Assembly: GCF_004634425.1 (NCBI RefSeq)
Contig: NZ_SBJL01000004.1
Span: 372,001-436,000 of the forward strand
DNA from: Vitreimonas flagellata
Lineage (GTDB): Bacteria > Pseudomonadota > Alphaproteobacteria > Caulobacterales > Aquidulcibacteraceae
Direction: 5' to 3'
Length of the DNA stretch: 64,000 bases
Made by a program: the position numbers and the translations under genes. Below are positions 1 to 64,000 of this stretch, piece by piece (the first letter of the stretch is position 1; every line of letters begins with the position of its first letter). The notes beneath the pieces are model-generated. The model saw only the letters and a list, made by a program, of their open reading frames with translations, was not told the DNA's origin and did not search any database.

Positions 1-456
1 AATGACGACGAGCTTTTTGCCCTGCACGAAATGCGGCTTCATCGCATCGATGTCAGCGGCTGTGCGCAGCGTGAACACGCCAGCAAGGTCGGCGCCCGCG
101 AGCGGTAGCTTGCGTGGCCGCGAGCCTGTCGCCAGGACAAGCGCGTCGTAGCTCAATTCGCGCCCGCCCTCGACGCGCACCTTCTTGCTGGCGCGATCTA
201 TCCAGACCGCTTTCAGCGACGTCAGCAGCGCGATGTTCTCTTCGCCATAGACGCTGGCCGGGCGCAGCAGCAGCCGATCCATATCCAGCTCGCCGGCGAG
301 GTATTTCTTCGACAGCGGCGGGCGCTGGTAAGGCGCGTACGGCTCTTCGCCGATGAGCGTAATGTCGCCCGCGAAGCCGCCTTGGCGCAGGCGTTGAGCC
401 GTCTCGCCGCCGGCCTGGCCGGCGCCGATGATGATAACGCGTTTGATTTCGTTCAT
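1..456 (-). CDS. NAD(P)/FAD-dependent oxidoreductase, ferredoxin-reductase type (3' part outside window)
   Basis: The first 152 codons run from an ATG at 456 off the left edge of the window, so the C-terminus is missing. The start reads MNEIKRVIIIGAGQAG, a classic N-terminal FAD-binding Rossmann motif (GxGxxG), followed by GEEPYAPYQRPPLSK, the signature of the rhodocoxin/putidaredoxin reductase family. A further flavin-binding segment, LVLATGSRPRKLPLAG, lies near residue 115. Such enzymes pass electrons from NAD(P)H to a small ferredoxin serving a P450 or dioxygenase. No partner is visible because the downstream side is cut off. The gene points away from tsaE, and the 89 bp between them would hold both promoters. 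Confidence 0.85.
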   Translation of the reverse strand, partial: MNEIKRVIIIGAGQAGGETAQRLRQGGFAGDITLIGEEPYAPYQRPPLSKKYLAGELDMDRLLLRPASVYGEENIALLTSLKAVWIDRASKKVRVEGGRELSYDALVLATGSRPRKLPLAGADLAGVFTLRTAADIDAMKPHFVQGKKLVVI

Positions 457-545
457 AGTCACAGCGGCTTAGCTTTTGCGGCCTCTGCGCGGCTTGCGCA
501 AGGCGCCCTTGATGCCGCGCTGCCGCTAGGCCAGCATCCGCCGCC

Positions 546-1016
546 GTGACCGCCCAGAACCTTGTTGATTCGCGAGAAATCGCGCTGCCCGACGCGGCGG
601 CGACGGTCGCGCTCGGGCGACGCCTAGGCGAAAGGATAGGGCCGGGCGACGTGGTTTGCCTGTTCGGCAATCTGGGCGCCGGCAAGACCACGCTCTCCCG
701 CGGGGCGATCGAAGCCTGGACGGGCGCGGCGGAAGACGCGCCCAGCCCCACCTATACCTTAGTGCAGACCTATGATGGCCCGCGCGGCGAACTCTGGCAT
801 GTGGACCTCTATCGACTGAAGCAACCGGACGACGCCTGGGAGCTAGGGCTGGAGGACGCATTCGCTTACGCCGCGTGTCTGATCGAATGGCCAGAGCGCC
901 TGGGCGCGCAGCTGCCACGCGATCGGCTCGACATTGCACTCACGCCGGCAGACGAAGGGCGTACGGCGAAGCTCAATGCGCATGGCGCTTGGAGAGAGAA
1001 GCTTGGAACGATCTGA
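546..1016 (+). CDS. tsaE: tRNA threonylcarbamoyladenosine biosynthesis ATPase TsaE
   Basis: This 156-residue protein starts at GTG and carries a Walker A motif, GNLGAGKTT, near residue 43. SPTYTLVQTYDG and the HVDLYRL segment follow, both diagnostic of the TsaE (YjeE) family; the length is normal. TsaE is the ATPase that drives the TsaB-TsaD complex making N6-threonylcarbamoyladenosine at position 37 of ANN-decoding tRNAs. It heads a run of co-oriented overlapping genes (kinase, nucleotidyltransferase, addB, addA). Its stop overlaps the likely TTG start of the next gene, so translational coupling is probable. Confidence 0.93.
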   Translation: MTAQNLVDSREIALPDAAATVALGRRLGERIGPGDVVCLFGNLGAGKTTLSRGAIEAWTGAAEDAPSPTYTLVQTYDGPRGELWHVDLYRLKQPDDAWELGLEDAFAYAACLIEWPERLGAQLPRDRLDIALTPADEGRTAKLNAHGAWREKLGTI

Positions 1017-2088
1017 AGCGCTGGCGAAATTGCTTGGCGAGACTGGTTTCGCCGACGCCGAGCGCGTGCCGCTCGCAGGCGATGCCTCAACGCGCCGCTA
1101 TGAGCGCCTGACGCTGCCACATCGTCGCGCGATCCTGATGGATGCGCCGAAGAGTGCGGAAAGCGCGCCGTGCCCGCCGGGCGCCACGCCAGCCGAGCGC
1201 CGCACCATGGGTTGGAACGCGACCTCGCGCCTGGCGGCTTCGCGCGTGGAAGCCTTCGTTGCGGTCGCCGCGTATCTCGAAAGCCTGGGCCTAGCGCCGC
1301 CGCGTATTTATGGCGCCGATTGCGACGCCGGTTACGCCGTGATCGAGGATTTGGGCGACGGGCTCTACGCCAACGTCATCCCTGACGGTGTCGACGAGAT
1401 CGCGCTCTATCAAGAAGCTGCGCGCGTGCTTGCGCACGTGCATGCAGCGCGCCCGCCGTCGAAGTTGGAGGGTGCGGGCGGCGCTTCTTGGCCGTTGCTC
1501 GATTACGACGCGCTCGCTCTGGAAGTGAACGCGGATCTGTTCGTCGAATGGCTCCCGCGCGCGGCAGACGTGCGCATCGACGATGCGGCGCGCGCGCGTT
1601 GGGAGCAGGTGCGCGACAATCTGATCGTGAAAGCGCTGGGTTTTCCGCGCGCGTTCACGATCCGCGATTATCATGCGGAAAATCTACTCTGGCTGCCGGA
1701 GCGCTACGGCTTGCAACGCGTCGGCCTGTTGGATTTCCAGGACGCGGTACGCGGTTGGCGCGCGTGGGATTTCGCGATGCTGTTGCATGATGCGCGGCGC
1801 GACGTGAGCCCTGCGGCGCACGAAGCCGCGATCCGCGCGTATCTCGACGCGACGGGCGCGAACGACGCCGATTTCCGTCGCGAGCTGGCGGTGCTCGGTG
1901 CGATCAACGCGATGCGCATCCTGGGCGTCTTCTCGCGCCTTGCAGGTCGTGACGGCAAACAGCGTTATCTCTCCTTCATGCCGCGCGAGTGGGGCCATCT
2001 GGCGCGCACGCTGCAGCATCCCGCACTCGAAGACACGCGCGATTTCGTCGAGAGCGTGGCGCGTCCTTATCTGGAGAAAGCCGCGTGA
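1003..2088 (+). CDS. amgK: Cell-wall sugar kinase AmgK-like (aminoglycoside phosphotransferase fold)
   Basis: The protein has the APH/choline-kinase fold: the catalytic loop reads TIRDYHAENLLWLP and the metal-binding part GLLDFQDAVRGWRAWDFAMLL. AmgK phosphorylates N-acetylmuramate/N-acetylglucosamine at C1 in the anhydromuropeptide recycling pathway, and MurU, encoded next, makes the UDP-sugar. This bypasses de novo synthesis and is linked to intrinsic fosfomycin tolerance in other Gram-negatives. I chose TTG at 1003 because GGAGAG lies 6 bases upstream and the overlap with tsaE is then only 14 bp. An ATG at 934 would overlap tsaE by over 80 bp. Predicted length is 361 residues. The function rests on family and neighbour; a different sugar kinase is possible. 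Confidence 0.82.
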   Translation: MERSEALAKLLGETGFADAERVPLAGDASTRRYERLTLPHRRAILMDAPKSAESAPCPPGATPAERRTMGWNATSRLAASRVEAFVAVAAYLESLGLAPPRIYGADCDAGYAVIEDLGDGLYANVIPDGVDEIALYQEAARVLAHVHAARPPSKLEGAGGASWPLLDYDALALEVNADLFVEWLPRAADVRIDDAARARWEQVRDNLIVKALGFPRAFTIRDYHAENLLWLPERYGLQRVGLLDFQDAVRGWRAWDFAMLLHDARRDVSPAAHEAAIRAYLDATGANDADFRRELAVLGAINAMRILGVFSRLAGRDGKQRYLSFMPREWGHLARTLQHPALEDTRDFVESVARPYLEKAA

Positions 2089-2816
2089 GCGCCACACCGC
2101 ACACTGCCATGGTGCTCGCCGCTGGCCTTGGCACCCGCATGCGGCCGCTGACCAATGATCGGCCGAAGGCTCTAGTGCATGTGCGCGGTCGCGCGCTCAT
2201 CGATCATGTGCTCGATCGGCTGATCGGCGCCGGCGTGAAACGCGCGGTCGTGAACGTGCATGCGTTCGCCGATTTGCTCGAAGCGCATGTGAAGCGCCGC
2301 ACCGACATCGAGATCGTGATCTCCGACGAGCGTGCGCAGCTGATGGAAACCGGCGGCGGCGTGCGCCAGGCGCGGCCTTTGCTTGGCGACGATCTAATCA
2401 TCGTCTGCAATATCGATAGCGTTTGGGAGGAGCCGAACGGTTCGGCGGTCGCGCGTTTGTGTGCTGGTTTCGACGCCTCACGCATGGGCGCGCGCCTGAT
2501 GTTGGCGGCGATGGATGAGCAGCTCGGCTACGAAGGCGCCGGTGATTTCGTGATGGACGATGCAGGCGCGCTTGCGTTCCGTGATCAGCGTCCAAGTGCG
2601 CCGTGGGCGTATATTGGCGCGCAGATTATCGATCCGCGCATTGTCGATGACGAACCGCTTGAACCGTTCTCGTTCACGCGCGTGTGGCGCAGATTGGCGA
2701 GCGAAGGGCGGCTGCACGGCGCGCCGCTTGGCGGCTATTGGATGCATGTCGGCGATCCCGAAGCGCGCGAACAGGCTGAAGCGCGATTGACGGCGGCGGC
2801 GGCGCCAAGTCCATGA
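2085..2816 (+). CDS. murU: Sugar-1-phosphate uridylyltransferase, MurU-like
   Basis: This 243-residue nucleotidyltransferase shows the signature LAAGLGTRMRPLT followed by RPKALV (nucleotide binding and catalytic Lys) and VCNIDSVWEE for the metal-binding Asp. MurU converts N-acetylmuramate-1-phosphate to UDP-MurNAc in peptidoglycan recycling, directly after AmgK. The GTG start at 2085 overlaps the TGA of the kinase gene (GTGA), a coupled arrangement that supports this start over upstream ones. Mannose-1-phosphate guanylyltransferase is the common automatic label for such proteins, but pairing with the kinase favours MurU. Confidence 0.82.
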   Translation: MSATPHTAMVLAAGLGTRMRPLTNDRPKALVHVRGRALIDHVLDRLIGAGVKRAVVNVHAFADLLEAHVKRRTDIEIVISDERAQLMETGGGVRQARPLLGDDLIIVCNIDSVWEEPNGSAVARLCAGFDASRMGARLMLAAMDEQLGYEGAGDFVMDDAGALAFRDQRPSAPWAYIGAQIIDPRIVDDEPLEPFSFTRVWRRLASEGRLHGAPLGGYWMHVGDPEAREQAEARLTAAAAPSP

Positions 2817-5776
2817 GCATGCTCTCGCTCGGGCTGCCCGAACCTTTGTTCGGCGGCCCAGCGCCGCGCCTGCGCTGTGCGCCCGCGTCGGCGCCATTTC
2901 TCGATGTGTTGGCGGACGCATTGGTCGCCGAACTCTCGCCGGAGCGCGATCCGTTCGCGCTGGCCGATGCGCTGGTGCTGCTGCCGAACCGCCGCGCCGC
3001 GCGTGGGCTGATTGACGCCTTCGCTAAGCGTTTGGGCGGCGCGGCGTTGTTACCGGCGATGCGCCCGTTGAACGATCCGTACGCCGACGACGATCCGGAC
3101 GTTTGGGGCGCCGATCCGATCGCGGACGATATTCTGCCGCCGATCAACAAGCTGCAGCGGCGCATGCAACTCGCCGCGTTGATCCGCGCGCGCGACAAGT
3201 CCGAGAACGGCGTCGAAGATCCAGCGCGCGCTTTGGCGCTGGCCGATGAGCTGGGCAAGCTACTCGACAGCGCCTCGACTGTGGATCACGTCGATTGGAA
3301 GAAGCTGCCGAAGCTGGTCGAAGAGATCGAACTTGCGCGGCATTGGCAAAGCTCCGCCGCGTTCCTCGATATCATTGCCACCTTTTGGCCGGAGCATCTG
3401 AAGGAGCGCGGCCAAAGCGATCCGGTCGAGCATGGCGCGGCGTTGCGTCGTGCGCTCGCGGCGCGCTGGAAAGCCAAGCCGCCGACGCGGCCTGTGATCA
3501 TCGCGGGTTCGACTGGCTCGATCGCGACGACGCGGGAGCTGATGCGCGTGGTGTCGCGCTTGCCGCGCGGCGTGGTCGTGCTGCCGGGGATCGATGTCGA
3601 TCTGGATGACAGCTCGTGGCGCATGGTCGGCGATCAGCATCCGCAACACGCGTTGAAGGCGACGCTGTCGGCGCTTGGCGTGGAGCGCGATGCCGTGCCG
3701 CTGTTGCGCCTGGAGGATGAACGCGGCCGCGCACGGCGTGTGTTGATGCGCGAAGCTCTAGCGCCGGCGGAGAAGACAGCGGATTGGCTTGCGCGCTTGG
3801 ATGCGGCTGGCGGCACGGATTTCGTGCGTGAAGGCGCGAGCGGTTTGCGCCTGCTCGAAGCCGCGACCGAAGACGAAGAAGCGATGGCGATCGCGCTTCT
3901 GGTGCGCGAGGCGCTGGAGAAGCCGGACGGCAGTGCGGCCATCGTGACGCCGGATGCGGCTTTGGCGCGGCGGATCGAATCTAAGCTCGCGCGCTGGGGT
4001 ATTGAGCCGAACGTCTCGCATGGCCTGCCGCTGCGCGAGACTGATGCAGGGCGCTTGGTGGCGTTGCTCTGCGAGTTGGCGCGCGATCCCGGCGAGCCGG
4101 TGGCGCTGGCGGCGTTGCTGAAGCATCCGCGTGTCGGCTTGGCGCGAGACGCGGCGGCGTTGACGGTGCTGGAGCACAAGGGTCTGCGCGGGCCGCGCCG
4201 TTATGATTCACTCGGTGAACTCGCGACGCTCGATCAGCGCGTTGAGATCAAAGCGTGGGACGGCGCGCGCGGCATTGTGGAGATGGTCGCTGCAGCGTTG
4301 AAGCCGCTCACCGAGCTGATGTCGCATCGCCAAGTCTCGCTCGCCGAGTTTGCCGACGCACTCACGCAATCGGCCGAGAAGCTAACAGCGTTCGACGTCT
4401 GGCAAGGCCGCGACGGCGAAGCGGTGGCGACGCTATTGCGCGAAGCGAACGAGCATGGCGGCGAACTTGGCGAGATGGAAGCGCACGCGGCGCCGCGCGT
4501 GATGTTGCGCTTGATGGATGGTCGCGAAGTGCCGCCGCTGCAAACCAGCGGCGATGCGCGCGTGGCGATTTGGGGGCTGCTCGAAGCGCGATTGCAGCGG
4601 CGCGATTTGATGATCCTGGCCGGCCTGAACGAGGGCGTGTGGCCGGCGCCGCCCGGCGAAGACCCGTTCCTCTCGCGCGCGATGCGGGCGAAATTGGGCT
4701 TGCTGTCCGTCGATGCGCGCATTGGCTTGGCCGCGCACGATTTCGCGCAGCTCGCCAACGCGCCGAACGTGGTGCTGTCGCGCGCCCTGCGGCGCGACGG
4801 GTCGCCGACGCTCGCGTCACGCTGGCTGTGGCGTTTGAAGACGTTGGTGCAGGGCGCGCAAGCGGAGCTGCAATCGGCCAACGAGTTTATCGAGTACGCC
4901 CGCGCACTCGATAAACCCGCCGCGATTAATCCCGCAAAGCCGCCCAAGCCACGTCCACCGGCCGGCAAGCGCTTGACGCAAGTGAGCGTGACGACGGTGG
5001 AGACGTTGATCCGCGATCCATATGCAGTCTATGCGCGGCGGATTTTAAAGCTGGATCATCTCCTGCCGATCGGTGCGCCGGCAGGGCCCGCCGAGCGCGG
5101 CACAGCCGTGCATGCGGCGATCGAGAAGTTTGAGGATGGCGACGATCCCGCGAAGCTCACGTGGCTGCTGGATGAGGCGCTGCGCTTGCACGGCATTTCA
5201 CCCGAACGCCGCGCGGCTGAGCGGGAGCGCCTAGGCGTATCGGTCGCGGCGTTGATCGCGTGGTTCGATGAACGACGCGCGCGCAACGCAACCGTGTTTC
5301 GCGAAGTCTTCGGCAAGATGGACGTCGATGGCGTAGAATTGCGTGGCATCGCGGATCGCATCGAGATTGGCGCAGGGCACGCCGCGATCCTCGATTTCAA
5401 AACAGGTGCGCCGCCGACCGACAAGCAAGTCAGTACGGGCTTGTCGCCACAGCTTTTGCTCGAAGCGGCAATGCTCGCGCGGGGCGTCTTTAAAGATGAA
5501 GCGCGCGGGATCGTCGTGCCGCGCGCTGACGTCACCGAACTGATCTATTGGCGTTTCGGCAATTCCGATCCCACGCCACGCGCGGTCAGTCTCGAGGATA
5601 GCCCGCATGAAGCCGGCGAGAAGGCGCTCTCTTCGTTGCGCGGTTTGCTCGCGCGTTATGCGGACGAAGCCCAAGCGTTTCTTTCCAAGCCGCGCGTGCA
5701 ATTCATCAAGCCGTATGCGGAGTATGATCATCTCGCGCGGCGCAAGGAATGGGCCGACGAAAAGGGCGATGAGTAA
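2813..5776 (+). CDS. addB: Double-strand break repair protein AddB
   Basis: The 987-residue protein is of normal length for alphaproteobacterial AddB. It forms the AddAB helicase-nuclease that resects double-strand ends up to a Chi-like site for RecA loading. The N-terminal two thirds is a degenerate helicase-like region (GLNEGVWPAPPGEDPFLSRAMR is a typical AddB segment). The C-terminal nuclease domain shows AILDFKTGAPP and a following glutamine-containing helix, the PD-(D/E)XK core. The ATG at 2813 overlaps the end of murU (ATGA), and the stop overlaps the addA start (TAATG). Confidence 0.95.
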   Translation: MSMLSLGLPEPLFGGPAPRLRCAPASAPFLDVLADALVAELSPERDPFALADALVLLPNRRAARGLIDAFAKRLGGAALLPAMRPLNDPYADDDPDVWGADPIADDILPPINKLQRRMQLAALIRARDKSENGVEDPARALALADELGKLLDSASTVDHVDWKKLPKLVEEIELARHWQSSAAFLDIIATFWPEHLKERGQSDPVEHGAALRRALAARWKAKPPTRPVIIAGSTGSIATTRELMRVVSRLPRGVVVLPGIDVDLDDSSWRMVGDQHPQHALKATLSALGVERDAVPLLRLEDERGRARRVLMREALAPAEKTADWLARLDAAGGTDFVREGASGLRLLEAATEDEEAMAIALLVREALEKPDGSAAIVTPDAALARRIESKLARWGIEPNVSHGLPLRETDAGRLVALLCELARDPGEPVALAALLKHPRVGLARDAAALTVLEHKGLRGPRRYDSLGELATLDQRVEIKAWDGARGIVEMVAAALKPLTELMSHRQVSLAEFADALTQSAEKLTAFDVWQGRDGEAVATLLREANEHGGELGEMEAHAAPRVMLRLMDGREVPPLQTSGDARVAIWGLLEARLQRRDLMILAGLNEGVWPAPPGEDPFLSRAMRAKLGLLSVDARIGLAAHDFAQLANAPNVVLSRALRRDGSPTLASRWLWRLKTLVQGAQAELQSANEFIEYARALDKPAAINPAKPPKPRPPAGKRLTQVSVTTVETLIRDPYAVYARRILKLDHLLPIGAPAGPAERGTAVHAAIEKFEDGDDPAKLTWLLDEALRLHGISPERRAAERERLGVSVAALIAWFDERRARNATVFREVFGKMDVDGVELRGIADRIEIGAGHAAILDFKTGAPPTDKQVSTGLSPQLLLEAAMLARGVFKDEARGIVVPRADVTELIYWRFGNSDPTPRAVSLEDSPHEAGEKALSSLRGLLARYADEAQAFLSKPRVQFIKPYAEYDHLARRKEWADEKGDE

Positions 5777-8700
5777 TGAACGCCCCGCTTGACGCCCTAC
5801 AAGAAGCGAACGCCAGCCAGGGCTTGGCGGCGAACCCGTCATACTCCGTGTTCGTCACCGCGAACGCAGGATCTGGCAAGACAAAGGTGCTGGTCGATCG
5901 CATCGCGCGATTGCTGCTCGAGGGTTCAAAGCCATCCGCGTTTCTCTGCATCACCTACACGAAGGCCGCGGCCGCTGAGATGCAGCGCCGACTATTCGAA
6001 CGCCTCGGCGGTTGGTGCGTCGCCGACGACAAAACGCTCGCAACGGAGCTGGCGAAGCTCGGGGCGCCAGACGCCAATCTCGGTCAAGCGCGCGCTCTGT
6101 TCGCACAGGCGCTGGAAACGCCGGGCGGTTTGAAGATTCAAACCATTCACGCCTTCTGTGAACGCGTGTTGGCGCGCTTCCCATTGGAAGCTGGCGTGTC
6201 GCCGGGCTTTGACATTGCCGACGAAGCGCGCGCGGCGGCGTTGTTGGGGCAAGCGCGTGCGGATGCGGCCTTGGCGCCTGATGCGCCGCGCGAGGCGTTC
6301 CGGCGTTTCGCGGCGCGGCTGCATGGCGAGGCATTGGAAGGTTTGCTCGATCGCTTGGCATTGCGCCGCGGCGAGTTTCACAATTACGCGCAACGCTACC
6401 AGGGCGAGTTGTTCGCACAGCAATCCCTGCGCGACCGGCACGGCGTCACCCAGAGCGCGGAAGATTTCATCCGCGAGTTCTTACGGCCGTGGCGCTGGAA
6501 TGATCTGCGCGAAGCGGCGACGAAGCTGGCCGAGGGCAGCACGCAAGATGTCGCGACTGGGGAGCGCCTACGCGCAGTGCTGGCGTGCGTGGAGCGCAAC
6601 GATCATGCGGGCGCGATGGCCGGCTGTTTCGCGCTGGCGCTGACCGGCGACGGCGCGCTGCGTGCGAGTTTCGCGACGAAGCCGACGCAGAAGGCGCATC
6701 CTTGGCTTGAGCCTCTTGTGCGTGAGCTGTCCGAGGCAACGGCAGATGCACGAGATCGTTTGAATGCGATCGAGCGTGCGGAAGATTCGATCGCCGCGCT
6801 TGCGCTCGCGCTGAAACTCGACCAAGCGTATGCCGACGCGAAGAAGCGCGCCGGCGCGCTCGATTTCGACGATCTGATCGAACACGCGCAGGCGCTGTTG
6901 CAGCGCTCCGAGGCCGCGCCTTGGGTGCTCTACAAGCTTGACGGTGGCTTGGATCACATTCTGATCGATGAAGGGCAGGACACGAGTCCCACGCAATGGA
7001 ATCTGATCGCGCCGCTGCAGGATGAATTCTTCGCTGGCGCAGGCGCGCGTGAGATGCCGCGCACGATCTTTGCGGTCGGCGATCCCAAGCAGAGCATTTA
7101 CGCGTTCCAAGGCGCCGATCCGCGCCGCTTCTTGAATGAAGCGCAAGAGCTGTCGCGGCGCGCGCATAGGGCGGAAATGCTGTTCGTCGCGCCGGAATTG
7201 CGCACGTCGTTCCGCACGGCGCCCGAAGTGCTGGAGGCGGTGGACGCGACGATGGCCGGCAAGCCGCTTGTTGCTGGCAATCCTGGCGCGCATGACGAGA
7301 TCAAGCATTTGGCGGCGCGTGCCAAGGAAAGCGGCGTCGTTGAAGTGTGGCCATGGACGCCGCGTCCAATCGTGGCGGACGCCAAGCCTTGGGACGCGCC
7401 GCAGGATGTCGAGACCGGCGCCAGCGTGCACGCGATCCTCGCCAAAGCGATCGCGCAGCGCGTCAAGACGATGATCGAGACGCGCGAAGCCGTCTGGGAC
7501 AAGGGTGCGTTGCGACCGGTGCGTGCGGGCGACGTGTTGGCGCTGGTGCGCACGCGCGGCGCCATGTTCCGCGAACTGATTAAAGCGTTCAAGCGTACGG
7601 GCCTGCCGGTGGCGGGCGCCGACCGCATGGTGTTGCGCGATGAATTGGCGGTCGAGGATTGTTTGGCGCTGATGCAAGTCGCGCTCGATCCGGCCGACGA
7701 TTTGGCGTTGGCGTGCGTGCTGAAGGGGCCGTGGTGCAATCTCGTTGATGACGACGCGGATCTGTTTCCGCTGGCGTACGGCCGCGACAAGGGCGAGCGG
7801 CTGATCGATCGCTTAATGGCGAGCACGGAAGAAAAGTATGCCGCCGCGCGTGCCTTCGTCACGGAGTTGATCGCACGCAAAGGCGCGGATGCGTTTGCGT
7901 TTCTGAGCTGGGCGCTGGAGACGCAGCAGGGCGGCGGGCCGTCTGGCTGGGCGCGCGTGTTTGCGCGGCTGGGGCCGGAGACGCGCGATCCGTTGGAAGA
8001 ATTGTTGCAGCGTGCGTTGAAGCCCGCGGGGCACGTTGCGCCGACTTTGCAGCGCTTCTTGTATGATATTGAGCTCGACGCGGGGCAGGTAAAGCGCGAG
8101 CTGGAGGCCGAGACGGGCGCGGTGCGCGTGATGACGGTGCACGGCGCCAAGGGGCTTGAGGCGCCGGTGGTGATTTTGCCGGACGCGACCGGCGACGTCG
8201 CCGATGCGCCAGACAATGGCTTGATCTTCGATGACGAGGATGGGCCGTTCGTGTCGTTCCGAGGCAAGGACGATGATCGCGCTGTTGCCGGTGCGCGCGC
8301 TGCGCATGAAGTGCGCATGTTGGGCGAGCATTGGCGCTTGCTCTATGTGGCGATGACGCGCGCGCGCGATCGGCTGATCGTGTGTGGCACGCAATTCGGC
8401 AACGCGAAGCTTGGTGAAGCGCCGGAAAGCTGGCGGGCTGCTGTGCAGGAAGGTTTATCCAAGCTTGGCGCTGAAGCTTTTGAGACGCCGTTCGGTGAAG
8501 GTTTGCGCTATGGCAAGCCGCTGTTTGCTGATGCGCAGACAATAGCGCCGTGTGTTGAATCCGTGCTGCCAGTTTGGGCGCGCACGCCTGCGCCGGGTGG
8601 CAAGCGTGTGGAGATTGCCGCGCCGTCGCGTGTGGCGCGCGTGAACCCGGCTTTGTTTTCGCCGCGCGGCGATGGGCAGAAAAGGTTTCGGCGCGGGCAG

Positions 8701-9183
8701 ATGATCCACGGCCTGCTGCAACGTCTGCCCGAGATCGAGGAAGCGCGGCGCGAAGCGGCGGCGTTGGCGTGGCTGGCGCGGCAGGGCGTCGATGATGCCG
8801 AGGCCGCGGAGTTTGCGCGCGAGGCGATGCGCGTCGCGGCGGATAAGCGCTTCGCGCCGGTGTTCGGGCCGAACAGCCGCGCCGAAGCGCCAATCGTCGG
8901 CGACGCGGCGGGCAAGCCGGTGCGCGGTATTGTGGACCGCATCGTCGTGGAAGATTCGCGCGTGCTCGTGCTCGACTTCAAAACCGATCGCCCGGCGCCC
9001 ACCGATCCGGCCGCGGCGCCCGATGCTTACGTCTTACAACTTGCGCTCTATCGCGCCGTTTTGCGCAAGATTTTCCCAGCAAAGGCCGTGTCTTGCGCCT
9101 TGCTTTGGACGGAAGCGCCGTATTTGATGGACCTGCCGGAAGATCGTTTGGATGCTGTTTTCGCGAATTTCGCCGCCGGTTGA
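5776..9183 (+). CDS. addA: Double-strand break repair helicase-nuclease AddA
   Basis: This is a 1135-residue UvrD/Rep-like helicase with a C-terminal nuclease. Walker A is ANAGSGKTKVL near residue 30. Other helicase motifs include LIDEGQDTSPTQW (Walker B, with a Gly in place of the usual second acidic-side residue), FAVGDPKQSIYAFQGAD, VMTVHGAKGLEAPVVILPD and LLYVAMTRARDRL. The C-terminal nuclease core is LVLDFKTDRPAP. It partners with AddB, whose stop codon it overlaps. The alphaproteobacterial addB-addA-trx order is intact. Confidence 0.96.
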   Translation: MNAPLDALQEANASQGLAANPSYSVFVTANAGSGKTKVLVDRIARLLLEGSKPSAFLCITYTKAAAAEMQRRLFERLGGWCVADDKTLATELAKLGAPDANLGQARALFAQALETPGGLKIQTIHAFCERVLARFPLEAGVSPGFDIADEARAAALLGQARADAALAPDAPREAFRRFAARLHGEALEGLLDRLALRRGEFHNYAQRYQGELFAQQSLRDRHGVTQSAEDFIREFLRPWRWNDLREAATKLAEGSTQDVATGERLRAVLACVERNDHAGAMAGCFALALTGDGALRASFATKPTQKAHPWLEPLVRELSEATADARDRLNAIERAEDSIAALALALKLDQAYADAKKRAGALDFDDLIEHAQALLQRSEAAPWVLYKLDGGLDHILIDEGQDTSPTQWNLIAPLQDEFFAGAGAREMPRTIFAVGDPKQSIYAFQGADPRRFLNEAQELSRRAHRAEMLFVAPELRTSFRTAPEVLEAVDATMAGKPLVAGNPGAHDEIKHLAARAKESGVVEVWPWTPRPIVADAKPWDAPQDVETGASVHAILAKAIAQRVKTMIETREAVWDKGALRPVRAGDVLALVRTRGAMFRELIKAFKRTGLPVAGADRMVLRDELAVEDCLALMQVALDPADDLALACVLKGPWCNLVDDDADLFPLAYGRDKGERLIDRLMASTEEKYAAARAFVTELIARKGADAFAFLSWALETQQGGGPSGWARVFARLGPETRDPLEELLQRALKPAGHVAPTLQRFLYDIELDAGQVKRELEAETGAVRVMTVHGAKGLEAPVVILPDATGDVADAPDNGLIFDDEDGPFVSFRGKDDDRAVAGARAAHEVRMLGEHWRLLYVAMTRARDRLIVCGTQFGNAKLGEAPESWRAAVQEGLSKLGAEAFETPFGEGLRYGKPLFADAQTIAPCVESVLPVWARTPAPGGKRVEIAAPSRVARVNPALFSPRGDGQKRFRRGQMIHGLLQRLPEIEEARREAAALAWLARQGVDDAEAAEFAREAMRVAADKRFAPVFGPNSRAEAPIVGDAAGKPVRGIVDRIVVEDSRVLVLDFKTDRPAPTDPAAAPDAYVLQLALYRAVLRKIFPAKAVSCALLWTEAPYLMDLPEDRLDAVFANFAAG

Positions 9184-9246
9184 AACCTTAAGACTTCCCA
9201 CCTACATCCGGTGCACGATTCCGCTGTCCAAGCAGGAGATTCTTAC

Positions 9247-9567
9247 GTGGCGACCACCAAGATTACCGACGATAGTTTCGACGCCGATGTGCTGAAGTCT
9301 GGCACGCCTGTGCTTGTCGATTTCTGGGCGGAATGGTGCGGCCCGTGTAAGCAAATTGGCCCCGCACTTGAAGAGATCGCCGCCGAGATGGGCGATCGCG
9401 TTCAGGTCGTGAAGCTGAACATCGACGATAATCCGATGACGCCGGGCAAGTACGGCGTGCGCGGCATCCCGACATTGATGGTGTTCAAGGATGGCAAGGT
9501 CGCGGCCACGAAAGTTGGCGCGATGCCGAAGTCGAAGATCGTCGAATGGCTGAACGAGAGCGTCTAA
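9247..9567 (+). CDS. trxA: Thioredoxin
   Basis: The 106-residue protein contains the active site WAEWCGPCK and the conserved cis-proline loop [12 protein letters not shown], the hallmarks of a cytoplasmic thioredoxin. It reduces disulfides in proteins such as ribonucleotide reductase. I place the start at GTG 9247 because AGGAGA lies 8 bases upstream and the protein is then of canonical length. An earlier in-frame GTG at 9211 has no such site. The stop overlaps the end of the convergent folC by 4 bp. Confidence 0.95.
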
Positions 9568-10844
9568 GCGTTCTCTGCCGCTAGAGCTTCGGCGGCCAGC
9601 ACAAACGATCCGCAGATCAACACACGCGGCGCAGGCAACTGCGCCGCGTTTTGCATGGCGATGGCGAGGGATGGCGCCGTGGTGCTGTCGATTCCAAGCT
9701 TGTCGCCAAGGGCTGCGAGTTCGTTCGTCGAGACGTGATCGTCCGCGAGCGGCACGGCGATGATGTGATCGGCGAAGCGTGCGAGAGCGGCGATGAAAAG
9801 TGTCGCGTCCTTGCGCTTGCGCAGACCGACGATGGCGATGTTCTTGCCGCCGCGTCGGGCTTTCATGTCTTGCATCGCGTAGGAAAGCGCGACGCCCGCG
9901 TGCGCATTGTGGCCGCCATCAACCCATACTTCGCCGCCAATCGCGCGGATCGGTGCGCTGAGAGCGCCGCGTGTGAGTGGCTGCAAGCGCGCCGGCCATG
10001 TGGCGTCGGCGATGCCTTTTGCGAATGCGTCGTGAGAAAGATCGGGGCGCCAGCGCATGAGCGCGGCGCAGGCGAGGCCGGCGTTTTCGATTTGATGCGC
10101 GCCGGCGAGCGCGGGCAGCGGCAGATCGAGCGCGCGGGTTTCGGTCTGCACGACGAGGCGGCCGGCATTAGCGTAAGCGTCCCAATCTTGGCCGTGCTGC
10201 AGGAGTGGCGCGTTAACGTGTGCGGCGTGCGCTACGAGGATGTCGCAGGCTTCATCGGGTTGACGCGCGATGATGGCGGGTGTGTTCGGTTTGATGATGC
10301 CGGCTTTGTGCGTGGCGATTTCGGTGAGTGTGGCGCCGAGAACGTCTTGGTGATCGAGATCGATGGGCGTGATCGCGCTGAGCGCGGGCGTCACGACATT
10401 GGTCGAATCATCGCGCCCGCCCATACCCGTTTCGAGCAGAACGAGGTCGGCAGGCGTTTCGCTGAAGAGCAGGAAGGCGGCGGCGACCTGCGCGTCGAAT
10501 TGGGTGAGGTCGCGGGAGATTGCGGCGATGTGCTCGGCGGCAAGAATGAGCGCTTCTTCGCTTGCGGGCGCACCCGAGACCACGAAGCGCTCGTTCAGCT
10601 TGAAGAGATGCGGCTTCGTGTAGGTGTGCACGCGCAGGCCCGCCGCTTCGGCGATGGCGCGCATGAAGGCGATGGTGGAGCCTTTGCCGTTGGTGCCGGC
10701 GACGTGGATGATCGGCGGCAGCTTGCTTTGCGGATTGCCGAGGGCGGCGAGCGTCGCGCGCAGCGGCGCAAGATCGAGCGCTTTGCCGTGGCCGAATTCT
10801 GGGCCGAAGAGCGCGTCGAAGTGCTCAAGCGCGGAATCGCGCAA
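9564..10844 (-). CDS. folC: Bifunctional folylpolyglutamate / dihydrofolate synthase FolC
   Basis: The 426-residue ligase has the Mur-ligase-type P-loop [14 protein letters not shown] near residue 45 and [12 protein letters not shown], both characteristic of FolC. It adds glutamate to dihydropteroate and folates. The start is TTG at 10844, two bases after the accD stop, with GGAG five bases upstream. It is the last gene of the trpF-trpB-trpA-accD-folC run, the usual alphaproteobacterial order. Confidence 0.93.
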
Positions 10845-10846
10845 GT

Positions 10847-11836
10847 TTACTCCGCCGCCTTCGCGCGCACTGTCTTCGCGCTCGGCTTACGCTTACCGCT
10901 GCGCGGCGCATCGGCTTCTTCATCCGCCGCCGCGATGTCAGTCAGCTCAAACGTCTCGCCACTATCGCCTTGCTTGGCTGCATTCTTGTGCATCAGCACC
11001 GAGAGCAGCGTGGCGATCGTCGCCTTCAGTTGGCGGCGATCGACGACGAGATCGACCATGCCTTTGTCGAGCAGATATTCCGAGCGCTGGAATCCTTCCG
11101 GCAATTTCTGACGGATGGTTTGTTCGATCACGCGCGGGCCAGCGAAGCCGATCAAAGCGCCGGGCTCAGCGAGATGCACGTCGCCAAGCATCGCGTACGA
11201 CGCGGTGACGCCGCCCGTGGTCGGGTCGGCGAGCACGACGATGTAAGGCAGGCCTGCTTCGCGCAGCATTTGGATTGCCAGCGTCGTGCGCGGCATCTGC
11301 ATCAGCGAGAGTATGCCTTCCTGCATGCGCGCGCCGCCGGAGGACGTAACCATGATCATCGCGGCTTTGCGGCGCACGGCGGCTTCAGCGGCAGTGACGA
11401 AGCCCTCGCCGGCGGCCATGCCGAGCGAGCCGCCCATGAATTCGAAATCTTGCACCAGCACGACAGCATGCGCGCCGCCGATGCGGCCATAGCCAGCGGC
11501 CATGCAATCTTCGCGGCCGACTTTGGCGCGCGCGCTCTTCAAGCGGTCGACGTATTTTTTATCGTCTTTGAATTTCAGCGGATCGGCGGCGACCTTTGGC
11601 AACAGGATCGTCTGCCAGGCTTGGTCGTCGAACATTTGCTTGAAGCGCGCGTCGGGGCCGATGCGCATATGGAAGCCCGAGGGCGTCACCCAATCGGAGG
11701 CTTCCAGCTCCGAGCGATAGATCAATTCGCCGCTCAGCGGGTCCTTGATCCAGAGATTGTCCGGCGTGTCGCGCTTTTCCTCGTCGCCCTTTTTCTTGGC
11801 GAGGCCCGGTCGCGCGAAATTTGACAGCCAGTTCAT
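10847..11836 (-). CDS. accD: Acetyl-CoA carboxylase carboxyltransferase subunit beta
   Basis: The 329-residue subunit transfers carboxyl from biotin to acetyl-CoA with AccA in the first step of fatty-acid synthesis. The crotonase-like core is well conserved ([52 protein letters not shown]). The N-terminal region that normally forms a four-cysteine zinc ribbon is present in outline ([28 protein letters not shown]), but all four cysteines are replaced and there is no Cys in the first 100 residues. The C-terminal tail is rich in acidic and then basic residues. It starts 13 bp after trpA. Confidence 0.94.
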
Positions 11837-11849
11837 GCGGGTGTCCCTT

Positions 11850-12662
11850 TTATTGCCCGCGCGCAGTGCGGACAGCTTCGCTCAGCTGTTTCACTTTGCG
11901 CAAGACGCGTTCGACGGCTTGCTCAGAGCCGCCAGCCGCGATTTCATCAACAAACGCCGAACCGACGACGACGGCGTCAGCGTCTTGGGCGATGGCGCGC
12001 GCCGCTTCCGGTGTGCGCACGCCGAAGCCCACGGCGATGGGTAATTCCGTGGCGCGCTTGATGCGCTCCACCGCGGCGCGCACGTCTTCGGATGTCGCTG
12101 CGTTCGCGCCTGTGACGCCTGCGACGGAGACATAATACAGGAATCCGGAGGCGCCTTCGAGCACATTGGTTAAACGGTTATCGTCGGTGGTCGGCGTGGC
12201 CAGGCGGATGATCGAGAGATCATTGGGCGCGAAAGCGGCGCGGAGCGGGGAATCTTCTTCCGGCGGCAGGTCGACGATGATGGCGCCATCGGCGCCGGCG
12301 TTCGTCATTTCGCGCGAGAACAATTCGTAGCTCATTTGCTCAACGGGATTGGCGTAGCCCATCAGGATGAGCGGCGTGGTTTGATCCTCGGCGCGGAAGC
12401 GGAGCGCGAGATCGAGCGTCTTGCGCAGAGAGCCGCCCGCTTTCAGCGCGCGTTGTGCGGCGAGTTGGATCGAAACGCCGTCAGCCATCGGATCGGAGAA
12501 GGGAAAGCCAAGCTCGATCACGTCCGCGCCTGCGGCGGGTAGCCCGCGCAGGATTTCAAAGCAGGTCTCATGATCAGGATCGCTCGCCATGATGTAGGCG
12601 ACGAGGCCAGCGCGGCCCTCGCGCTTGAGCGATGCGAAGCGGGTGGAGAGGCGGGTCATCAA
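11850..12662 (-). CDS. trpA: Tryptophan synthase alpha chain
   Basis: The 270-residue TIM barrel cleaves indole-3-glycerol phosphate to indole, which is channelled to TrpB. The catalytic glutamate sits in [16 protein letters not shown] with the second catalytic aspartate in DPMADG, and the phosphate-binding [12 protein letters not shown] and VVVGSAFVD loops are intact. Two adjacent Met codons (12,662 and 12,659) could each be the start. It is separated from trpB by a 109-bp gap holding a palindromic repeat, while the spacing to accD downstream is tight. Confidence 0.95.
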
Positions 12663-12771
12663 ATCCTCACCCGCTTACGAGGGGAGGGGGCGTGGGCAAC
12701 GTCCCCCTTCGTCTCGCGGCTGCGCCGCGTTCCACTTCCCCCGCAAGCGGGGGAAGATGAGTGAGCGCCGC
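12663..12771. repeat. Intergenic palindromic repeat between trpB and trpA
   Basis: The 109-bp gap holds a near-perfect dyad at 12,735-12,756: ten-base arms starting CTTCCCCCGC around a two-base AA centre. It is preceded by a GAGGGGAGGGGGCGTGGGC tract and a second weak dyad, GGCTGCGCC. The composition and position inside an operon are those of dispersed REP-like elements. It could fold in the trp mRNA and lower expression of the distal genes, but that is inference. Confidence 0.6.
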
Positions 12772-13986
12772 TCATATCTTCACCCCAAGCGCATCCGCTA
12801 CGGTGAACACGTCTTTGTCGCCGCGGCCGCAGAGGTTCAGGATGAGGAGGCCGCCTTTGCCGATCTCTTGCGCGACTTCGCCGACGCGCGCCAAAGCGTG
12901 CGAAGGTTCGAGCGCGGGCAGGATGCCTTCGAGACGGGCGCAGAGTTTGAAGGCTTCGAGCGCTTCGTCGTCAGTGCAGCTTAGATATTTCGCGCGGCCG
13001 ATGTCGGCGAGATAGGAGTGTTCGGGGCCGACGCCGGGATAGTCGAGACCGGCGCTGATCGAATGGCCTTCGAGAATCTGGCCGTCTTCGTCTTGCAAAA
13101 GATAGGTGCGGTTGCCGTGCAGCACGCCGGGCTTGCCGCCATTAATCGCCGCCGCGTGCTTGTTGTAAACGTCGAGACCGAAGCCCGCCGCTTCGACGCC
13201 ATAGAGCTTCACACTCTCGTCGTTGAGGAACGGATGGAAGAGGCCGATCGCGTTGGAGCCGCCGCCTATGCACGCCATCACCGCGTCCGGCAGACGGCCT
13301 TCGCGTTCGAGCATTTGCGCGCGCGCTTCGCGACCGATCACGCTTTGGAAGTCGCGCACCATTTCTGGATACGGGTGCGGGCCGGCGGCGGTGCCGATGC
13401 AATAGAACGTGTCGTGCACGTTGGTGACCCAATCGCGCAGCGCTTCGTTCATTGCGTCTTTCAGCGTGGCGTTTCCGCTGGTGACGGGGCGCACTTCGGC
13501 GCCGAGCAGCTTCATGCGGAAGACGTTGGGCTTCTGGCGCTCGATGTCGGTCGCGCCCATGAACACGACGCAGGGCAGGCCCAGGCGCGCGCAAATGGTG
13601 GCGGTGGCGACACCGTGTTGGCCGGCGCCGGTTTCGGCGATGATGCGCGTCTTGCCCATGCGCAGCGCGAGCAGCACTTGGCCGAGGCAATTGTTGATCT
13701 TATGCGCGCCGGTGTGATTGAGCTCGTCGCGTTTGAAGTAAATCTTCGCGCCGCCGAAATGCGCGGTCATGCGCTCAGCGAAATAGAGCGGCGACGGGCG
13801 GCCCACATAATGGGTCCAGAAATCCGCCATCGTCGCGGCGAACGCCGGGTCGGCCTGGGCTTCGCGATAGGCGCGCTCCAGGTCGAGGATCAGCGGCATC
13901 AGGGTTTCGGCCACGAAGCGCCCGCCATATTGGCCGAAGCGGCCATCAGCGTCGGGCAAGTCCTGCCAGTTACGTCTCGCGTCCAT
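12772..13986 (-). CDS. trpB: Tryptophan synthase beta chain
   Basis: The 404-residue PLP enzyme condenses indole with serine. The PLP lysine lies in [12 protein letters not shown], the glycine-rich phosphate loop is [12 protein letters not shown], and [11 protein letters not shown] is the usual catalytic segment. I start at ATG 13,986, eight bases after the trpF stop. The reading frame stays open 67 codons further upstream, but that part lies inside trpF and has no TrpB similarity. Confidence 0.96.
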
Positions 13987-13994
13987 CGGGTAGC

Positions 13995-14627
13995 TTAGGC
14001 TCGGGCTGCCGCCAAGAATTGGGCGATTTTGTTCGGGTCCTTTAGGCCGGGGGCGCTTTCCACGCCAGAGGACACGTCCACAAGGCTGGCGCCCGAAGCT
14101 GCAATCGCCTCTGCCACGTTCTCCGGATTGAGCCCGCCAGACAAGAACCAAGGCCGGCCAAAGCGCCGCCCGGCCAGGATTGCCCAATCAAACGCCAGCG
14201 CATTGCCGCCTGGAAGCCCGCCTGGAGGCGCTTTGGCGTCGAACAAGAGCATTTCAGCCGCCGGCTCGAAGGCGGCTGCCTGGGCCAGGTCGTCCGTTCG
14301 GGCGATCCCGAGGGCCTTGATCACGCCGCGCTGGGCGAATTGGCGCAGCTGGGCTGTCCTGGCCGGGCTCTCGTCACCGTGGGCCTGGACCCAGTCGGGG
14401 CGCACTTTTTCGGCGATCTCGGCCAACAGCTCGTCGTCAGCGTCCACGGTAACGGCGACTACGTCCGCACGCCCCTTCACCCGCCGCGCCAACGCCGCCG
14501 CATGCGCCATCGCCACGTGGCGCGGGCTCTTCGGGAAGAACACGAGGCCGACATACCGCGCGCCGCCCGCCAGCGCCGCGTCCAACGCGTCGGCGCTGGT
14601 GATGCCGCAGATTTTGGATTCAGCCAT
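13995..14627 (-). CDS. trpF: Phosphoribosylanthranilate isomerase
   Basis: This 210-residue TIM barrel catalyses the Amadori rearrangement of phosphoribosylanthranilate, the step before indole-glycerol phosphate synthase. [12 protein letters not shown] at the N-terminus carries the catalytic cysteine, VQAHGDES and [10 protein letters not shown] mark the middle strands (the latter containing the catalytic aspartate), and [10 protein letters not shown] plus VDVSSGVES form the phosphate site. It is the first gene of the trpFBA-accD-folC operon. A GC hairpin lies just upstream. Confidence 0.94.
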
Positions 14628-14642
14628 GGACGAGAGAGGTAG

Positions 14643-14662
14643 GCGCGGCGCGAACGCCGCGC
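14643..14662 (-). terminator. Strong hairpin between mscL and trpF
   Basis: GCGCGGCG and CGCCGCGC pair perfectly around a CGAA tetraloop, nine bases after the mscL stop. No long U-run follows (CTACCTCTCTC on the minus strand), so this may be a weak or Rho-assisted terminator separating mscL from the trp operon. Confidence 0.4.
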
Positions 14663-14670
14663 AATGCGAC

Positions 14671-15105
14671 TTACTTCTTCAGCAGATCGCGGATTTCCGT
14701 GAGTAGCTTGATGTCCGGCGGTGTTTCGGCGACGGGCGCGGGCTTGGCTTCTTCCTTGCGCTTCATCGCATTCATGCCTTTCACAACGAGGAAGAGCACC
14801 CAAGCGACGATCGCGAACTTGATCGCGGAATTGATGAACTTGCCGTAGTTGATCGCAACTTCTGGCGCCGCAGGAACGTGGTTTGCCGCGCCCTCCGCGC
14901 CGACGGCGGCCGTTGCTTCTTTCAGCACGAGCTTCAGCGTCGAGAAGTCGATGCCCGCGAGCAGCAAGCCAATCGGCGGCATGACGATGTCGTCGACGAG
15001 CGAAGAGACGATCGTGCCGAATGCGGCGCCGATGATCACCCCGACGGCGAGATCGACCACGTTGCCCTTGAGCGCGAACTCACGGAACTCTTTGAACACC
15101 GACAT
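14671..15105 (-). CDS. mscL: Large-conductance mechanosensitive channel MscL
   Basis: The 144-residue inner-membrane protein opens under membrane tension to release solutes on osmotic downshock. It begins [30 protein letters not shown], the MscL N-terminal amphipathic helix and pore-lining TM1, then a periplasmic loop. A second TM helix ([16 protein letters not shown]) and a charged C-terminal helix follow. The ATG at 15,105 is fixed by this alignment; upstream in-frame sequence has no MscL similarity. Confidence 0.95.
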
Positions 15106-15231
15106 AAGCAAACTCCGCTTTGTTCCGCCGATTGCATGACAGGCTTCGCCGTAAGTTTCCAGCCTCGCAAAAGTTGACAGGCTCGCCCTGCATCCGGACA
15201 TTGTGCGCGGGACGATGGAAGGGGCTAGCAC

Positions 15232-16263
15232 ATGAACTTTGGAACGCTGTGGCGTGTGATTTGGCCTGAGCGCGGGCCGCTTTTCGTTGTCGTCGGCGGC
15301 ATCGTTTCGCTGGCCGGCGATTTCGCGAGCTTTCTCGGCAATATCGCCTCGCCGCAAATCTTGGTCTGGCCGGCTGTTGGCCTTGCGGGCCTGCTCTCAT
15401 GGTTCTGCTTGGGCCAGGTGAGCAAGGTTCCCGCCGGCGCGGAAGCGGCCGTGCAGGAAGAAGCGATCCAGTGTCGCGAGTGCGATGCGTTTCGGGTCAT
15501 GCTGTTTGCCAGCGTGGGCGTCGTGCTGTTGCTGCTGGCCGGCCAAGGCACAACGGCAACTGAACGGATCGGCACGCAACTTGGCTTGATCCAAGAAGAT
15601 GTCAGCGCGATCCGCGAAGACGCCACCGCCATTCGTGATGTGACGTCCTCGGCGGAATTGGTGCGCAATCCGCGCTCAGCGGCGGACTTTTTCCGCAATG
15701 CTTGGATCTACAACATGGTGCGGCGCGACAATGCCGCTGCGTGGGATTCCATTCAGGAGCTCTATGGCCGCCATACGCCGAACAAGCTCGACGCCGCAGA
15801 ACTCTATTTCAACGCGGGCCGGATGAGTCTGACGCGCGATCAGCTGATGGCGCAGATGATTGAAGTTGGCCGTTCGCGGCGCGACGCGGCCATGCTGGTG
15901 ATCGCCGCGCGCAATATGGAATCGAACGAAGAGGCCTTTGCGCTTTATGACGAAGCGCGCGCCATCGATCCGGACATGCCGTTCGCGTATTGGGACGTGG
16001 CGCGCGTGCAGTTGATGCAGATCACCAATGGCGCCACGTCGCGCGACAACCTCGCGTCCGCGCAAGCTGCGGTGGCGGGGCACGAGCGCTTCCTTGAGGT
16101 GGCGTCGCGCAAGCCTGTGGCCAGCTATTTCTATCTGCCGCAGCACCAGGCGGATTTCGAGTCGCTGGCGCGCAGCCAGCTAGAATCCTTCCGATCGAAT
16201 GCGCAAACCTGGGAGCGGATCGTCCAGCAGCAGGACGAAATGCTGGCGCGCCAGAGGCGCTAG
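15232..16263 (+). CDS. Membrane-anchored protein with helical-repeat tail, function unknown
   Basis: I do not recognise a characterised family in this 343-residue protein. It has two closely spaced hydrophobic segments near residues 15-60 and a third near 85-105 ([14 protein letters not shown]). A short heptad-like stretch follows ([24 protein letters not shown]), then a soluble, mostly helical C-terminal half with TPR-like pairs ([42 protein letters not shown]). It probably sits in the inner membrane. It overlaps the convergent tetR gene by 4 bp. A CxxC pair (CREC, near residue 80) is the only obvious metal or redox candidate. Confidence 0.7.
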
Positions 16264-16838
16264 ACTTTCGCGAGCAGGCCTTGCGCTAGTCTCTTATAGG
16301 CGGCGCGGGCCTGTTTGCTGGCGTTGGCGGGATCGTCGGACGTCGCAATCTGCAGCGCGCCTTGCGTGAACGCGCCAAAGAGCAGATGCGCGAGCATCGG
16401 GATCATGCGTTTGGGGATGAGCCCGTCATCGGCGAGATGGCCGAGCGCATGCTCACCTAGGCCGATGCGCAATTTCTCTTGCATCGCCGTCCATTCGACG
16501 TGGCCCAGCACCGAGGGCCCGTCCATCAGCAGGAGGCGGCGCGCGTCTTTGCTCTCGTAGGCATCGAATAGGATGTCGCCGCCGGTGACGATCTCGTCGG
16601 CGAGGTGAGCCACATGGCCCATCGTTTCCTTGGTGACGTGCGCCATGATGTCGTCGAGCACGCTTTCGCAGGCGGCGCGGAAGAGGTCGGTTTTGTCGGC
16701 GAACTGATAATAGACCGCGCCCTTGGTGAGCCCGGCGGCGGCGGCGATTTCATCCACCGACACATCGGCAAAGCCGCGCGCGCTGAAGAGCTTGCGCGCA
16801 GCGGCGACCAGGCGTTCGCGATTTCCCGTTGACGTCAT
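16260..16838 (-). CDS. TetR-family transcriptional repressor
   Basis: The 192-residue protein has the standard TetR N-terminal helix-turn-helix (residues about 10-55, ARKLFSARGFADVSVDEIAAAAGLTKGAVYYQFADKTDLF split over its three helices) and a divergent ligand-binding C-terminal domain (LLLMDGPSVLGHVEW). It is divergent from the membrane gene at 16,868. Two copies of a CATACT-N3-AGTATG palindrome fill the 29 bp between the start codons, so it almost certainly represses itself and its neighbour. The inducer cannot be read from sequence. Confidence 0.92.
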   Translation of the reverse strand: MTSTGNRERLVAAARKLFSARGFADVSVDEIAAAAGLTKGAVYYQFADKTDLFRAACESVLDDIMAHVTKETMGHVAHLADEIVTGGDILFDAYESKDARRLLLMDGPSVLGHVEWTAMQEKLRIGLGEHALGHLADDGLIPKRMIPMLAHLLFGAFTQGALQIATSDDPANASKQARAAYKRLAQGLLAKV

Positions 16839-16850
16839 ACTTCGAGTATG
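16836..16850. promoter_or_regulatory. TetR operator copy 1
   Basis: CATACTTCGAGTATG is a perfect 6-bp inverted repeat with a 3-bp centre. Its first three bases are the tetR start codon on the minus strand. Confidence 0.75.
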
Positions 16851-16855
16851 ATCTT

Positions 16856-16870
16856 CATACTCTCAGTATG
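16856..16870. promoter_or_regulatory. TetR operator copy 2
   Basis: CATACTCTCAGTATG has the same arms as copy 1, centred 20 bp away (two helical turns, same DNA face). Its last three bases are the ATG of the plus-strand membrane gene. Confidence 0.75.
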
Positions 16871-17476
16871 ACAAGCGCTCGCTCCTTCTCCACGCCCACG
16901 ACTATCGGCCTGGCCACTTTAGCTGTGCTGGGCGTCGTCGCTTATGGCTATGCCGAGTATGGCGGCTGGAACGCGGACGGCGCGGGCGCAGCGGCGCGCT
17001 ACACGGCGCGCTTCTCATTTCCGATCTTCGTCCTGGCGTGGTCCGCGTCCGCGTTGGCGACGCTCTGGCCCGGTGGCTGGCGGAGCGTGATGCTGCGCAG
17101 GCGGCGCGCGATTGGCTTGAGCTTCGCCGCCGCGCATTTCGTGCATTTCGCGGCGCTGCTGATTGCGGTGTGCGTGTTTGCGGCGCAGCCGAGTGCGAAG
17201 ACCATCTATGGCGGCGGCTTCACCTATGTGTTGATCGCTGCGATGGCGCTGACGTCGAACGATTGGTCCGTGCGTAAGCTTGGCCCGCGCAATTGGAAGA
17301 TGCTGCACACGTTCGGCGGCCTCGCCATCGCGATCGTGTTCACGGTTTCATATTTGGGGCGGCTGGACGAGAAGCCCTGGCTCGCGATCCCTGCGCTCAC
17401 GCTTTTGGGAAGCGCCGCTGCGCTGAAGGTGTTTGTTTGGATGAAGAAGCGTGCGCCGCAGCGGGCCGTATCCTGA
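16868..17476 (+). CDS. Six-helix membrane protein, ferric-reductase-like transmembrane domain
   Basis: The 202-residue protein has about six hydrophobic helices. Histidines in the third helix (SFAAAHFVHFAALL) and fifth helix (WKMLHTFGGLAIAI), and the preceding RRAIGL motif, match the haem-binding pattern of ferric-reductase-like/MsrQ membrane domains. A role in transmembrane electron transfer is likely, but the partner is not in the window. The ATG at 16,868 lies in a TetR operator and leaves no room for a ribosome-binding site, so the transcript may be leaderless or start very close to the ATG. An in-frame TTG at 16,829 is a weaker choice. Confidence 0.72.
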   Translation: MTSARSFSTPTTIGLATLAVLGVVAYGYAEYGGWNADGAGAAARYTARFSFPIFVLAWSASALATLWPGGWRSVMLRRRRAIGLSFAAAHFVHFAALLIAVCVFAAQPSAKTIYGGGFTYVLIAAMALTSNDWSVRKLGPRNWKMLHTFGGLAIAIVFTVSYLGRLDEKPWLAIPALTLLGSAAALKVFVWMKKRAPQRAVS

Positions 17477-17479
17477 CTC

Positions 17480-17632
17480 CACCCATTCCCGCGGCGATGC
17501 AAAGCATCGAGCCCGAGACCCATAAACCAAGACGGCGGCAGCACACGTACGATCGACACGCGCGCGTAAATTTCAGCTCGTAGAGTTTATGGGTCCCGGA
17601 CTTGTCGCTGCGCGCCAATCCGGGAATGGGTG
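17480..17632. repeat. 153-bp symmetric inverted-repeat element
   Basis: Outer arms CACCCATTCCCG (17,480-17,491) and CGGGAATGGGTG (17,621-17,632) are perfect complements. Inner arms GACCCATAAAC (17,517-17,527) and GTTTATGGGTC (17,585-17,595) are also perfect. The 25-base segments between the arms are equal in length on both sides and partly complementary, with a 57-base centre. It fills the gap between two convergent genes and looks like a dispersed non-coding repeat (REP/MITE-like). It may serve as a bidirectional terminator. Confidence 0.65.
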
Positions 17633-17638
17633 TTGAGC

Positions 17639-17929
17639 CTACGGCTCTTCGCCGCCATTCACTTTGAGGCGCAGCTCTTTGCCGGGTTTGAAGAAGGGCA
17701 CTTTCTTGGCGGCGACTTTCACGGCATCGCCCGTGCGTGGGTTGCGGCCGGTGCGGGCGTCGCGCTTGCGCACGGAGAATGCGCCGAAGCCGCGCAGCTC
17801 GACGCGACCGTCTTGGGCGAGCGCGGTCGAGATTTCATCGAGCACCACGTCCACGGCGTGCTCGATTTCGGCGGCCTTGAGCGGCGCCATTTCTTCTTGA
17901 AGCTTGGCGACCAATTCCGAGCGCAGCAT
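17639..17929 (-). CDS. ihfB: Integration host factor subunit beta
   Basis: The 96-residue HU/IHF-family DNA-bending protein starts MLRSELVAKLQ and carries GFGAFSVRKRDARTGRNPRTGD, containing the beta-arm with the intercalating proline. It pairs with IhfA to bend DNA at specific sites in recombination, replication and transcription. I chose ATG 17,929 because the 21 upstream in-frame codons have no family similarity. It lies downstream of rpsA on the same strand, the usual alphaproteobacterial order, but a terminator sits between them. Confidence 0.92.
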   Translation of the reverse strand: MLRSELVAKLQEEMAPLKAAEIEHAVDVVLDEISTALAQDGRVELRGFGAFSVRKRDARTGRNPRTGDAVKVAAKKVPFFKPGKELRLKVNGGEEP

Positions 17930-18013
17930 GGCCGGTGGTTCCCCTATTGCCCGTCCTGCCCAGATAGAGCCGTCTGGAAGCGCCGGCGTCAACCGTCCAT
18001 CGACTTGAAACTT

Positions 18014-18052
18014 TGAAAGAAAAGGCCCGACGCGGGGTCCGCGCCGGGCCTT
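18014..18052 (-). terminator. Rho-independent terminator of rpsA
   Basis: A 14-bp stem (18,022-18,035 with 18,039-18,052, one A/C mismatch) with a 3-base loop is followed on the minus strand by TTTTCTTTC. It lies 28 bases beyond the rpsA stop and should partly insulate ihfB. Confidence 0.8.
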
Positions 18053-18079
18053 CTTGACATAATTGATGCCGGTAGTCGC

Positions 18080-19771
18080 TTATTGCTTGTTCTTCAAAGC
18101 CGCGCCGAGGATGTCGCCGAGCGAAGCGCCGCTGTCGGACGAGCCGAACTGCGCGATTGCTTCCTTCTCGTCGGCCAATTCCATCGCCTTGACCGACAGC
18201 GAGACCTTGCGGCTCGCGCGGTCGAAGCCGGTGACCATGGCGTCGATACGGTCGCCCTTGGAGAAGCGGTCAGCGCGCTGCTCCTGGCGATCGCGCGACA
18301 GGTCCGACTTGCGGATGAAGCTGCGTGCGGCATTGCCTTCGCCGAAGGCGACTTCGATGCCGCCCGTGGCCACGTCCACCACTTCGACAGTGATGATCTG
18401 GCCGCGCTTGAACTCGGAATCCGAGATTGGGTCGTTGGCGACTTGCTTGATGCCGAGCGAGATGCGCTCCTTTTCGACGTCGACGTCGAGCACCTTGGCT
18501 TGAACCACATCACCCTTGTTGAAGCGGGTGAGGGCTTCTTCGCCTTGGGCGTCCCACGCGATGTCAGAGAGGTGGACCATGCCGTCCAGCTCCGGCGTCA
18601 GGCCGACGAATAGACCGAACTCGGTCACGTTCTTCACTTCGCCTTCGATCACCGAACCAACCGGGTGTTCGGCGATGAACGCGTCCCACGGATTGGCTTG
18701 CACTTGCTTGATGCCGAGCGAGATGCGGCGCTTTTCGCCGTCCACGTCGAGCACTTGCACGTCGACTTCCTGAGACGTGCTCAGGATCTTCGACGGGTGC
18801 AGGTTCTTCTTGGTCCAGCTCATTTCGCTGACGTGCACCAGACCTTCAACGCCGGCTTCGAGTTCAACGAAAGCGCCGTAGTCGGTGATGTTCGTGACGC
18901 GGCCGGTGAACTTGCCGCCAGCCGGGTACTTGGCGTCCACGCCATCCCACGGATCGGTCAGCAGCTGCTTCATGCCGAGCGAGATGCGCTGCGTGTCCGG
19001 ATTGATCTTCACGATCTGGACTTTCACCGTGTCGCCCACGTTGAGCACTTGGCTCGGGTGGTTGACGCGCTTCCAGCTCATGTCGGTGACGTGCAGCAGC
19101 CCGTCGATGCCGCCGAGATCAACGAAGGCGCCGTAATCGGTGATGTTCTTCACAACACCTTCGCGGATTTCGCCTTCCTTCAATTGACCGACGATTTCAG
19201 CGCGTTCCGAAGCGCGGCTCTCTTCGAGCACGGCGCGACGCGAGACGACGATGTTGCCGCGCTGACGGTCCATTTTCAGGATCGCGAACGGCTGCACGAT
19301 GTTCATCAGCGGGCCGACGTCGCGGACCGGACGAATGTCCACTTGCGAACCCGGCAAGAACGCGTTGGCGCCGCCGAGGTCGACGGTGAAGCCGCCCTTC
19401 ACGCGGCCAACGAGCGCGCCGTTCACGGCGTCGCCAGCGGCGAACGACTTTTCGAGACGCGTCCAAGCTTCTTCACGGCGCGCCTTCTCACGGCTGACGA
19501 CAGCGTCGCCGAGCGCGTTCTCGATGCGGTCGAGATAAACTTCGACAATGTCGCCGGGCTTCGGTTGGCCCGCGCCGTCGTCGACGAGGAATTCACGGAG
19601 AGGGATACGGCCTTCGGTCTTGAGGCCAATATCGACGACTACGAAGTCGTGCTCGATTGCGACAACGGTCGCCGGGATCACCCGGCCTTCGACCATGCCG
19701 CGCGAACCGAGGCTTTCAGAGAGGAGAGCCGCGAAATCATCACGGCTCGGATTGAGGGCTTCTACCGCCAT
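18080..19771 (-). CDS. rpsA: 30S ribosomal protein S1
   Basis: The 563-residue protein is built of six S1 RNA-binding repeats, seen as recurring DYGAFVDLGGIDGLLHVTDMSW, DYGAFVELEAGVEGLVHVSEM and FGLFVGLTPELDGMVHLSDI, each followed by a KRRISLGIKQ-like strand. It brings mRNA to the 30S subunit and is essential for most initiation. Length is usual for the class. The cmk-rpsA-ihfB order is conserved. A GGAG lies about 11 bases upstream of the ATG at 19,771. Confidence 0.97.
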   Translation of the reverse strand: MAVEALNPSRDDFAALLSESLGSRGMVEGRVIPATVVAIEHDFVVVDIGLKTEGRIPLREFLVDDGAGQPKPGDIVEVYLDRIENALGDAVVSREKARREEAWTRLEKSFAAGDAVNGALVGRVKGGFTVDLGGANAFLPGSQVDIRPVRDVGPLMNIVQPFAILKMDRQRGNIVVSRRAVLEESRASERAEIVGQLKEGEIREGVVKNITDYGAFVDLGGIDGLLHVTDMSWKRVNHPSQVLNVGDTVKVQIVKINPDTQRISLGMKQLLTDPWDGVDAKYPAGGKFTGRVTNITDYGAFVELEAGVEGLVHVSEMSWTKKNLHPSKILSTSQEVDVQVLDVDGEKRRISLGIKQVQANPWDAFIAEHPVGSVIEGEVKNVTEFGLFVGLTPELDGMVHLSDIAWDAQGEEALTRFNKGDVVQAKVLDVDVEKERISLGIKQVANDPISDSEFKRGQIITVEVVDVATGGIEVAFGEGNAARSFIRKSDLSRDRQEQRADRFSKGDRIDAMVTGFDRASRKVSLSVKAMELADEKEAIAQFGSSDSGASLGDILGAALKNKQ

Positions 19772-19873
19772 ACGTGTACTTACTCCGATACAATCAAAAA
19801 GGGCCGACCGGTTGGCTCCGGCGGTCTCGGCTGCACCATGCGGCCGTCCTCTGGGTGGGTTTAGCTTGGCAAC

Positions 19874-19893
19874 GCCAAACGGCCCGAGGGCCG
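19874..19893 (-). terminator. Possible terminator after cmk
   Basis: On the minus strand CGGCC-CTCG-GGCCG is followed by TTTGGCG, 75 bases after the cmk stop. The stem is strong but the U-run is short, so it may be only an attenuator upstream of rpsA. Confidence 0.35.
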
Positions 19894-19968
19894 CTTAGGC
19901 CCTGGGTCGTGCGGGCTCTATAGGCGTCGTGGGCCTGGGCAGCAAGTGGGGGCGCTGGGGGCGGCGCA

Positions 19969-20592
19969 TCACCGGCGCGCGGCATCCACGATGCGGGAGG
20001 CTGCCTCCGCCGCCTCTTCAACATTGAGTTCCGTCGTATCCAGCAGATGCGCGTCCGGGGCTTGGCGGAGGGGGGCGTCGGTGCGGCCCATGTCGCGGGC
20101 GTCTCGTTCTTGGATTTGGGTTTTGAGCGTCTCGAAATCGAGCGTCTCGCCGCGAGCTTGAAGCTCGGCCAGCCGTCGCGTGGTGCGGGCTTCGAGCGAG
20201 GCGGTGACAAAGAGCTTCACGTCGGCGTCGGGGCAAATGATGGTGCCGATGTCGCGGCCGTCGAGCACGACGCCGGCCGGGTCGGCGGCAAAATCGCGTT
20301 GGGCTTTGAGCAGGGCGGCGCGCACGGCGGGCTGGGCGGCCACTTTGGAGGCCGCGGCGCCGGCGGCGCTGGAGCGGATGCGGTCCTGGTCGATCGCGGC
20401 CAGATTGAGCGCTTGGGCGGCGGCGAGCGCTGCGGCCTCGTCGGCGGGATCGCCGCCCACGTCGAGCACGGCCAAACCCACGGCGCGGTAGAGCGTGCCG
20501 GTGTCCAGAAGCTTCAGCCCATACCGGGCGGCCAGATGTTTGGCGACGGTGCCCTTGCCGGAAGCAGTAGGTCCATCGACGGCGATAATCAT
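19969..20592 (-). CDS. cmk: Cytidylate kinase
   Basis: The 207-residue P-loop kinase phosphorylates CMP and dCMP. It starts MIIAVDGPTASGKGTVAKHLA (Walker A GPTASGKGT). It contains LLDTGTLYRAVGLAVL for the nucleotide-monophosphate site, VVLDGRDIGTIICPDADVK, and the LID region RDARDMGRTDAPL. Length and gene position before rpsA are canonical. Confidence 0.95.
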   Translation of the reverse strand: MIIAVDGPTASGKGTVAKHLAARYGLKLLDTGTLYRAVGLAVLDVGGDPADEAAALAAAQALNLAAIDQDRIRSSAAGAAASKVAAQPAVRAALLKAQRDFAADPAGVVLDGRDIGTIICPDADVKLFVTASLEARTTRRLAELQARGETLDFETLKTQIQERDARDMGRTDAPLRQAPDAHLLDTTELNVEEAAEAASRIVDAARR

Positions 20593-20690
20593 GCAGGCGG
20601 TTTATGTGCGAACGGGAGCGGTGGGAAGTCAGCGCTTCCGATTGTCTGGGTCTGCGCTATCGTGACCTCGGGTTGTGCGATGGAGGGGGG

Positions 20691-22187
20691 ATGCGCGGCT
20701 GGATTCTTGGGGTGATGGTGCTGTGGGCGGCAGCGACCGGCGCCTCCGCCAATGAGTATGCTCTTTCGCGAGCCCGCACGCTGTACGGCCAAATGCTGCA
20801 GGAAGGGCAGTGCGAAGTCGCTCTGCCCGCTGCGCGCGAGTTTTGGCGCAGTACAGACTTCTCCACGCTGCCTGAGTCGGCGCGCGCGGATTTTTTGCGT
20901 GAGATTGTGCGATGCGCCTGGGAATTGCGCGATCAAAGGGCCGCGGTGGAGGCGGCGCGGGCCGCTGGCGAGCTTGGAGCGCCGTGGACCGACCTTCTGC
21001 TCACATATATTGGAATGTCGTTCGAGGACGATCAACTCACGGTCGACTCGTTCTTAGCGCTGTCAGAGAACAATCAGCGCGCACTGTCGGAATTGCCATC
21101 GCGTCTTGCGTGGGGCGTTATTCGCGCTGCCAAGAAGCTCGATGAAGACGACGCTGCTGCGTTGCGTGTCCATGACATACTGGCTCGCACCAATTATCTG
21201 CCGCCCGAAAACCCCAACGATGATTACCTCCGCATGGATCATGCGCGTCTTCTTCTCCGGGCTGGGATGAACGAGCGCGCGTCAGTTAGACTTGAAACGA
21301 TCACCTCACCACGTCTCATCATGACGATGCGTGTTGATCGTACATTTGATGCGTTGCGCACCGAGGCGTTTCAGGGCCGGCTAGATGTCCTGGCCGCCGC
21401 TGAAGCTGACCTTGAGCGCGCGCAGCGCGCTCAAACGGCCGACGCCCGCAAACTGGCCTTAGTGGTGGAGTTGGGGCAGGCGCTTCGTGCTCTCGGCCGC
21501 TTCGAAGAGGCTCGAGCTTTGCTCGATCGCCACATAAAACGTGCGCAATCGGCTGACGGCCCATCCGTCTATTCCGACATCGAAGAGCAGCTGAACTGGG
21601 CGCTGAACGAACTTGCTTACGTCTATTATGACCTTGGCCGCGCTGCTGAAGCACGTGAGACGTTTGGCCTCTCAATCGCCGTTGGCGAGAATGGCGAATG
21701 GAGCGTGAGCCAAGTCATCAACTTCGCATCCATGCTTGAATCGGAGGGTCGGGGCGCTGACGCTTTGGAGGTTCTGCGGACAACCGGACGAGCCTCGCCC
21801 TACGGCGATATGTGGGTGGCGTCGGTGCGGGTTTGCGCAGCAGATCAAACGGGCAATCGCCGTTTGCGCGATGAGGCGCTTGCCTTCGTCCGCGAACACG
21901 AAGCTGACAATCGGGCCGCCGCCGCGCGCGCGCTTCTTTGCGTGAATGACATTGAGGGGGCCGCAGCGGCCTACATTCGTCGCCTTGCAGACGAAGAATC
22001 ACGAGCGGACGCCCTGCTTGCGCTGCAGGACTACCCAGAGCGCTCAGACGCCGTGTTTCCCCGCGAAGACATCCTACGTCAGCGCCTGGAAATGGTGCGT
22101 GATCGCGCAGACGTGCGCGCAGCCATCGAAGCTGTCGGGCGCGTAGAGCAGGTGCCGTTACGGGGCGTGTATTGGGGTGATTTCTAA
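20691..22187 (+). CDS. Secreted helical-repeat protein, function unknown
   Basis: A signal peptide is clear (MRGWILGVMVLWAAATGASA with likely cleavage before NEYAL), after a strong GGAGGGG ribosome-binding site. The remaining ~480 residues are alpha-helical with TPR-like pairs (ARKLALVVELGQALRALGRFEEARALLDRHI; NWALNELAYVYYDLGRAAEARETFGLSI). I recognise no catalytic motif. The protein is probably periplasmic and may be a scaffold. Its promoter would lie in the ~100 bp shared with the divergent cmk. Confidence 0.75.
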   Translation: MRGWILGVMVLWAAATGASANEYALSRARTLYGQMLQEGQCEVALPAAREFWRSTDFSTLPESARADFLREIVRCAWELRDQRAAVEAARAAGELGAPWTDLLLTYIGMSFEDDQLTVDSFLALSENNQRALSELPSRLAWGVIRAAKKLDEDDAAALRVHDILARTNYLPPENPNDDYLRMDHARLLLRAGMNERASVRLETITSPRLIMTMRVDRTFDALRTEAFQGRLDVLAAAEADLERAQRAQTADARKLALVVELGQALRALGRFEEARALLDRHIKRAQSADGPSVYSDIEEQLNWALNELAYVYYDLGRAAEARETFGLSIAVGENGEWSVSQVINFASMLESEGRGADALEVLRTTGRASPYGDMWVASVRVCAADQTGNRRLRDEALAFVREHEADNRAAAARALLCVNDIEGAAAAYIRRLADEESRADALLALQDYPERSDAVFPREDILRQRLEMVRDRADVRAAIEAVGRVEQVPLRGVYWGDF

Positions 22188-22217
22188 GCGCGCTTGCGGC
22201 TGCTCAGAGAATCTACG

Positions 22218-22254
22218 TTGACGCGTGTCAAACTTGCGAGTGACGGCGCGTCAC
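22218..22254. promoter_or_regulatory. Twin palindromes upstream of the flavin monooxygenase
   Basis: TTGACGCGTGTCAA (22,218-22,231) and GTGACGGCGCGTCAC (22,240-22,254) are both inverted repeats with TGAC/GTCA cores, centred about 22 bp apart. They sit 41-77 bp before the ATG of the gene at 22,295 and look like paired repressor operators. No dedicated regulator is adjacent. Confidence 0.5.
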
Positions 22255-22294
22255 GATTTACTACCTAGAAAGACCACATAGGGAGCGCCAGCAG

Positions 22295-23797
22295 ATGGCC
22301 AGCGAACATTTCGACGTCCTGATCGTGGGCGCTGGCTTAAGCGGCATCGGTGCGGCTTACCACCTGCAGAAGAAGTGCCCCGGCAAGAGCTATGTTATTC
22401 TCGAAGGGCGCGAGGCGATCGGCGGGACGTGGGATCTGTTCCGCTACCCCGGCATTCGCTCCGACAGCGATATGTACACGCTGGGTTACGCCTTCAAACC
22501 GTGGACCGAGCAGAAGGCGATCGCCGATGGGCCTTCGATCCGCAAATACGTGAATGAGACGGCGCGCGAGAATGGCATCGATGAGCACATTCGCTTTGGC
22601 CATCAGGTGAAGCGCGCGTCGTGGTCGACGCAAAACGGCCGATGGTCGATCGAGGCCGAGCAGAACGGCGAGCGCAAGAATTTCACCGCGAAGTTCGTGA
22701 TGATGTGCGCCGGCTATTATCGATATGACGAAGGCTTTACGCCGAATTTCGAGGGCGTCGGTGATTTCAAAGGCCAGCTCATCCATCCCCAGCATTGGCC
22801 GGAGAATTTGGATTATGCCGGCAAGCGCGTCATCGTGATCGGCTCCGGCGCGACGGCGGTGACCTTGGTGCCGTCGCTCACCGACAAAGCCGCGCACGTC
22901 ACGATGCTGCAGCGCTCGCCGACCTACATGGTGTCGCAACCGGCCGAGGATGCGGCGGCGAATTGGCTGCGCCGCGTGCTGCCGGAGAGCGTCGCGTACG
23001 ACATCACGCGTTTCCGCAAAGTCGTGTTCCAGCAGCTCTTCTTCCGTTTGGCGCGCGCGCGGCCGGCGAAGACGAAAGAGCGCTTGCTCGGGCTGCTGCG
23101 TGAGCAACTCGGGCCGGACTACGACCTCGATACGCATTTCACGCCGCGCTACAATCCGTGGGAAGAGCGCCTTTGCCTCGTGCCGGACAACGACATGTTC
23201 GTGGCGATCAAGGAAGGCAAAGCTTCCGTCGTCACCGATCACATCGACCGCTTCACGGAGAAGGGCATCAAGCTGAAATCCGGCCAGGAGCTGGAAGCGG
23301 ACATCATCGTCACCGCCACCGGCCTCAATCTTCAAATGATGGGCGGCACGGAATTGGTGGTCGACGGCGAGAAGGTCGATACCGGCAAGACTTACGCTTA
23401 CAAAGGCGCGATGTTCTCCGATGTGCCGAACTTGGTTTCGGTGTTCGGCTACACCAATGCGTCCTGGACGCTGCGTGCCGATTTGATCAGCGAATATGCC
23501 TGCCGCCTGATCAATTATCTTGATGACTATAAGCTGGACCAAGCGACGCCGCGGATGACGCTTGAGCACGTCGAAGAAAAGCCGTTCGTTGATTTCTCGT
23601 CCGGCTATTTCCAGCGCGCCAAGCATCTCTTGCCGAAGCAAACCACAACAGCGCCCTGGAAGCAGAACCAATCCTATATGCACGACATGATGGATCTGCG
23701 GTACGGCGCGCTGGAGGATGGCGTGCTGGAGTTCAAGAAGAAGCCGACTGCCGTCGAAGCGAGCGCGCGGCCCGCGCGCGCGGAACCCGTGGCCTGA
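22295..23797 (+). CDS. Flavin-containing monooxygenase, Baeyer-Villiger type
   Basis: The 500-residue protein starts with an FAD Rossmann motif (VLIVGAGLSGIG), has GGTWDLFRYPGIRSDSDMYT of class B monooxygenases, and a second NADPH-binding motif (VIVIGSGATAVTL). FKGQLIHPQHW fits the FxGxxxHxxxW fingerprint that marks Baeyer-Villiger enzymes. Such enzymes insert oxygen next to a ketone or oxidise heteroatoms; the substrate cannot be told. It is monocistronic and preceded by twin palindromes that suggest inducible control. Confidence 0.9.
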   Translation: MASEHFDVLIVGAGLSGIGAAYHLQKKCPGKSYVILEGREAIGGTWDLFRYPGIRSDSDMYTLGYAFKPWTEQKAIADGPSIRKYVNETARENGIDEHIRFGHQVKRASWSTQNGRWSIEAEQNGERKNFTAKFVMMCAGYYRYDEGFTPNFEGVGDFKGQLIHPQHWPENLDYAGKRVIVIGSGATAVTLVPSLTDKAAHVTMLQRSPTYMVSQPAEDAAANWLRRVLPESVAYDITRFRKVVFQQLFFRLARARPAKTKERLLGLLREQLGPDYDLDTHFTPRYNPWEERLCLVPDNDMFVAIKEGKASVVTDHIDRFTEKGIKLKSGQELEADIIVTATGLNLQMMGGTELVVDGEKVDTGKTYAYKGAMFSDVPNLVSVFGYTNASWTLRADLISEYACRLINYLDDYKLDQATPRMTLEHVEEKPFVDFSSGYFQRAKHLLPKQTTTAPWKQNQSYMHDMMDLRYGALEDGVLEFKKKPTAVEASARPARAEPVA

Positions 23798-23858
23798 CCG
23801 CGCTAGCGCGCGCTCGAAGCGTAAGCTACCACGCTAGCGGACTTCGCCGGGGGCGCGC

Positions 23859-25109
23859 TTGAAACGTATCAGCTTACTCGTACTCGCAGGCCTGATTGCC
23901 GGCATCATTGTCGGAGAGCTGGCCAAGGCGAGTGGCAATCCGACTGTGGTGAGCGCCGTTGAGGTGATCGAGGCGTTCGGCGGGCTTTGGCTGAATACGT
24001 TACGCATGACGGTCGTGCCGCTTGTGGTGTCGCTTCTGATCGTCGGCGTCGCTTCGGTGGCGGACACGACCAAGACCGGCGGTCTGGTGGCGCGCGCCGT
24101 GGTGCTCTTCACCTTTCTGATCTTTCTCGCGGGCGCGTTCACCACAGCCGCGACGCTCGGCATGCTCGAACTCTGGCCCGTAGATCGCGCGGTGGCGGAA
24201 GCATTTGTGGCCAGTGTCGGCGGCAATGCGGTGACCATCACCGAGCCGCCCACGTTCGTATCCTGGCTGCAAGGGCTTGCGCCCTCCAATCCGGTGACGG
24301 CGGCGGCGGAAGACGCTGTGCTGCAAGTCGTCGTGTTCTCGATCTTCTTCGGCTTCGCCGTGACGAAGCTCGATGCGGGCTTGCGCGACCCGATCGTGAC
24401 GTTCTTTCGCGCCGTGTCGGAAGCGATGATCGTGATCGTGCGCTGGGTGCTGATCGCGGGGCCCTTCGGCGTATTCGCGTTGGCGACCGGCGTTGGATTG
24501 CGCGCCGGCTTCGAAGCTGCGGGCGTGCTGACGCAATACGTGATCATCGTATCCGCCGCGACGCTGGGCATCACGATCGTCGCGTATCTGCTCGCGATCA
24601 CCTGGGGTCGACAGCCGATCGGGCGTTTCACGGCGGCCGCAGCACCCGTGTGGGCAATCGCGGTGTCGACGCAATCGTCGCTCGCGTCGTTGCCGGCGAT
24701 GCTGGATGCGGCGCTGCGTGGGTTGGGAATCCCGGCGCGCATTGCGGACGTCGTGCTGCCGCTCGCGGTCGCCGTGTTTCGCTTCACCAGCCCTGTGGCG
24801 AATTTGGCCGTCGTCTATTTCTGCGCCCACCTCTACGGCATCGAGCCGACCTTGATGCAAATCGGCGTCGGTTTGGTGGTCGCGTACGCCGTATCGATCG
24901 CAGCCGTCGGTTTGCCGGGGCAGGTGTCGTTCATCGCCTCAATCGCGCCGATCTGCTTGGCGATGGGCGTGCCGACGGAATTGCTGGGCATCCTCATCGC
25001 GGTCGAGATCATTCCGGACATCTTCCGCACGCTCGGCAACGTCACCGGCGATCTCGCGGCGACGACAATCCTGTCACGCAACGAAAAGCGCGAGGAAAGC
25101 GCCGCTTAG
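23859..25109 (+). CDS. Dicarboxylate/amino acid:cation symporter (SDF family)
   Basis: The 416-residue inner-membrane protein has eight or so hydrophobic segments, an N-terminal [22 protein letters not shown] typical of the family, and a serine-rich re-entrant hairpin ([15 protein letters not shown]). The substrate/cation region near the C-terminus reads [15 protein letters not shown]. Family members couple Na+ or H+ to uptake of glutamate, aspartate or C4-dicarboxylates. The start is TTG at 23,859 after GGGGGCG. The stop overlaps the convergent kinase gene by 4 bp. Confidence 0.87.
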
Positions 25110-27403
25110 GCGGCTTCGAACTGAACGCTCGTGTCGTTGGCCACGTTCTGTGGCGCGCGCGCGGGGATACGCAGCGTAAACGCGGACCCTTGGCCTGGCG
25201 CGCTCTTCAGCGTGACGTCGCCGCCCATCATCCGCGCGAGGCGGCGCGTGATGGCGAGGCCAAGCCCGGTGCCGCCGTATGCGCGCGTCGTGCTCGCATC
25301 AGCCTGCACGAACGGCTGGAACAACCGGGCCTGCGCCTCTGGCGAAATGCCGATGCCGGTGTCGAGCACTTCGAACACAACCCATGACGCGCCGTCGCTA
25401 TCTTCGCGGCGCGCGCGCAATTTGATCTGGCCGTGCTTGGTGAACTTCGCCGCGTTGGCCATCAGGTTCAGCAAGCATTGGCTGAGCTTGAAGCCATCTG
25501 TGTCGGCGCTGCCCAATTGCGCCGGTATGTCCAGCGAGATGGAATTGCCGTTCGCGGCCGCAGTCGGCGCGACGGTGGCGACGACCTCTTGCGCAAGCGC
25601 GTTGAGATTGACGGCCTCGATCGCCAGCGCCGCGCCGCCCGCTTCGATCTTCGACAGATCGAGCACGTCATTGATCATGGCGAGCAGGCGATGCGCCGCG
25701 CCGTGGATTTTCTCCAGATCGCCACGATCGGCGGCATCGCCGCGATCGTCAGCCGATTCCATCAGCATTTCGCCGTAGCCGATAATGGCGTTGAGCGGCG
25801 TACGCAGCTCATGGCTCATGGTGGCCAGGAATTGCGATTTGGCGATGTTGGCTTCCTCGGCCGCGACACGCGCCGTGTCGAGTTCGTTGAAGGCTTGCTT
25901 CAACGCCACGTCGCGGCGCTCGATTTCGTCCATAATGTTGCGCAAGCGTTCCGTCGGACGCTCGCGCTTGCGATCGTTGGCGGCGATTTCGGCTTTGTCG
26001 CCGCGACTGGCGAGAATTTCCTCGGCGCGGCCCACGAGGTGCAGCATCGAGCGGCGGCTGCGATAGATCAGCAGCGCAATCACGAGGAGGCCCGCAAAGA
26101 GTGCGCCGCCAAGCATGATCGCCAGCGTCATCAATTGCAGCGCCTGCGACTGGATTTCGGACCGCATGGCCTGCGCTTCGGCGCGTTGTTCGGCGGCCGC
26201 GACTTCGCTTTCCAGATTGGCGCGCACTTCGCGAACGCCGTCATTGAAGCGCGTGCGCGAGAGCGCCTCCGCGGCTTCATGCGCGCGAAGCAGCACGGAG
26301 AACGCTTCCACGTGCCGACCTTCGGCGGCGAGCACTTCCGGCTCGATCATGTCGAGCTGTTCGGTGAGATAGGGGTCGCCGCGCGAGGTGGCGAGCGCAC
26401 GCACGCTATCGAACGCTTGACGTGCTTCGTCTGAGCGCTGCAAGCGGGCGAGCGCGTGCACGTGGTAAACCAGAAGCCGGCTCATGTACTCCGGCGGCGC
26501 GCTGGTGATCGCGCGGCCAGTCTCGGCGCAGCGCAAAGCGGCCTGGTAGTTCGACGCAAGGAAGTTCACGCGCGCGCAGAGCAGACTCGTGAAGAAGATG
26601 TCGGATTGCTGACCGCCGCGTTCGGCGATGCGGCGATGAATGGCGGCAAGGCGTAGAGCTTCGTCGTGCGCGCCCGCTTCGGCGAACATACCGGCCAGAT
26701 TGTTGACAATCACAGAGCCATCGACCGGTTTGCCGCTCTCAGTGTCGAGTTCGACAGTGGTCTGGAGATGCTGCAGCGCTGTGCGATAATCGCCGATGCT
26801 GGTGGCGTTGTAGGCCAACGCGTCGTGCAGACCGGAGCGCAGCGTGCGGGTGGCCGGCGTGTCAGGTAGGCCGACCAAACCGGCGCGCGCCGCTTCGACC
26901 GCGTTGCCGAAGAGGCCAAGATCGGTGAGCGCGTACGAATGCAAACGCTCGCCGGCGGCGCGGACCAGCGGGTCCTGCACGTTTGGCATCAATTGTTCGA
27001 GGTTGCGGCGCGCGGCGACGTAATCGCCATCAAGCGCCGGCGCATAGGCGCGGAGCACGCCCGCCATCGCGCTGAAGCGGCGGCTGTTCTGCGCGTTGGC
27101 TTCCTCTTCGAGGGCGCGCAGCGAGTGCACCGCGGATTCGGCATCGGACGCGACATAATCGTCGGAGGCGAGATCGTAGAGTGCTTGAAGCCGCGCGTCG
27201 CCCCGCAGTCGCGCCGCCTCGGCCTCCCGTGCGCTGCGGACGCCTGGCGTTATGAAAAGATTGCCGGCTTCGATCCGGCGCGCCAGCGCTTCGCCGCGGA
27301 CAACCCAGTCCGCGCTTTCCTGCGCGTGCGCCGCACCCGCAAAGCAAACGACGAGCGCGCACGCTCGCAGCGTGCGCATCATATTGGCCAGCATCAGCCC
27401 CAC
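25106..27403 (-). CDS. Membrane histidine kinase with N-terminal TPR-like sensor
   Basis: The 765-residue protein begins with a hydrophobic segment ending in HAQES (likely signal peptide), then ~370 residues of helical repeats in the periplasm, and one TM helix near residue 430 ([21 protein letters not shown]). A HisKA domain with the phospho-accepting His in [12 protein letters not shown] lies near residue 530, followed by an HATPase_c domain with [17 protein letters not shown] and GGTGLGL motifs. It senses an unknown periplasmic signal. No response regulator is adjacent, so it is an orphan kinase. Several Met codons in the first ten residues leave the exact start open. Confidence 0.88.
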
Positions 27404-27481
27404 CTGTTTTCAGGCGATGATGCCGAACGGGCGTTAAGGGAGCGCCCTAATCATTAGGTAAAATTGAGATTTACTACACGC

Positions 27482-28789
27482 TCACGCTGGCGCGATGTCG
27501 GCGCCCAGGCTGCGCATGAAATCGGTGAAGCCGGGGAAGGAGGTGGCGATCATGTCGGCCTCGTCGACTACGATCGGCTCTTTCGACGCCAAGCCCATGA
27601 CCAGGAACGACATGGCCACGCGGTGATCGCCCATGGTGCGGATTTGCGCGCCACCGCGGACGCTCTTCCGCCCGCGTCCACGCACGATCAGGCCGTCCGA
27701 GAGCTCCTCCACCTCGACGCTGCACGCGCGCAGGCCTTCGACCATGAGTGTGATGCGGTCGCTTTCCTTCACCCGCAGCTCGGCTGCGCCGGTGATGCGT
27801 GTCTCGCCGTCGGCGAAGGCGGCGATCACCGATAGGATCGGGAATTCGTCGATCATCGAGGGCGCGCGCTTCGGCGGCGGCGTCACGCCCACCAATTCGC
27901 TGCCGCTGACGACGATGTCGGCGATCGGCTCGCCGATTGGATCGCGGCGTTCTTCAAAGCGCAGCTTGGCGCCCATTTCGAGCAGCGTCTCATAGAGCCC
28001 AAGCCGCAACGGATTGATCAGCACGTCCTGCACGCGCACTTCAGACTTGCCGGTGATCAAAGCCGCCGCCACTGGGAAAGCCGCTGACGATGGATCGGCC
28101 GGCACATAGACGTTCGCCGCCTTAAGCTCGCTGGCGCGGACGCGCGGGCAAAGGCTGCCTTCGATTTCGACCGTGTCGATATTGGCGCCGAAGACGCCCA
28201 GCATGCGTTCGGTATGGTCACGCGAGCGCTCCGGCTCGATCAGCACGGTCTCGCCCTCGGCGCGCAAGCCGGCCAACAGCACGGCTGACTTAATCTGCGC
28301 CGATGACACCGGCGAGCGGTAGGTGATGCCCTTGAGCTGGCCGCCATGCACGATCAGCGGCAGGCGGTTTTCCACCCCGTCAAACCGTGCGCCCATCTGC
28401 GAGAGCGGGGCGACGACCCGGTTCATCGGCCGCTTGCGCAAAGATTGGTCGCCGTCGAAACGGGCGCTCAGCTTGTAACCGGCGACCGCCCCCAAGAGCA
28501 GGCGGGCCGCGGTGCCGGAATTGCCGCAATCGATGGTCTCGGCCGGTTGGCGGAAGCCGCCGGCGCCCGTGACCAGCCAGCGGCCCGGCTCGATTTGCTC
28601 GGCGTTCGCCCCAAGCTGACGCACGGCCTCGGCCGTGTTGAGCACGTCGGCCGCCTCCAAAAGCGCCGTCACCTCGGTCTTGCCGGTGGCCAAAGCCCCG
28701 AAAATCAACGCCCGATGGGAGATGGATTTGTCGCTCGGCGGGCGGACTTGGCCATTGAGCAGGCGTACGGAACGCGCCCTGAGACGCAT
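27482..28789 (-). CDS. aroA: 3-phosphoshikimate 1-carboxyvinyltransferase (EPSP synthase)
   Basis: The 435-residue enzyme makes EPSP from shikimate-3-phosphate and PEP in aromatic amino-acid synthesis. Key motifs are PPSDKSISHRALIFGALATG, DCGNSGTAARLLLGAVAG and LRVKESDRI. The Ala after GNSGT, where class I enzymes have Met/Gly-Pro patterns, and the overall sequence suggest a class II-like enzyme. I place the start at ATG 28,789 because the frame upstream has no family similarity. The gene is divergent from the TIGR02300-type gene, a conserved pairing. Confidence 0.93.
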   Translation of the reverse strand: MRLRARSVRLLNGQVRPPSDKSISHRALIFGALATGKTEVTALLEAADVLNTAEAVRQLGANAEQIEPGRWLVTGAGGFRQPAETIDCGNSGTAARLLLGAVAGYKLSARFDGDQSLRKRPMNRVVAPLSQMGARFDGVENRLPLIVHGGQLKGITYRSPVSSAQIKSAVLLAGLRAEGETVLIEPERSRDHTERMLGVFGANIDTVEIEGSLCPRVRASELKAANVYVPADPSSAAFPVAAALITGKSEVRVQDVLINPLRLGLYETLLEMGAKLRFEERRDPIGEPIADIVVSGSELVGVTPPPKRAPSMIDEFPILSVIAAFADGETRITGAAELRVKESDRITLMVEGLRACSVEVEELSDGLIVRGRGRKSVRGGAQIRTMGDHRVAMSFLVMGLASKEPIVVDEADMIATSFPGFTDFMRSLGADIAPA

Positions 28790-28922
28790 GGGAGAAAGCC
28801 CTCTCTGCGGGGAGACTGAAAAGGGAACGACAAAGCTTTTGACAGGCGCGCCGGACGGTGGCAAGCGAGCGCCCCGCGTCAGGGGTGTGGAATCTCTGGC
28901 GAAAAGGCGAATGGAGAGGCGT

Positions 28923-29414
28923 TTGGCCAAGACCGACTTGGGCGACAAGCAAGTCTGCCCCAATTGCGGCGCGCGATTTTACGACCTGCGTAAGCGTCCG
29001 GCCGTCTGCCCGAAATGCACCACCGCTTTCGACCCCGCCGAAGAGGGCCTCCGCGCGCGTCGCAGCCGCGGCCGCGTAGCCGCGCACGACCCGGCCCTCG
29101 AGGACGATGAGGATGAAGTCGACGCTAAGAAGAACAAGAGCGGCGACGACGAGGATGAGGACGAAGAGGCCGAAGAGACCGAGGCGCTCGATTCCGAAGA
29201 GGTCGAAGTCGCTACGCTCGACAGCGACGACGACGACGCCGACGACACCGCCAAGGGCGGCGACGACGATCTGCCGGAAGGCTTCTCGGAAGATGACGGC
29301 GAAGATGTCGCTGACGCTGACGACGACACCGTGCCGCTGATCGACGACGAAGAAGAATTCGATGAGGACGAACTTGGCGTCCCGGGTGGCGATGACGACG
29401 ATAGCAACCGATAA
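28923..29414 (+). CDS. TIGR02300-type zinc-ribbon protein with long acidic tail
   Basis: The likely product begins (M)AKTDLGDKQVCPNCGARFYDL and has a CxxC...CxxC zinc ribbon (CPNC and CPKC, 17 residues apart). Behind it come ~110 residues dominated by Asp and Glu with scattered Ala/Thr. The family is found across Alphaproteobacteria next to aroA and has no established function. The tail here is long. TTG at 28,923 matches the family start (AK..LG) and has GGAGAGG just upstream; ATG at 28,911 is an alternative. Confidence 0.85.
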   Translation: MAKTDLGDKQVCPNCGARFYDLRKRPAVCPKCTTAFDPAEEGLRARRSRGRVAAHDPALEDDEDEVDAKKNKSGDDEDEDEEAEETEALDSEEVEVATLDSDDDDADDTAKGGDDDLPEGFSEDDGEDVADADDDTVPLIDDEEEFDEDELGVPGGDDDDSNR

Positions 29415-29420
29415 GGCTGC

Positions 29421-29448
29421 TTGACGAATTAAGCGCGGGGGCTAGTTT
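29421..29448 (+). promoter_or_regulatory. Putative promoter of tRNA-Ala
   Basis: TTGACG (29,421-29,426) and TAGTTT (29,443-29,448) are separated by 16 bp, placing transcription start about 45 bp before the tRNA. Match to the housekeeping consensus is fair. Confidence 0.45.
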
Positions 29449-29499
29449 CCGCGCTTCCTTGAGTCCGGGGGCTTCGCGTGTCGAAGCGCCAGCGACGAT

Positions 29500-29575
29500 G
29501 GGCCCTTAGCTCAGCTGGGAGAGCGCCTGCATGGCATGCAGGAGGTCAGCGGTTCGATCCCGCTAGGGTCCACCA
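29500..29575 (+). tRNA. tRNA-Ala (anticodon GGC)
   Basis: The 76-base gene folds as a standard cloverleaf: acceptor GGGCCCT with AGGGTCC (one G-U), D-arm TAGCTCAGCTGGGAGAGC, anticodon stem CCTGC/GCAGG with loop ATGGCAT (anticodon GGC), and T-arm with GGTTCGATCC. The CCA end is encoded. A decayed recombinase begins about 320 bp downstream, so this tRNA may have served as an integration site. Confidence 0.96.
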
Positions 29576-29586
29576 CCTTCTGCGCT

Positions 29587-29607
29587 CCTGTATTTGCAGG
29601 GATTTTT
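29587..29607 (+). terminator. Weak terminator after tRNA-Ala
   Basis: CCTG-TATTTG-CAGG is followed by GATTTTT. The stem is short and the call tentative. Confidence 0.3.
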
Positions 29608-29889
29608 CTCAATCCGGACACTTGGCGCTGTCTTGTCGCGCCGGCCAACGAGAGAGCGGCGCGAAGCGCTCACCAATCTGCGCGTTTGCGCGGCCTATCT
29701 CTCGCCGTTTGGGATTAGTTAGCTCTTCGCGCACGTCTGCTTCATCGTGTGTACGTGTTGATGCAGTGAGGCGCATACACGCGATCGCTTTGTGCAGTGA
29801 ATGCATACGAATCCGTACAGCGCAAACAAGACGCCGCACACACATGCGCATTGGTGATGTCGCGAAGGCGCCTCGTGCGCTGTGGTAAA
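29608..29889. other. Non-coding stretch between tRNA-Ala and recombinase remnant
   Basis: I see no convincing gene here. Base composition is less GC-rich than the neighbours and TG/CA-rich (repeated TGTGT/ACACA), consistent with decayed mobile-element DNA. Confidence 0.5.
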
Positions 29890-30760
29890 GCGTTCGCGTT
29901 GCGCGCTCCAATCGAGCGGCAGTGGTTCAGAAATCAACGCCGTGAGCGTCAGCGTGCGCGGCTGACGCCCTTCCAAGATTTGCGCCACCAGATCCAGCGC
30001 CAAAAATGCCAGCGGCAAGAGCTTGGCGGTGTGCAGGATGCAAAGACCCTCGTTGCGCGCCAGAGCTTTTATCGAGATCGGCGACCTGCTTCCAGGCGCT
30101 TCACCCAGGACCGCGCCATCACCACGGCGCGCACCAGTGAACGATCCATTTGGCGGAGAGCGGCGCGCCGGCCCGGATCAGGGCGGTTGAATTCCGCGGC
30201 CGCTCGAAGGCGTCCGGGCAGCGCAGCGTGACCGGCTCGGCCTCGGCTTCCCCGCCCAAAGCCTCTGCCGCCGCTTCGATCAGCAACTCGGTTGGGAAGA
30301 TTCGCACCCGCTGAACGGCCTCTACCGACCGTTCTCACGTGTCAGGCTCCCAACTCGGGGCGAGGCGAGGGGTGACGATTTCCACGACCGCCGCCTTATA
30401 TTCGGCCATCGGCGCCCGATGCACAGCGCCTCGCGGGCCTTCAAGCCCGTGCTTTCGGGTGACGTAGAAGCGATAGCGCACCTTGGTCTTCAACACGGTG
30501 CTGGGGCTCATTGGATTGTTCAGTGAGTCAAACACCTTGCCGATGAAGCATGCGCCCCTTGCCGCGCATTTTCGCCCGTAGCGTTTGCACCGTGTCCCAC
30601 AGTTCTTGGTCGCTGATGCGCTCGTGCTGGCCTGCATACCGCACGCCCCCTTGTGACGGATGTGCGGGACGTTTGGCCATGTGCGCCACTCGCGCCGGTA
30701 CGACCGCAAGCCCGGACGACGGGGCGAGACAGGAGTGGGGCAAGCGTGGTTGCTTCTCGG
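29890..30760 (-). pseudogene. Decayed serine recombinase (C-terminal two thirds, several frameshifts)
   Basis: Fragments in different minus-strand frames line up, in order, with the C-terminal part of large serine recombinases. VRYAGQHERISDQELWDTVQ is near 30,650-30,590, then GKVFDSLNNPMSPSTVLK and VRYRFYVTRKHG near 30,545-30,440. VVMARSWVKRLEAG is near 30,100, IKALARNEGLCILHTAKLL at about 30,070-30,015, and LVAQILEGRQPRTLTL...EPLPLDWSAQRE down to about 29,895. At least three frameshifts and a stop at 30,335 separate them, and the N-terminal resolvase domain with the catalytic serine is absent. The gene cannot make a working enzyme. It sits by tRNA-Ala and is probably all that remains of an integrated element. 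Confidence 0.8.
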
Positions 30761-31126
30761 CGGCGAAGTCCTGCGTGGAGCCTGAGCGGAGGCGACGCGC
30801 CCTTAGTCCAGCTGTAGGCGACGGCATGAAGGCCAGCGGTGTTCGCGCCGCACAAACAGGCCGGACACATGGGCGTTACCTGCCGCCGAGCATGATTAGA
30901 GATTTTCCTTGCCAGCAAGGCGTCGTCCACACATGGGGTGCGCTGCCCTCAGCCTTCTGCGAAGCGGCGTTGACCAATCCGGGTCGGCCGCCAAGAAGCA
31001 CGCTTCAAGCTCGGCCAGGATGAGCGTTCGGACGTGTTTGCTCAAATCTTGGAGAAGGTGTCGCCAGATTTGCGATGCGCCATGTCGGGCACGGTGAATC
31101 AATGCTTTGGCGCAACGCCGCCCCAC
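30761..31126. other. Non-coding stretch beside recombinase remnant
   Basis: No supported gene is visible. Open frames here have no recognisable similarity and run antisense or across the recombinase scar. It may contain unrecognisable upstream parts of the same decayed element. Confidence 0.45.
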
Positions 31127-32668
31127 TCACGCATCGGCGGGCGCGGGCACGCCTTGCGCAAGCGCGAGCGGGGATGCGCCGCGCGCGCGGTTACGGGCGC
31201 CGAGTGCGATGAGAAACACCGCACTCAAGGCAAGACTCGCATTCATCCAAATTCCCGCCGGCGACAACGCATCGGCGCCGAAGCGCGCGATGTGGGCGAT
31301 CGGAAGCGCCAGCGTCAGGATGCCAGTCACGAACGGTGCAAGCCAGTGCACAACGCGTTGCGGAATCCAAACGCCGGCGAGGCTCAGCAACAGCAGACCC
31401 GCCCAGAACACAGGCTCGGCCGGCACAGTCCACAGGATGTAGAGCGTGCTGGCGAGTGCGAGCATGGCGGGTGTCGCCCACACGAAGCTCGTCCAGGCCG
31501 ATTGAATGCGGGGATGTTCGCGGCCACGCGCGGCGGCTTTCGCAAGCCAGATATCGACGCCCGTCGTGCAGATGAAACTGAGCGCCAGCCCAAACGCCAG
31601 GTAGAGAAGCTTCACTGCCAAACCGCCAAAGGCGCCCGCGTGAATACGGAACATGCTGGCCAGCACTTGGCGCCCAGCATCGCCTTCGGCGTAGCCATCC
31701 GCGCTCATCAAGCCGCCGGCGCTGTCGAAGCGATAGGTCTCGCTATAGATCAAGCGATCGCGATGGCCGGCGCCGATCGAGACAATCTCGTCGGACGTGC
31801 CGAATTGATTGAGCGCCATATAGATCGGCGGATTGTCTGGGCGTTCGCGCGCGAGCGTTTCCAGCGCGGCCACAATCTGCGCTTCGGGGAGCGTGTTTGC
31901 CGGCGCACCCGCTTCACGCGCCTGCGCCGCGATCGCGGCAGGGTCGCCGTACATCTCGCCCATGGCGCGCGCGCTGTCGCCGCCGAACATCATCGGGCCC
32001 GCCACGCTCATCGCCACGAGCGCGAGCCCCATCACCGCACCGGACGCCGCAACCAAGAAATGGAACGGCAAGCCCCACACGGCCAAACGATTGTGAATAT
32101 CGACACGCGAGAGGCGGCGGCCGCCATCGAGGCGCAGCGTGAAGGCGTCACGAAACATGCGCGGCAGCGCCAACGCGCCGCCCACGATCAGCGCGACCAA
32201 CAACACGCCCAGCACGCCAATGACTATGAAGCCGATCTGCCAGGGCAGGTGCAGCGCATAGTGCAGTTCGGTGAGAAAGTGCGTGAGTTCGTGCGCGCCG
32301 GGCCCGGCATAGGCGCCGTTTGCATCGAAGGCGAGCACGTCCTCTTCGTAATCGATGACGAGGCGTGGCATCTCCGCGCCCGGCGTGATGACGTACACAT
32401 CCGTCGGCGCAGCGCCAGTTTCTGCAATGTGTTGGCGCACGTAGGCGACAGCGCGGCCGACGGCCTCCGGCGAGGCTTGCGCCATTTCCGGCGCGCCCGG
32501 CCGCTCCCAGCGCTCGAACTCGGCGTAGAATACAGCGATCGCGCCGGTGATACAGACGAGATACATCACCGACGCCAGCGCCAAGCCGAGCAATTTGTGC
32601 GCCAGCAATTGGCCTTTGACAAAGCCAGACGGCATGCGCGGCCAGATCGGTTTTTGTGCGCCGGCCAT
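31127..32668 (-). CDS. PepSY-associated membrane protein, iron-uptake type
   Basis: The 513-residue inner-membrane protein has an N-terminal TM helix after KLLGLALASVMYLVCITGAIAVF. A periplasmic PepSY-type domain (residues ~40-130), a helix pair around HYALHLPWQIGFIVIGVLGVLLVA, and several further TM helices in the C-terminal half follow. DIHNRLAVWGLPFHFLVAASGA is a typical PepSY-TM segment. Such proteins lie beside TonB siderophore receptors and probably help reduce or move ferric siderophores. The ATG at 32,668 overlaps the previous gene's stop (ATGA), and it is the third gene of the receptor operon. Confidence 0.85.
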   Translation of the reverse strand: MAGAQKPIWPRMPSGFVKGQLLAHKLLGLALASVMYLVCITGAIAVFYAEFERWERPGAPEMAQASPEAVGRAVAYVRQHIAETGAAPTDVYVITPGAEMPRLVIDYEEDVLAFDANGAYAGPGAHELTHFLTELHYALHLPWQIGFIVIGVLGVLLVALIVGGALALPRMFRDAFTLRLDGGRRLSRVDIHNRLAVWGLPFHFLVAASGAVMGLALVAMSVAGPMMFGGDSARAMGEMYGDPAAIAAQAREAGAPANTLPEAQIVAALETLARERPDNPPIYMALNQFGTSDEIVSIGAGHRDRLIYSETYRFDSAGGLMSADGYAEGDAGRQVLASMFRIHAGAFGGLAVKLLYLAFGLALSFICTTGVDIWLAKAAARGREHPRIQSAWTSFVWATPAMLALASTLYILWTVPAEPVFWAGLLLLSLAGVWIPQRVVHWLAPFVTGILTLALPIAHIARFGADALSPAGIWMNASLALSAVFLIALGARNRARGASPLALAQGVPAPADA

Positions 32669-33258
32669 CAAGCTGCTCCGCCCAAAACAAAAAGATACGC
32701 CCCGCCGCCGAGCACGAACGCCGCGAATGTGGTGACGAGCGTCGCGCGCCATGGGCGCATGGTTGCGAGCAGCCAGAGCGTGGCCGCCGTCCACACGATC
32801 ATGAGCGCGAAAATGCTGAAGGCAAAGCGATCAGCGTTCACCCCTGGCACGAACGCCTGCCACGCCGCCATCGCCGCCAACGCCAAAGCTGGCGCTGCGA
32901 TGAGCGCGCCGATCCAGCGCGCGACGTTTCGGCTCAACCGGCCGGGGGAGGTGCTCTCGGCTTCAAGCGACTCTTGCGCGGCGCGCGCTTTCTTGGGTGT
33001 CGCGCTATTGCCGACACGCGCAAGCGCGTCGGGCGCCAGCAGGAACAATCCCGCCGCCATCGGCGCGAGCATCGCAAGGGCGAGCCCGCGCTCAATCGAG
33101 ACATGCATCAGCCATGGCAGTGCGCCGAGCGCGATCAGCGCCCAGCCCGCGACCAACACCGCACCGCCAAGCCCGCGCTTTGCGCGCCAGTGCAAATAGA
33201 GGATCGCAAGCCCAGCGACCTGAACCATCATCCCCAAAATCTGCAAAGCAATGTCCAT
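32668..33258 (-). CDS. Small membrane protein of the iron-uptake operon
   Basis: The 196-residue protein has about five or six hydrophobic helices, in two blocks (residues 1-75 and 115-196) joined by a polar linker with PKKARAAQESLEAES. I recognise no named family. It lies between the TonB receptor (17 bp gap) and the PepSY protein (4-bp overlap), so a supporting role in siderophore or haem handling at the inner membrane is likely. Confidence 0.75.
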   Translation of the reverse strand: MDIALQILGMMVQVAGLAILYLHWRAKRGLGGAVLVAGWALIALGALPWLMHVSIERGLALAMLAPMAAGLFLLAPDALARVGNSATPKKARAAQESLEAESTSPGRLSRNVARWIGALIAAPALALAAMAAWQAFVPGVNADRFAFSIFALMIVWTAATLWLLATMRPWRATLVTTFAAFVLGGGAYLFVLGGAA

Positions 33259-33275
33259 GCGCCGCCTGTTTGTGC

Positions 33276-35405
33276 CTAGAACCGATACGTCAAAGCGACG
33301 GTGTAATTGCGCGGTGCGCCGTAGCGATATTGGCTGAAATAGCGGATCTGGCTGTAATAGGTTTCGTCAAACACGTTATCGGCGTTGGCCTGCACCGACA
33401 CTTGATCGGTGAGATCGTAACGCGCCATCAGGTTGACGAGGGCGTATTCATCTTGCTCGATCCGCGTCGGAGCCAAAGTCACCGGGTTGGTGGCGTTGGT
33501 GTAGGCGTAGCTGCGCCACGTCGCGCCGCCGCCCAGCGTGAGGCCGTCGAGTGCGCCGTCGAAGCTGTACGTGGTGAAGAGCGTGAAGCTTTGGCGGGCT
33601 TGGTCCGTGTTGACCTCGCCGCCGCTGGCGTCCTCGATCTCAAACTGGCTGTAGCCCAAGCTCACGTTCCAATTCTCGGTGACGCGGCCGAGCACCTCGA
33701 ACTCGAGGCCTTCGCTGGTCGCGCCTTCGGCGGCGCGATAGGCGAATTCCGGCGGGTTGGTGCCAGGGATGGCGCCGCCGGTGGGTTGACCTAAGCCGTC
33801 CTGCGTGATGCTGAAGATGGCGAAGGAGGTTTGCAGCGCGTCGTTCAAGAATGCGCTCTTCAGGCCGATCTCGTAGGCTTGGCCCACGATCGGATCGAGC
33901 GTCGCGCCCGTTTCCGTGCGCAGATTCTGCGGCTGGAAGATCTCCGTGTAGCTGGCATAGAGCCGATGCGTCGGCGTCAAATTATACAGCACGCCGAGAT
34001 AGGGGATGACGACATCATCCGCGCTGTAATTCTGCATGACGCCGTATTCCGTGCCCGAGCGCTCCCATGACGAGACGCGGGCGCCGGCGATGACGCTCAG
34101 CGCATCGGTCGCATTGATGCGGGTCGCGGCGAAATATCCGCTCTGCTCGGTTTCGATCGCCTGATCGTGTGTGCCTGCTGTCGAGAATTCAGGACGCGGG
34201 AAAGCGCCGTCCCACGTGTAAAGGCTCGTCGCCGGCAGGAACGCGTTCGGGCCGGTGGCGGCGAAGGCGTGGGTGTCGGCGTCTTGCTGGGAGTGCAGTG
34301 CGCCGACGGTGAATTCATGCACGCGGCCAAAGAGCGTATAGTCACCGCGCAGTTGAATGTCGAAACTGTCTTGAACGCTCTCGCCGTCGCTCTTGTAGGG
34401 CCAGGTCGCGAGACCAACGCCCGTGGCCTCATCGATGGCGCCGTAGAGGTAAAGGATTTCGGTTTCTGCGCCGTTGATCAGGCGGTTGTAATTGAAAGTC
34501 AGGCGCCAACCATTCGCGAATTCGTGGTCGATGTTGGCGAAATAATTGGTGTTTTGCGTGTCCCAATAGGCCCAGTTCGCCGAAGTGCTTTGTGAGCGCG
34601 GCAGATTGGTGAGTTCGCCATTGGTGTAGAAGGTCGGCAATGCCCCCCAGAGCGGCGCTGTTGGATTGTTGGTTTGCTGACTGGCGCCGACTCGCACTGT
34701 GGTGGCGTCTGTCACGTCCGCTTCTATGACGCCATAGAAGACGGTCTTATCGAAATTAAAGAGATCGATGTAAGATTCGCCTTCTTCGTATTTGGCGACG
34801 AACCGCCCACGGATCGAGCCGCTTGCGTTGAGTGCGCTGGCCACGTCGGCTTCGATCTGGCGATTTTCCCAACTGCCGAACGAGCCGCGAATATACGCCT
34901 CTAGATCGCGCGCGTCCGCGTGCTTGCGTACGAGATTGATCGAGGCGGACGGGTCGCCTGCGCCCGTGAGCAAGCCTGTCGCGCCGCGCACGAACTCCAC
35001 GCGTTCGAAGATCGAAACATCAGCAAGTGTTTCAGCTGCGTCGCCGGCCAAGCTCCACGAGAGCGGCACGCCGTCGATTTGGTAATTGGTGATTTCGAAG
35101 CCGCGTGCGTTGAACACGTTGCGCACATCATCGACTTCAACCATCGACACGCCCGCCGTGTTGCGCACGACATCGGCGATGGTTTGGAGATTTTGGTCGG
35201 TGATGCGTTGCTGCGTCACGACGGTGACCGATTGCGGCGTCTCGCGCACCGTAAGGCCGAGGCCGGTGGCGGTATCGATCTGCTCATCGACCGTATAGCG
35301 GCCGACCACCACGATATCGTCACCGTCGGCAGCTTCCTGTGCGTAACCTGGCCCGGCAACGCACATGACCGCCGCGCCGGTCAGCAAAATGCTTCTCAAA
35401 CCCAT
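33276..35405 (-). CDS. TonB-dependent siderophore receptor
   Basis: The 709-residue outer-membrane receptor starts with a signal peptide (MGLRSILLTGAAVMCVAGPGYAQ). It has a plug domain (LTVRETPQSVTVVTQQRITDQNLQTIADVV, then GFEITNYQIDGVPLSW and VEFVRGATGLLTGAGDPSASINLVRK) and a 22-strand barrel ending YTVALTYRF. The plug is of the ferrichrome/catecholate FhuA/FpvA type. DDIVVVGRYT near the N-terminus may be the TonB box. ATG 35,405 is chosen because the signal peptide begins there. A palindrome 46 bp upstream suggests iron control. Confidence 0.92.
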   Translation of the reverse strand: MGLRSILLTGAAVMCVAGPGYAQEAADGDDIVVVGRYTVDEQIDTATGLGLTVRETPQSVTVVTQQRITDQNLQTIADVVRNTAGVSMVEVDDVRNVFNARGFEITNYQIDGVPLSWSLAGDAAETLADVSIFERVEFVRGATGLLTGAGDPSASINLVRKHADARDLEAYIRGSFGSWENRQIEADVASALNASGSIRGRFVAKYEEGESYIDLFNFDKTVFYGVIEADVTDATTVRVGASQQTNNPTAPLWGALPTFYTNGELTNLPRSQSTSANWAYWDTQNTNYFANIDHEFANGWRLTFNYNRLINGAETEILYLYGAIDEATGVGLATWPYKSDGESVQDSFDIQLRGDYTLFGRVHEFTVGALHSQQDADTHAFAATGPNAFLPATSLYTWDGAFPRPEFSTAGTHDQAIETEQSGYFAATRINATDALSVIAGARVSSWERSGTEYGVMQNYSADDVVIPYLGVLYNLTPTHRLYASYTEIFQPQNLRTETGATLDPIVGQAYEIGLKSAFLNDALQTSFAIFSITQDGLGQPTGGAIPGTNPPEFAYRAAEGATSEGLEFEVLGRVTENWNVSLGYSQFEIEDASGGEVNTDQARQSFTLFTTYSFDGALDGLTLGGGATWRSYAYTNATNPVTLAPTRIEQDEYALVNLMARYDLTDQVSVQANADNVFDETYYSQIRYFSQYRYGAPRNYTVALTYRF

Positions 35406-35447
35406 GTCGATGTCCCCAAGGCCCCGAATTTGGCGGCCACTAATCAC

Positions 35448-35468
35448 GAATGCGAGTCAGTCGCAATA
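35448..35468 (-). promoter_or_regulatory. Putative iron-responsive operator of the receptor operon
   Basis: TGCGAGTCAGTCGCA (35,451-35,465) has perfect TGCGA/TCGCA arms with flanking A/T, like Fur or Irr boxes of Alphaproteobacteria. It lies 46 bp upstream of the receptor ATG, where it would cover the promoter. Confidence 0.5.
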
Positions 35469-35641
35469 GCAAAAATGTAGCGAGGATGTTGGGCCTTCTT
35501 TTTGATCGCGCTCAATTTTCTGGAGTACCGCTGGGTTTCGGGCGCGGCTTATCCCACAGCCGGCACGTTTAAACGCCAGCGTTTCCTACGCCCGCGCCCG
35601 AATCCATCCTACACTCGCGCGCTGCGCCTACACTCCCGCGC
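35469..35641. other. Intergenic region upstream of receptor operon
   Basis: The region holds AT-rich promoter-like DNA (CAAAAATGTAG, TTTTTGATCG) followed by a GC-rich stretch. No gene is visible. Confidence 0.4.
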
Positions 35642-36165
35642 ATGAAACACATCCCCGCAACCCCGCTGACAGCACATCGCTGCGCCAGGCTTATCGCCTG
35701 GGGCAGGCTGATGCTTGTGTGGTTGAGTGCGGTGATGTTCGCCGAGCGCCGGGTCTCGCGCCGTCACATGCGCACGCGCTATCCGCTGTGCGACGCCAAT
35801 CGCTTCGCGCGCTATATCGGCAATCTCATTTTGATGCGCGCACTCGCCGACAAGCCACATCTGCGCGCATCAGGGCTTTTGCAACAAAACCCGCGCCCCG
35901 GCCTGCACACAAATGCACGTCCGCAACGCGCTGTGCGCGCCGCGCGCGGCTCTGTTCTGCGCAAATGTCTGCGCCATCGCGACCTGCGCACGCGCTTCGG
36001 CTCTTCATGTACGCGCTCGACAACCTCGATGAACTCGCGCGCGTCTTGAGCCCACAACTCGCCCGTCCCCTCACGCGTCTGCAACAGATACTCACGCGCC
36101 CCTGCGTCGCCGAAGCACTGCGCACGCTCGCCATGCCAGAAGTGCGTAGCGCGGATTTCTCCTGA
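35642..36165 (+). pseudogene. Conserved-looking small gene with an apparent frameshift
   Basis: From ATG 35,642 the frame reads LMLVWLSAVMFAERRVSRRHMRTRYPLCDANRFARYIGNLILMRAL and on to VLRKCLRHRDLRTRFG near 36,000. The next frame then continues sensibly with FMYALDNLDELARVLSPQLARPLTRLQQILTRPC to a stop at 36,163-36,165. The two halves read as one ~170-residue protein broken near 36,000-36,010. I recognise no function; the basic N-terminal part with a short hydrophobic segment may be membrane-linked. It could be a true pseudogene or a sequencing error. Confidence 0.45.
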
Positions 36166-36172
36166 CCCGATC

Positions 36173-36244
36173 GCCGGCTCCTAGCCGGCATCTTCAACGA
36201 CGCCACGGACCGCGTAGAGCCTCGCTCTACGCGGGCGCCGGCGC
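36173..36244. repeat. Cluster of short hairpins
   Basis: GCCGGCT/AGCCGGC (36,173-36,189, 3-base loop) is followed by a perfect 9-bp stem (CGCGTAGAG at 36,211-36,219 with CTCTACGCG at 36,225-36,233) and the palindrome GCGCCGGCGC. They could terminate the preceding reading frame or belong to a dispersed repeat. Confidence 0.5.
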
Positions 36245-36339
36245 TTGTCCCGTGTGGGACCGCTCTCAGCTGGTCTGAAGGTCTAGAATTCGTCGGTTAA
36301 GGTCTCGGCAAAATCGGCCCCGCTCGCTAAAGCGCTCCG

Positions 36340-37860
36340 ATGACACTCGCTCTCCGCGCCGAGGCGCGCAAAATTCTCCATAGCTTAGGCGTTGACGAAG
36401 CCGCACTCGACGGCGGTGCGCTTGTTGTGCGCTCGCCAGTGAATGGCGAGGTGCTCGCGCACGTTCGCGAGACGAACGTCGAAGAGGCGCGCGCGCAGAT
36501 CGCGGCAGCGCATCAGGCTTTCTTGGCTTGGCGCTCTGTGCCTGCGCCGCGACGCGGTGAGTTTGTGCGACTGCTTGGCGAAGAGCTGCGCGCGCACAAG
36601 GACGCGCTCGGGCGGCTCGTTTCGATCGAGGTTGGCAAAGTGCTTTCCGAGGGCTGGGGCGAACTGCAGGAGATGATCGACATCTGCGACTTCGCCGTCG
36701 GTCTCTCGCGTCAACTCTATGGCCTGTGCATACCCTCGGAGCGTGGCGACCATCGCATCACCGAGCAATGGCATCCGATCGGGCCCGTCGGCGTGATCTC
36801 CGCCTTCAACTTTCCGGTCGCGGTGTGGAGCTGGAATGCTGCGCTTGCTTTCGTGTGCGGCGACAGCGTGGTGTGGAAGCCGTCGGAGAAGAGTCCGCTG
36901 ACAGCGCTGGCCGTGAGTGCGCTCGTGAATCGTGTGATTGAACGCTTCGGCGCCGACGCGCCGTCTGGCCTTTCAAGCGTTCTTATCGGCGGCCGCGCGC
37001 TGGGCGAAGTGTTGGTGGACGATCCGCGCGTGCCGGTGATCTCGGCAACGGGATCAACACGCATGGGGCGCGACGTCTGTGCGCGCGTGGCGCAGCGTTT
37101 CGGTCGCACCATTCTCGAACTCGGCGGCAACAACGCCTCGATCGTCACGCCCTCGGCCGACCTTGATCTCACACTGCGCGCGGTGGCTTTCGGCGCGATG
37201 GGCACGGCAGGTCAGCGTTGCACCACGCTGCGCCGTCTGATCGTACATGAATCTGTCTATGATCAGCTCGTGCCGAAACTCATTGGCGTCTATGAACGGA
37301 TCAGCGTCGGCGATCCGTTGTCTTCCGATGCGCTCGTCGGGCCGTTGATCGATGGAGCCGCTTTCGACGCCATGAAAAGGGCGCTCGACGCTGCGCGCGG
37401 CGCTGGCGGGCGCGTGCATGGCGGCGCGCGTGTCCATGTGAACGGCGATCAATCGTTCTATGTCCGGCCAGCCTTGGTAGAGATGGACACGCAAGCGCCG
37501 TGCATGCGCGAGGAAACCTTCGCGCCCATTCTCTACGTGTTGAAGTATCGCACGCTCGACGAGGCTATCGGGCTACAGAACGACGTGCCGCAGGGATTGT
37601 CGTCATCGATCTTTGCGACAGACATGCGCGAGGTGGAGCAATTCCTCTCCACCGCCGGCTCTGATTGCGGCATCGCCAATGTGAACATGGGCACATCCGG
37701 CGCCGAAATCGGCGGCGCGTTCGGCGGCGAGAAGGAAACCGGCGGCGGCCGTGAAAGCGGCTCGGACTCCTGGAAAGCCTACATGCGCCGCCAAACCAAC
37801 GCGATCAATTACGGGCGCACCCTGCCGCTGGCGCAGGGCGTCAAATTCGATCTCGACTAA
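36340..37860 (+). CDS. ALDH7-type aldehyde dehydrogenase (aminoadipate-semialdehyde type)
   Basis: The 506-residue enzyme has NAD-binding PVGVISAFNFPVAVWSWNAA and KPSEKSPLTAL. The general-base glutamate is in LELGGNNASIV and the catalytic cysteine in GTAGQRCTTLRRLIVH. The last motif and SGSDSWKAYMRRQTNAINYG near the end are characteristic of ALDH7A1/AmaB, which oxidise 2-aminoadipate-6-semialdehyde in lysine breakdown. No other lysine gene is nearby, so the substrate is inferred from the family. It overlaps the convergent osmC by 4 bp. Confidence 0.88.
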   Translation: MTLALRAEARKILHSLGVDEAALDGGALVVRSPVNGEVLAHVRETNVEEARAQIAAAHQAFLAWRSVPAPRRGEFVRLLGEELRAHKDALGRLVSIEVGKVLSEGWGELQEMIDICDFAVGLSRQLYGLCIPSERGDHRITEQWHPIGPVGVISAFNFPVAVWSWNAALAFVCGDSVVWKPSEKSPLTALAVSALVNRVIERFGADAPSGLSSVLIGGRALGEVLVDDPRVPVISATGSTRMGRDVCARVAQRFGRTILELGGNNASIVTPSADLDLTLRAVAFGAMGTAGQRCTTLRRLIVHESVYDQLVPKLIGVYERISVGDPLSSDALVGPLIDGAAFDAMKRALDAARGAGGRVHGGARVHVNGDQSFYVRPALVEMDTQAPCMREETFAPILYVLKYRTLDEAIGLQNDVPQGLSSSIFATDMREVEQFLSTAGSDCGIANVNMGTSGAEIGGAFGGEKETGGGRESGSDSWKAYMRRQTNAINYGRTLPLAQGVKFDLD

Positions 37861-38261
37861 GCCGTACCGCCGTCCAGCGTTGTCTCGATATCAAAGCCGT
37901 GCATGAGCGCGAGTGTGACGGGCGTGCGTTCCACGATTTCGCGCAAGCGCGCGATCTGCTCGAGGCTGAGCGGGCCGCTGACATCGACGTGGCGCTCAAT
38001 GCGGCGTTTCGGATCGCCCGCGTGGAGGCGCAGTTCGACCTCGATGCCTGTCACCGGCATGGCTTTGCGGTCGGCGTACATCTTCAGCGTGATCAGTGTG
38101 CAGCCGCTCAAGCCCGAGAGCACCAGTGCAAACGGCGAGGGTCCGGCATCGCCGCCGCCAAGCTCCGGCGGTTCATCTGCGACGAGCGCATGTTCGTTGG
38201 CGTTGATCTCCACCCGGTAATTCGGCGCGCCCAGTTTCGCGCGCACGTGAGCGCCAGCCAT
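37857..38261 (-). CDS. OsmC-family protein
   Basis: The 134-residue alpha/beta protein has the OsmC core GPSPFALVLSGLSGCTLITLKMYADRK with the first catalytic cysteine. Where OsmC/Ohr proteins carry the second cysteine (usually a CP motif) it has IVERTPVTLAL, so the resolving thiol is missing. It may be a divergent member that is not a classical two-cysteine peroxidase. Confidence 0.85.
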   Translation of the reverse strand: MAGAHVRAKLGAPNYRVEINANEHALVADEPPELGGGDAGPSPFALVLSGLSGCTLITLKMYADRKAMPVTGIEVELRLHAGDPKRRIERHVDVSGPLSLEQIARLREIVERTPVTLALMHGFDIETTLDGGTA

Positions 38262-38408
38262 CGATCCGTCTCCAGTTTCGCAGGCGCAAAGTTCGCAACC
38301 GCCCGCTTGTCTTGAACACGCAGTTAAGCGCTCTGGCGCGGTTGTAAAGCGGGGGGCTTGGCGCTACGGGAGGGGCAAGAAATCTCCTTATTTGCCGAGG
38401 CATACCAA

Positions 38409-39434
38409 ATGAAGGCGTTGGTCAAACGCGAAGCCAAAAAGGGCTTGTGGCTGGAAGACGTGCCGGAGCCTGAAGCCGGCCCGAACGATGTGAAAATCCG
38501 CGTCAAGCGCACTGCGATCTGCGGCACGGATGTGCACATCTATAAGTGGGACGAGTGGGCGCAGAAGACGATCCCGGTGCCGATGACGGCTGGCCACGAA
38601 TTCGTCGGCGAGATCGTCGAGGTCGGCGAGAACGTCAACGATTATAAGCCCGGCATGATCGTCTCCGGCGAGGGCCACATCGTCTGCGGCCGCTGCCGCA
38701 ATTGCATGGCCGGCCGTCGCCACCTCTGTCCGCACACGAGCGGCGTCGGCGTCAATCGCGATGGCGCCTTTGCCGAATACATCGTCATCCCGAACGCCAA
38801 TGTCTGGCACCATGCTGACGGCATCGATCTCGACATCGCTGCCATCTTCGATCCCTTCGGCAATGCCACGCACACGGCTCTGCAATGGGATATGATCGGC
38901 GAAGACGTGCTGATCACGGGCGCTGGTCCCATCGGCGCGATGGCCGCGGCAATCGCCAAACACGTCGGCGCGCGTCACGTCGTGATTACCGACGTAAACG
39001 ACTATCGTCTGGAGCTGGCCAAGAAGCTCGGCGCCACGCGCACAGTGAACGTCTCGCGCGAAACCTTGAGCGACGTGCAGAAAGATCTCGGCATGACCGA
39101 GGGTTTTGATGTCGGCCTTGAAATGTCCGGCGCGCCAAATGCGCTGAAAGACATGATCGACAATATGAGCCACGGCGCGAAGATTTCGATGCTAGGCATT
39201 CCGTCGGGCGATATGCAGGTCGATTGGAATAAGGTCGTCTTCAACATGCTGACGATCAAAGGTATCTACGGCCGCGAAATCTTCGAGACCTGGTACAAGA
39301 TGAGCGTGATGATCCAATCGGGCCTCGATCTTTCGCCTATCATCACGCATCGCCTGCCGTATCAAGAATTCGAAGAGGGCTTCGAGACCATGATCGCGGG
39401 CAAGTCCGGCAAGATCATTCTGAATTGGGATTGA
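38409..39434 (+). CDS. tdh: L-threonine 3-dehydrogenase
   Basis: The 341-residue zinc medium-chain dehydrogenase matches the exact length of E. coli Tdh. It has the catalytic zinc ligands in [13 protein letters not shown] and GHEFVGEI, the structural zinc cysteines in [15 protein letters not shown], and the NAD motif [17 protein letters not shown]. It oxidises threonine to 2-amino-3-ketobutyrate for the ligase encoded next, 3 bp downstream. I start at ATG 38,409, preceded by GAGG; the extra 17 codons upstream have no family similarity. Confidence 0.95.
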
Positions 39435-39437
39435 GCC

Positions 39438-40625
39438 ATGTACGGCGCGTTTCAAAAGCATTTGCAGAATGAGCTTGACGGCATTCGCGAGGCCGGCTTC
39501 TACAAAAACGAGCGCATTATCGCGACGCCGCAAGGTTCCGAGGTGGAGGTCGCCTCCGGCCAACACCTGCTCAATCTCTGCGCCAACAATTATCTGGGCC
39601 TCGCGCAAGACAAACGCGTGCAAGCCGCGGCGCGCGAGGGCTTGGAGCGTTGGGGCTATGGCATGGCCTCGGTGCGCTTCATCTGCGGCACACAGCAAAA
39701 CCACAAGGCGCTCGAGGCGGAGCTTTCGGCCTGGCTGAAGATGGAGGACACGATCCTCTATCCCTCATGCTTCGACGCAAATGGCGGCTTGTTCGAGACG
39801 CTGCTTGGCGCTGAAGATGCGATCATCTCGGATGAATTGAACCACGCCTCGATCATCGACGGCATCCGTCTCTGCAAGGCGCAGCGTTATCGCTACAAGA
39901 ACAACGATCTCGCCGATCTCGAAGCACAGCTCAAAGCCGCCGACGCTGCAGGCGCGCGCTTCAAGCTGATCTCAACCGACGGCGTCTTCTCGATGGACGG
40001 CGTGATCGCCCAGCTCGATAAGATTTGCGATCTGGCCGAGCGCTACAACGCGCTTGTCCATGTCGATGACAGCCACTCGACCGGTATTGTCGGCCCAGGT
40101 GGACGCGGCACAGCTGAGCACTGCAATTGCATCGATCGGATCGACGTCCTCACGAGCACGCTCGGCAAAGCGCTCGGCGGCGCCAGCGGCGGCTTCACCA
40201 GCGGCAAAAAGGAAATCATCGAAATCCTCCGCCAGCGCTCGCGCCCGTATCTTTTCTCCAACACCGTGCCGCCTTCAATTGTCTCAGGCGCGCGCAAGGC
40301 GGTAGAGATCGCAGCAAGTGGCGACGATCTCCGCGCGCAGCTGCGTGACAACATGCGCCGCTTCCGCGAAGGCCTGACGCAAGCCGGCTTCGATCTACTG
40401 CCGGGCGAGCACGCCATCATCCCCGTCATGCTTTACGACGCGAAGAAGGCCGGCGCGCTCGCCGAAGCATTGCTGCAAGACGGCGTCTACGTGATCGCGT
40501 TCTCGTATCCCGTCGTGCCCAAAGGCAAAGCTCGCATCCGCACCCAAGTCTCCGCCGCGCACACACGCGAAGAGATCGACCGCGCGGTGGCCGCATTCGC
40601 AAGCGCTGCGAAGCGAATCGGCTGA
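39438..40625 (+). CDS. kbl: 2-amino-3-ketobutyrate CoA ligase (glycine C-acetyltransferase)
   Basis: The 395-residue PLP enzyme splits 2-amino-3-ketobutyrate with CoA to glycine and acetyl-CoA. It has [12 protein letters not shown], the [12 protein letters not shown] motif, and the PLP lysine in [18 protein letters not shown]. With tdh it forms the two-step threonine degradation operon. Confidence 0.95.
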
Positions 40626-40639
40626 CGGCCAACTTCGCC

Positions 40640-41323
40640 CTAAGCCGGTACCGGCGGCTCCACATACGACGCCACCTTGGTGATGATCTCATCCGGCGTC
40701 GCGAGCATCTGCTTATATTGCTCAAGCGGGTACGGCATGTGCGGCTTGCTTGGATCGTAAGCAGGTTGCGGCGCGGGGCTTGGGCCTGAATAGGGCGCGG
40801 GCGCTTTGAAGCGTTCGGCTTCTGCCGCCGAGATGCCCGCGCGCTCCAGCACGGACGGATCAATCCAGCGCTTCGGATCAATTGACCCGCGCACAGGCGT
40901 CGCGACTTCCAGCGTCATGTGGTCGGGGCCGGCGAAATAGATCGATTTGCAGAAGCCGTGATCGAGTGGGCCGATCACGTTGACGCCATTGCCGCGAATG
41001 CGGTCGCGCATCGCGATCAATGCATCTTCGCTGCCGACGCCAAATGCGATGTGCTGCAACGTACCGGCCGCTGACGGCTTCTCGCCGCGCCCGGCGTGCG
41101 TCACGCCAAGCTGGATCGGAATTTTGTCGACGTCGGGCAATTGCACGATCGAGAAATAACTCGTCTCGCTCAAGCGCAAGAAGGCGTGCAGACCGCCTGG
41201 CACGCCGTGCATGTCAAACAGTGCGACCAGCGGGCAGCCCACGACATCGGAGAAGAACGCGATGTGCTTCTTGATGTCGGCCGCCATGAAAGCGACGTGA
41301 TGAATGCCGTTTGGTTGGGTCAT
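40640..41323 (-). CDS. VOC-superfamily (glyoxalase/dioxygenase-fold) protein
   Basis: The 227-residue protein has a paired VOC domain: HHVAFMAADIKKHIAFFSDVVGCPLVALFDM at the start, HIAFGVGSEDALIAMRDRIRGNGV in the middle and KSIYFAGPDHMTLEVATPV as the closing metal-ligand strand. His and Glu positions fit a metal site. The proline-rich C-terminal ~60 residues are not part of the domain. Substrate is unknown. Confidence 0.85.
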   Translation of the reverse strand: MTQPNGIHHVAFMAADIKKHIAFFSDVVGCPLVALFDMHGVPGGLHAFLRLSETSYFSIVQLPDVDKIPIQLGVTHAGRGEKPSAAGTLQHIAFGVGSEDALIAMRDRIRGNGVNVIGPLDHGFCKSIYFAGPDHMTLEVATPVRGSIDPKRWIDPSVLERAGISAAEAERFKAPAPYSGPSPAPQPAYDPSKPHMPYPLEQYKQMLATPDEIITKVASYVEPPVPA

Positions 41324-41435
41324 CGGCGTGTCCCGTCTTGCTTATTGCCTTCCGTGGCGGCGACTGCGCCACTTTCAGATCAATGAGGTTGCCGCCAAAG
41401 GCGCACGGGCGCAATACTGACCAAGGGAGAGGCCG

Positions 41436-42593
41436 ATGACGAGTGTCGTTCGCGAGCCGTACGGCTTTGTTCATGCGGACACGAGCCGGCTCAAGGAAGT
41501 GTATGGCGGGCCGTCCGGGCAGGTGTTTGTCGAATGTATGCGCGTTCGCCCGGTCGCCGGTGAATCCAAGACTGTCATCCTGTTCTCGCACCCGATCGGC
41601 GGGGGATCGTTTCTACCGCTGGTGAGCGCGCTCGCGGCGGCGGGGCGGCACGTGATCTATTGCAATCCGCGTTATCGCGGCAATGACACTGCGTTGATTA
41701 TGGAAAAGTGCCTGCTCGATCTCGGCGCGTGCGTCGCCGATCTGAAGCAGCGCTTCGGCTATGGCAAGGTCGTGCTCGGCGGTTGGTCCGGCGGCGGCTC
41801 GCTGTCGCTGTTCTATCAGGATCAAGCGACGCAGCCGACGATCGATGAAACGCCCGCTGGCGATTATGTCGGCTTGCACGACGCCAAGCTGCAGCCAGCG
41901 GATGGCGTGCTCTTGCTGGCGGCGCATCTGAGCCGCTCGGTGACGATGACCGAATGGCTCGATCCTTCGATCATGGACGAAGCGCGTCCATTTGAACGCG
42001 ATCGGGGGCTGAACATTTATGATCCCGATTGCCCCGCGCAGCCGCCCTATGACGCGGCCTTTGTCGCGCGCTTCCGCGAAGCGCAGATCGCGCGCAATCG
42101 GCGCATCACAGCGTGGGCCAAAGCCGAGCTTGCGCGATTGAAGGCGAGCGGCGGACCGGATGCAGAACGCTGCTTTGTCGTGCAAGGCACGATGTGCGAC
42201 GTGCGGTGGACCGATCCGACGCAAGATCCCTCCGACCGCAAGCCGTACACCTGCTATCTGGGCGATCCGAAAATCGCTAACGATGGTCCTGTCGGCCTTG
42301 GCCGTTTCACCACGCTCCGCTCCTGGCTGTCGCAATGGAGCTATGATGAAAGCCGCGCGCATGGCGAGCGCAACGCCGCGCGCGTAACCTGTCCCGCGCT
42401 TGTCGTGAACAACACGGCTGACCTTGCTTGCACGCCAAGCCACGCGGCGCGCTTGTTCGCGGCGCTAGCCTCGGCGGACAAAGAAATCGTCCACATCAAG
42501 GATGCCGACCATTATTACATCGAACGCCGCGATCTGTTGCCGAAAGCCGTCGGCGCAATTGGCGCGTGGCTCGATGCGCGAGGGTTTGTGTAA
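41436..42593 (+). CDS. Alpha/beta-hydrolase family protein
   Basis: The 385-residue protein has an oxyanion-side HPIGGGSF motif, the nucleophile elbow GGWSGGGSL, and late acid/histidine positions (NNTADLACTP and DADHYYIE). A long insertion with CDVRWTDPTQDPSDRKPYTCYLG separates them. It is translationally coupled (TAATG) to a CoA-transferase, hinting at acyl-CoA or ester metabolism. The start follows GGGAGAGG. Confidence 0.8.
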   Translation: MTSVVREPYGFVHADTSRLKEVYGGPSGQVFVECMRVRPVAGESKTVILFSHPIGGGSFLPLVSALAAAGRHVIYCNPRYRGNDTALIMEKCLLDLGACVADLKQRFGYGKVVLGGWSGGGSLSLFYQDQATQPTIDETPAGDYVGLHDAKLQPADGVLLLAAHLSRSVTMTEWLDPSIMDEARPFERDRGLNIYDPDCPAQPPYDAAFVARFREAQIARNRRITAWAKAELARLKASGGPDAERCFVVQGTMCDVRWTDPTQDPSDRKPYTCYLGDPKIANDGPVGLGRFTTLRSWLSQWSYDESRAHGERNAARVTCPALVVNNTADLACTPSHAARLFAALASADKEIVHIKDADHYYIERRDLLPKAVGAIGAWLDARGFV

Positions 42594-43753
42594 TGACGGA
42601 GGACACCGCTGGCCCGCTCGCCGGCATCCGCGTCGTCGAGATGGGACAGCTGATCGCCGGCCCATTCTGTGGCCAGCTGCTTGGCGACATGGGCGCCGAG
42701 ATCGCCAAGATCGAACCGCCCGGCGAAGGTGACCCTATGCGCAATTGGGGCCAGGGCGGCACGCCGACCGCATGGCGCGTGATCGCGCGCAACAAATACT
42801 CAGTCGCGCTTGATCTGCGCTCCGCGGAAGGTCAAGAGACCGCGCGCCAGCTCATCCACGCCGCTGACATTCTCATCGAGAATTTTCGCCCCGGTACGTT
42901 GGAGCGTTGGAATCTCGACCCGAAAGATTTGTGCGCGGCCAATCCTAAGCTCATCGTCGTGCGCATTTCCGGCTACGGCCAGGATGGGCCTTACGCGCAG
43001 CGCGCGGGCTTTGGCGGCGTCGGTGAAGCGATGGGCGGATGGCGCGGCATTGTCGGTTATCCGGACCAACCGCCCGCGCGCATGGGCGTGTCGATCGGCG
43101 ATTCATTGGCAGCGACATACGGCTGCATGGGCGCGCTCGCGGCGCTGCATCATCGCAACCAAACGGGGCGCGGCCAGATTGTAGATAGTGCGCTCTATGA
43201 ATCCGTTCTGCAGGTCATGGAATCCATGGTGCCGGAATTTCAGGTCAATGGATGGAAGCGCAAACGCAGCGGCTCAACCATCGCTGGGATTGCGCCGTCG
43301 AATGTGTATCCGTGCAAGGACGGCGAATATCTGATCGGCGCAAATCAGGACGCAATTTTTTTGCGCCTGTGCGACGTAATGGGGCGGCCGGAGCTGGCGC
43401 GCGACGAGCGCTATGCAACGCATTTAGCGCGTGGCGCGCGGATGGAAGAGATCGACGCGGAAATCGCGGCGTGGACGTCAACGCTCACGATCGCCGAACT
43501 CGAGGCCAAGATGATTGAAGCGTCCGTACCGGCCGGCCGCATCTACGACGCCGAAGACATGCTCAACGATCCGCACTTCGCCGCGCGCAACGCACTGGTC
43601 ACCGTGAATGATCCCGTGCTCGGCCCCACGACGATGCAGGGCATCTTCCCGAAGCTCTCGGAAACCCCCGGCTGCATCCGCCGCCCCGCGCCGCGCGACG
43701 TGGGGCAAGACACCCGCGAAATCCTGCAGCGTTGGCTTGGCATGGGTGGTTAA
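42593..43753 (+). CDS. Family III CoA-transferase (CaiB/BaiF)
   Basis: The 386-residue enzyme carries GPLAGIRVVEMGQLIAGPFCGQLLGDMGAEI at its N-terminus, EPPGEGDPMRNWG with the CoA-binding region, and NFRPGTLERW. The family's catalytic Asp is expected within SIGDSLAATYG. It moves CoA between carboxylic acids; the substrate cannot be read. ATG 42,593 overlaps the stop of the hydrolase gene. Confidence 0.9.
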   Translation: MTEDTAGPLAGIRVVEMGQLIAGPFCGQLLGDMGAEIAKIEPPGEGDPMRNWGQGGTPTAWRVIARNKYSVALDLRSAEGQETARQLIHAADILIENFRPGTLERWNLDPKDLCAANPKLIVVRISGYGQDGPYAQRAGFGGVGEAMGGWRGIVGYPDQPPARMGVSIGDSLAATYGCMGALAALHHRNQTGRGQIVDSALYESVLQVMESMVPEFQVNGWKRKRSGSTIAGIAPSNVYPCKDGEYLIGANQDAIFLRLCDVMGRPELARDERYATHLARGARMEEIDAEIAAWTSTLTIAELEAKMIEASVPAGRIYDAEDMLNDPHFAARNALVTVNDPVLGPTTMQGIFPKLSETPGCIRRPAPRDVGQDTREILQRWLGMGG

Positions 43754-43903
43754 TCTCAGCCTTTGCACGCGATCCCCCGCCAAGTCCGCCTCTGTGTGTC
43801 CAGCGGTTCTTAGGCGCCCCTGCACAAAATCTGCACGAAAGCTGTGGCGGCCCTGCGCGGGCGCGCCACACACGCTGCGCCCGCTTGGGGCAGGGTGGCG
43901 CTT

Positions 43904-44065
43904 ATGGACAAAATTTCCTCCAGCAGGCCGCAGCCCATTCCGTCGCGCCCCGATACGATCGGCGAAAGCTGGCGTCCGGCTGAGCCTGCGCGCCATCCCG
44001 GCCACGCCGAGCCCGAGCCGCAGCGCCCCACCCCGCGCGTTGGCCGTTTCGACGACCTGTTCTAG
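43904..44065 (+). CDS. Small proline-rich protein, unknown
   Basis: A 53-residue frame, MDKISSSRPQPIPSRPDTIG...RVGRFDDLF, lies between the CoA-transferase and a response regulator. It is rich in Pro, Arg and Ser, likely disordered, and ends in a compact RFDDLF motif. It has only a modest GGTGG ribosome-binding site. It may be a real peptide or a chance frame. Confidence 0.35.
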   Translation: MDKISSSRPQPIPSRPDTIGESWRPAEPARHPGHAEPEPQRPTPRVGRFDDLF

Positions 44066-44127
44066 GGGCTGCCCCCATGGTGACGGTGCTGCCGCAGCCG
44101 CCTATCATCGCCCGCGAAAGCGAGCGC

Positions 44128-44832
44128 ATGGTCTATCGTATCCTTGTCGTCGACGACGATCCGCACATCCGCGACGTGATCTGCTACGCGCTTGAAAAAG
44201 CCGGCATGAACGCCGTGACCGCGCAGGATGGCGCCGAGGCGTTGTCCAAGCTTGAAGCCGCGCCGCCCGATCTTGTCGTGCTCGATATCGGCATGCCGGA
44301 AATGGACGGGCTCGAAGTCTGCCGCCGCATTCGCCGTCATGGCGACACACCAATCCTCTTCCTCTCCGCGCGCAGCGACGAGATCGACCGCATTGTCGGC
44401 CTCGAACTTGGCGGCGATGATTACGTCACCAAGCCGTTCAGTCCGCGCGAGCTGGTGGCGCGCGTGAGCGCCATCCTCAATCGCGTGAAGCGCAGCGCGC
44501 CAGCGCCGCAGCCGGCGGACCACAACGTGCTGCGCCACGGCGCGCTGACGCTCGATCCGCCACGCTTCCAGGCGGAATATGGCGGCCAGCCCGTCGCGCT
44601 CACAGCGCTCGAATTCGCCATCGTGCGCATGCTGGCGCAGCGGCCAGGCGTCGTCTTTAACCGCGATCAGATCATGGACACCGCTTATGCGGACAATGTC
44701 CACGTCTCGGACCGCACCATCGACAGCCACGTTAGAAACATCCGCGCGAAGTTCGCCGCACTGGGGTGCGCCTCTGTGATTGAAACCGTTCATGGCGTAG
44801 GATTCCGCCTCGGCGACCTCACCAAGGCCTGA
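44128..44832 (+). CDS. OmpR-family response regulator
   Basis: The 234-residue protein has a receiver domain (ILVVDDDPHIRD acidic pair, phospho-accepting Asp in LVVLDIGMPEMDG, Lys in VTKPFSPREL) and a winged-helix DNA-binding domain (TALEFAIVRML, VHVSDRTIDSHVRNIRAKF). It is followed at 3 bp by its histidine kinase. I prefer ATG 44,128, where the domain begins, but ATG 44,077 in the same frame would add 17 residues. The pair resembles CreBC-type systems. Confidence 0.9.
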   Translation: MVYRILVVDDDPHIRDVICYALEKAGMNAVTAQDGAEALSKLEAAPPDLVVLDIGMPEMDGLEVCRRIRRHGDTPILFLSARSDEIDRIVGLELGGDDYVTKPFSPRELVARVSAILNRVKRSAPAPQPADHNVLRHGALTLDPPRFQAEYGGQPVALTALEFAIVRMLAQRPGVVFNRDQIMDTAYADNVHVSDRTIDSHVRNIRAKFAALGCASVIETVHGVGFRLGDLTKA

Positions 44833-44834
44833 AC

Positions 44835-46412
44835 GTGACGCAAGAGAAATGGCGGCCCAGTATCGGCGTGATCACCGCAGCCGTGATCGCCAGCGTGCTC
44901 GTGCTGCCACTCGTCGGCTTGCTCTTCTTCCGCGTGTTCGAAAACCAATTGGTGCGGCAGACCGAATCCGAGCTGATCGCCCAAGCGGCGATGCTGTCAG
45001 CCGTTTATGCGCGTGAGATCGAGCATGCGCCGGAGGCGTTTCCGATCGGCGCGCCACGTCCACCGCATGATCCCTCCATCGCCATCGACGGCCGCTACAC
45101 GCCGATTCTGCCGTCGCTCGATCTTGCATCGTCGCCCATTCTGCGCGCGCGACCTGAAGCAGCGCAGGCGACGATTGAATCGAACGCGCAGGCATTCGAG
45201 ATAGGCCGCGAGCTTACTGAGATTACCGAAGCGACGCAGCGCACCACACTCGCGGGCTTCCGCTTGCTCGACGCCAACGGAACAGCCATAGGCGGGCGCG
45301 GCGATCTGGGTCTTTCCTTCGCGCACATGGAGGAGGTGCGCGAAGCGATGCAGGGGCGCTTTAGCGCCATCATGCGGGTGCGCGATGAACTCAGCGAACC
45401 GCCGCCGATCTATTCGATCAGCCGCGGCACCAAGATCCGTGTCTTCGTGGCGATGCCGGTGTTCGTCGACAATCATGTGCGCGGCGTGGTGTTCCTCTCG
45501 CGCACGCCCGACAACATCCTGCGCGCACTTTATCGCGAGCAAAGCAAAGTCTTTGCCGCCGTGATCCTGGCGCTCGCTGTCGCGAGCGCCATCGGCTTTG
45601 TGTTCGTGCGCACGATCGCGCGGCCAATGCGCGAGCTTGCCGCAAAGGCGGAAGACATCACCGCTGGGCGCGCCGACGCCATCGGCCCGCTCAAGCGCAA
45701 CGGCACGCGCGAATTGGCCAGTCTCGCCGAGAGCTTCATGACGATGGCGAAGCGGCTCTCGGATCGCTCGGCCTATCTCTCCGGCTTCGCTAATCACGTG
45801 TCGCACGAACTCAAATCACCGCTCACGGCCATCCGCGGTGCAGCCGAACTCATCCGCGATTCCGAAAGCGCGATGACGCCTGAACAGCGCGAGCGCTTCC
45901 TTTCCAATCTTCTCGCCGATACTGATCGGATCAGTGCCTTGCTCGATCGCCTGCGCGAAATGGCGCGCGCCGATAATCCGACGACGGGCGGCGCGGCGCT
46001 CCTGGCCGAGATCGAGCCGGCGCTGCGTGAGCGCTTCGAGCATCTGGACATCGCCTTCAACGCAAGTGAAACGCCTGCGATGGCGATGGCCGCCGACAAT
46101 GCGCAAATCGTCTTCGGCCATTTGCTCGACAATTCCGCTCGTCACGGCGCAACTCAAGTCAGCATCAGCGCACACGAAGAGGGCGGCACGCTCTATGTGC
46201 GCGTCGCTGACAATGGCGCTGGCGTCTCGCCCGGCAACCGCGATCGCATCTTCGATCCCTTCTTCACCACACGCCGTGTCGAAGGCGGCACCGGCATGGG
46301 CCTCGGCATCGTCCGCGCACTGCTCCGCGCCCACGGCGGCGACATCACGCTTGAGGAGAGCGAAGTCGGGGCGATATTCATGGTCAGGCTGCCGATCGCG
46401 CAGACCGCCTAG
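44835..46412 (+). CDS. Sensor histidine kinase, partner of the preceding regulator
   Basis: The 525-residue protein has an N-terminal TM helix (VITAAVIASVLVLPLVGLLFF), a ~210-residue periplasmic sensor domain, and a second TM helix (VFAAVILALAVASAIGFVFV). A HAMP linker, HisKA (SHELKSPLTAIRGA) and HATPase_c (LLDNSARHG, DNGAGVSP, GTGMGLGI) follow. Start is GTG. The sensor region shows CreC-like order but I cannot name the signal. Confidence 0.9.
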   Translation: MTQEKWRPSIGVITAAVIASVLVLPLVGLLFFRVFENQLVRQTESELIAQAAMLSAVYAREIEHAPEAFPIGAPRPPHDPSIAIDGRYTPILPSLDLASSPILRARPEAAQATIESNAQAFEIGRELTEITEATQRTTLAGFRLLDANGTAIGGRGDLGLSFAHMEEVREAMQGRFSAIMRVRDELSEPPPIYSISRGTKIRVFVAMPVFVDNHVRGVVFLSRTPDNILRALYREQSKVFAAVILALAVASAIGFVFVRTIARPMRELAAKAEDITAGRADAIGPLKRNGTRELASLAESFMTMAKRLSDRSAYLSGFANHVSHELKSPLTAIRGAAELIRDSESAMTPEQRERFLSNLLADTDRISALLDRLREMARADNPTTGGAALLAEIEPALRERFEHLDIAFNASETPAMAMAADNAQIVFGHLLDNSARHGATQVSISAHEEGGTLYVRVADNGAGVSPGNRDRIFDPFFTTRRVEGGTGMGLGIVRALLRAHGGDITLEESEVGAIFMVRLPIAQTA

Positions 46413-46414
46413 AC

Positions 46415-47683
46415 CTAGCGCCGCGCTGAAAAGCTGAAGAGGCCGTCCCATGCTGCATCCACTTTGCGCAGTGCTTCCTCAGGCGCGATCGGCGTATAGG
46501 TTTCGCCTTCGCGCGTGACGAGGCCCAGTCGCTCTAACTTGTTTAGCGCGTCGTGGATTTCGAAATCGATTTCGAGGTTGAAGCGCTCGCGCAGATAATC
46601 TTCGGCGAAATTGTCGATCTCGCCTTTCGCGAGCGGACGTTGAGCTCGGCGGAGGAGGCCGTAGGCGAGGATCGCTTCCTTGGCGTCCTGATCCTCGCCG
46701 GCGCCCACCAGAAGATCGAGTACGCCGGCATTGTTGGCGAGGTTGCGGAAATAGACGGTGTCGGCGAGGCGCTTTTGATAGCGCAACGTCGTCGCTTCAT
46801 ATTTCAGGCGCTGGCGCATGATGAAGGCGCCCACCGCGATCAAGCCGGACATCGCCGCAATCGCGCGCTTCAATTCGTTTTCCTCGATCACGCCTTGCGC
46901 GCCGAAATAGGCGGCAATCACAGCGAACAGCACGGTGATCGCTGGCCAAAGATTGAGCAGCACCGGCACGCCCGTCGCCACCGCGGGTGCGGCCAAGAAC
47001 ACTTGATCGCGCGGGCGCATCGAGGGCCGCGCGCCCGGATGCAGTGTCACCAATTCGGGCGACGCCACATTTCGGAAATGCTTCATCAGCGCAGCGCCCG
47101 GCCGCACGCCCCTCCGCGTCGCCGCGAACGCTTTACGATCCGTCCGCTCGATCTCGTCACTCGCCTTGAAGCCCACGAGCACCACGACATCGTTCATGAC
47201 TTGCGTTTCGATCGCATGCTTGCGCAGGCCGAACCAGGATTTCACCTCGATGGTCTCGCTGCGTGCGCCGCGCGCGAAATAGCGGATGCGGCGAATGCCG
47301 GCGTGTGACGGCTTGATCGCCAGCCCTGTCAGCCGCTTGGTCGCTTCGCGGGTTTGCACCGTGTCGGGATCGATCTCGACAAAGTTCGCGCGGCCGAGCG
47401 CTTCGATGAAAGCGGCTTCGAACGTATCGAACGCGCCGGAGCTGGTGTCGCGCAGCGATGGCGCGGCGTCAGGGTCGAGCGGAAAATAGAGCGCCTTCAA
47501 TTCGTCGAGGTGCTCGTGCGATTCGTGGTGCAGGTATGCGCCGAGCAGACGGAACAGGTCTGGTAAAACAGCGGAATCGCCCGCAGGCAAGTCAGGGTCG
47601 GCGGCTATCGCTTCGGCCAATTGGCCCTTGCGCGCGGCGATGAAGCCGTCCCGGCGGCTCGATGGATTGGTCCCCTCGTACAT
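46415..47683 (-). CDS. DUF3754 (TMEM143-like) membrane protein
   Basis: This 422-residue protein matches the DUF3754 pattern: RRIRYFARGARSETIEVKSWFGLRK, DVVVLVGFK and RNVASPELVTLHPGARPSMRPRDQVFLAAP. Two TM helices follow (LWPAITVLFAVIAAYFGAQ and AIAAMSGLIAVGAFIM), then a C-terminal winged-helix-like stretch (DALNKLERLGLVTREGETYTPI). The family includes the mitochondrial protein TMEM143 and has no known biochemical role. Confidence 0.78.
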   Translation of the reverse strand: MYEGTNPSSRRDGFIAARKGQLAEAIAADPDLPAGDSAVLPDLFRLLGAYLHHESHEHLDELKALYFPLDPDAAPSLRDTSSGAFDTFEAAFIEALGRANFVEIDPDTVQTREATKRLTGLAIKPSHAGIRRIRYFARGARSETIEVKSWFGLRKHAIETQVMNDVVVLVGFKASDEIERTDRKAFAATRRGVRPGAALMKHFRNVASPELVTLHPGARPSMRPRDQVFLAAPAVATGVPVLLNLWPAITVLFAVIAAYFGAQGVIEENELKRAIAAMSGLIAVGAFIMRQRLKYEATTLRYQKRLADTVYFRNLANNAGVLDLLVGAGEDQDAKEAILAYGLLRRAQRPLAKGEIDNFAEDYLRERFNLEIDFEIHDALNKLERLGLVTREGETYTPIAPEEALRKVDAAWDGLFSFSARR

Positions 47684-47790
47684 GCGCCCAGTGCTAGCCC
47701 AGCGGGCGCCGCCGCGCTATCCGGCTGGTCGGGATTGCGGGGAAGCGCCGGATGCGGAATGCTCGCCCGGTTCGCGAAGGGAGCTGATGC

Positions 47791-48666
47791 ATGGCCCGTT
47801 TCTGGATGTTGATTGCTGCGGTCTTGGCGCTTTCGGCGCCGGCTTATGCACAGCAGCAGCGCGATCCGTTCAACGGGCAGTTTGGCGTCATCGAGCTCGC
47901 GGCGCCGCCGGCGGAAGCCGCGCGTCTGGCCAAGCTCATGGGCGATTCCCTGAATGGCCTCGCGGCGCAGCGTCCGGGCCAGCTCGATGTGTACATGATC
48001 AGCGCCGGCTTCTGGAGCGACGCGGTCTTCGAGCGCGAGACGACGCAAGCGGCGGAAATTCTTGGCGCGCATTTCGGTGAAGCGGCGCAGGGGCGCTCCA
48101 TCGTCTTGAGCGCGGGCGGACAGGGCGCGCGCAATTATCCGGCCGCGACCCCGGACAATTTCTCCGCCGCGATCGGCCAGATCGGCGCGACCATTGATCC
48201 GAATGAAGATCTGGTCGTGTTGTTCCTGACGTCACATGGTTCGCCCGATGGTTCGATCGCGCTCCGCGAACACAATCGCCTTGGCGCCTCGATGCGACCG
48301 ACGCATTTGCGTGACATGCTCAACGCCGCCGGCATCCGGAATCGCGTGATAATCGTCTCGGCCTGCTTTAGCGGCGCGTTTATTGCGCCTTTGATGGACG
48401 ACAACACGATCATCCTTACTGCCGCGCAGCACGATCGGTCGTCATTTGGTTGTCAGCCGCAGCGTGATTGGACCTTCTTCGGCGACGCCTTGTTCAGCCA
48501 CAATCTGCGCAATGGCGAGTCGCTTCTCGAAGCGTTTGATCGCGCCAAGGTGCTGATTGAGCGTTGGGAGCGCGAGCAGCGTCTGACGCCAGCCTCGAAC
48601 CCGCAACGCCATGTCGGTGCGCGCGCTGCTGATATGCTGCGCCGCGCGGAACGCGCCGCGCGCTAA
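47791..48666 (+). CDS. Secreted C13-family (legumain-like) cysteine peptidase
   Basis: The 291-residue protein has a signal peptide (MARFWMLIAAVLALSAPAYA) and the caspase-fold catalytic dyad of family C13: His in LFLTSHGSPDGSI and Cys in IIVSACFSGAFI. RSSFGC follows in the substrate-binding region. It should act in the periplasm or outside the cell; clan CD enzymes usually cleave after a specific side chain. It overlaps the convergent Lrp gene by 4 bp. Confidence 0.88.
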   Translation: MARFWMLIAAVLALSAPAYAQQQRDPFNGQFGVIELAAPPAEAARLAKLMGDSLNGLAAQRPGQLDVYMISAGFWSDAVFERETTQAAEILGAHFGEAAQGRSIVLSAGGQGARNYPAATPDNFSAAIGQIGATIDPNEDLVVLFLTSHGSPDGSIALREHNRLGASMRPTHLRDMLNAAGIRNRVIIVSACFSGAFIAPLMDDNTIILTAAQHDRSSFGCQPQRDWTFFGDALFSHNLRNGESLLEAFDRAKVLIERWEREQRLTPASNPQRHVGARAADMLRRAERAAR

Positions 48667-49157
48667 CCTTCTTTCAGATCGCCGAGCACAAGCTCAAGCG
48701 GCGCCGCCGTCGTACGCTTTGAGACACGCATGACGATGCGTGATTGCACGTCTGAGACCAAGCCAAGCGCCAGCATCTTGTCGCGCAGGAAATCATCATA
48801 CGCGTGCATGTCGCGCGTCACGATCCGCATCATGTAATCGACGGCGCCGGTGACGGTGGCGCAATCGACCACCTCCGGCCATTCCTTCACGGCGTTCTCG
48901 AACTTTTCGAGGTTCTCGCGCGAGGGCAATTGCAGCTTCACCGAGGCCATGACCTCGAAGTTGAAACCGAGCTTTTCTTGATCGAGCAGGGTGACCTGCT
49001 TCTGGATCACCCCGGCCTTTTTCAGCCGCTCGATCCTCCGCCATGCCGGCGACGATGAAAGGCCAACTTTTTCAGCGATTTCTGCGATGGATAGGCTGGC
49101 GTCCCGCTGCAGCAAATCCAGGATGCGGGCATCGACCGCGTCCAACTCTTCGGACAA
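48663..49157 (-). CDS. Lrp/AsnC-family transcriptional regulator
   Basis: The 164-residue protein has an N-terminal helix-turn-helix (AEIAEKVGLSSSPAWRRIERLKKAGVI) and a C-terminal RAM ligand-binding domain (VTGAVDYMMRIVTRDMHAYDDFL). I place the start at TTG 49,157 because GGAGG lies 5 bases upstream and the length becomes typical. An in-frame TTG at 49,226 would add 23 unrelated residues. Confidence 0.88.
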   Translation of the reverse strand: MSEELDAVDARILDLLQRDASLSIAEIAEKVGLSSSPAWRRIERLKKAGVIQKQVTLLDQEKLGFNFEVMASVKLQLPSRENLEKFENAVKEWPEVVDCATVTGAVDYMMRIVTRDMHAYDDFLRDKMLALGLVSDVQSRIVMRVSKRTTAAPLELVLGDLKEG

Positions 49158-49264
49158 TGTTTCCTCCCGCAGCCTTGCGCTGGGATAATTGACCCCAAGA
49201 ATGGAGGCGATTTTGCCCTCAAGCAAGCCAATACCTGCCCTTGGAGGAAACGATTTTGCCGATT

Positions 49265-49876
49265 TTAGCCGGCGGCGTCCAAAATGGCGGCCATCCCATC
49301 CGGGGTGAGGAAGGTGGGGTCGGCTAGGTGCTGGTCGTTCAGGTAGAAGGTCGGGGTCGAGTTCACGCCGCGCGCTGAGGCCTCCTGGATCGATCGGCCC
49401 ACGCGCGCGGCGCCCGCCTGGTCGGTGATCGAGGCCCAGATCTGCTCGTTGCTAAGGCCCCATTCCGCACCGACGGCAAACAGCGCGTCGCGCACGCCAG
49501 CCATCGAGCCGCTGGAGAGGATGGCGCGCTGGCGCTCGAACAGGATGCCGAGGCGGCGATAATATTCGGCAGCGTCCGCGCCATTGCAGCGCGCGACCTG
49601 AAACATCGCGACGGCCACGGGCGGCGGCGGCGTCACCATTTCGCGCAGCGTGTAACGCACGCGGCCAGTGTCGATGTAGCCGCTCTTCAACCGCGCCCAA
49701 TTGGTCTCATGGAAATGCGCGCAATGGGGGCAGGTGGCCGAAGCGTACTCGACCAGATGTAGCGGCGCGTTCGCCGCGCCCAATGTGAACATCTCGTCCG
49801 AATTCTGCGCCCACGCCGCGCCTGCTGTAAGCGCCAGTGCGCCTGCGCCAATCGTAAAGGTACGCCGATCTAGCAT
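49265..49876 (-). CDS. DsbA-like secreted thiol-disulfide protein
   Basis: The 203-residue thioredoxin-fold protein has an N-terminal export signal with twin arginines (MLDRRTFTIGAGALALTAGAAWA, possibly Tat), and the active site EYASATCPHCAHFHETNW with the DsbA-type CPHC. The cis-proline is in VNSTPTFYLNDQ. It probably oxidises or shuffles disulfides in the periplasm. It is the last core-type gene before a tRNA fragment and the accessory region. Confidence 0.88.
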   Translation of the reverse strand: MLDRRTFTIGAGALALTAGAAWAQNSDEMFTLGAANAPLHLVEYASATCPHCAHFHETNWARLKSGYIDTGRVRYTLREMVTPPPPVAVAMFQVARCNGADAAEYYRRLGILFERQRAILSSGSMAGVRDALFAVGAEWGLSNEQIWASITDQAGAARVGRSIQEASARGVNSTPTFYLNDQHLADPTFLTPDGMAAILDAAG

Positions 49877-49934
49877 GCTTTCCCTCCCGAACGCGCTGCA
49901 TGCGCGTCGATTGTGGCGCCACCGGGGAAAGGAA

Positions 49935-49980
49935 TGGTGGTGGGGGGGGAGAATTGAACTCCCGACCTCGGCGTTATGAA
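49935..49980 (-). other. 3' half of a tRNA (CAT anticodon), candidate attachment site
   Basis: On the minus strand this reads, from the anticodon loop to the end, TTCATAA, CGCCG, AGGTC, the T-arm GGGAG-TTCAATT-CTCCC, then a C-run and ACCACCA. It matches positions 32-76 of a Met or Ile2 tRNA with one extra C in the C-run. The 5' half is missing; a hairpin (49,981-49,999) takes its place. Integrases often leave such a 3' fragment at the far end of an island. Confidence 0.7.
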
Positions 49981-50001
49981 GCGCCAGCTTAGCCGGCGCA
50001 A

Positions 50002-50253
50002 TCAACAGCTCGAGATCTGCGTTTCTTCAGCCATCAAGCGCAATGCGCTGATCTCAGCTTCCGCCAGCGCATCAGTGAGCTCTAAAAACGTGAGTGAATC
50101 GCGCTGGACCAAGAGATCCGCGGCCGCCTGCGCCGCGCGCACCAGACCCACCACACCGACCAGAGTTTCCCGTGAGTGAGGGGGGTGAGACATCAACTCA
50201 GCGCCGATTTCGATCGGCGCTGAAACGTGGGTGGAGGCGGGCGTGTCGGTCAT
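50002..50253 (-). CDS. Small helical protein, unknown
   Basis: The 83-residue frame begins MTDTPASTHVSAP and contains two likely helices (TLVGVVGLVRAAQAAADLLVQRD and TFLELTDALAEAEISALRLMAEE). I recognise no family. It is divergent from the MFS gene, with a Crp-type palindrome exactly midway (72 bp from each start). A longer start at 50,325 would place the ATG inside that palindrome. A hairpin follows the stop. Confidence 0.5.
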   Translation of the reverse strand: MTDTPASTHVSAPIEIGAELMSHPPHSRETLVGVVGLVRAAQAAADLLVQRDSLTFLELTDALAEAEISALRLMAEETQISSC

Positions 50254-50324
50254 GGCGAATTTCTGAGCGGCGGCCCGAGCAAGTGGACCATCGCGACTAG
50301 AAAACACCTCGTCCGGGCTTTCCA

Positions 50325-50340
50325 TGTGCGATATTTAACA
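50325..50340. promoter_or_regulatory. Crp/Fnr-type palindrome upstream of the transporter
   Basis: TGTGCGATATTTAACA has the TGTG-N8-ACA form. With flanks, 19 of 21 bases match the site at 55,111. It lies midway between two divergent genes, 72 bp before the MFS ATG. Confidence 0.6.
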
Positions 50341-50411
50341 TTGCGGTATGTTGAGGCCGTTCGAGGACCTCAAGGCTGGCGAGGGCGGCCGCAATCAAGT
50401 TTGGGCGGGGC

Positions 50412-51647
50412 ATGAATCACATCGAGGCGCAGGCTGGAGCAGGGCGGCTGCGGCAGATCGGGATACTTGTTGGGGCCACCTTGGGCTGGGGCGGCGGGGT
50501 CGCGATGTTTGTGCTGTTGGGCGGGCTCTTCATCGCGCCGCTTGAGGCGGCCTTTCTATGGCGACGCGGCGACATCGCGCTTTCGAGTTTTATTCTCTTG
50601 GGCATGGGATTGATGGCGCCGCTCATTGGCGTCGCGGCCGATCGGATCGGCGCTCATATTTTTGTGGGCGTAGGCGCAATCGGATTTGCCTGCGCTTATG
50701 TCGCCCTGGCTACCATGAACGGCGAGCTTTGGCGCTATCTCGCCATCCTTGGCTTTGTCGCCTTGATTGCAGCGCCAGCGACATCGCCGCTCATCTATTC
50801 CAGGGTCGTGGTGGCCCATTTCACCAAGACGCGAGGGCTTGCGCTGTCGATTTGCCTCAGCGGCTCGACGGCTTTGGCGGCTTTGATGCTGCCGCTTACC
50901 CAATACGTGATTGCGAGCTTTGGCTGGCGCGCGGGCTATTACATGCTTGCAGGACTTGCGTTGATGATCGGCGCCATCAGCTTTGTGCTCTTGCGCAAGG
51001 CCGCGCCGCCGCGCCAAACCGAAGCCTCCTCTGGCGCGTCGAAATGGGGCGCTCTAGCGCGCGCCTTGGGCGACGCCCGCTTTTGGTTGCTTGCGCTCTG
51101 CTTTGCATCGGGCGGGTGTGCGTTGGTGGGGGTAAGCGCGCACACGCAACCTTTCCTCACCGAGAGCGGCTTTGATCCCATGCGCGCCGCCTGGCTCGGC
51201 AGCCTGCTGGGCGTGGTGATGATCGTTGCGCGCGTGACGGTGGGAGCCTTGCTCGATGTCATGGAGCCGGGCTGGCTTGGGCTTACGGCGTTTCTGGCGG
51301 CTGTGTTGGGATGCCTTGGGTTGGCTTGGCCCCAAGCGCCAGCATTGGCGATCATCGTTGCGCTTGCGCTGATCGCTTGCGCGCAGAGTGCTGAAAGCGA
51401 CTTCCTTGGGTTTTTCACCGCACGCTATTTTGGCGTGGCGCATTTCGGCGTGATCTCAGGCGCGCTCAGTCTGATCTTTGCTGTGTTCGTGGCATTGGGC
51501 GGCGTTATTGCTGGGCGCATGCACGACACCTTTGGCGATTATCGCGCCTTCTTCTATCTCGCCGCGATCCTTTGTTCGCTGGCGGGCGTCGCGTTGTTTG
51601 CGAGCGCGCGACTTAAGGCGCCCGAGGTGCGCAACAGCGGCCAATAG
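50412..51647 (+). CDS. MFS transporter, probable exporter of the peptide operon
   Basis: The 411-residue protein has about twelve TM helices in two halves joined near residue 195-215 by a polar loop (RKAAPPRQTEASSGASKW). The MFS motif A variant GVAADRIGAHIFVG lies after TM2 and GRMHDTFGDY near TM11. The sequence style is closest to monocarboxylate/oxalate-type MFS proteins. As first gene of a run with an oxidase, a short peptide and an N-methyltransferase, it may export the product, though import of a precursor is equally possible. Confidence 0.85.
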   Translation: MNHIEAQAGAGRLRQIGILVGATLGWGGGVAMFVLLGGLFIAPLEAAFLWRRGDIALSSFILLGMGLMAPLIGVAADRIGAHIFVGVGAIGFACAYVALATMNGELWRYLAILGFVALIAAPATSPLIYSRVVVAHFTKTRGLALSICLSGSTALAALMLPLTQYVIASFGWRAGYYMLAGLALMIGAISFVLLRKAAPPRQTEASSGASKWGALARALGDARFWLLALCFASGGCALVGVSAHTQPFLTESGFDPMRAAWLGSLLGVVMIVARVTVGALLDVMEPGWLGLTAFLAAVLGCLGLAWPQAPALAIIVALALIACAQSAESDFLGFFTARYFGVAHFGVISGALSLIFAVFVALGGVIAGRMHDTFGDYRAFFYLAAILCSLAGVALFASARLKAPEVRNSGQ

Positions 51648-51741
51648 GGTGCGTCATCGCCCGCACTAATGCGAGTGTCGGCATGCATGTCTTGGCCGCA
51701 CACCTGATGCATTGGCGTCTTCTCTTCAACGGAGACACCTT

Positions 51742-53226
51742 ATGCGCGTCGATCGCAATCAATCCATCGCCATCATCGGCGCCGGCGTAAGCGGGCTCTA
51801 TCTCGCCTATCGTCTGCAAGAGGCGGGCTTTCAGAATGTGCGTGTGTTTGAGGCGCGCGCACGCGTCGGCGGGCGCATGCATGATCGTCAAATCGGTGTG
51901 CTCGGAGCCGAGGTCGCGTTGGGCGCGCTAAGTTTCAGCGACGCCCACCCACATGTCAGTGGGCTTTGCGCGCATTTGGGCTTGAAGCGCCATGAGCTCG
52001 CGTTCGTGCGCGCGGGCTTTGCCTTGCGCGGCGCACGTTCCGACGGCGCCGATCAGGCAGTTGTGCGTTCACGCTACGGTCTTGGGGACGAAGGCGCCGT
52101 CGGCGACGCCTATGCTCTTCTACTCACATTGGTCGGCGTGGTCGCGCCCGACTTTGCGCGATACTGGCGCGATGACGATGCGCTCCTCCGGTACCTGCAA
52201 AATTGTGTCGTCGATGGCCGTGCATTGTCGCAATGGGGCTTTTGGCCATTGGTTGCGGCCAAGCTTCCTCCAGAGGCTTGCGCCTTTGTGCGCGATTGCC
52301 TTGGGCTTCGCTCTTGTGTCGCCGCCACCCAAGCGGCGGGCGCGATTTTTACCTTGCTGTGGGAGATGCGACCCGGACAAACGCATTTTGCCTTGACGGG
52401 CGGGTTTTCAGCGCTTGGCGCACGTCTGTACGCTGAGACCGCGGCCGGCGATGTCTATCATTTTTCGAGCACGCTTGAGCGCGTCACGACGCACGGGACG
52501 GGCTTTCAACTGACGATCCGTCGTGATTGCGGGGCGCGCGAAGTGTTCGACGCCGAAATCGTCATCCTCACATGCCCGCCAGCTGCGCTGAAGGCGCTTG
52601 AGTTTGACGATCAAGTATTCGCCTCTCATGTGGCGTCGGCGTGCGCAGATGTCGCCGCCATCGAGGCAAGCAAGCTTGTTTTACTGTTTGAGCAGTCATC
52701 GCGTTCGGACGCAGGCGCGGCGCGGGTCATCCACACATTCTCTGCGGACGCGCCGCTCGCGCTGGTCTTGAGTGAAGCCAACCCATCGGGCGCACAATTA
52801 TTCACGATTTTTGCCGACGGGGAGAACGCGCACTTTTGGGCGAGCTTTGCGGGCGCCAGCGACGCCCCGGCCAGTCCAGAGGCGATCGTTGCAGCGCAGC
52901 GAGAGCTCGAGTGGGCTCTCGGCCAGAGGCTCGGCGCGCCTGTCGCCTCCTGGTGGATTGAGTGGTCGCGTAGAGGTGAAGGTGCTGCCTGGCACGCCTG
53001 GTCGGTCGGCGCCGACGCGGCGACGACGCGGGTGCGCATCATGCGTCCTGATCCCGATAAAGCGCTCTTCATTTGCGGCGAGGCGTTTGCGGCCCCGCAA
53101 GGCTGGGTGGAAGGCGCATTGAGTTCCGCCGAAATGGTTCTCGAACGGCATTTCGGCATGACGCGGCCGCATTGGCTGCGTGAACACACCACGTTCGAGA
53201 TTTCACGAGAAAGGAATATCTCATGA
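51742..53226 (+). CDS. Flavin amine-oxidase family protein
   Basis: The 494-residue flavoprotein starts with IAIIGAGVSGLYLAYRLQEAG and EARARVGGRMHDRQI (dinucleotide-binding and GG-doublet motifs of monoamine/L-amino-acid oxidases). It ends with LFICGEAFAAPQGWVEGALSSAEMV, the C-terminal FAD motif. ATG 51,742 follows GGAG at 7 bases. Its stop overlaps the ATG of the peptide gene (ATGA), so the two are coupled. It may oxidise an amine or side chain of the peptide product; the sequence alone cannot confirm that. Confidence 0.87.
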   Translation: MRVDRNQSIAIIGAGVSGLYLAYRLQEAGFQNVRVFEARARVGGRMHDRQIGVLGAEVALGALSFSDAHPHVSGLCAHLGLKRHELAFVRAGFALRGARSDGADQAVVRSRYGLGDEGAVGDAYALLLTLVGVVAPDFARYWRDDDALLRYLQNCVVDGRALSQWGFWPLVAAKLPPEACAFVRDCLGLRSCVAATQAAGAIFTLLWEMRPGQTHFALTGGFSALGARLYAETAAGDVYHFSSTLERVTTHGTGFQLTIRRDCGAREVFDAEIVILTCPPAALKALEFDDQVFASHVASACADVAAIEASKLVLLFEQSSRSDAGAARVIHTFSADAPLALVLSEANPSGAQLFTIFADGENAHFWASFAGASDAPASPEAIVAAQRELEWALGQRLGAPVASWWIEWSRRGEGAAWHAWSVGADAATTRVRIMRPDPDKALFICGEAFAAPQGWVEGALSSAEMVLERHFGMTRPHWLREHTTFEISRERNIS

Positions 53227-53393
53227 CAAGCCCCCACATCATGGCGATGGACCCGTTTGCGCGCGCCGCCCATTTGCGCCGAGTCGGTGCGGCGCGGCGC
53301 GTACGCTCTGCTGATGCGCTGCCAGCGCCTAAGATTGTGCACGCTGGCGCGCCTCAGCCGAAGATCGTGCACGCGCTGATCACGCACGTCTAA
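53223..53393 (+). CDS. Putative RiPP precursor peptide, borosin type
   Basis: A 56-residue peptide beginning MTSPHIMAMDPFARAAHLRRV. Its N-terminal part is basic and helical (FARAAHLRRVGAARRVRS). Its C-terminal part repeats PKIVHA twice (residues 36-41 and 46-51) and ends LITHV. AAAGGAA lies 7 bases before the ATG, which overlaps the oxidase stop. Two short hydrophobic repeats at the tail, directly before a borosin-like methyltransferase gene, fit a leader-core precursor whose core residues are N-methylated. There is no separate borosin-binding domain as in SonA, so recognition would rest on the short leader. Confidence 0.7.
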   Translation: MTSPHIMAMDPFARAAHLRRVGAARRVRSADALPAPKIVHAGAPQPKIVHALITHV

Positions 53394-53401
53394 AGCCCCT
53401 C

Positions 53402-53440
53402 GGCGTCGGCCCTCACTGGGTCGGCGCCGCCCCCTTTCTT
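53402..53440 (+). terminator. Hairpin between precursor and methyltransferase genes
   Basis: GGCGTCGGCCC (53,402-53,412) pairs with GGGTCGGCGCC (53,418-53,428) with one G-U and one C/A-type mismatch, followed by a C-run and TTTCTT. It may be an attenuator or RNA stabiliser that keeps the precursor mRNA more abundant than the enzyme mRNA. Confidence 0.5.
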
Positions 53441-53456
53441 CAATGAGGCAAACGGA

Positions 53457-54248
53457 ATGACGCAAGAAGGTTGTCTGATTATCGCGGGGCTTGGCCTGCA
53501 TCCGGGCCAATGCACGTTGGAAGCGCGCGCCGCGCTTATCGCTGCCGACATTGTATTCGTGCAAGCGGGCGAGGCTGACATGCTGGCTTGGGTGCGCGAG
53601 CTCAATGGCCGAACCCTCTCGCTTCAAGATTTCTATGCCGGTCGCGCCACACGGCTTGACGCTTATGCGGCCATGGCTGAGGCCATGCTGGCGCCGGTGC
53701 GGCGGGGCTTACGGGTTTGTGCGGCGTTTTACGGCCATCCCGGGGTGTTTGTGTCGCCCTCTCATATTGCGTGTGGACGCGCTGCTGAAGAGGGGCTCCT
53801 CGTGGTGATGTTGCCAGGCGTGTCGGCCGAAGATTGTCTCTTCGCTGATCTTGGCGTCGATCCAGGCCAGAGCGGGCTGCAATCTTACGAGGCGCGCGAC
53901 TTCTTCGTGCACGCGCGCCAGATCGACGCCACCGCGCCGCTCGTGCTTTGGCAACCCATTGTGGTCGATGAGGCGGCGCTGTCGGGTTTTAACTCTCGCC
54001 TTGGCGCCATCCGCGCCTTGGCGGCGGCCCTCATGGAGATCTATCCGCCAAGCCACGAAATTATACTTTATGAGGCGGCTGTGCGTATGGACGAGTCCGC
54101 GCGTATCGAGAAGCTTACGCTTGCGAATTTGGAGCGCGCCCAGTTTGCCCAAGAAACGACGCTCTATGTGCCGGCGCTGCGTGGTCCTGCATTGTCAACT
54201 TCCCGCGCCCGTTTGATGAAGCGCCTGCTCGCTGAGGACAATTGCTGA
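53457..54248 (+). CDS. Borosin-like peptide alpha-N-methyltransferase (tetrapyrrole-methylase fold)
   Basis: The 263-residue protein has the SAM-binding fold of tetrapyrrole methylases: CLIIAGLGLHPGQCTLEARAALIAADIVFV at the start, FYGHPGVFVSPSH (residues 91-103), and MLPGVSAEDCLFADLGVDPG (118-137). The last two, and the Tyr/Arg pattern FYAGRATRLDAY (residues 59-70), are hallmarks of the OphMA/SonM borosin enzymes that methylate backbone amide nitrogens. True tetrapyrrole methylases differ there, and no cobalamin or sirohaem gene is nearby. The enzyme lacks a fused precursor tail, so it would act in trans on the adjacent peptide. GAGG lies 8 bases before the ATG. Confidence 0.85.
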   Translation: MTQEGCLIIAGLGLHPGQCTLEARAALIAADIVFVQAGEADMLAWVRELNGRTLSLQDFYAGRATRLDAYAAMAEAMLAPVRRGLRVCAAFYGHPGVFVSPSHIACGRAAEEGLLVVMLPGVSAEDCLFADLGVDPGQSGLQSYEARDFFVHARQIDATAPLVLWQPIVVDEAALSGFNSRLGAIRALAAALMEIYPPSHEIILYEAAVRMDESARIEKLTLANLERAQFAQETTLYVPALRGPALSTSRARLMKRLLAEDNC

Positions 54249-54249
54249 C

Positions 54250-55047
54250 CTACGATCCGAACACTGCGCCAAGTTCGCGGGCGGCGAGAATGGCGCTCGC
54301 CAGATGCAATTCGGCTGCGTCCAATTCCATCATGCCACGCCACAGCGCGCGCATATCGTCTTCGCGATCGACAATGATGATGAGGCCATGGGTCCCAGCG
54401 GCAAGCACGGCGACGGGGTAGGGCTGGGCGCCGTCGCGCAGTCGCGTCAGCGCAGGCCGGGCGCCATCGCCTGAATTGAATGCACGATCCATACAATCGG
54501 CGATGCTTTGCGCGTCGCGGTCTTCAGCAAAGGTAAGACGCTCGCGATCGGACCACAGACTCAAGCGTCGGTCCAACAAGGTTCGTGCGCGCGCATTGGC
54601 CGATTTGATCTCCAGGTTACGGTCCACGAGCAGCGCCGCGAAGGGCAGCGCGTCCAACATCATGAACGGGTAGGTGAGCGCTGCGATCCGGTCGCGCTCC
54701 TGTTGCAGCGCGAGGGCGGCGAAGGGCGCGAGCGCGTCAAAAGCCGCAGAGCTTACGCGCGTTGACCAGGCGATGAGGAAGCTGCGCTCAAGCCCGCCAA
54801 GCGGGTGGAGACGGAGCTTGGGGTGCTGTTGCAGGGGGCCTGACATGGCGTCATGGAAAGCTTGGGCCAGCGCGTCAGCGCTTGGCCCCGCACAGGCGAT
54901 GCGCCATTGATCTTGCCCCTCAGTGTAGGCGATTGCCAAAGCCTCGGCCTGGATTGCGCAGCGGCAGGATTCCAGCGCCTCCAATACGTGTCGCACCGGC
55001 TTATCCTGGCGCAAGCTGAAGGGCGCATGGGTGACGAGGGCATTCAT
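54250..55047 (-). CDS. LuxR-like sensor protein lacking its DNA-binding domain
   Basis: The 265-residue protein has an N-terminal region of the helix-rich type seen in LuxR solo regulators and a PAS-like segment (LPFAALLVDRNLEIKSANARARTLLDRR, then RLTFAEDRDAQSIADCMDRAF). It ends MELDAAELHLASAILAARELGAVFGS, where the LuxR helix-turn-helix would begin (usually LTPAEARLA...). The HTH is cut after its first helix. The stop is one base from the end of the methyltransferase gene, so the tail may have been lost on rearrangement. It may bind a partner or ligand, or be a remnant. Confidence 0.7.
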   Translation of the reverse strand: MNALVTHAPFSLRQDKPVRHVLEALESCRCAIQAEALAIAYTEGQDQWRIACAGPSADALAQAFHDAMSGPLQQHPKLRLHPLGGLERSFLIAWSTRVSSAAFDALAPFAALALQQERDRIAALTYPFMMLDALPFAALLVDRNLEIKSANARARTLLDRRLSLWSDRERLTFAEDRDAQSIADCMDRAFNSGDGARPALTRLRDGAQPYPVAVLAAGTHGLIIIVDREDDMRALWRGMMELDAAELHLASAILAARELGAVFGS

Positions 55048-55110
55048 GAGCGTGCGCCTGCTTTGTCAAACACTGATCCAGTGTCTGGCGCAGGGCGCTC
55101 AGGCTCGCCA

Positions 55111-55126
55111 TGTGCGATATTACACA
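55111..55126. promoter_or_regulatory. Crp/Fnr-type palindrome upstream of the Crp gene
   Basis: TGTGCGATATTACACA is a TGTG/CACA inverted repeat in Crp style. It lies between the divergent sensor gene (64 bp) and the Crp/Fnr gene (48 bp), and nearly repeats the site at 50,325. Confidence 0.65.
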
Positions 55127-55173
55127 TTATAACCGACGCAATCTGCGACGTTCGCGACGAAGGGGTATGACGC

Positions 55174-55908
55174 GTGAGCCGGCGTGTGCGTTTCCAAGCG
55201 CAAGAGAGCGCGCGCCGGCTGGGTGCAATCGGCGTGTTTTCAGCGCTCGATGCCGACGCGATTGCGGTGATCGCCAGCGAGATTGTATGGAGCGCCTTCG
55301 AGCCTGGGGCGCAAATTCTTTCTCATCTCGACCAATCGCGAGAATTCTACATCTTGAGTGAAGGCGAGCTTGAGGCGCGGCTTGATAGCCCCATTGGGCG
55401 CGGCGTGCGTGTGCGGCGTTTGCAGGCTGGCGCGCATTTTGGCGAGTTGGCGCCGCTTACGGGCGCTCGGCGCAGCGTGACATTGGTGGCGACCGGCGAT
55501 GTTGTTGTCGGCGCGCTTGGCGAAACGATTTTCCAGCGCCTGCTGCAGACCCAAGCAGGGTTCGCCGCCGCCCTCGCTGTTGATCTGGCGCGCAGCGTCG
55601 TTCATCTCACCGAACGGGTCTATGAGTTGGCCGCGCTTGAAATGCGCTTTCGCCTTTATGGTCAATTGTTGCGTTTGGCGGTGCGCACCGGCCTGAATGC
55701 AGCAACTATTGCCCCGGCGCCCACCCACGCGGAGTTCGCCGAAATGATCGGGGCCCGACGCGAGGCTGTAACGCTTGAATTAAACTATCTTGAACGCGAG
55801 GGGGTGCTCCTGATCGAGCGCGCCGGCATTCTCATCGTCGACATGGCGCGTCTGACCGACATGTTCGCCAAGCGCGCGGGATCGTCGCCGCAGACCGGTT
55901 TTGAGTAA
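55174..55908 (+). CDS. Crp/Fnr-family transcriptional regulator
   Basis: The 244-residue protein has a cyclic-nucleotide-binding domain with the phosphate-binding-cassette-like FGELAPLTGARRSVTL (residues 89-104, including the Glu and Arg that hold cyclic nucleotides). A long dimer helix and a winged helix-turn-helix near residues 186-225 (THAEFAEMIGARREAVTLELNYLEREGVL) follow. It has no cysteine cluster for an iron-sulfur centre. It sits next to a palindrome and just before a cyclase-like protein (3 bp gap), so it may respond to a cyclic nucleotide and control itself and the transporter operon. Start is GTG. Confidence 0.9.
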   Translation: MSRRVRFQAQESARRLGAIGVFSALDADAIAVIASEIVWSAFEPGAQILSHLDQSREFYILSEGELEARLDSPIGRGVRVRRLQAGAHFGELAPLTGARRSVTLVATGDVVVGALGETIFQRLLQTQAGFAAALAVDLARSVVHLTERVYELAALEMRFRLYGQLLRLAVRTGLNAATIAPAPTHAEFAEMIGARREAVTLELNYLEREGVLLIERAGILIVDMARLTDMFAKRAGSSPQTGFE

Positions 55909-55911
55909 CCT

Positions 55912-58563
55912 GTGCAACGCGGATACCTCTTCTCCGACATCGACGGCAGCACGCAAAAATGGGAGCGCGCTGGATTTGCGATGCAGGCCGCCATGCGTCG
56001 CCACGACGCCATTTTTGCGGAATTGATCGCCGCCCATGGCGGGTTCATTCATGACCATGTCGGCGACAGCGTTTTCGCCATCTTCGAGACGGGAGATCCC
56101 CTAGCGTGCGCGCTCGATCTGCAACTGGCTTTCGCACGTGAAGCGTGGCCATTGACTGAAGGCTTGCGCGTGCGTGTGGGCGTGCATGCGAGCGCCTCGG
56201 CGACGTCAGAGGGGGCGGGGGCGATTGCCGAGCGCATCGCGGCCAATCGTGTGGCGCGTATCGCCGATTGCGCCGCGGGTGGTCAGATCGTGGCGAGTGT
56301 CGAAGCGGTGAGCGCCTATGGCGCGCCGGCGCACACGCGCTTCGTCGACCTCGGTGCGGTCTTGTTGAAGGGCGTGGAAGCGCCCGTGCAAATCTTTGGC
56401 CTTGATCACGAGGCTTTGCGGGGCGCTCCTTTCACGCGCGTGCGCCGCCAAGCGGCGGCGCACGCGAATTTGCCAAAACCCATGGCGCCATTGCTCGGGC
56501 GCGCGCAAGAATTGGCGCGATTAGCAGAACTTATCGCAGCGCCCGAGGGGGGGCGCATTATCAATGTGGTGGGACCAGCGGGCGTCGGCAAAACCCGTTT
56601 GGTGCAAGAAGCGGCCTATCAGTTCAGCCAGACCCAACCCGTCTTATATCTACCGCTTGCATCGCTGCACGACGGGGAAGATCTGATCGGGGCGCTCGCG
56701 CGTGCGCTGAATCTTCCAGCGTTAGGCGCCGCCTTGACCGCGGAGGCGATTAGCGAGGCCCTGCGGGTTCGGCCCCGACTTCTGGTGCTCGACAACGTTG
56801 AGCGCGCAAGCCCTGACGCCTTGACTGCGTTCGGCGAGTTCCTTGCGACGCACCGTCACGTCCATGCAGTTTGCGCCAGCCGCTGGCCCTTGGAAATTGC
56901 CCATACGCGCTTGCGTGTGAAAGGACTCGCCGCCCCTGGGCCGGGAAGGGAGGCGCTGGCCGAGAACGCCGCCTATGGCTTGTTCGCGCGCGAAGCCGCA
57001 CACGCCGGCGCAAGCCTTGAAGCTGACGACCGAACGGCGTCTTTGTTCGCCCGATTATGCGACGCGCTTGGCGGTCTGCCGTTGGCGCTGCAACTGAGCG
57101 CAGCGTGGTTGCGTTATTTGCCATTGGATGCGGTGGTGGAGCGCTTGGCGCAGCATCGGGGCGAATTTGGCTTTATCTTCGCAGACACTTGGGCGGCTCT
57201 GTCGCCTGATGTGCGCGACAAAATCGGCCGTCTCTCAATCTTTCGCACCGCTTTCTCCGCCGCGGCGGCCGCCGAAGTGGCGGGCGTCGAACTTGGCGAA
57301 TTGATCAAGTTTGAGGAAAGCGGATTGGTGGAGAGGGCGGCGGAGCGCTGTTTCATCTTGCATCCGCTCTTGGCTGAAATGGCCGAGGCGAAGACGGCGA
57401 ATTTCGATACCGCCCAAGCCCATGCGGAATATTTTCTCTCAGCGCCCATGCTGGCGCCGCGCCCGCGTGGGGAAGGACATGTGCCGATTGCAGAGGTGGA
57501 AGCAGCGTGGATGTTGGCGCGTCGCTTTTGGCCGGAGCCGAAATTGCAAGCGGCCGGCGAGCGACTCTTCTATTGGTGCGCCTTTGCAGGCCTCTTCAAA
57601 GAAGGCGCTTCATTGTTCGCGGCGCGAGACGCCGAGGGCGAATTGGGTTTCTACATATCCGCTTTGCGCGCCAATTGTTTGGTGCACGCCCATGAGGGAG
57701 AGGCCGCTCAAAAGCTGGCGGCCGCGGCGAGCGCCAGTTCTGACGCCTTGACGCGCGCACACGGATTGCATGCGCTGGGCAATCTAGCGCATGCGCGCGG
57801 CGATTTCGATGAAGCGGAAGAGTTTTACGCTGCGGCGCTGCCAATAAGGCGCGATCTTCATGATCGCATCGGCGCGCATTATACAATCATGTCTATGGCC
57901 GCGCTCGCTTTGGCGCGTGGGCATGCGGCCGCCGTCGGCCAAATCTTGGTGGACGCGCTTAATGATGCGCATGCCCACCCGGTCGCTATGATCCACACCC
58001 ACTTCTTTGCCGGCGAGGCCCTCTTGGCCCAAGGTCGCCATAAGCAAGCGGAGATCAACTTTCAGCGCGCGCTTGAACTCGACGCCTTGATTGAACATCC
58101 CGCATTCCGCACGCGTCTTTTGCTGCGTATGGGCGCCGTCGCCAATTTGGCCAGAGATCGGGCGCGTGCGCATGCCTTTTTCGATGAGGCGCAGCTTTTG
58201 GCTGGGACCCTGGGGGATCGGCGCGGCGGTTGCTATGCAGCTATTGAGCTTGCCCTTGCCGCCCACGTCGCCGGCGACAGTGCGCGTGCGAAAGCAGAAT
58301 TGTTGACGGCGGTGCGGGTGGCCTTGGAATTGCGCTCAAAGCCTTTGGTGGCGCGCGCATTGTTGGCGCTTTTGCAGGTTGAGATGGAAATTGGCGACGA
58401 TCAGGCGGCGGAGAGATTGCGCGAGGTTCTGGCTGGCGCGGACTTGGGCGAATTGAGCGCAAGGTTCGCGCAATTGACCAAGACGCCGCCACGCGCGGGC
58501 GACGATGGTCGGGGCGGTCAGGTGCTCTTGGAGGAAGGGGCCCGACGGGTGTTGCAGCTTTGA
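55912..58563 (+). CDS. Cyclase-like domain fused to STAND ATPase and TPR repeats
   Basis: The 883-residue protein starts with a class III nucleotidyl-cyclase domain (residues 1-165): FSDIDGSTQKWE with metal Asp 9, VGDSVFAIF with metal Asp 52, and ANRVARIADCAAGGQIV with Asn 112 and Arg 116. The purine-selecting Lys expected before GD is replaced by Asp 48, and GDG reads GDS, so activity or nucleotide choice is uncertain. A STAND ATPase follows with Walker A GPAGVGKT (221-228) and Walker B LLVLDNVE. About 300 residues of TPR-like repeats complete it (AHARGDFDEAEEFYAAALPIRRDL). Start is GTG. It is probably co-transcribed with the Crp gene. Confidence 0.85.
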   Translation: MQRGYLFSDIDGSTQKWERAGFAMQAAMRRHDAIFAELIAAHGGFIHDHVGDSVFAIFETGDPLACALDLQLAFAREAWPLTEGLRVRVGVHASASATSEGAGAIAERIAANRVARIADCAAGGQIVASVEAVSAYGAPAHTRFVDLGAVLLKGVEAPVQIFGLDHEALRGAPFTRVRRQAAAHANLPKPMAPLLGRAQELARLAELIAAPEGGRIINVVGPAGVGKTRLVQEAAYQFSQTQPVLYLPLASLHDGEDLIGALARALNLPALGAALTAEAISEALRVRPRLLVLDNVERASPDALTAFGEFLATHRHVHAVCASRWPLEIAHTRLRVKGLAAPGPGREALAENAAYGLFAREAAHAGASLEADDRTASLFARLCDALGGLPLALQLSAAWLRYLPLDAVVERLAQHRGEFGFIFADTWAALSPDVRDKIGRLSIFRTAFSAAAAAEVAGVELGELIKFEESGLVERAAERCFILHPLLAEMAEAKTANFDTAQAHAEYFLSAPMLAPRPRGEGHVPIAEVEAAWMLARRFWPEPKLQAAGERLFYWCAFAGLFKEGASLFAARDAEGELGFYISALRANCLVHAHEGEAAQKLAAAASASSDALTRAHGLHALGNLAHARGDFDEAEEFYAAALPIRRDLHDRIGAHYTIMSMAALALARGHAAAVGQILVDALNDAHAHPVAMIHTHFFAGEALLAQGRHKQAEINFQRALELDALIEHPAFRTRLLLRMGAVANLARDRARAHAFFDEAQLLAGTLGDRRGGCYAAIELALAAHVAGDSARAKAELLTAVRVALELRSKPLVARALLALLQVEMEIGDDQAAERLREVLAGADLGELSARFAQLTKTPPRAGDDGRGGQVLLEEGARRVLQL

Positions 58564-58565
58564 CT

Positions 58566-58970
58566 TTAAGCTTTTGATCGCTTGGCGATTGCGCGTTTGG
58601 CGTCGCGGTGCAGGGCGCGTCCAACATTGAGCAGAGTGGCGCGTCCTTCGCCATCGAGACCCGAGAAGATCCGCGTGAGCTCGATCAAGTCGTCGCTGGC
58701 GAGCACGCTGGAATCCGCGCGCGCGATCGCTGAAGGCAAAAGCTCGCCGGCCGCTATATCCAAGGCGTCGCTTATATCGACGAGTGTACTCGCGGCTACG
58801 CGATTGACGCCCTTCTCGTACTTTTGAACCTGCTGGAAGGTGACCCCGATCGCGGCGGCCAATTGTTCTTGCGACATTTTTCGTTCGCTACGGCGGGCGC
58901 GAATCCGCGCGCCCAATTCGATATCGACGCGGGTGGCTGTGCGCGGGCTGGTGGAGGCCGATTTGGCCAT
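58566..58970 (-). CDS. XRE-family helix-turn-helix regulator
   Basis: The 134-residue protein has a Cro/CI-type HTH (LGARIRARRSERKMSQEQLAAAIGVTFQQVQKYEKGVNRV) and a helical C-terminal tail (DDLIELTRIFSGLDGEGRATLLNVGRAL). I choose ATG 58,970, preceded by AGGAAAGAGAG; ATG 58,991 adds seven residues without a ribosome-binding site. It may control nearby island genes. Confidence 0.85.
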   Translation of the reverse strand: MAKSASTSPRTATRVDIELGARIRARRSERKMSQEQLAAAIGVTFQQVQKYEKGVNRVAASTLVDISDALDIAAGELLPSAIARADSSVLASDDLIELTRIFSGLDGEGRATLLNVGRALHRDAKRAIAKRSKA

Positions 58971-59273
58971 GCCGCTCTCTTTCCTGGTCATCGTCGATCT
59001 TTGTCATGCGCGCAGGCGTTGAGCAATCCAGGCGGGCCACAAAATGGGTCAGGCTGGCGGCGGTGAACAAGAGCGGCGCCAATCCCAGATCCAGCGCCCC
59101 CCGTTCTGCAACACAAGCGCGGCGCCGAAGCGGCGCATAAGGCCCACAAATCACAATTAGACGTCGTCCTGATTTTTCCGGATCGCACATTTTCTAATGG
59201 CGCACCGCACACTTTCAGGACCGATTGTCTTTAACCGTCCTGGGGCTGCTTGGATTTGCATGAAGGACGGCTA
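58971..59273. other. Intergenic region between XRE regulator and sigma-like gene
   Basis: The region holds no gene of convincing quality. It contains ATCGCACA (59,182-59,189), a half match to the Crp-type sites, and a four-codon mini-frame (59,260-59,274) whose TAA overlaps the next ATG. Confidence 0.4.
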
Positions 59274-60017
59274 ATGGCGCTCGCTGCGCTTACACATCGC
59301 ACAAAGACGGGCGCGCCTTATCGGCGTCCGGCTGCGGTTGAAGGGCAAATCCAAGCCGCCCTCGCCGCACAGATGGATGCGGTTTGGCGATTGGAGGGCC
59401 GCGATTGGAGCCAATTGGGTCTGGAGGCCCTGGTCTATTTGGCGCGCCAAAGAGCGGTTGCGGGCGATCACGGCGCGTGCGGCCAATTCGTCGAGATGAT
59501 CCTGGCGCGCTCCTATAAGATAATCGCGCGATGGTCGAAAGGCTTTTCACTCGCAGACGGCGAGGAAATTGAAGCCGCCGTGGTGACACGCCTTGTGGCG
59601 CTGCTCTTGGCCGCCGAACCCACCAGCACGGCGGAATTCCTCGAGATCAACGCCGCCCGCGTCATCAAGCAATTGACCCTTCGCGAAGTGTCCAAGCGCC
59701 GTGATCGGCCGCGACCGAAGGATTTCGCTCAGAGCCGGGAGGGCGGCGACGCCGCAAGCGACATCGCCGATCCCCATGCTCTTGTCCATGCGCACGAAGA
59801 GACAGCGCCCATCCAGTTGCGGCGCGTCTTGAAGGCAATCAAGGATCGCCGTCACCGGGAGGCGTTCATTCTGCACAAATTGCGCGGCTGGCCCGTGCAG
59901 AGTGAAAAGGCCGGACAGCCTAATCTCGTGGCGCGCTTCAACATGTCCAAGCGTCAGATTCACGCTTGGATCGCGATCGCGTCCTCACAAGTCAAACACG
60001 CGCTCGGAGAAGCATGA
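59274..60017 (+). CDS. Sigma-70-like factor, region-4-type HTH protein
   Basis: The 247-residue protein has a helical N-terminal part and a C-terminal sigma-region-4-like segment: RRVLKAIKDRRHREAFILHKLRGWPVQSEKAG, then LVARFNMSKRQIHAWIAIASSQVKHAL as the helix-turn-helix. Overall it resembles minor sigma-like proteins found with mobile elements in this group of bacteria. Start ATG 59,274 follows AAGGAC. Its stop overlaps the next gene (ATGA). Confidence 0.65.
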   Translation: MALAALTHRTKTGAPYRRPAAVEGQIQAALAAQMDAVWRLEGRDWSQLGLEALVYLARQRAVAGDHGACGQFVEMILARSYKIIARWSKGFSLADGEEIEAAVVTRLVALLLAAEPTSTAEFLEINAARVIKQLTLREVSKRRDRPRPKDFAQSREGGDAASDIADPHALVHAHEETAPIQLRRVLKAIKDRRHREAFILHKLRGWPVQSEKAGQPNLVARFNMSKRQIHAWIAIASSQVKHALGEA

Positions 60018-60724
60018 TGCGATCAGAACGCGACGCCCGATTGGAAGAGCTTCTGCTAGAAGACATTTTGAGCGAAATCGTCATTCTCGACGATGAGCCA
60101 ACGCCCGCGCGACTCTCTCAATTGTGCCAAGACCATCCCCGTTGGAGAAAGGAATTCTACGAATTTTTCGAAACATGGCGCGAGCAGATGGAGTTCGGCG
60201 GCGGCGATGCGCCCGAAGAAACGAGCGAAGAATTAGACAATCGCCGGCAAAGCGTGTGCGCGCGAGGCTTGGCCCAGGCTCTGGCGCTGCTCACCCAAAG
60301 ACATTGCACGGATCAAGTCGGAGCCGACGGGCCGCTGCGCTTATCGGCAATTTTGCGAAACTTTGGTTTGGATGAAGCGCGCTTTGCGCGCGCTTGCGGA
60401 CTGGATAGGGCGATCATGAGCAAGCTCGATCGAAGATGCATTCAGCCCGCCGAGGATATTCCGCTCCGATGCTTTGAGCTTATGAGCGAAATCGTGGTGC
60501 GAAATGTGGGCGCGGAGCAAAGCGGAGCGCACTCAAAAAAAGCGCTGATACAAATTCTTCAGGGCGCTGTTCGTGGTGCGCCGGTGGACATAGAGCGCGG
60601 CGTGCTTGCGTTTTTTAGGCGACGAAGTCCCACGCAGAGTTTTGCCCAAGCCATCGAGAGTTCCAGCCTGAGCGAGGATGAGAAACGCTTGTGGCTGGAC
60701 GCGAACGTCGCTGACACGGTTTGA
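60014..60724 (+). CDS. Helical protein coupled to the sigma-like gene, unknown
   Basis: The 236-residue protein is acidic at the start (LEELLLEDILSEIVILDDEP) and has LCQDHPRWRKEFYEFFETWREQ, which recurs in partner proteins of such sigma-like factors. A middle segment, SAILRNFGLDEARFARACGLDRAIMSKLDRRCI, looks like a divergent helix-turn-helix. Translational coupling suggests it binds or restrains the sigma-like product, but this is inference. Confidence 0.6.
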   Translation: MMRSERDARLEELLLEDILSEIVILDDEPTPARLSQLCQDHPRWRKEFYEFFETWREQMEFGGGDAPEETSEELDNRRQSVCARGLAQALALLTQRHCTDQVGADGPLRLSAILRNFGLDEARFARACGLDRAIMSKLDRRCIQPAEDIPLRCFELMSEIVVRNVGAEQSGAHSKKALIQILQGAVRGAPVDIERGVLAFFRRRSPTQSFAQAIESSSLSEDEKRLWLDANVADTV

Positions 60725-60809
60725 GCAGCGCACATCACCTCTCGTGCGACGCGCTCAGCGTTGAGGCGCGGGCGCTTCGGCGTTTGACGCGACTTGATTG
60801 GCCGCTTCC

Positions 60810-60953
60810 TCACAGCCTCGGCGCTAGGCGCTTATGACCGCTCGGCGCTTCAAGCCAGAGCGAGACGATGTCGTGGCTGGCGCCGCCATGTTCGATTCGG
60901 CGCGTCTTTGGATCGTTGACGAGAATTCCGGTGAGGATGACTTGGTTTATCAT
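60810..60953 (-). CDS. Truncated single-strand DNA-binding protein (SSB-like) fragment
   Basis: From ATG 60,953 the frame reads MINQVILTGILVNDPKTRRI, matching the start of SSB proteins (MINxVxLxGxLxxDPExR). It then runs through IVSLWLEAPSGHKR and stops after 47 codons. A full SSB has 110-170 residues with a longer OB fold and acidic tail, so this is a C-terminally broken copy. It lies downstream of the Toprim gene on the same strand, as in conjugative elements. Confidence 0.55.
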   Translation of the reverse strand: MINQVILTGILVNDPKTRRIEHGGASHDIVSLWLEAPSGHKRLAPRL

Positions 60954-61394
60954 GGGGTAGCTCCTGCTGGCTCTAGGGCGCGCGGGAGATCGCCCGCGAC
61001 GGCGCTCCCGCGCCCAGCCCAGCAGCGGCGGCGTGCAAGTTCAAAATGGTGGGGCCCGCGCCCGTAGGGTCGCAAAGCGACGCGCGCTCAGCGCGCGCGG
61101 GGAAACGATTTTGGACTTGTCGGGACGACGCGGGGCCGGGCGGATTGGCGACGGCGTGGGCGAGATGACGCGCGAGAGGAGTGAGCCGAACCTTAGCGCC
61201 CGCTGAAAACTAGGCAGCCTCACCTTAGAGACGCGAGCCGGCGATGATCCAGCATTTCGGGCGGGCGTCGGGCGACGCATCTTGTTCTGCGACGGAGGGT
61301 AGGCGGAAATCAGTGCGGGCTCATCAAGCGGATTGCTCGCGCGCTGCGTCAGGCTGTGCTGCATGCGGCGTGGCCCCAACGCGCGCCTAGCCGC
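60954..61394. other. Non-coding stretch between SSB fragment and Toprim gene
   Basis: No gene is supported in these 441 bp. The stretch is very GC-rich, with several inverted tracts (e.g. CGCGCGCTCAGCGCGCGCG near 61,080). It may hold degraded element DNA or regulatory sequence. Confidence 0.45.
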
Positions 61395-62279
61395 TTAAGC
61401 GCCGAGCGCGCGAGCCCAATCGTTCCAATCGCCAAAGCCGTCGGGGGCCAAAGCGATTTCGCACGCAATCGCGCCCGCCACGCGTTGCAGCACGCGTGCT
61501 GCAACGGCTTTACCGGCAGCGTCTCTGTCAGCCGCGATAATCAATCGGTCGATGACTGGCGGGGGTTCAAACTGGGCCAAATTCTCTGCGCTGAGGAAGG
61601 CCCATGCGCCGGCGGCGAGCGCGCGGCGCGCCGACAATGCGGTCTCTAGACCTTCGGCGATCACCAGCGTGTGGCCAGGCGCGTCAATGCGCACATAATG
61701 GCCCATCAGGCGCCCGATGGTCCGGCGCGGCGTCGCGACCGGCGCCTTGCCGGCGCCATGCGCCGTCAGCAGCGTGACTTGCACGCCTTGCAGCGCCCCG
61801 TCCGCATCGACGAGCGCGCTCATAAGCGCTGGTCGTCGAAGACGATCATCAAGGCTTGTCATACGCGGGTGAAAGCGCAGCACGTCAGGGCCGGGCAATT
61901 CGCCCTCGATGGCGCGGGCGCGCAGATAGCGCTCGGCCACCGTGCCGGCGATGGGCTGCGATTCAGCCCAAAGCCGGGTCACGCGCGCCATGCGCTCTTC
62001 GTCACGCGGCTCAGAATGGACGCGCACAATCTGTTCGGATGAATCTTCATGCTGATCGCGGTCTTCTTCAAGAAGACCAAGGTCGGCGAGTTCAGCTCGC
62101 ACGGCGCGCCAATCGTCACGCGGTGAGAAACAATGGATGAGCACGCGGCCATCTTCGGTCTCTAAGAGAGAGACAGAGCGATCCGCGGCCCCATGCCCAG
62201 GACCGCGGATCAGGGCTCGGCGTCCGCCGTCCATAAGCTGACCGCCCATGGCGTCGACGATGCGCTTAAGCCGCGACAT
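61395..62279 (-). CDS. Toprim-domain protein of a conjugative/integrative element
   Basis: The 294-residue protein has an N-terminal part with RGPGHGAADRSVSL and HCFSPRDDWRAVRAEL typical of element-borne primase-like proteins, and GTVAERYLRARAIEGELP. The Toprim core has the catalytic Glu in LVIAEGLETALSARRAL and the metal-binding DxD in LIIAADRDAAG. It probably takes part in element DNA replication or transfer. ATG 62,279 overlaps the end of the ArdC-like gene by 14 bp. Upstream in-frame codons have no similarity. Confidence 0.85.
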   Translation of the reverse strand: MSRLKRIVDAMGGQLMDGGRRALIRGPGHGAADRSVSLLETEDGRVLIHCFSPRDDWRAVRAELADLGLLEEDRDQHEDSSEQIVRVHSEPRDEERMARVTRLWAESQPIAGTVAERYLRARAIEGELPGPDVLRFHPRMTSLDDRLRRPALMSALVDADGALQGVQVTLLTAHGAGKAPVATPRRTIGRLMGHYVRIDAPGHTLVIAEGLETALSARRALAAGAWAFLSAENLAQFEPPPVIDRLIIAADRDAAGKAVAARVLQRVAGAIACEIALAPDGFGDWNDWARALGA

Positions 62280-62820
62280 GGATTTCCTCCGGCGCGGGGC
62301 TTTTGTCCACCAGCCAATCGAGGGCGTTCTGCGCTTGCGCTGCAGCAAACAAAAACGCGCGTTTGTCGTGCTCGAGCACTTTCATCCAGCTTTCAATATA
62401 GGCGGAATGATCTGCGATGTGACCGGGCGGCATGCCTAAATGCGCGCCCAGAATGGCTGCGCCGATTTCGGCGATCAATTCCTCGACGACGTAAGCTGCA
62501 CGATCAAAGCGCTTGGAGAGATCGCGGCCGACACGGTGGGGAGCGGCGGTGGCGTGCACGCATTCATGGTTCAAGGTCGCAGCGTAGGCGTCCAAGGAAT
62601 CGAAGGCGGCGATCGGCGGCATGGCGATCATGTCGCGGCTTGGGATGTAGCAGGCGATGTCGCGCGAGAGGGTGCGCTCGATGTCCAGACGCTGAAACCA
62701 GGCCTCATGCGCGCCGGCAGCCGAGGCGGCGTCGAAGATTGGTGCGGGATGAAAGTGCGAGGGCAGTCCCTCGATCTGGTTGGCGTTGAAGACAATGTAG
62801 GATTTGAGGAAGCGCGCCAT
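62266..62820 (-). CDS. ArdC-like zincin metallopeptidase domain, N-terminus missing
   Basis: The 184-residue product starts MARFLKSYIVFNANQIEGLP, a segment that lies in the middle of typical ArdC anti-restriction proteins. It continues through the zincin motif LNHECVHATAAPHR (HExxH-type with Cys) and the third ligand region VVEELIAEIGAAIL. The usual ~110-residue N-terminal ssDNA-binding domain is absent and no matching sequence is found upstream, so the gene was probably cut at about 62,830. It may still fold as a protease domain. Confidence 0.75.
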   Translation of the reverse strand: MARFLKSYIVFNANQIEGLPSHFHPAPIFDAASAAGAHEAWFQRLDIERTLSRDIACYIPSRDMIAMPPIAAFDSLDAYAATLNHECVHATAAPHRVGRDLSKRFDRAAYVVEELIAEIGAAILGAHLGMPPGHIADHSAYIESWMKVLEHDKRAFLFAAAQAQNALDWLVDKSPAPEEIHVAA

Positions 62821-62969
62821 TGTCTCGCCTGGCGCTGGGCCGCGCTGCCCTAGGCCGTATCGGGAATGGAGTTGTCCGTAGTGGATGGCTTTCGGAAATC
62901 CGACTTCCGCTTTGCGGCGGGCAAACGCTTAGGACCGTTATTGGGATTTTCCCGACGTCTGCGCCTCGT

Positions 62970-63281
62970 TTAATCTTCGCGCAAAAGGCTCTCGTAGTCC
63001 TGACCGCCGTAGAAAATGCCGAGAACGGTAACTACCTTCGGGAGCGCCGAATAGGCAATCGCGACGCGTCTGCGGAAGAAGGTCATTCTCAGACCTCGTC
63101 GGATATCGTCCCGTGCGGCGCCAGCGAGGGGCGTTGCGCCGAGCCTTTCGCAACGCTCAACGATTGCGCCGGTGTAGCTCTCGGCAATGGTTGGAGAAGC
63201 GTTGGCCGCGATATATTCGTAAAGCGCGATGATCTGCGCTTCCGCTTCAGGAGAGAAGACGACCTCTTTCGGCCGGCTCAT
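62970..63281 (-). CDS. ParE/RelE-family toxin
   Basis: The 103-residue protein has the RelE/ParE fold signature: VVFSPEAEAQIIALYEYIAANASPTIAESY, ERCERLGATPLAG, RRGLRMTFFRRRVAIAYS and a C-terminal LGIFYGGQDYES. ParE toxins poison DNA gyrase, though some relatives cleave mRNA. It overlaps its antitoxin gene by 4 bp. Confidence 0.9.
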   Translation of the reverse strand: MSRPKEVVFSPEAEAQIIALYEYIAANASPTIAESYTGAIVERCERLGATPLAGAARDDIRRGLRMTFFRRRVAIAYSALPKVVTVLGIFYGGQDYESLLRED

Positions 63282-63556
63282 GTTCGTTTGGAGTTGCGCT
63301 TGTGAACACGAGCCAGCGACGCCTTAACATCCGCGCTTGAGCGCGCGCGACTGGGATCTGCCTTCATCCGATCATACGTCGCTGCGACTTCGCCACGGAG
63401 CCAGTGTTCGATCGCTTTGTCGCGGGCTTGCAATGCTCGAAGACCGTCGCGAATGACCTCACTTTCGCTTGCGTATTCGCCAGTAGCGACCTTGTGAGCG
63501 ACTTCCTTGGCCATCTCGTTGGGGAGGGTGACGCTTAGCTGCTTTGTGGATCGCAT
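63278..63556 (-). CDS. ParD-like ribbon-helix-helix antitoxin
   Basis: The 92-residue protein has an RHH DNA-binding start (KQLSVTLPNEMAKEVAHKVATGEYASESEVIRDGLRAL) and a toxin-binding C-terminal helix with many charged residues. ATG 63,556 lies after GAGGAC. A palindrome overlaps its promoter, fitting autoregulation by the toxin-antitoxin complex. The 4-bp overlap with the toxin gene supports coupled translation. Confidence 0.9.
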   Translation of the reverse strand: MRSTKQLSVTLPNEMAKEVAHKVATGEYASESEVIRDGLRALQARDKAIEHWLRGEVAATYDRMKADPSRARSSADVKASLARVHKRNSKRT

Positions 63557-63568
63557 AATGTCCTCGCC

Positions 63569-63587
63569 AGTAGGATTTAATCCTACT
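63569..63587. promoter_or_regulatory. Operator of the toxin-antitoxin pair
   Basis: AGTAGGATTTAATCCTACT is a perfect 8-bp inverted repeat with a 3-bp centre. It covers the likely -10 region. Confidence 0.75.
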
Positions 63588-63601
63588 AAGAAAAATGTCA
63601 A
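63574..63601 (-). promoter_or_regulatory. Promoter of the toxin-antitoxin pair
   Basis: On the minus strand TTGACA (63,601-63,596) and TAAATC (63,579-63,574) are 16 bp apart, an exact consensus -35 and a fair -10. GAGGAC then the ATG follow. Confidence 0.6.
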
Positions 63602-63901
63602 GTTCGGCCCGATTTCAGCGCTCACGTCCGCTTTGCGGCGCCGCATCGTGGAGGGCTGTTATTGGGATCACGCAGCTCGCGTGGCGCGCTAGCGGGGAGG
63701 CGAGGCCACTTTCCTTTCGCGTATGGATGCACTAAACAAACCGCATGACGCGCGCCATCCGGCCCCAGATCGCCAGCATTATTATCGTCCCTGCGGGACG
63801 GTGATAGCGCGCGTTATTTTCAACAGCGTTAGATTTACCCACCCGTGCCCAACCAGGCCCGCGGGATCAAATACGCGTGTCTGGCACTCTAGGAGAGCCA
63901 C
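63602..63901. other. Intergenic region
   Basis: No gene is supported here. A short hairpin (CGTCCC-TGC-GGGACG, 63,786-63,800) and an AT-rich stretch before 63,840 are the only visible signals. Confidence 0.4.
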
Positions 63902-64000
63902 ATGCGTCACGACACTACGCGCCTAACCCATGAACCCCAGGATCGCGGGGCGCGGCATCACATCATCGATGTGGAATGCGCACCGGACCTCGGCATTGTC
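63902..64000 (+). CDS. Start of an unidentified gene (cut by window end)
   Basis: ATG 63,902 follows AGGAGA at 5 bases. The 33 codons visible read MRHDTTRLTHEPQDRG and on to IIDVECAPDLGIV at the window edge. The last part has a beta-strand-like pattern as in ACT-type domains, but there is too little to name it. Confidence 0.5.
   Translation, partial: MRHDTTRLTHEPQDRGARHHIIDVECAPDLGIV

Follow-up and report, generated by a model that had tools for sequence, protein, structure and literature searches.

A candidate two-unit split borosin cluster with a short precursor and an L-amino-acid-oxidase-family enzyme in Vitreimonas flagellata

In the window, by which we mean the whole 64,000-nucleotide stretch of the Vitreimonas flagellata genome that was analysed, the ORF listing and its translations place an MFS transporter, a flavin oxidase, a 56-residue peptide and a methyltransferase on the + strand between positions 50412 and 54248 (Table 1). 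The oxidase and peptide genes overlap at ATGA, the former ending at 53226 and the latter starting at 53223, so that both the run of four co-oriented genes and the coupling at this junction are as the original prediction described them. The oxidase start was taken at the ATG at 51742, the ORF listing beginning at an earlier TTG (51712). Extension of the precursor was considered and rejected, the frame 5' of its ATG running for only 13 codons to a stop without an ATG, GTG or TTG.

Table 1. Coordinates in the window of the cluster genes, neighbouring genes and operator-like sites
Feature	Position	Strand	Basis or remark
Operator-like site TGTG-N8-AACA (CCATGTGCGATATTTAACATT)	50322..50342	+	before the MFS-oxidase-peptide-methyltransferase unit
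MFS transporter (MFS_1), presumed exporter	50412..51647	+	Pfam E 2.3e-27
FAD amine oxidase, L-amino-acid-oxidase family	51742..53226	+	Pfam Amino_oxidase E 5.8e-29; profile to 8jhe E 5.7e-105
56-residue precursor (candidate)	53223..53393	+	predicted leader helix about 11-30; core with two PKIVHA repeats
Borosin-family alpha-N-methyltransferase	53457..54248	+	SonM E 2e-49, OphMA 2e-40; SonM key residues matched
PAS-like protein	54250..55047	-	Pfam PAS_4 E 9e-4, below cut-off
Operator-like site TGTG-N8-CACA (CCATGTGCGATATTACACATT)	55108..55128	+	before the CRP-like gene
CRP/FNR-like regulator (cNMP_binding + HTH_Crp_2)	55174..55908	+	Pfam; candidate reader of the two sites
Cyclase-like domain, AAA/NB-ARC-like ATPase part, TPR repeats	55912..58563	+	Pfam; Guanylate_cyc E 3.8e-4, below cut-off

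With up to two mismatches allowed, the operator-like site has exactly two occurrences in the 3.9-Mb genome; its chance expectation in the window is 0.01 at up to three, and the site at 50322 has a positional counterpart with three mismatches in one relative (L013, a MAG). Because such a site precedes each of two gene units and occurs exactly twice in the genome, the CRP-like regulator and the cyclase-like/AAA/TPR gene are probably cluster members, and the cluster probably reaches to 58563. The two units may form a CRP/FNR regulon: the regulator has the cNMP-binding and HTH domains, and the paired operator-like site before the units is its putative binding site. The regulator is 67% identical in L013, and a homologue of the cyclase-like/ATPase/TPR gene lies within the fetched flanks of 11 of the 12 methyltransferase loci of the genus, window included; the PAS-like protein is 40% identical in L013, with weak tblastn matches in L098 and L104. 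A clear MFS homologue was found among the fetched loci only in L013, where it is split over frames, with weak matches in L076 and L086. Counts of promoters and terminators were close to shuffled means. None of the cluster genes was recognisable as a leader peptidase; a C13 peptidase at 47791-48666 was considered for this role, but no evidence links it to the cluster and the peptide has no Asn.

By its sequence the methyltransferase is a member of the borosin backbone N-methyltransferases, its best PDB matches being SonM and OphMA-type enzymes, with NCBIfam tetrapyrrole methylase models far below cut-off. The motifs quoted in the original prediction, FYGHPGVFVSP among them, are present in the translation, and the Tyr/Arg pattern on which it relied aligns with SonM: residues Y60, R66, Y70, Y92, W165 and Q166 match key residues of that enzyme, the first four being equivalents of the catalytic Y58, R67, Y71 and Y93.

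Searches with the methyltransferase gave matches in 11 of 60 genomes of the family, in 12 of 398 of the order (only one, G095, outside the genus) and in three of 385 of the class, the organism's own genome included, and nine records with distant methyltransferases in the plasmid collection. Of the 30 genus genomes, 11 have the oxidase (E up to 1e-25), and exactly these 11 have the methyltransferase. The G095 locus (L100, 16.5 kb) gave neither an oxidase nor a match to the borosin binding domain (BBD). A genome-neighbourhood comparison, suggested with the original prediction, found the oxidase-precursor-methyltransferase set conserved in relatives. In the tree the 18 oxidase-linked methyltransferases all lie on one side of a branch. 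Its SH-aLRT of 79 falls short of the 80 that the program sets as its mark, and the tree is compatible with a single origin of the oxidase loci. The tree left out L001-L012, L093 and L094, of which L001 is the window and L094 lies in L100; the same genes are covered by longer or duplicate loci, except for L093, which is no methyltransferase locus.

A SonA-like BBD was found in the precursors of 16 of the 18 oxidase-linked loci, the two without it being the window and L013. In a search of 1621 sequences with the BBD profile the peptide scores at chance level (E 61, 0.1 bits), the 64-kb window gave no match at E 0.01, the best match elsewhere in the genome is partial (E 0.33, 28 of 66 profile positions) and no BBD was found at the C-terminus of the window oxidase, where the oxidase of the relative L096 has one. 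Across the survey, 26 of 93 sources lacked a BBD match: four are of the window type (L001, L002, L013 and the window), six are short loci with a BBD in their longer versions, and the 16 others include L088, L089 and L092, which have BBD-less peptides of 48 residues; the BBD-negative L024, L033, L057 and L069 have ORFs of 82-89 residues downstream. The short precursor is common to the window and its 70%-identical relative L013 only, and the expectation that it would be conserved beside methyltransferase homologues holds for that relative, other oxidase loci (16/18) having BBD precursors instead. It had also been described as far shorter than SonA, but its 56 residues compare with 71 in the PDB chain of SonA, and this is not where the novelty lies, because what sets it apart is that it lacks a folded binding domain. 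The alternative with the best standing, a real possibility that we nevertheless hold to be somewhat doubtful, is that the leader keeps a minimal one-helix remnant of the BBD in the same groove and recognition is not new in kind: AF2 predicts a helix at residues 11-30, and the best stretch of the peptide, MDPFARAAHL, falls on profile positions 11-20, but it is this alignment that stands at chance level.

The PKIVHA repeats occupy residues 36-41 and 46-51, and a PK[IV][IV] core is common to the window peptide and four relatives' BBD precursors (L014, L022, L095/L003 and L098/L010), whereas none of the 60 precursor rows from beyond the oxidase group has it; shuffling the peptide 20000 times gave P.?PK[IV][IV] in 17 cases. 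Judged from these sequences, the PKIVHA core of the window and L013 is related to the PPKII core of those four relatives.

The AF2 model of the oxidase (pLDDT 84) has L-amino-acid oxidases (LAAOs) as its top Foldseek matches, with TM 0.84-0.85 by query length, and carries the FAD motifs. It shares its fold, these motifs and a Lys (K311, invariant in the oxidases) with the LAAOs 7og2, 8jt7 (arginine oxidase) and 8jhe (HTAncLAAO2), but differs from them at the substrate-carboxylate Arg. In snake L-amino acid oxidases the substrate carboxylate is bound by Arg90; the corresponding residue is R in the three solved LAAOs aligned and F, S or H in all 18 borosin-linked oxidases, the Arg of the LAAO GGMR motif being Ser in the window. 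This loss in 18/18 suggests that a peptide is the substrate. The original prediction that a flavin oxidase and a transporter accompany the precursor is borne out most broadly for the oxidase, which lies directly 5' of a small precursor ORF in every one of the 18 loci; in one MAG (L096) oxidase and precursor form an in-frame fusion. A second, oxidase-borne modification of the peptide is thus plausible, and the Lys of PKI may be the target, but some oxidase-linked cores have no Lys. It is also conceivable, if rather unlikely, that a borosin is made while the oxidase ignores it and turns over a free amino acid or amine instead (e.g., for peroxide) or recycles released N-methyl amino acids: its closest solved relatives are free-amino-acid oxidases, and the invariant K311 and the FAD motifs are in keeping with LAAO-type activity. 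Against this stand the replaced Arg, the fusion in L096 and the fact that the oxidase stays beside the precursor, whereas a cyclase-like gene parts precursor from methyltransferase in six loci.

The window and L013 methyltransferases sit on a long branch (0.69), with Leu in place of the family-conserved Thr of the GTG loop and Asp in place of a top-clamp Gly, and their activity could be shifted. Together with the missing BBD in peptide, window and genome and two frame breaks in the L013 peptide gene, this might be taken to mean that the peptide is a decayed precursor and that the lineage's methyltransferase has moved to a different substrate or is on its way to losing its function. We consider this improbable: the key residues of the enzyme are kept, operator-like sites and gene order are common to the window and L013, both carry the duplicated core, and the L013 frame breaks point to sequencing error, because its MFS gene is broken likewise. 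In addition, purifying selection seems to act on the peptide, with dN of about 0.30, dS of about 1.0 and dN/dS of about 0.3 against L013 over 51 codons compared (five skipped for gaps or frame breaks), 26 of 50 differences falling on third positions. That an ordinary tetrapyrrole methylase lies beside an unrelated small ORF has next to no likelihood, since, its place in PF00590 (63.8 bits) notwithstanding, the profile search proposed with the original prediction favoured the borosin side (SonM 2e-49, key residues kept), with precorrin methylase models scoring 13-17 bits where the cut-offs lie at 163-391, and YabN, the highest-scoring NCBIfam model, 48.5 where the cut-off is 525.

Starting from the family assignments, active-site conservation, co-conservation, BBD absence, core similarity and site uniqueness read from the DNA and its translations, we infer methylation, oxidation with its chemistry, export and regulation, and the locus is quite probably a two-unit split borosin cluster in which a peptide is methylated and oxidised and the product exported, both units being CRP-controlled. 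The 56-residue peptide would be the precursor, and the methyltransferase would methylate backbone amides of hydrophobic residues in the two PKIVHA repeats, predicted around I38/V39 and I48/V49 and perhaps also in the ALI tail. With no BBD detectable in this lineage, the enzyme would find the peptide through the leader helix (residues 11-30), the repeated core or both. The LAAO-family oxidase would take the peptide, and not free amino acids, as its substrate; its target would most likely be a peptide amine, either before or after removal of the leader. The MFS protein would export the product. The CRP-like regulator and its cyclase-like/ATPase/TPR partner would control both units through the common TGTG-N8-CACA-type site.

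The split architecture that had been predicted, with discrete methyltransferase and precursor genes, is present, and in this the locus resembles the type IV SonM-SonA pair of Shewanella oneidensis (PMC8429565), with which it also shares a methyltransferase of 263 aa, the key Tyr/Arg residues and a C-terminal core; it differs from SonM-SonA in a precursor that has a duplicated PKIVHA core and no detectable five-helix BBD, the type IV hallmark, and in the LAAO-family oxidase, MFS and CRP/cyclase-like genes alongside. Fungal OphMA and dbOphMA have a homologous methyltransferase domain, but their precursor is fused to the enzyme. The locus, with no BBD in the cluster and a separate core protein, fits class 4 as described in the Fig. 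1 legend of Xu 2024 (PMC11395268), a separate methyltransferase and core with no BBD identified in the cluster. Since class 4 is already listed there, the BBD-less split architecture is not itself new, and what stands of the predicted unusual subtype is the oxidase-bearing variant: that legend names no oxidase, and the window sits among BBD-retaining, oxidase-bearing relatives.

Peptides become more drug-like when their backbone is N-methylated, and there is demand for borosin enzymes as tools; a precursor that can do without the 53-residue binding domain would offer a small substrate, and a peptide-acting amine oxidase tied to borosins, of which a limited literature search outside the main split-borosin papers found no report, would add a further tailoring step. 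Tentatively, and at somewhat less than even chances, the oxidase loci may represent an 'oxidative borosin' lineage in which an LAAO-derived enzyme modifies a backbone-methylated peptide and one branch swapped the BBD for a short helix and a duplicated core, the oxidase-precursor fusion of L096 being its extreme. If true, the lineage would show, as a natural experiment, how a RiPP enzyme comes to recognise its substrate in another way, and the close BBD-bearing relatives allow recognition and oxidation to be tested directly by enzyme and peptide swaps.

According to Pfam, the methyltransferase of the cluster belongs to the broad tetrapyrrole methylase family; a specific tetrapyrrole methylase identity was rejected, as the specific NCBIfam models score far under their cut-offs. 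A PDB search returned SonM, the split borosin methyltransferase of Shewanella oneidensis (E 2e-49), dbOphM (3e-44) and OphMA (2e-40). Of the catalysis and closure residues named for SonM (PMC8429565), Y58, R67, Y71, Y93, F99, E146, W166, Q167 and E173 align with Y60, R66, Y70, Y92, F98, E145, W165, Q166 and E172 of the window enzyme, whereas no counterpart of R68 and Q178 is kept. The genome (3.9 Mb, 99.97% complete) contains a single match to this methyltransferase at E up to 0.001.

Genes of the candidate borosin cluster and the CRP-like gene that follows
Feature	Position	Strand	Remark
MFS transporter	50412-51647	+	sequence of window
Flavin amine oxidase	51742-53226	+	sequence of window
56-residue peptide	53223-53393	+	ATGA overlap with oxidase gene
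Methyltransferase	53457-54248	+	sequence of window
CRP-like protein	55174-55908		cyclase-like/AAA/TPR protein gene follows

Relatives were collected by a contig scan for methyltransferase loci, from which 80 of 130 confirmed loci were fetched, and by a family search (12 loci), and their comparison indicates that the oxidase belongs to the borosin system. A quick tree was built from 88 methyltransferases, those of 86 loci and the window plus SonM. One of its branches (SH-aLRT 79) keeps all 18 that adjoin this oxidase to the same side, with none of 500 label shuffles as low, which is compatible with a single origin of the oxidase-linked group. Twelve of these loci are from the window's genus, five from Wenzhouxiangella and one from a gammaproteobacterial MAG. 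Applied to frames of at least 100 residues in the fetched loci, the oxidase profile matches these 18, their duplicates and otherwise only L104. Of 30 genomes in the genus, 11 carry the oxidase (E up to 1e-25), and these are the same 11 that carry the methyltransferase (Fisher p 1.8e-8, a value that ignores kinship). A small precursor ORF lies directly 3' of the oxidase in 18/18 loci, and in six (L016, L019, L021, L096, L097 and L099) the cyclase-like gene separates it from the methyltransferase. In one genus relative (L096:12144-13949, G054:C158) the oxidase, binding domain and core form one open frame, a fusion known from a single MAG, where it may be an assembly error. L104 (G048:C136) represents a second oxidase-binding domain-cyclase-like set in its genome, with a TGTG-N8-CACA sequence preceding its CRP-like gene; no methyltransferase match was found on its 6.3-kb contig.

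A precursor profile, built in four rounds and seeded with small ORFs adjoining eight of these methyltransferases, matches 67 of the 93 sources searched, a set made up of the window and 92 loci with duplicates counted, and also L095-L099. Because an alignment of 14 precursors matches SonA, the SonM precursor, in the PDB (E 8.5e-16) and, weakly, dbOphM and OphMA (E 0.001-0.005), the profiled domain of the relatives can be identified by homology as a borosin binding domain (BBD). Borosin methyltransferases with BBD ORFs also occur in contigs labelled as Thermoplasmata archaeon MAGs (L031, L038, L043), and myxococcal BBD precursors (L075:5018-5998, L077:5018-5998) carry long repeated cores of the VVYAAG or MVYGA type. 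Alphaproteobacterial methyltransferase matches within frames of 564-1016 residues, in sources that also match the BBD (strongest E 1.6e-7), suggest fused borosins (L101-L103; G571, G666).

The 56-residue peptide of the window scores at chance level against this profile (E 61); no BBD was matched in the 64-kb window at E 0.01, and the best match in the whole genome (E 0.33) covers 28 of 66 positions. A longer leader was rejected, there being no room in the upstream reading frame. The nearest relative, the MAG locus L013, carries the same short peptide in a gene with two single-base frame breaks, its MFS gene being likewise broken over frames. A codon-wise comparison of the two peptide genes, leaving out 5 codons, gives dN ~0.30 and dS ~1.0, with differences at first, second and third positions numbering 13/11/26, and the short peptide gene appears to be genuine. 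A single-sequence AlphaFold2 model of the window peptide (pLDDT 74.5) has a lone helix, at residues 11-30, and is otherwise unstructured.

PKIVHA occurs twice in each of the two peptides; in L013 a frame break falls within the second copy. The related motif PK[IV][IV] is found in BBD-bearing precursors of L014, L022, L095 (L003) and L098 (L010), that is, in 6/15 rows of oxidase-linked BBD precursors (four distinct loci), and in 0/60 remaining precursor rows within the stretch checked; P.?PK[IV][IV] appeared in 17 of 20000 shuffles of the window peptide. Given this resemblance of cores, we infer that the window peptide probably derives from a BBD-core precursor whose domain was lost or greatly reduced and whose core was duplicated. 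In the tree, the window and L013 methyltransferases share a long branch (0.69) placed among BBD-bearing oxidase loci, so that BBD loss is probably the derived state. Both depart at positions at least 85% conserved in 19 other aligned sequences, including a GTG-loop change, T12L (the aligned L013 row starts at residue 15; the L013 DNA encodes GLG at the loop), a top-clamp change from G to D at 171, and P replaced by M or A at 211; these differences could reflect a new binding mode, or drift. Other peptides without a BBD, 48 residues long (L088:7046-7192, L089:7020-7166, L092:5669-5815), lie downstream of methyltransferases with a C-terminal extension on their own branch, two having tails such as KIIVVVVI and KVVIVLVL.

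The oxidase profile matches L-amino acid oxidases (LAAOs; 8jhe, E 5.7e-105), and the best Foldseek matches of its model (pLDDT 84) are 7og2, 8jt7 and 8jhe (TM 0.84-0.85). While 8jhe, 8jt7 and 7eih have an Arg in the motif GGMR, 18/18 borosin-linked oxidases lack it, carrying F, S or H. This motif is presumably the one that holds Arg90 of snake LAAOs. Arg90 is described as holding the substrate carboxylate (PMC7052187). With this carboxylate-anchoring Arg missing and the oxidase tied to a peptide gene, a peptide amine is its most plausible target; candidate chemistries may include N-terminal deamination, an oxidation at an N-methyl group, and Lys oxidation, Lys being absent from some of the oxidase-linked cores.

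With up to 2 mismatches allowed, the whole genome contains two copies of CCATGTGCGATATTNNACATT: one at 50322, whose end lies 70 bases short of the MFS gene, and one at 55108, whose end lies 46 bases short of the CRP-like gene. Its backwards control has 0 genome matches, and the chance expectation within the window is 0.01 (up to 3 mismatches). In L013, counterpart sites (3 mismatches) lie ahead of the same genes. We take TGTG-N8-CACA to be a CRP/FNR-type site. The protein encoded after the CRP-like gene has AAA and TPR parts and a cyclase-like domain (E 3.8e-4, under the Pfam cut-off), and its homologue lies beside 11/12 genus loci, window included, the exception being L014 (within 6 kb). CRP-like homologues occur in 5/12 (window, L013, L095, L098, L099). 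Since the paired sites and the CRP-like and cyclase-like genes accompany the cluster, we draw it at 50322-58563. A gene for a legumain-like Peptidase C13, whose start resembles a signal peptide, lies 1.7 kb upstream (47791-48666), and no evidence linking it to the cluster was found; 61395-62820 (minus strand) encodes a DUF7146/Toprim protein and a zincin-like metallopeptidase, a pair typical of mobile elements. Elsewhere, oxidase-borosin clusters are adjoined by genes for TIR or TIR-LuxR proteins (L014:2510-3955, L022:2508-4043, genus relatives) or a 7TM-GGDEF protein (L023:2401-4206, Wenzhouxiangella).

A legend of Xu et al. 2024 names GGDEF domains among borosin architectures (PMC11395268). 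As a class, the BBD-less split borosin is not new, since the same paper already lists, as class 4, clusters in which methyltransferase and core are separate and no BBD was identified. Searches of open-licence literature brought up no paper on a flavin amine oxidase with borosins; papers that mention both borosins and an oxidase exist. What may be new is the oxidase-bearing group without the LAAO Arg, in one member of which the oxidase is fused to the precursor, the disappearance of the BBD within this group, and the paired candidate operator with its CRP/cyclase-like unit.
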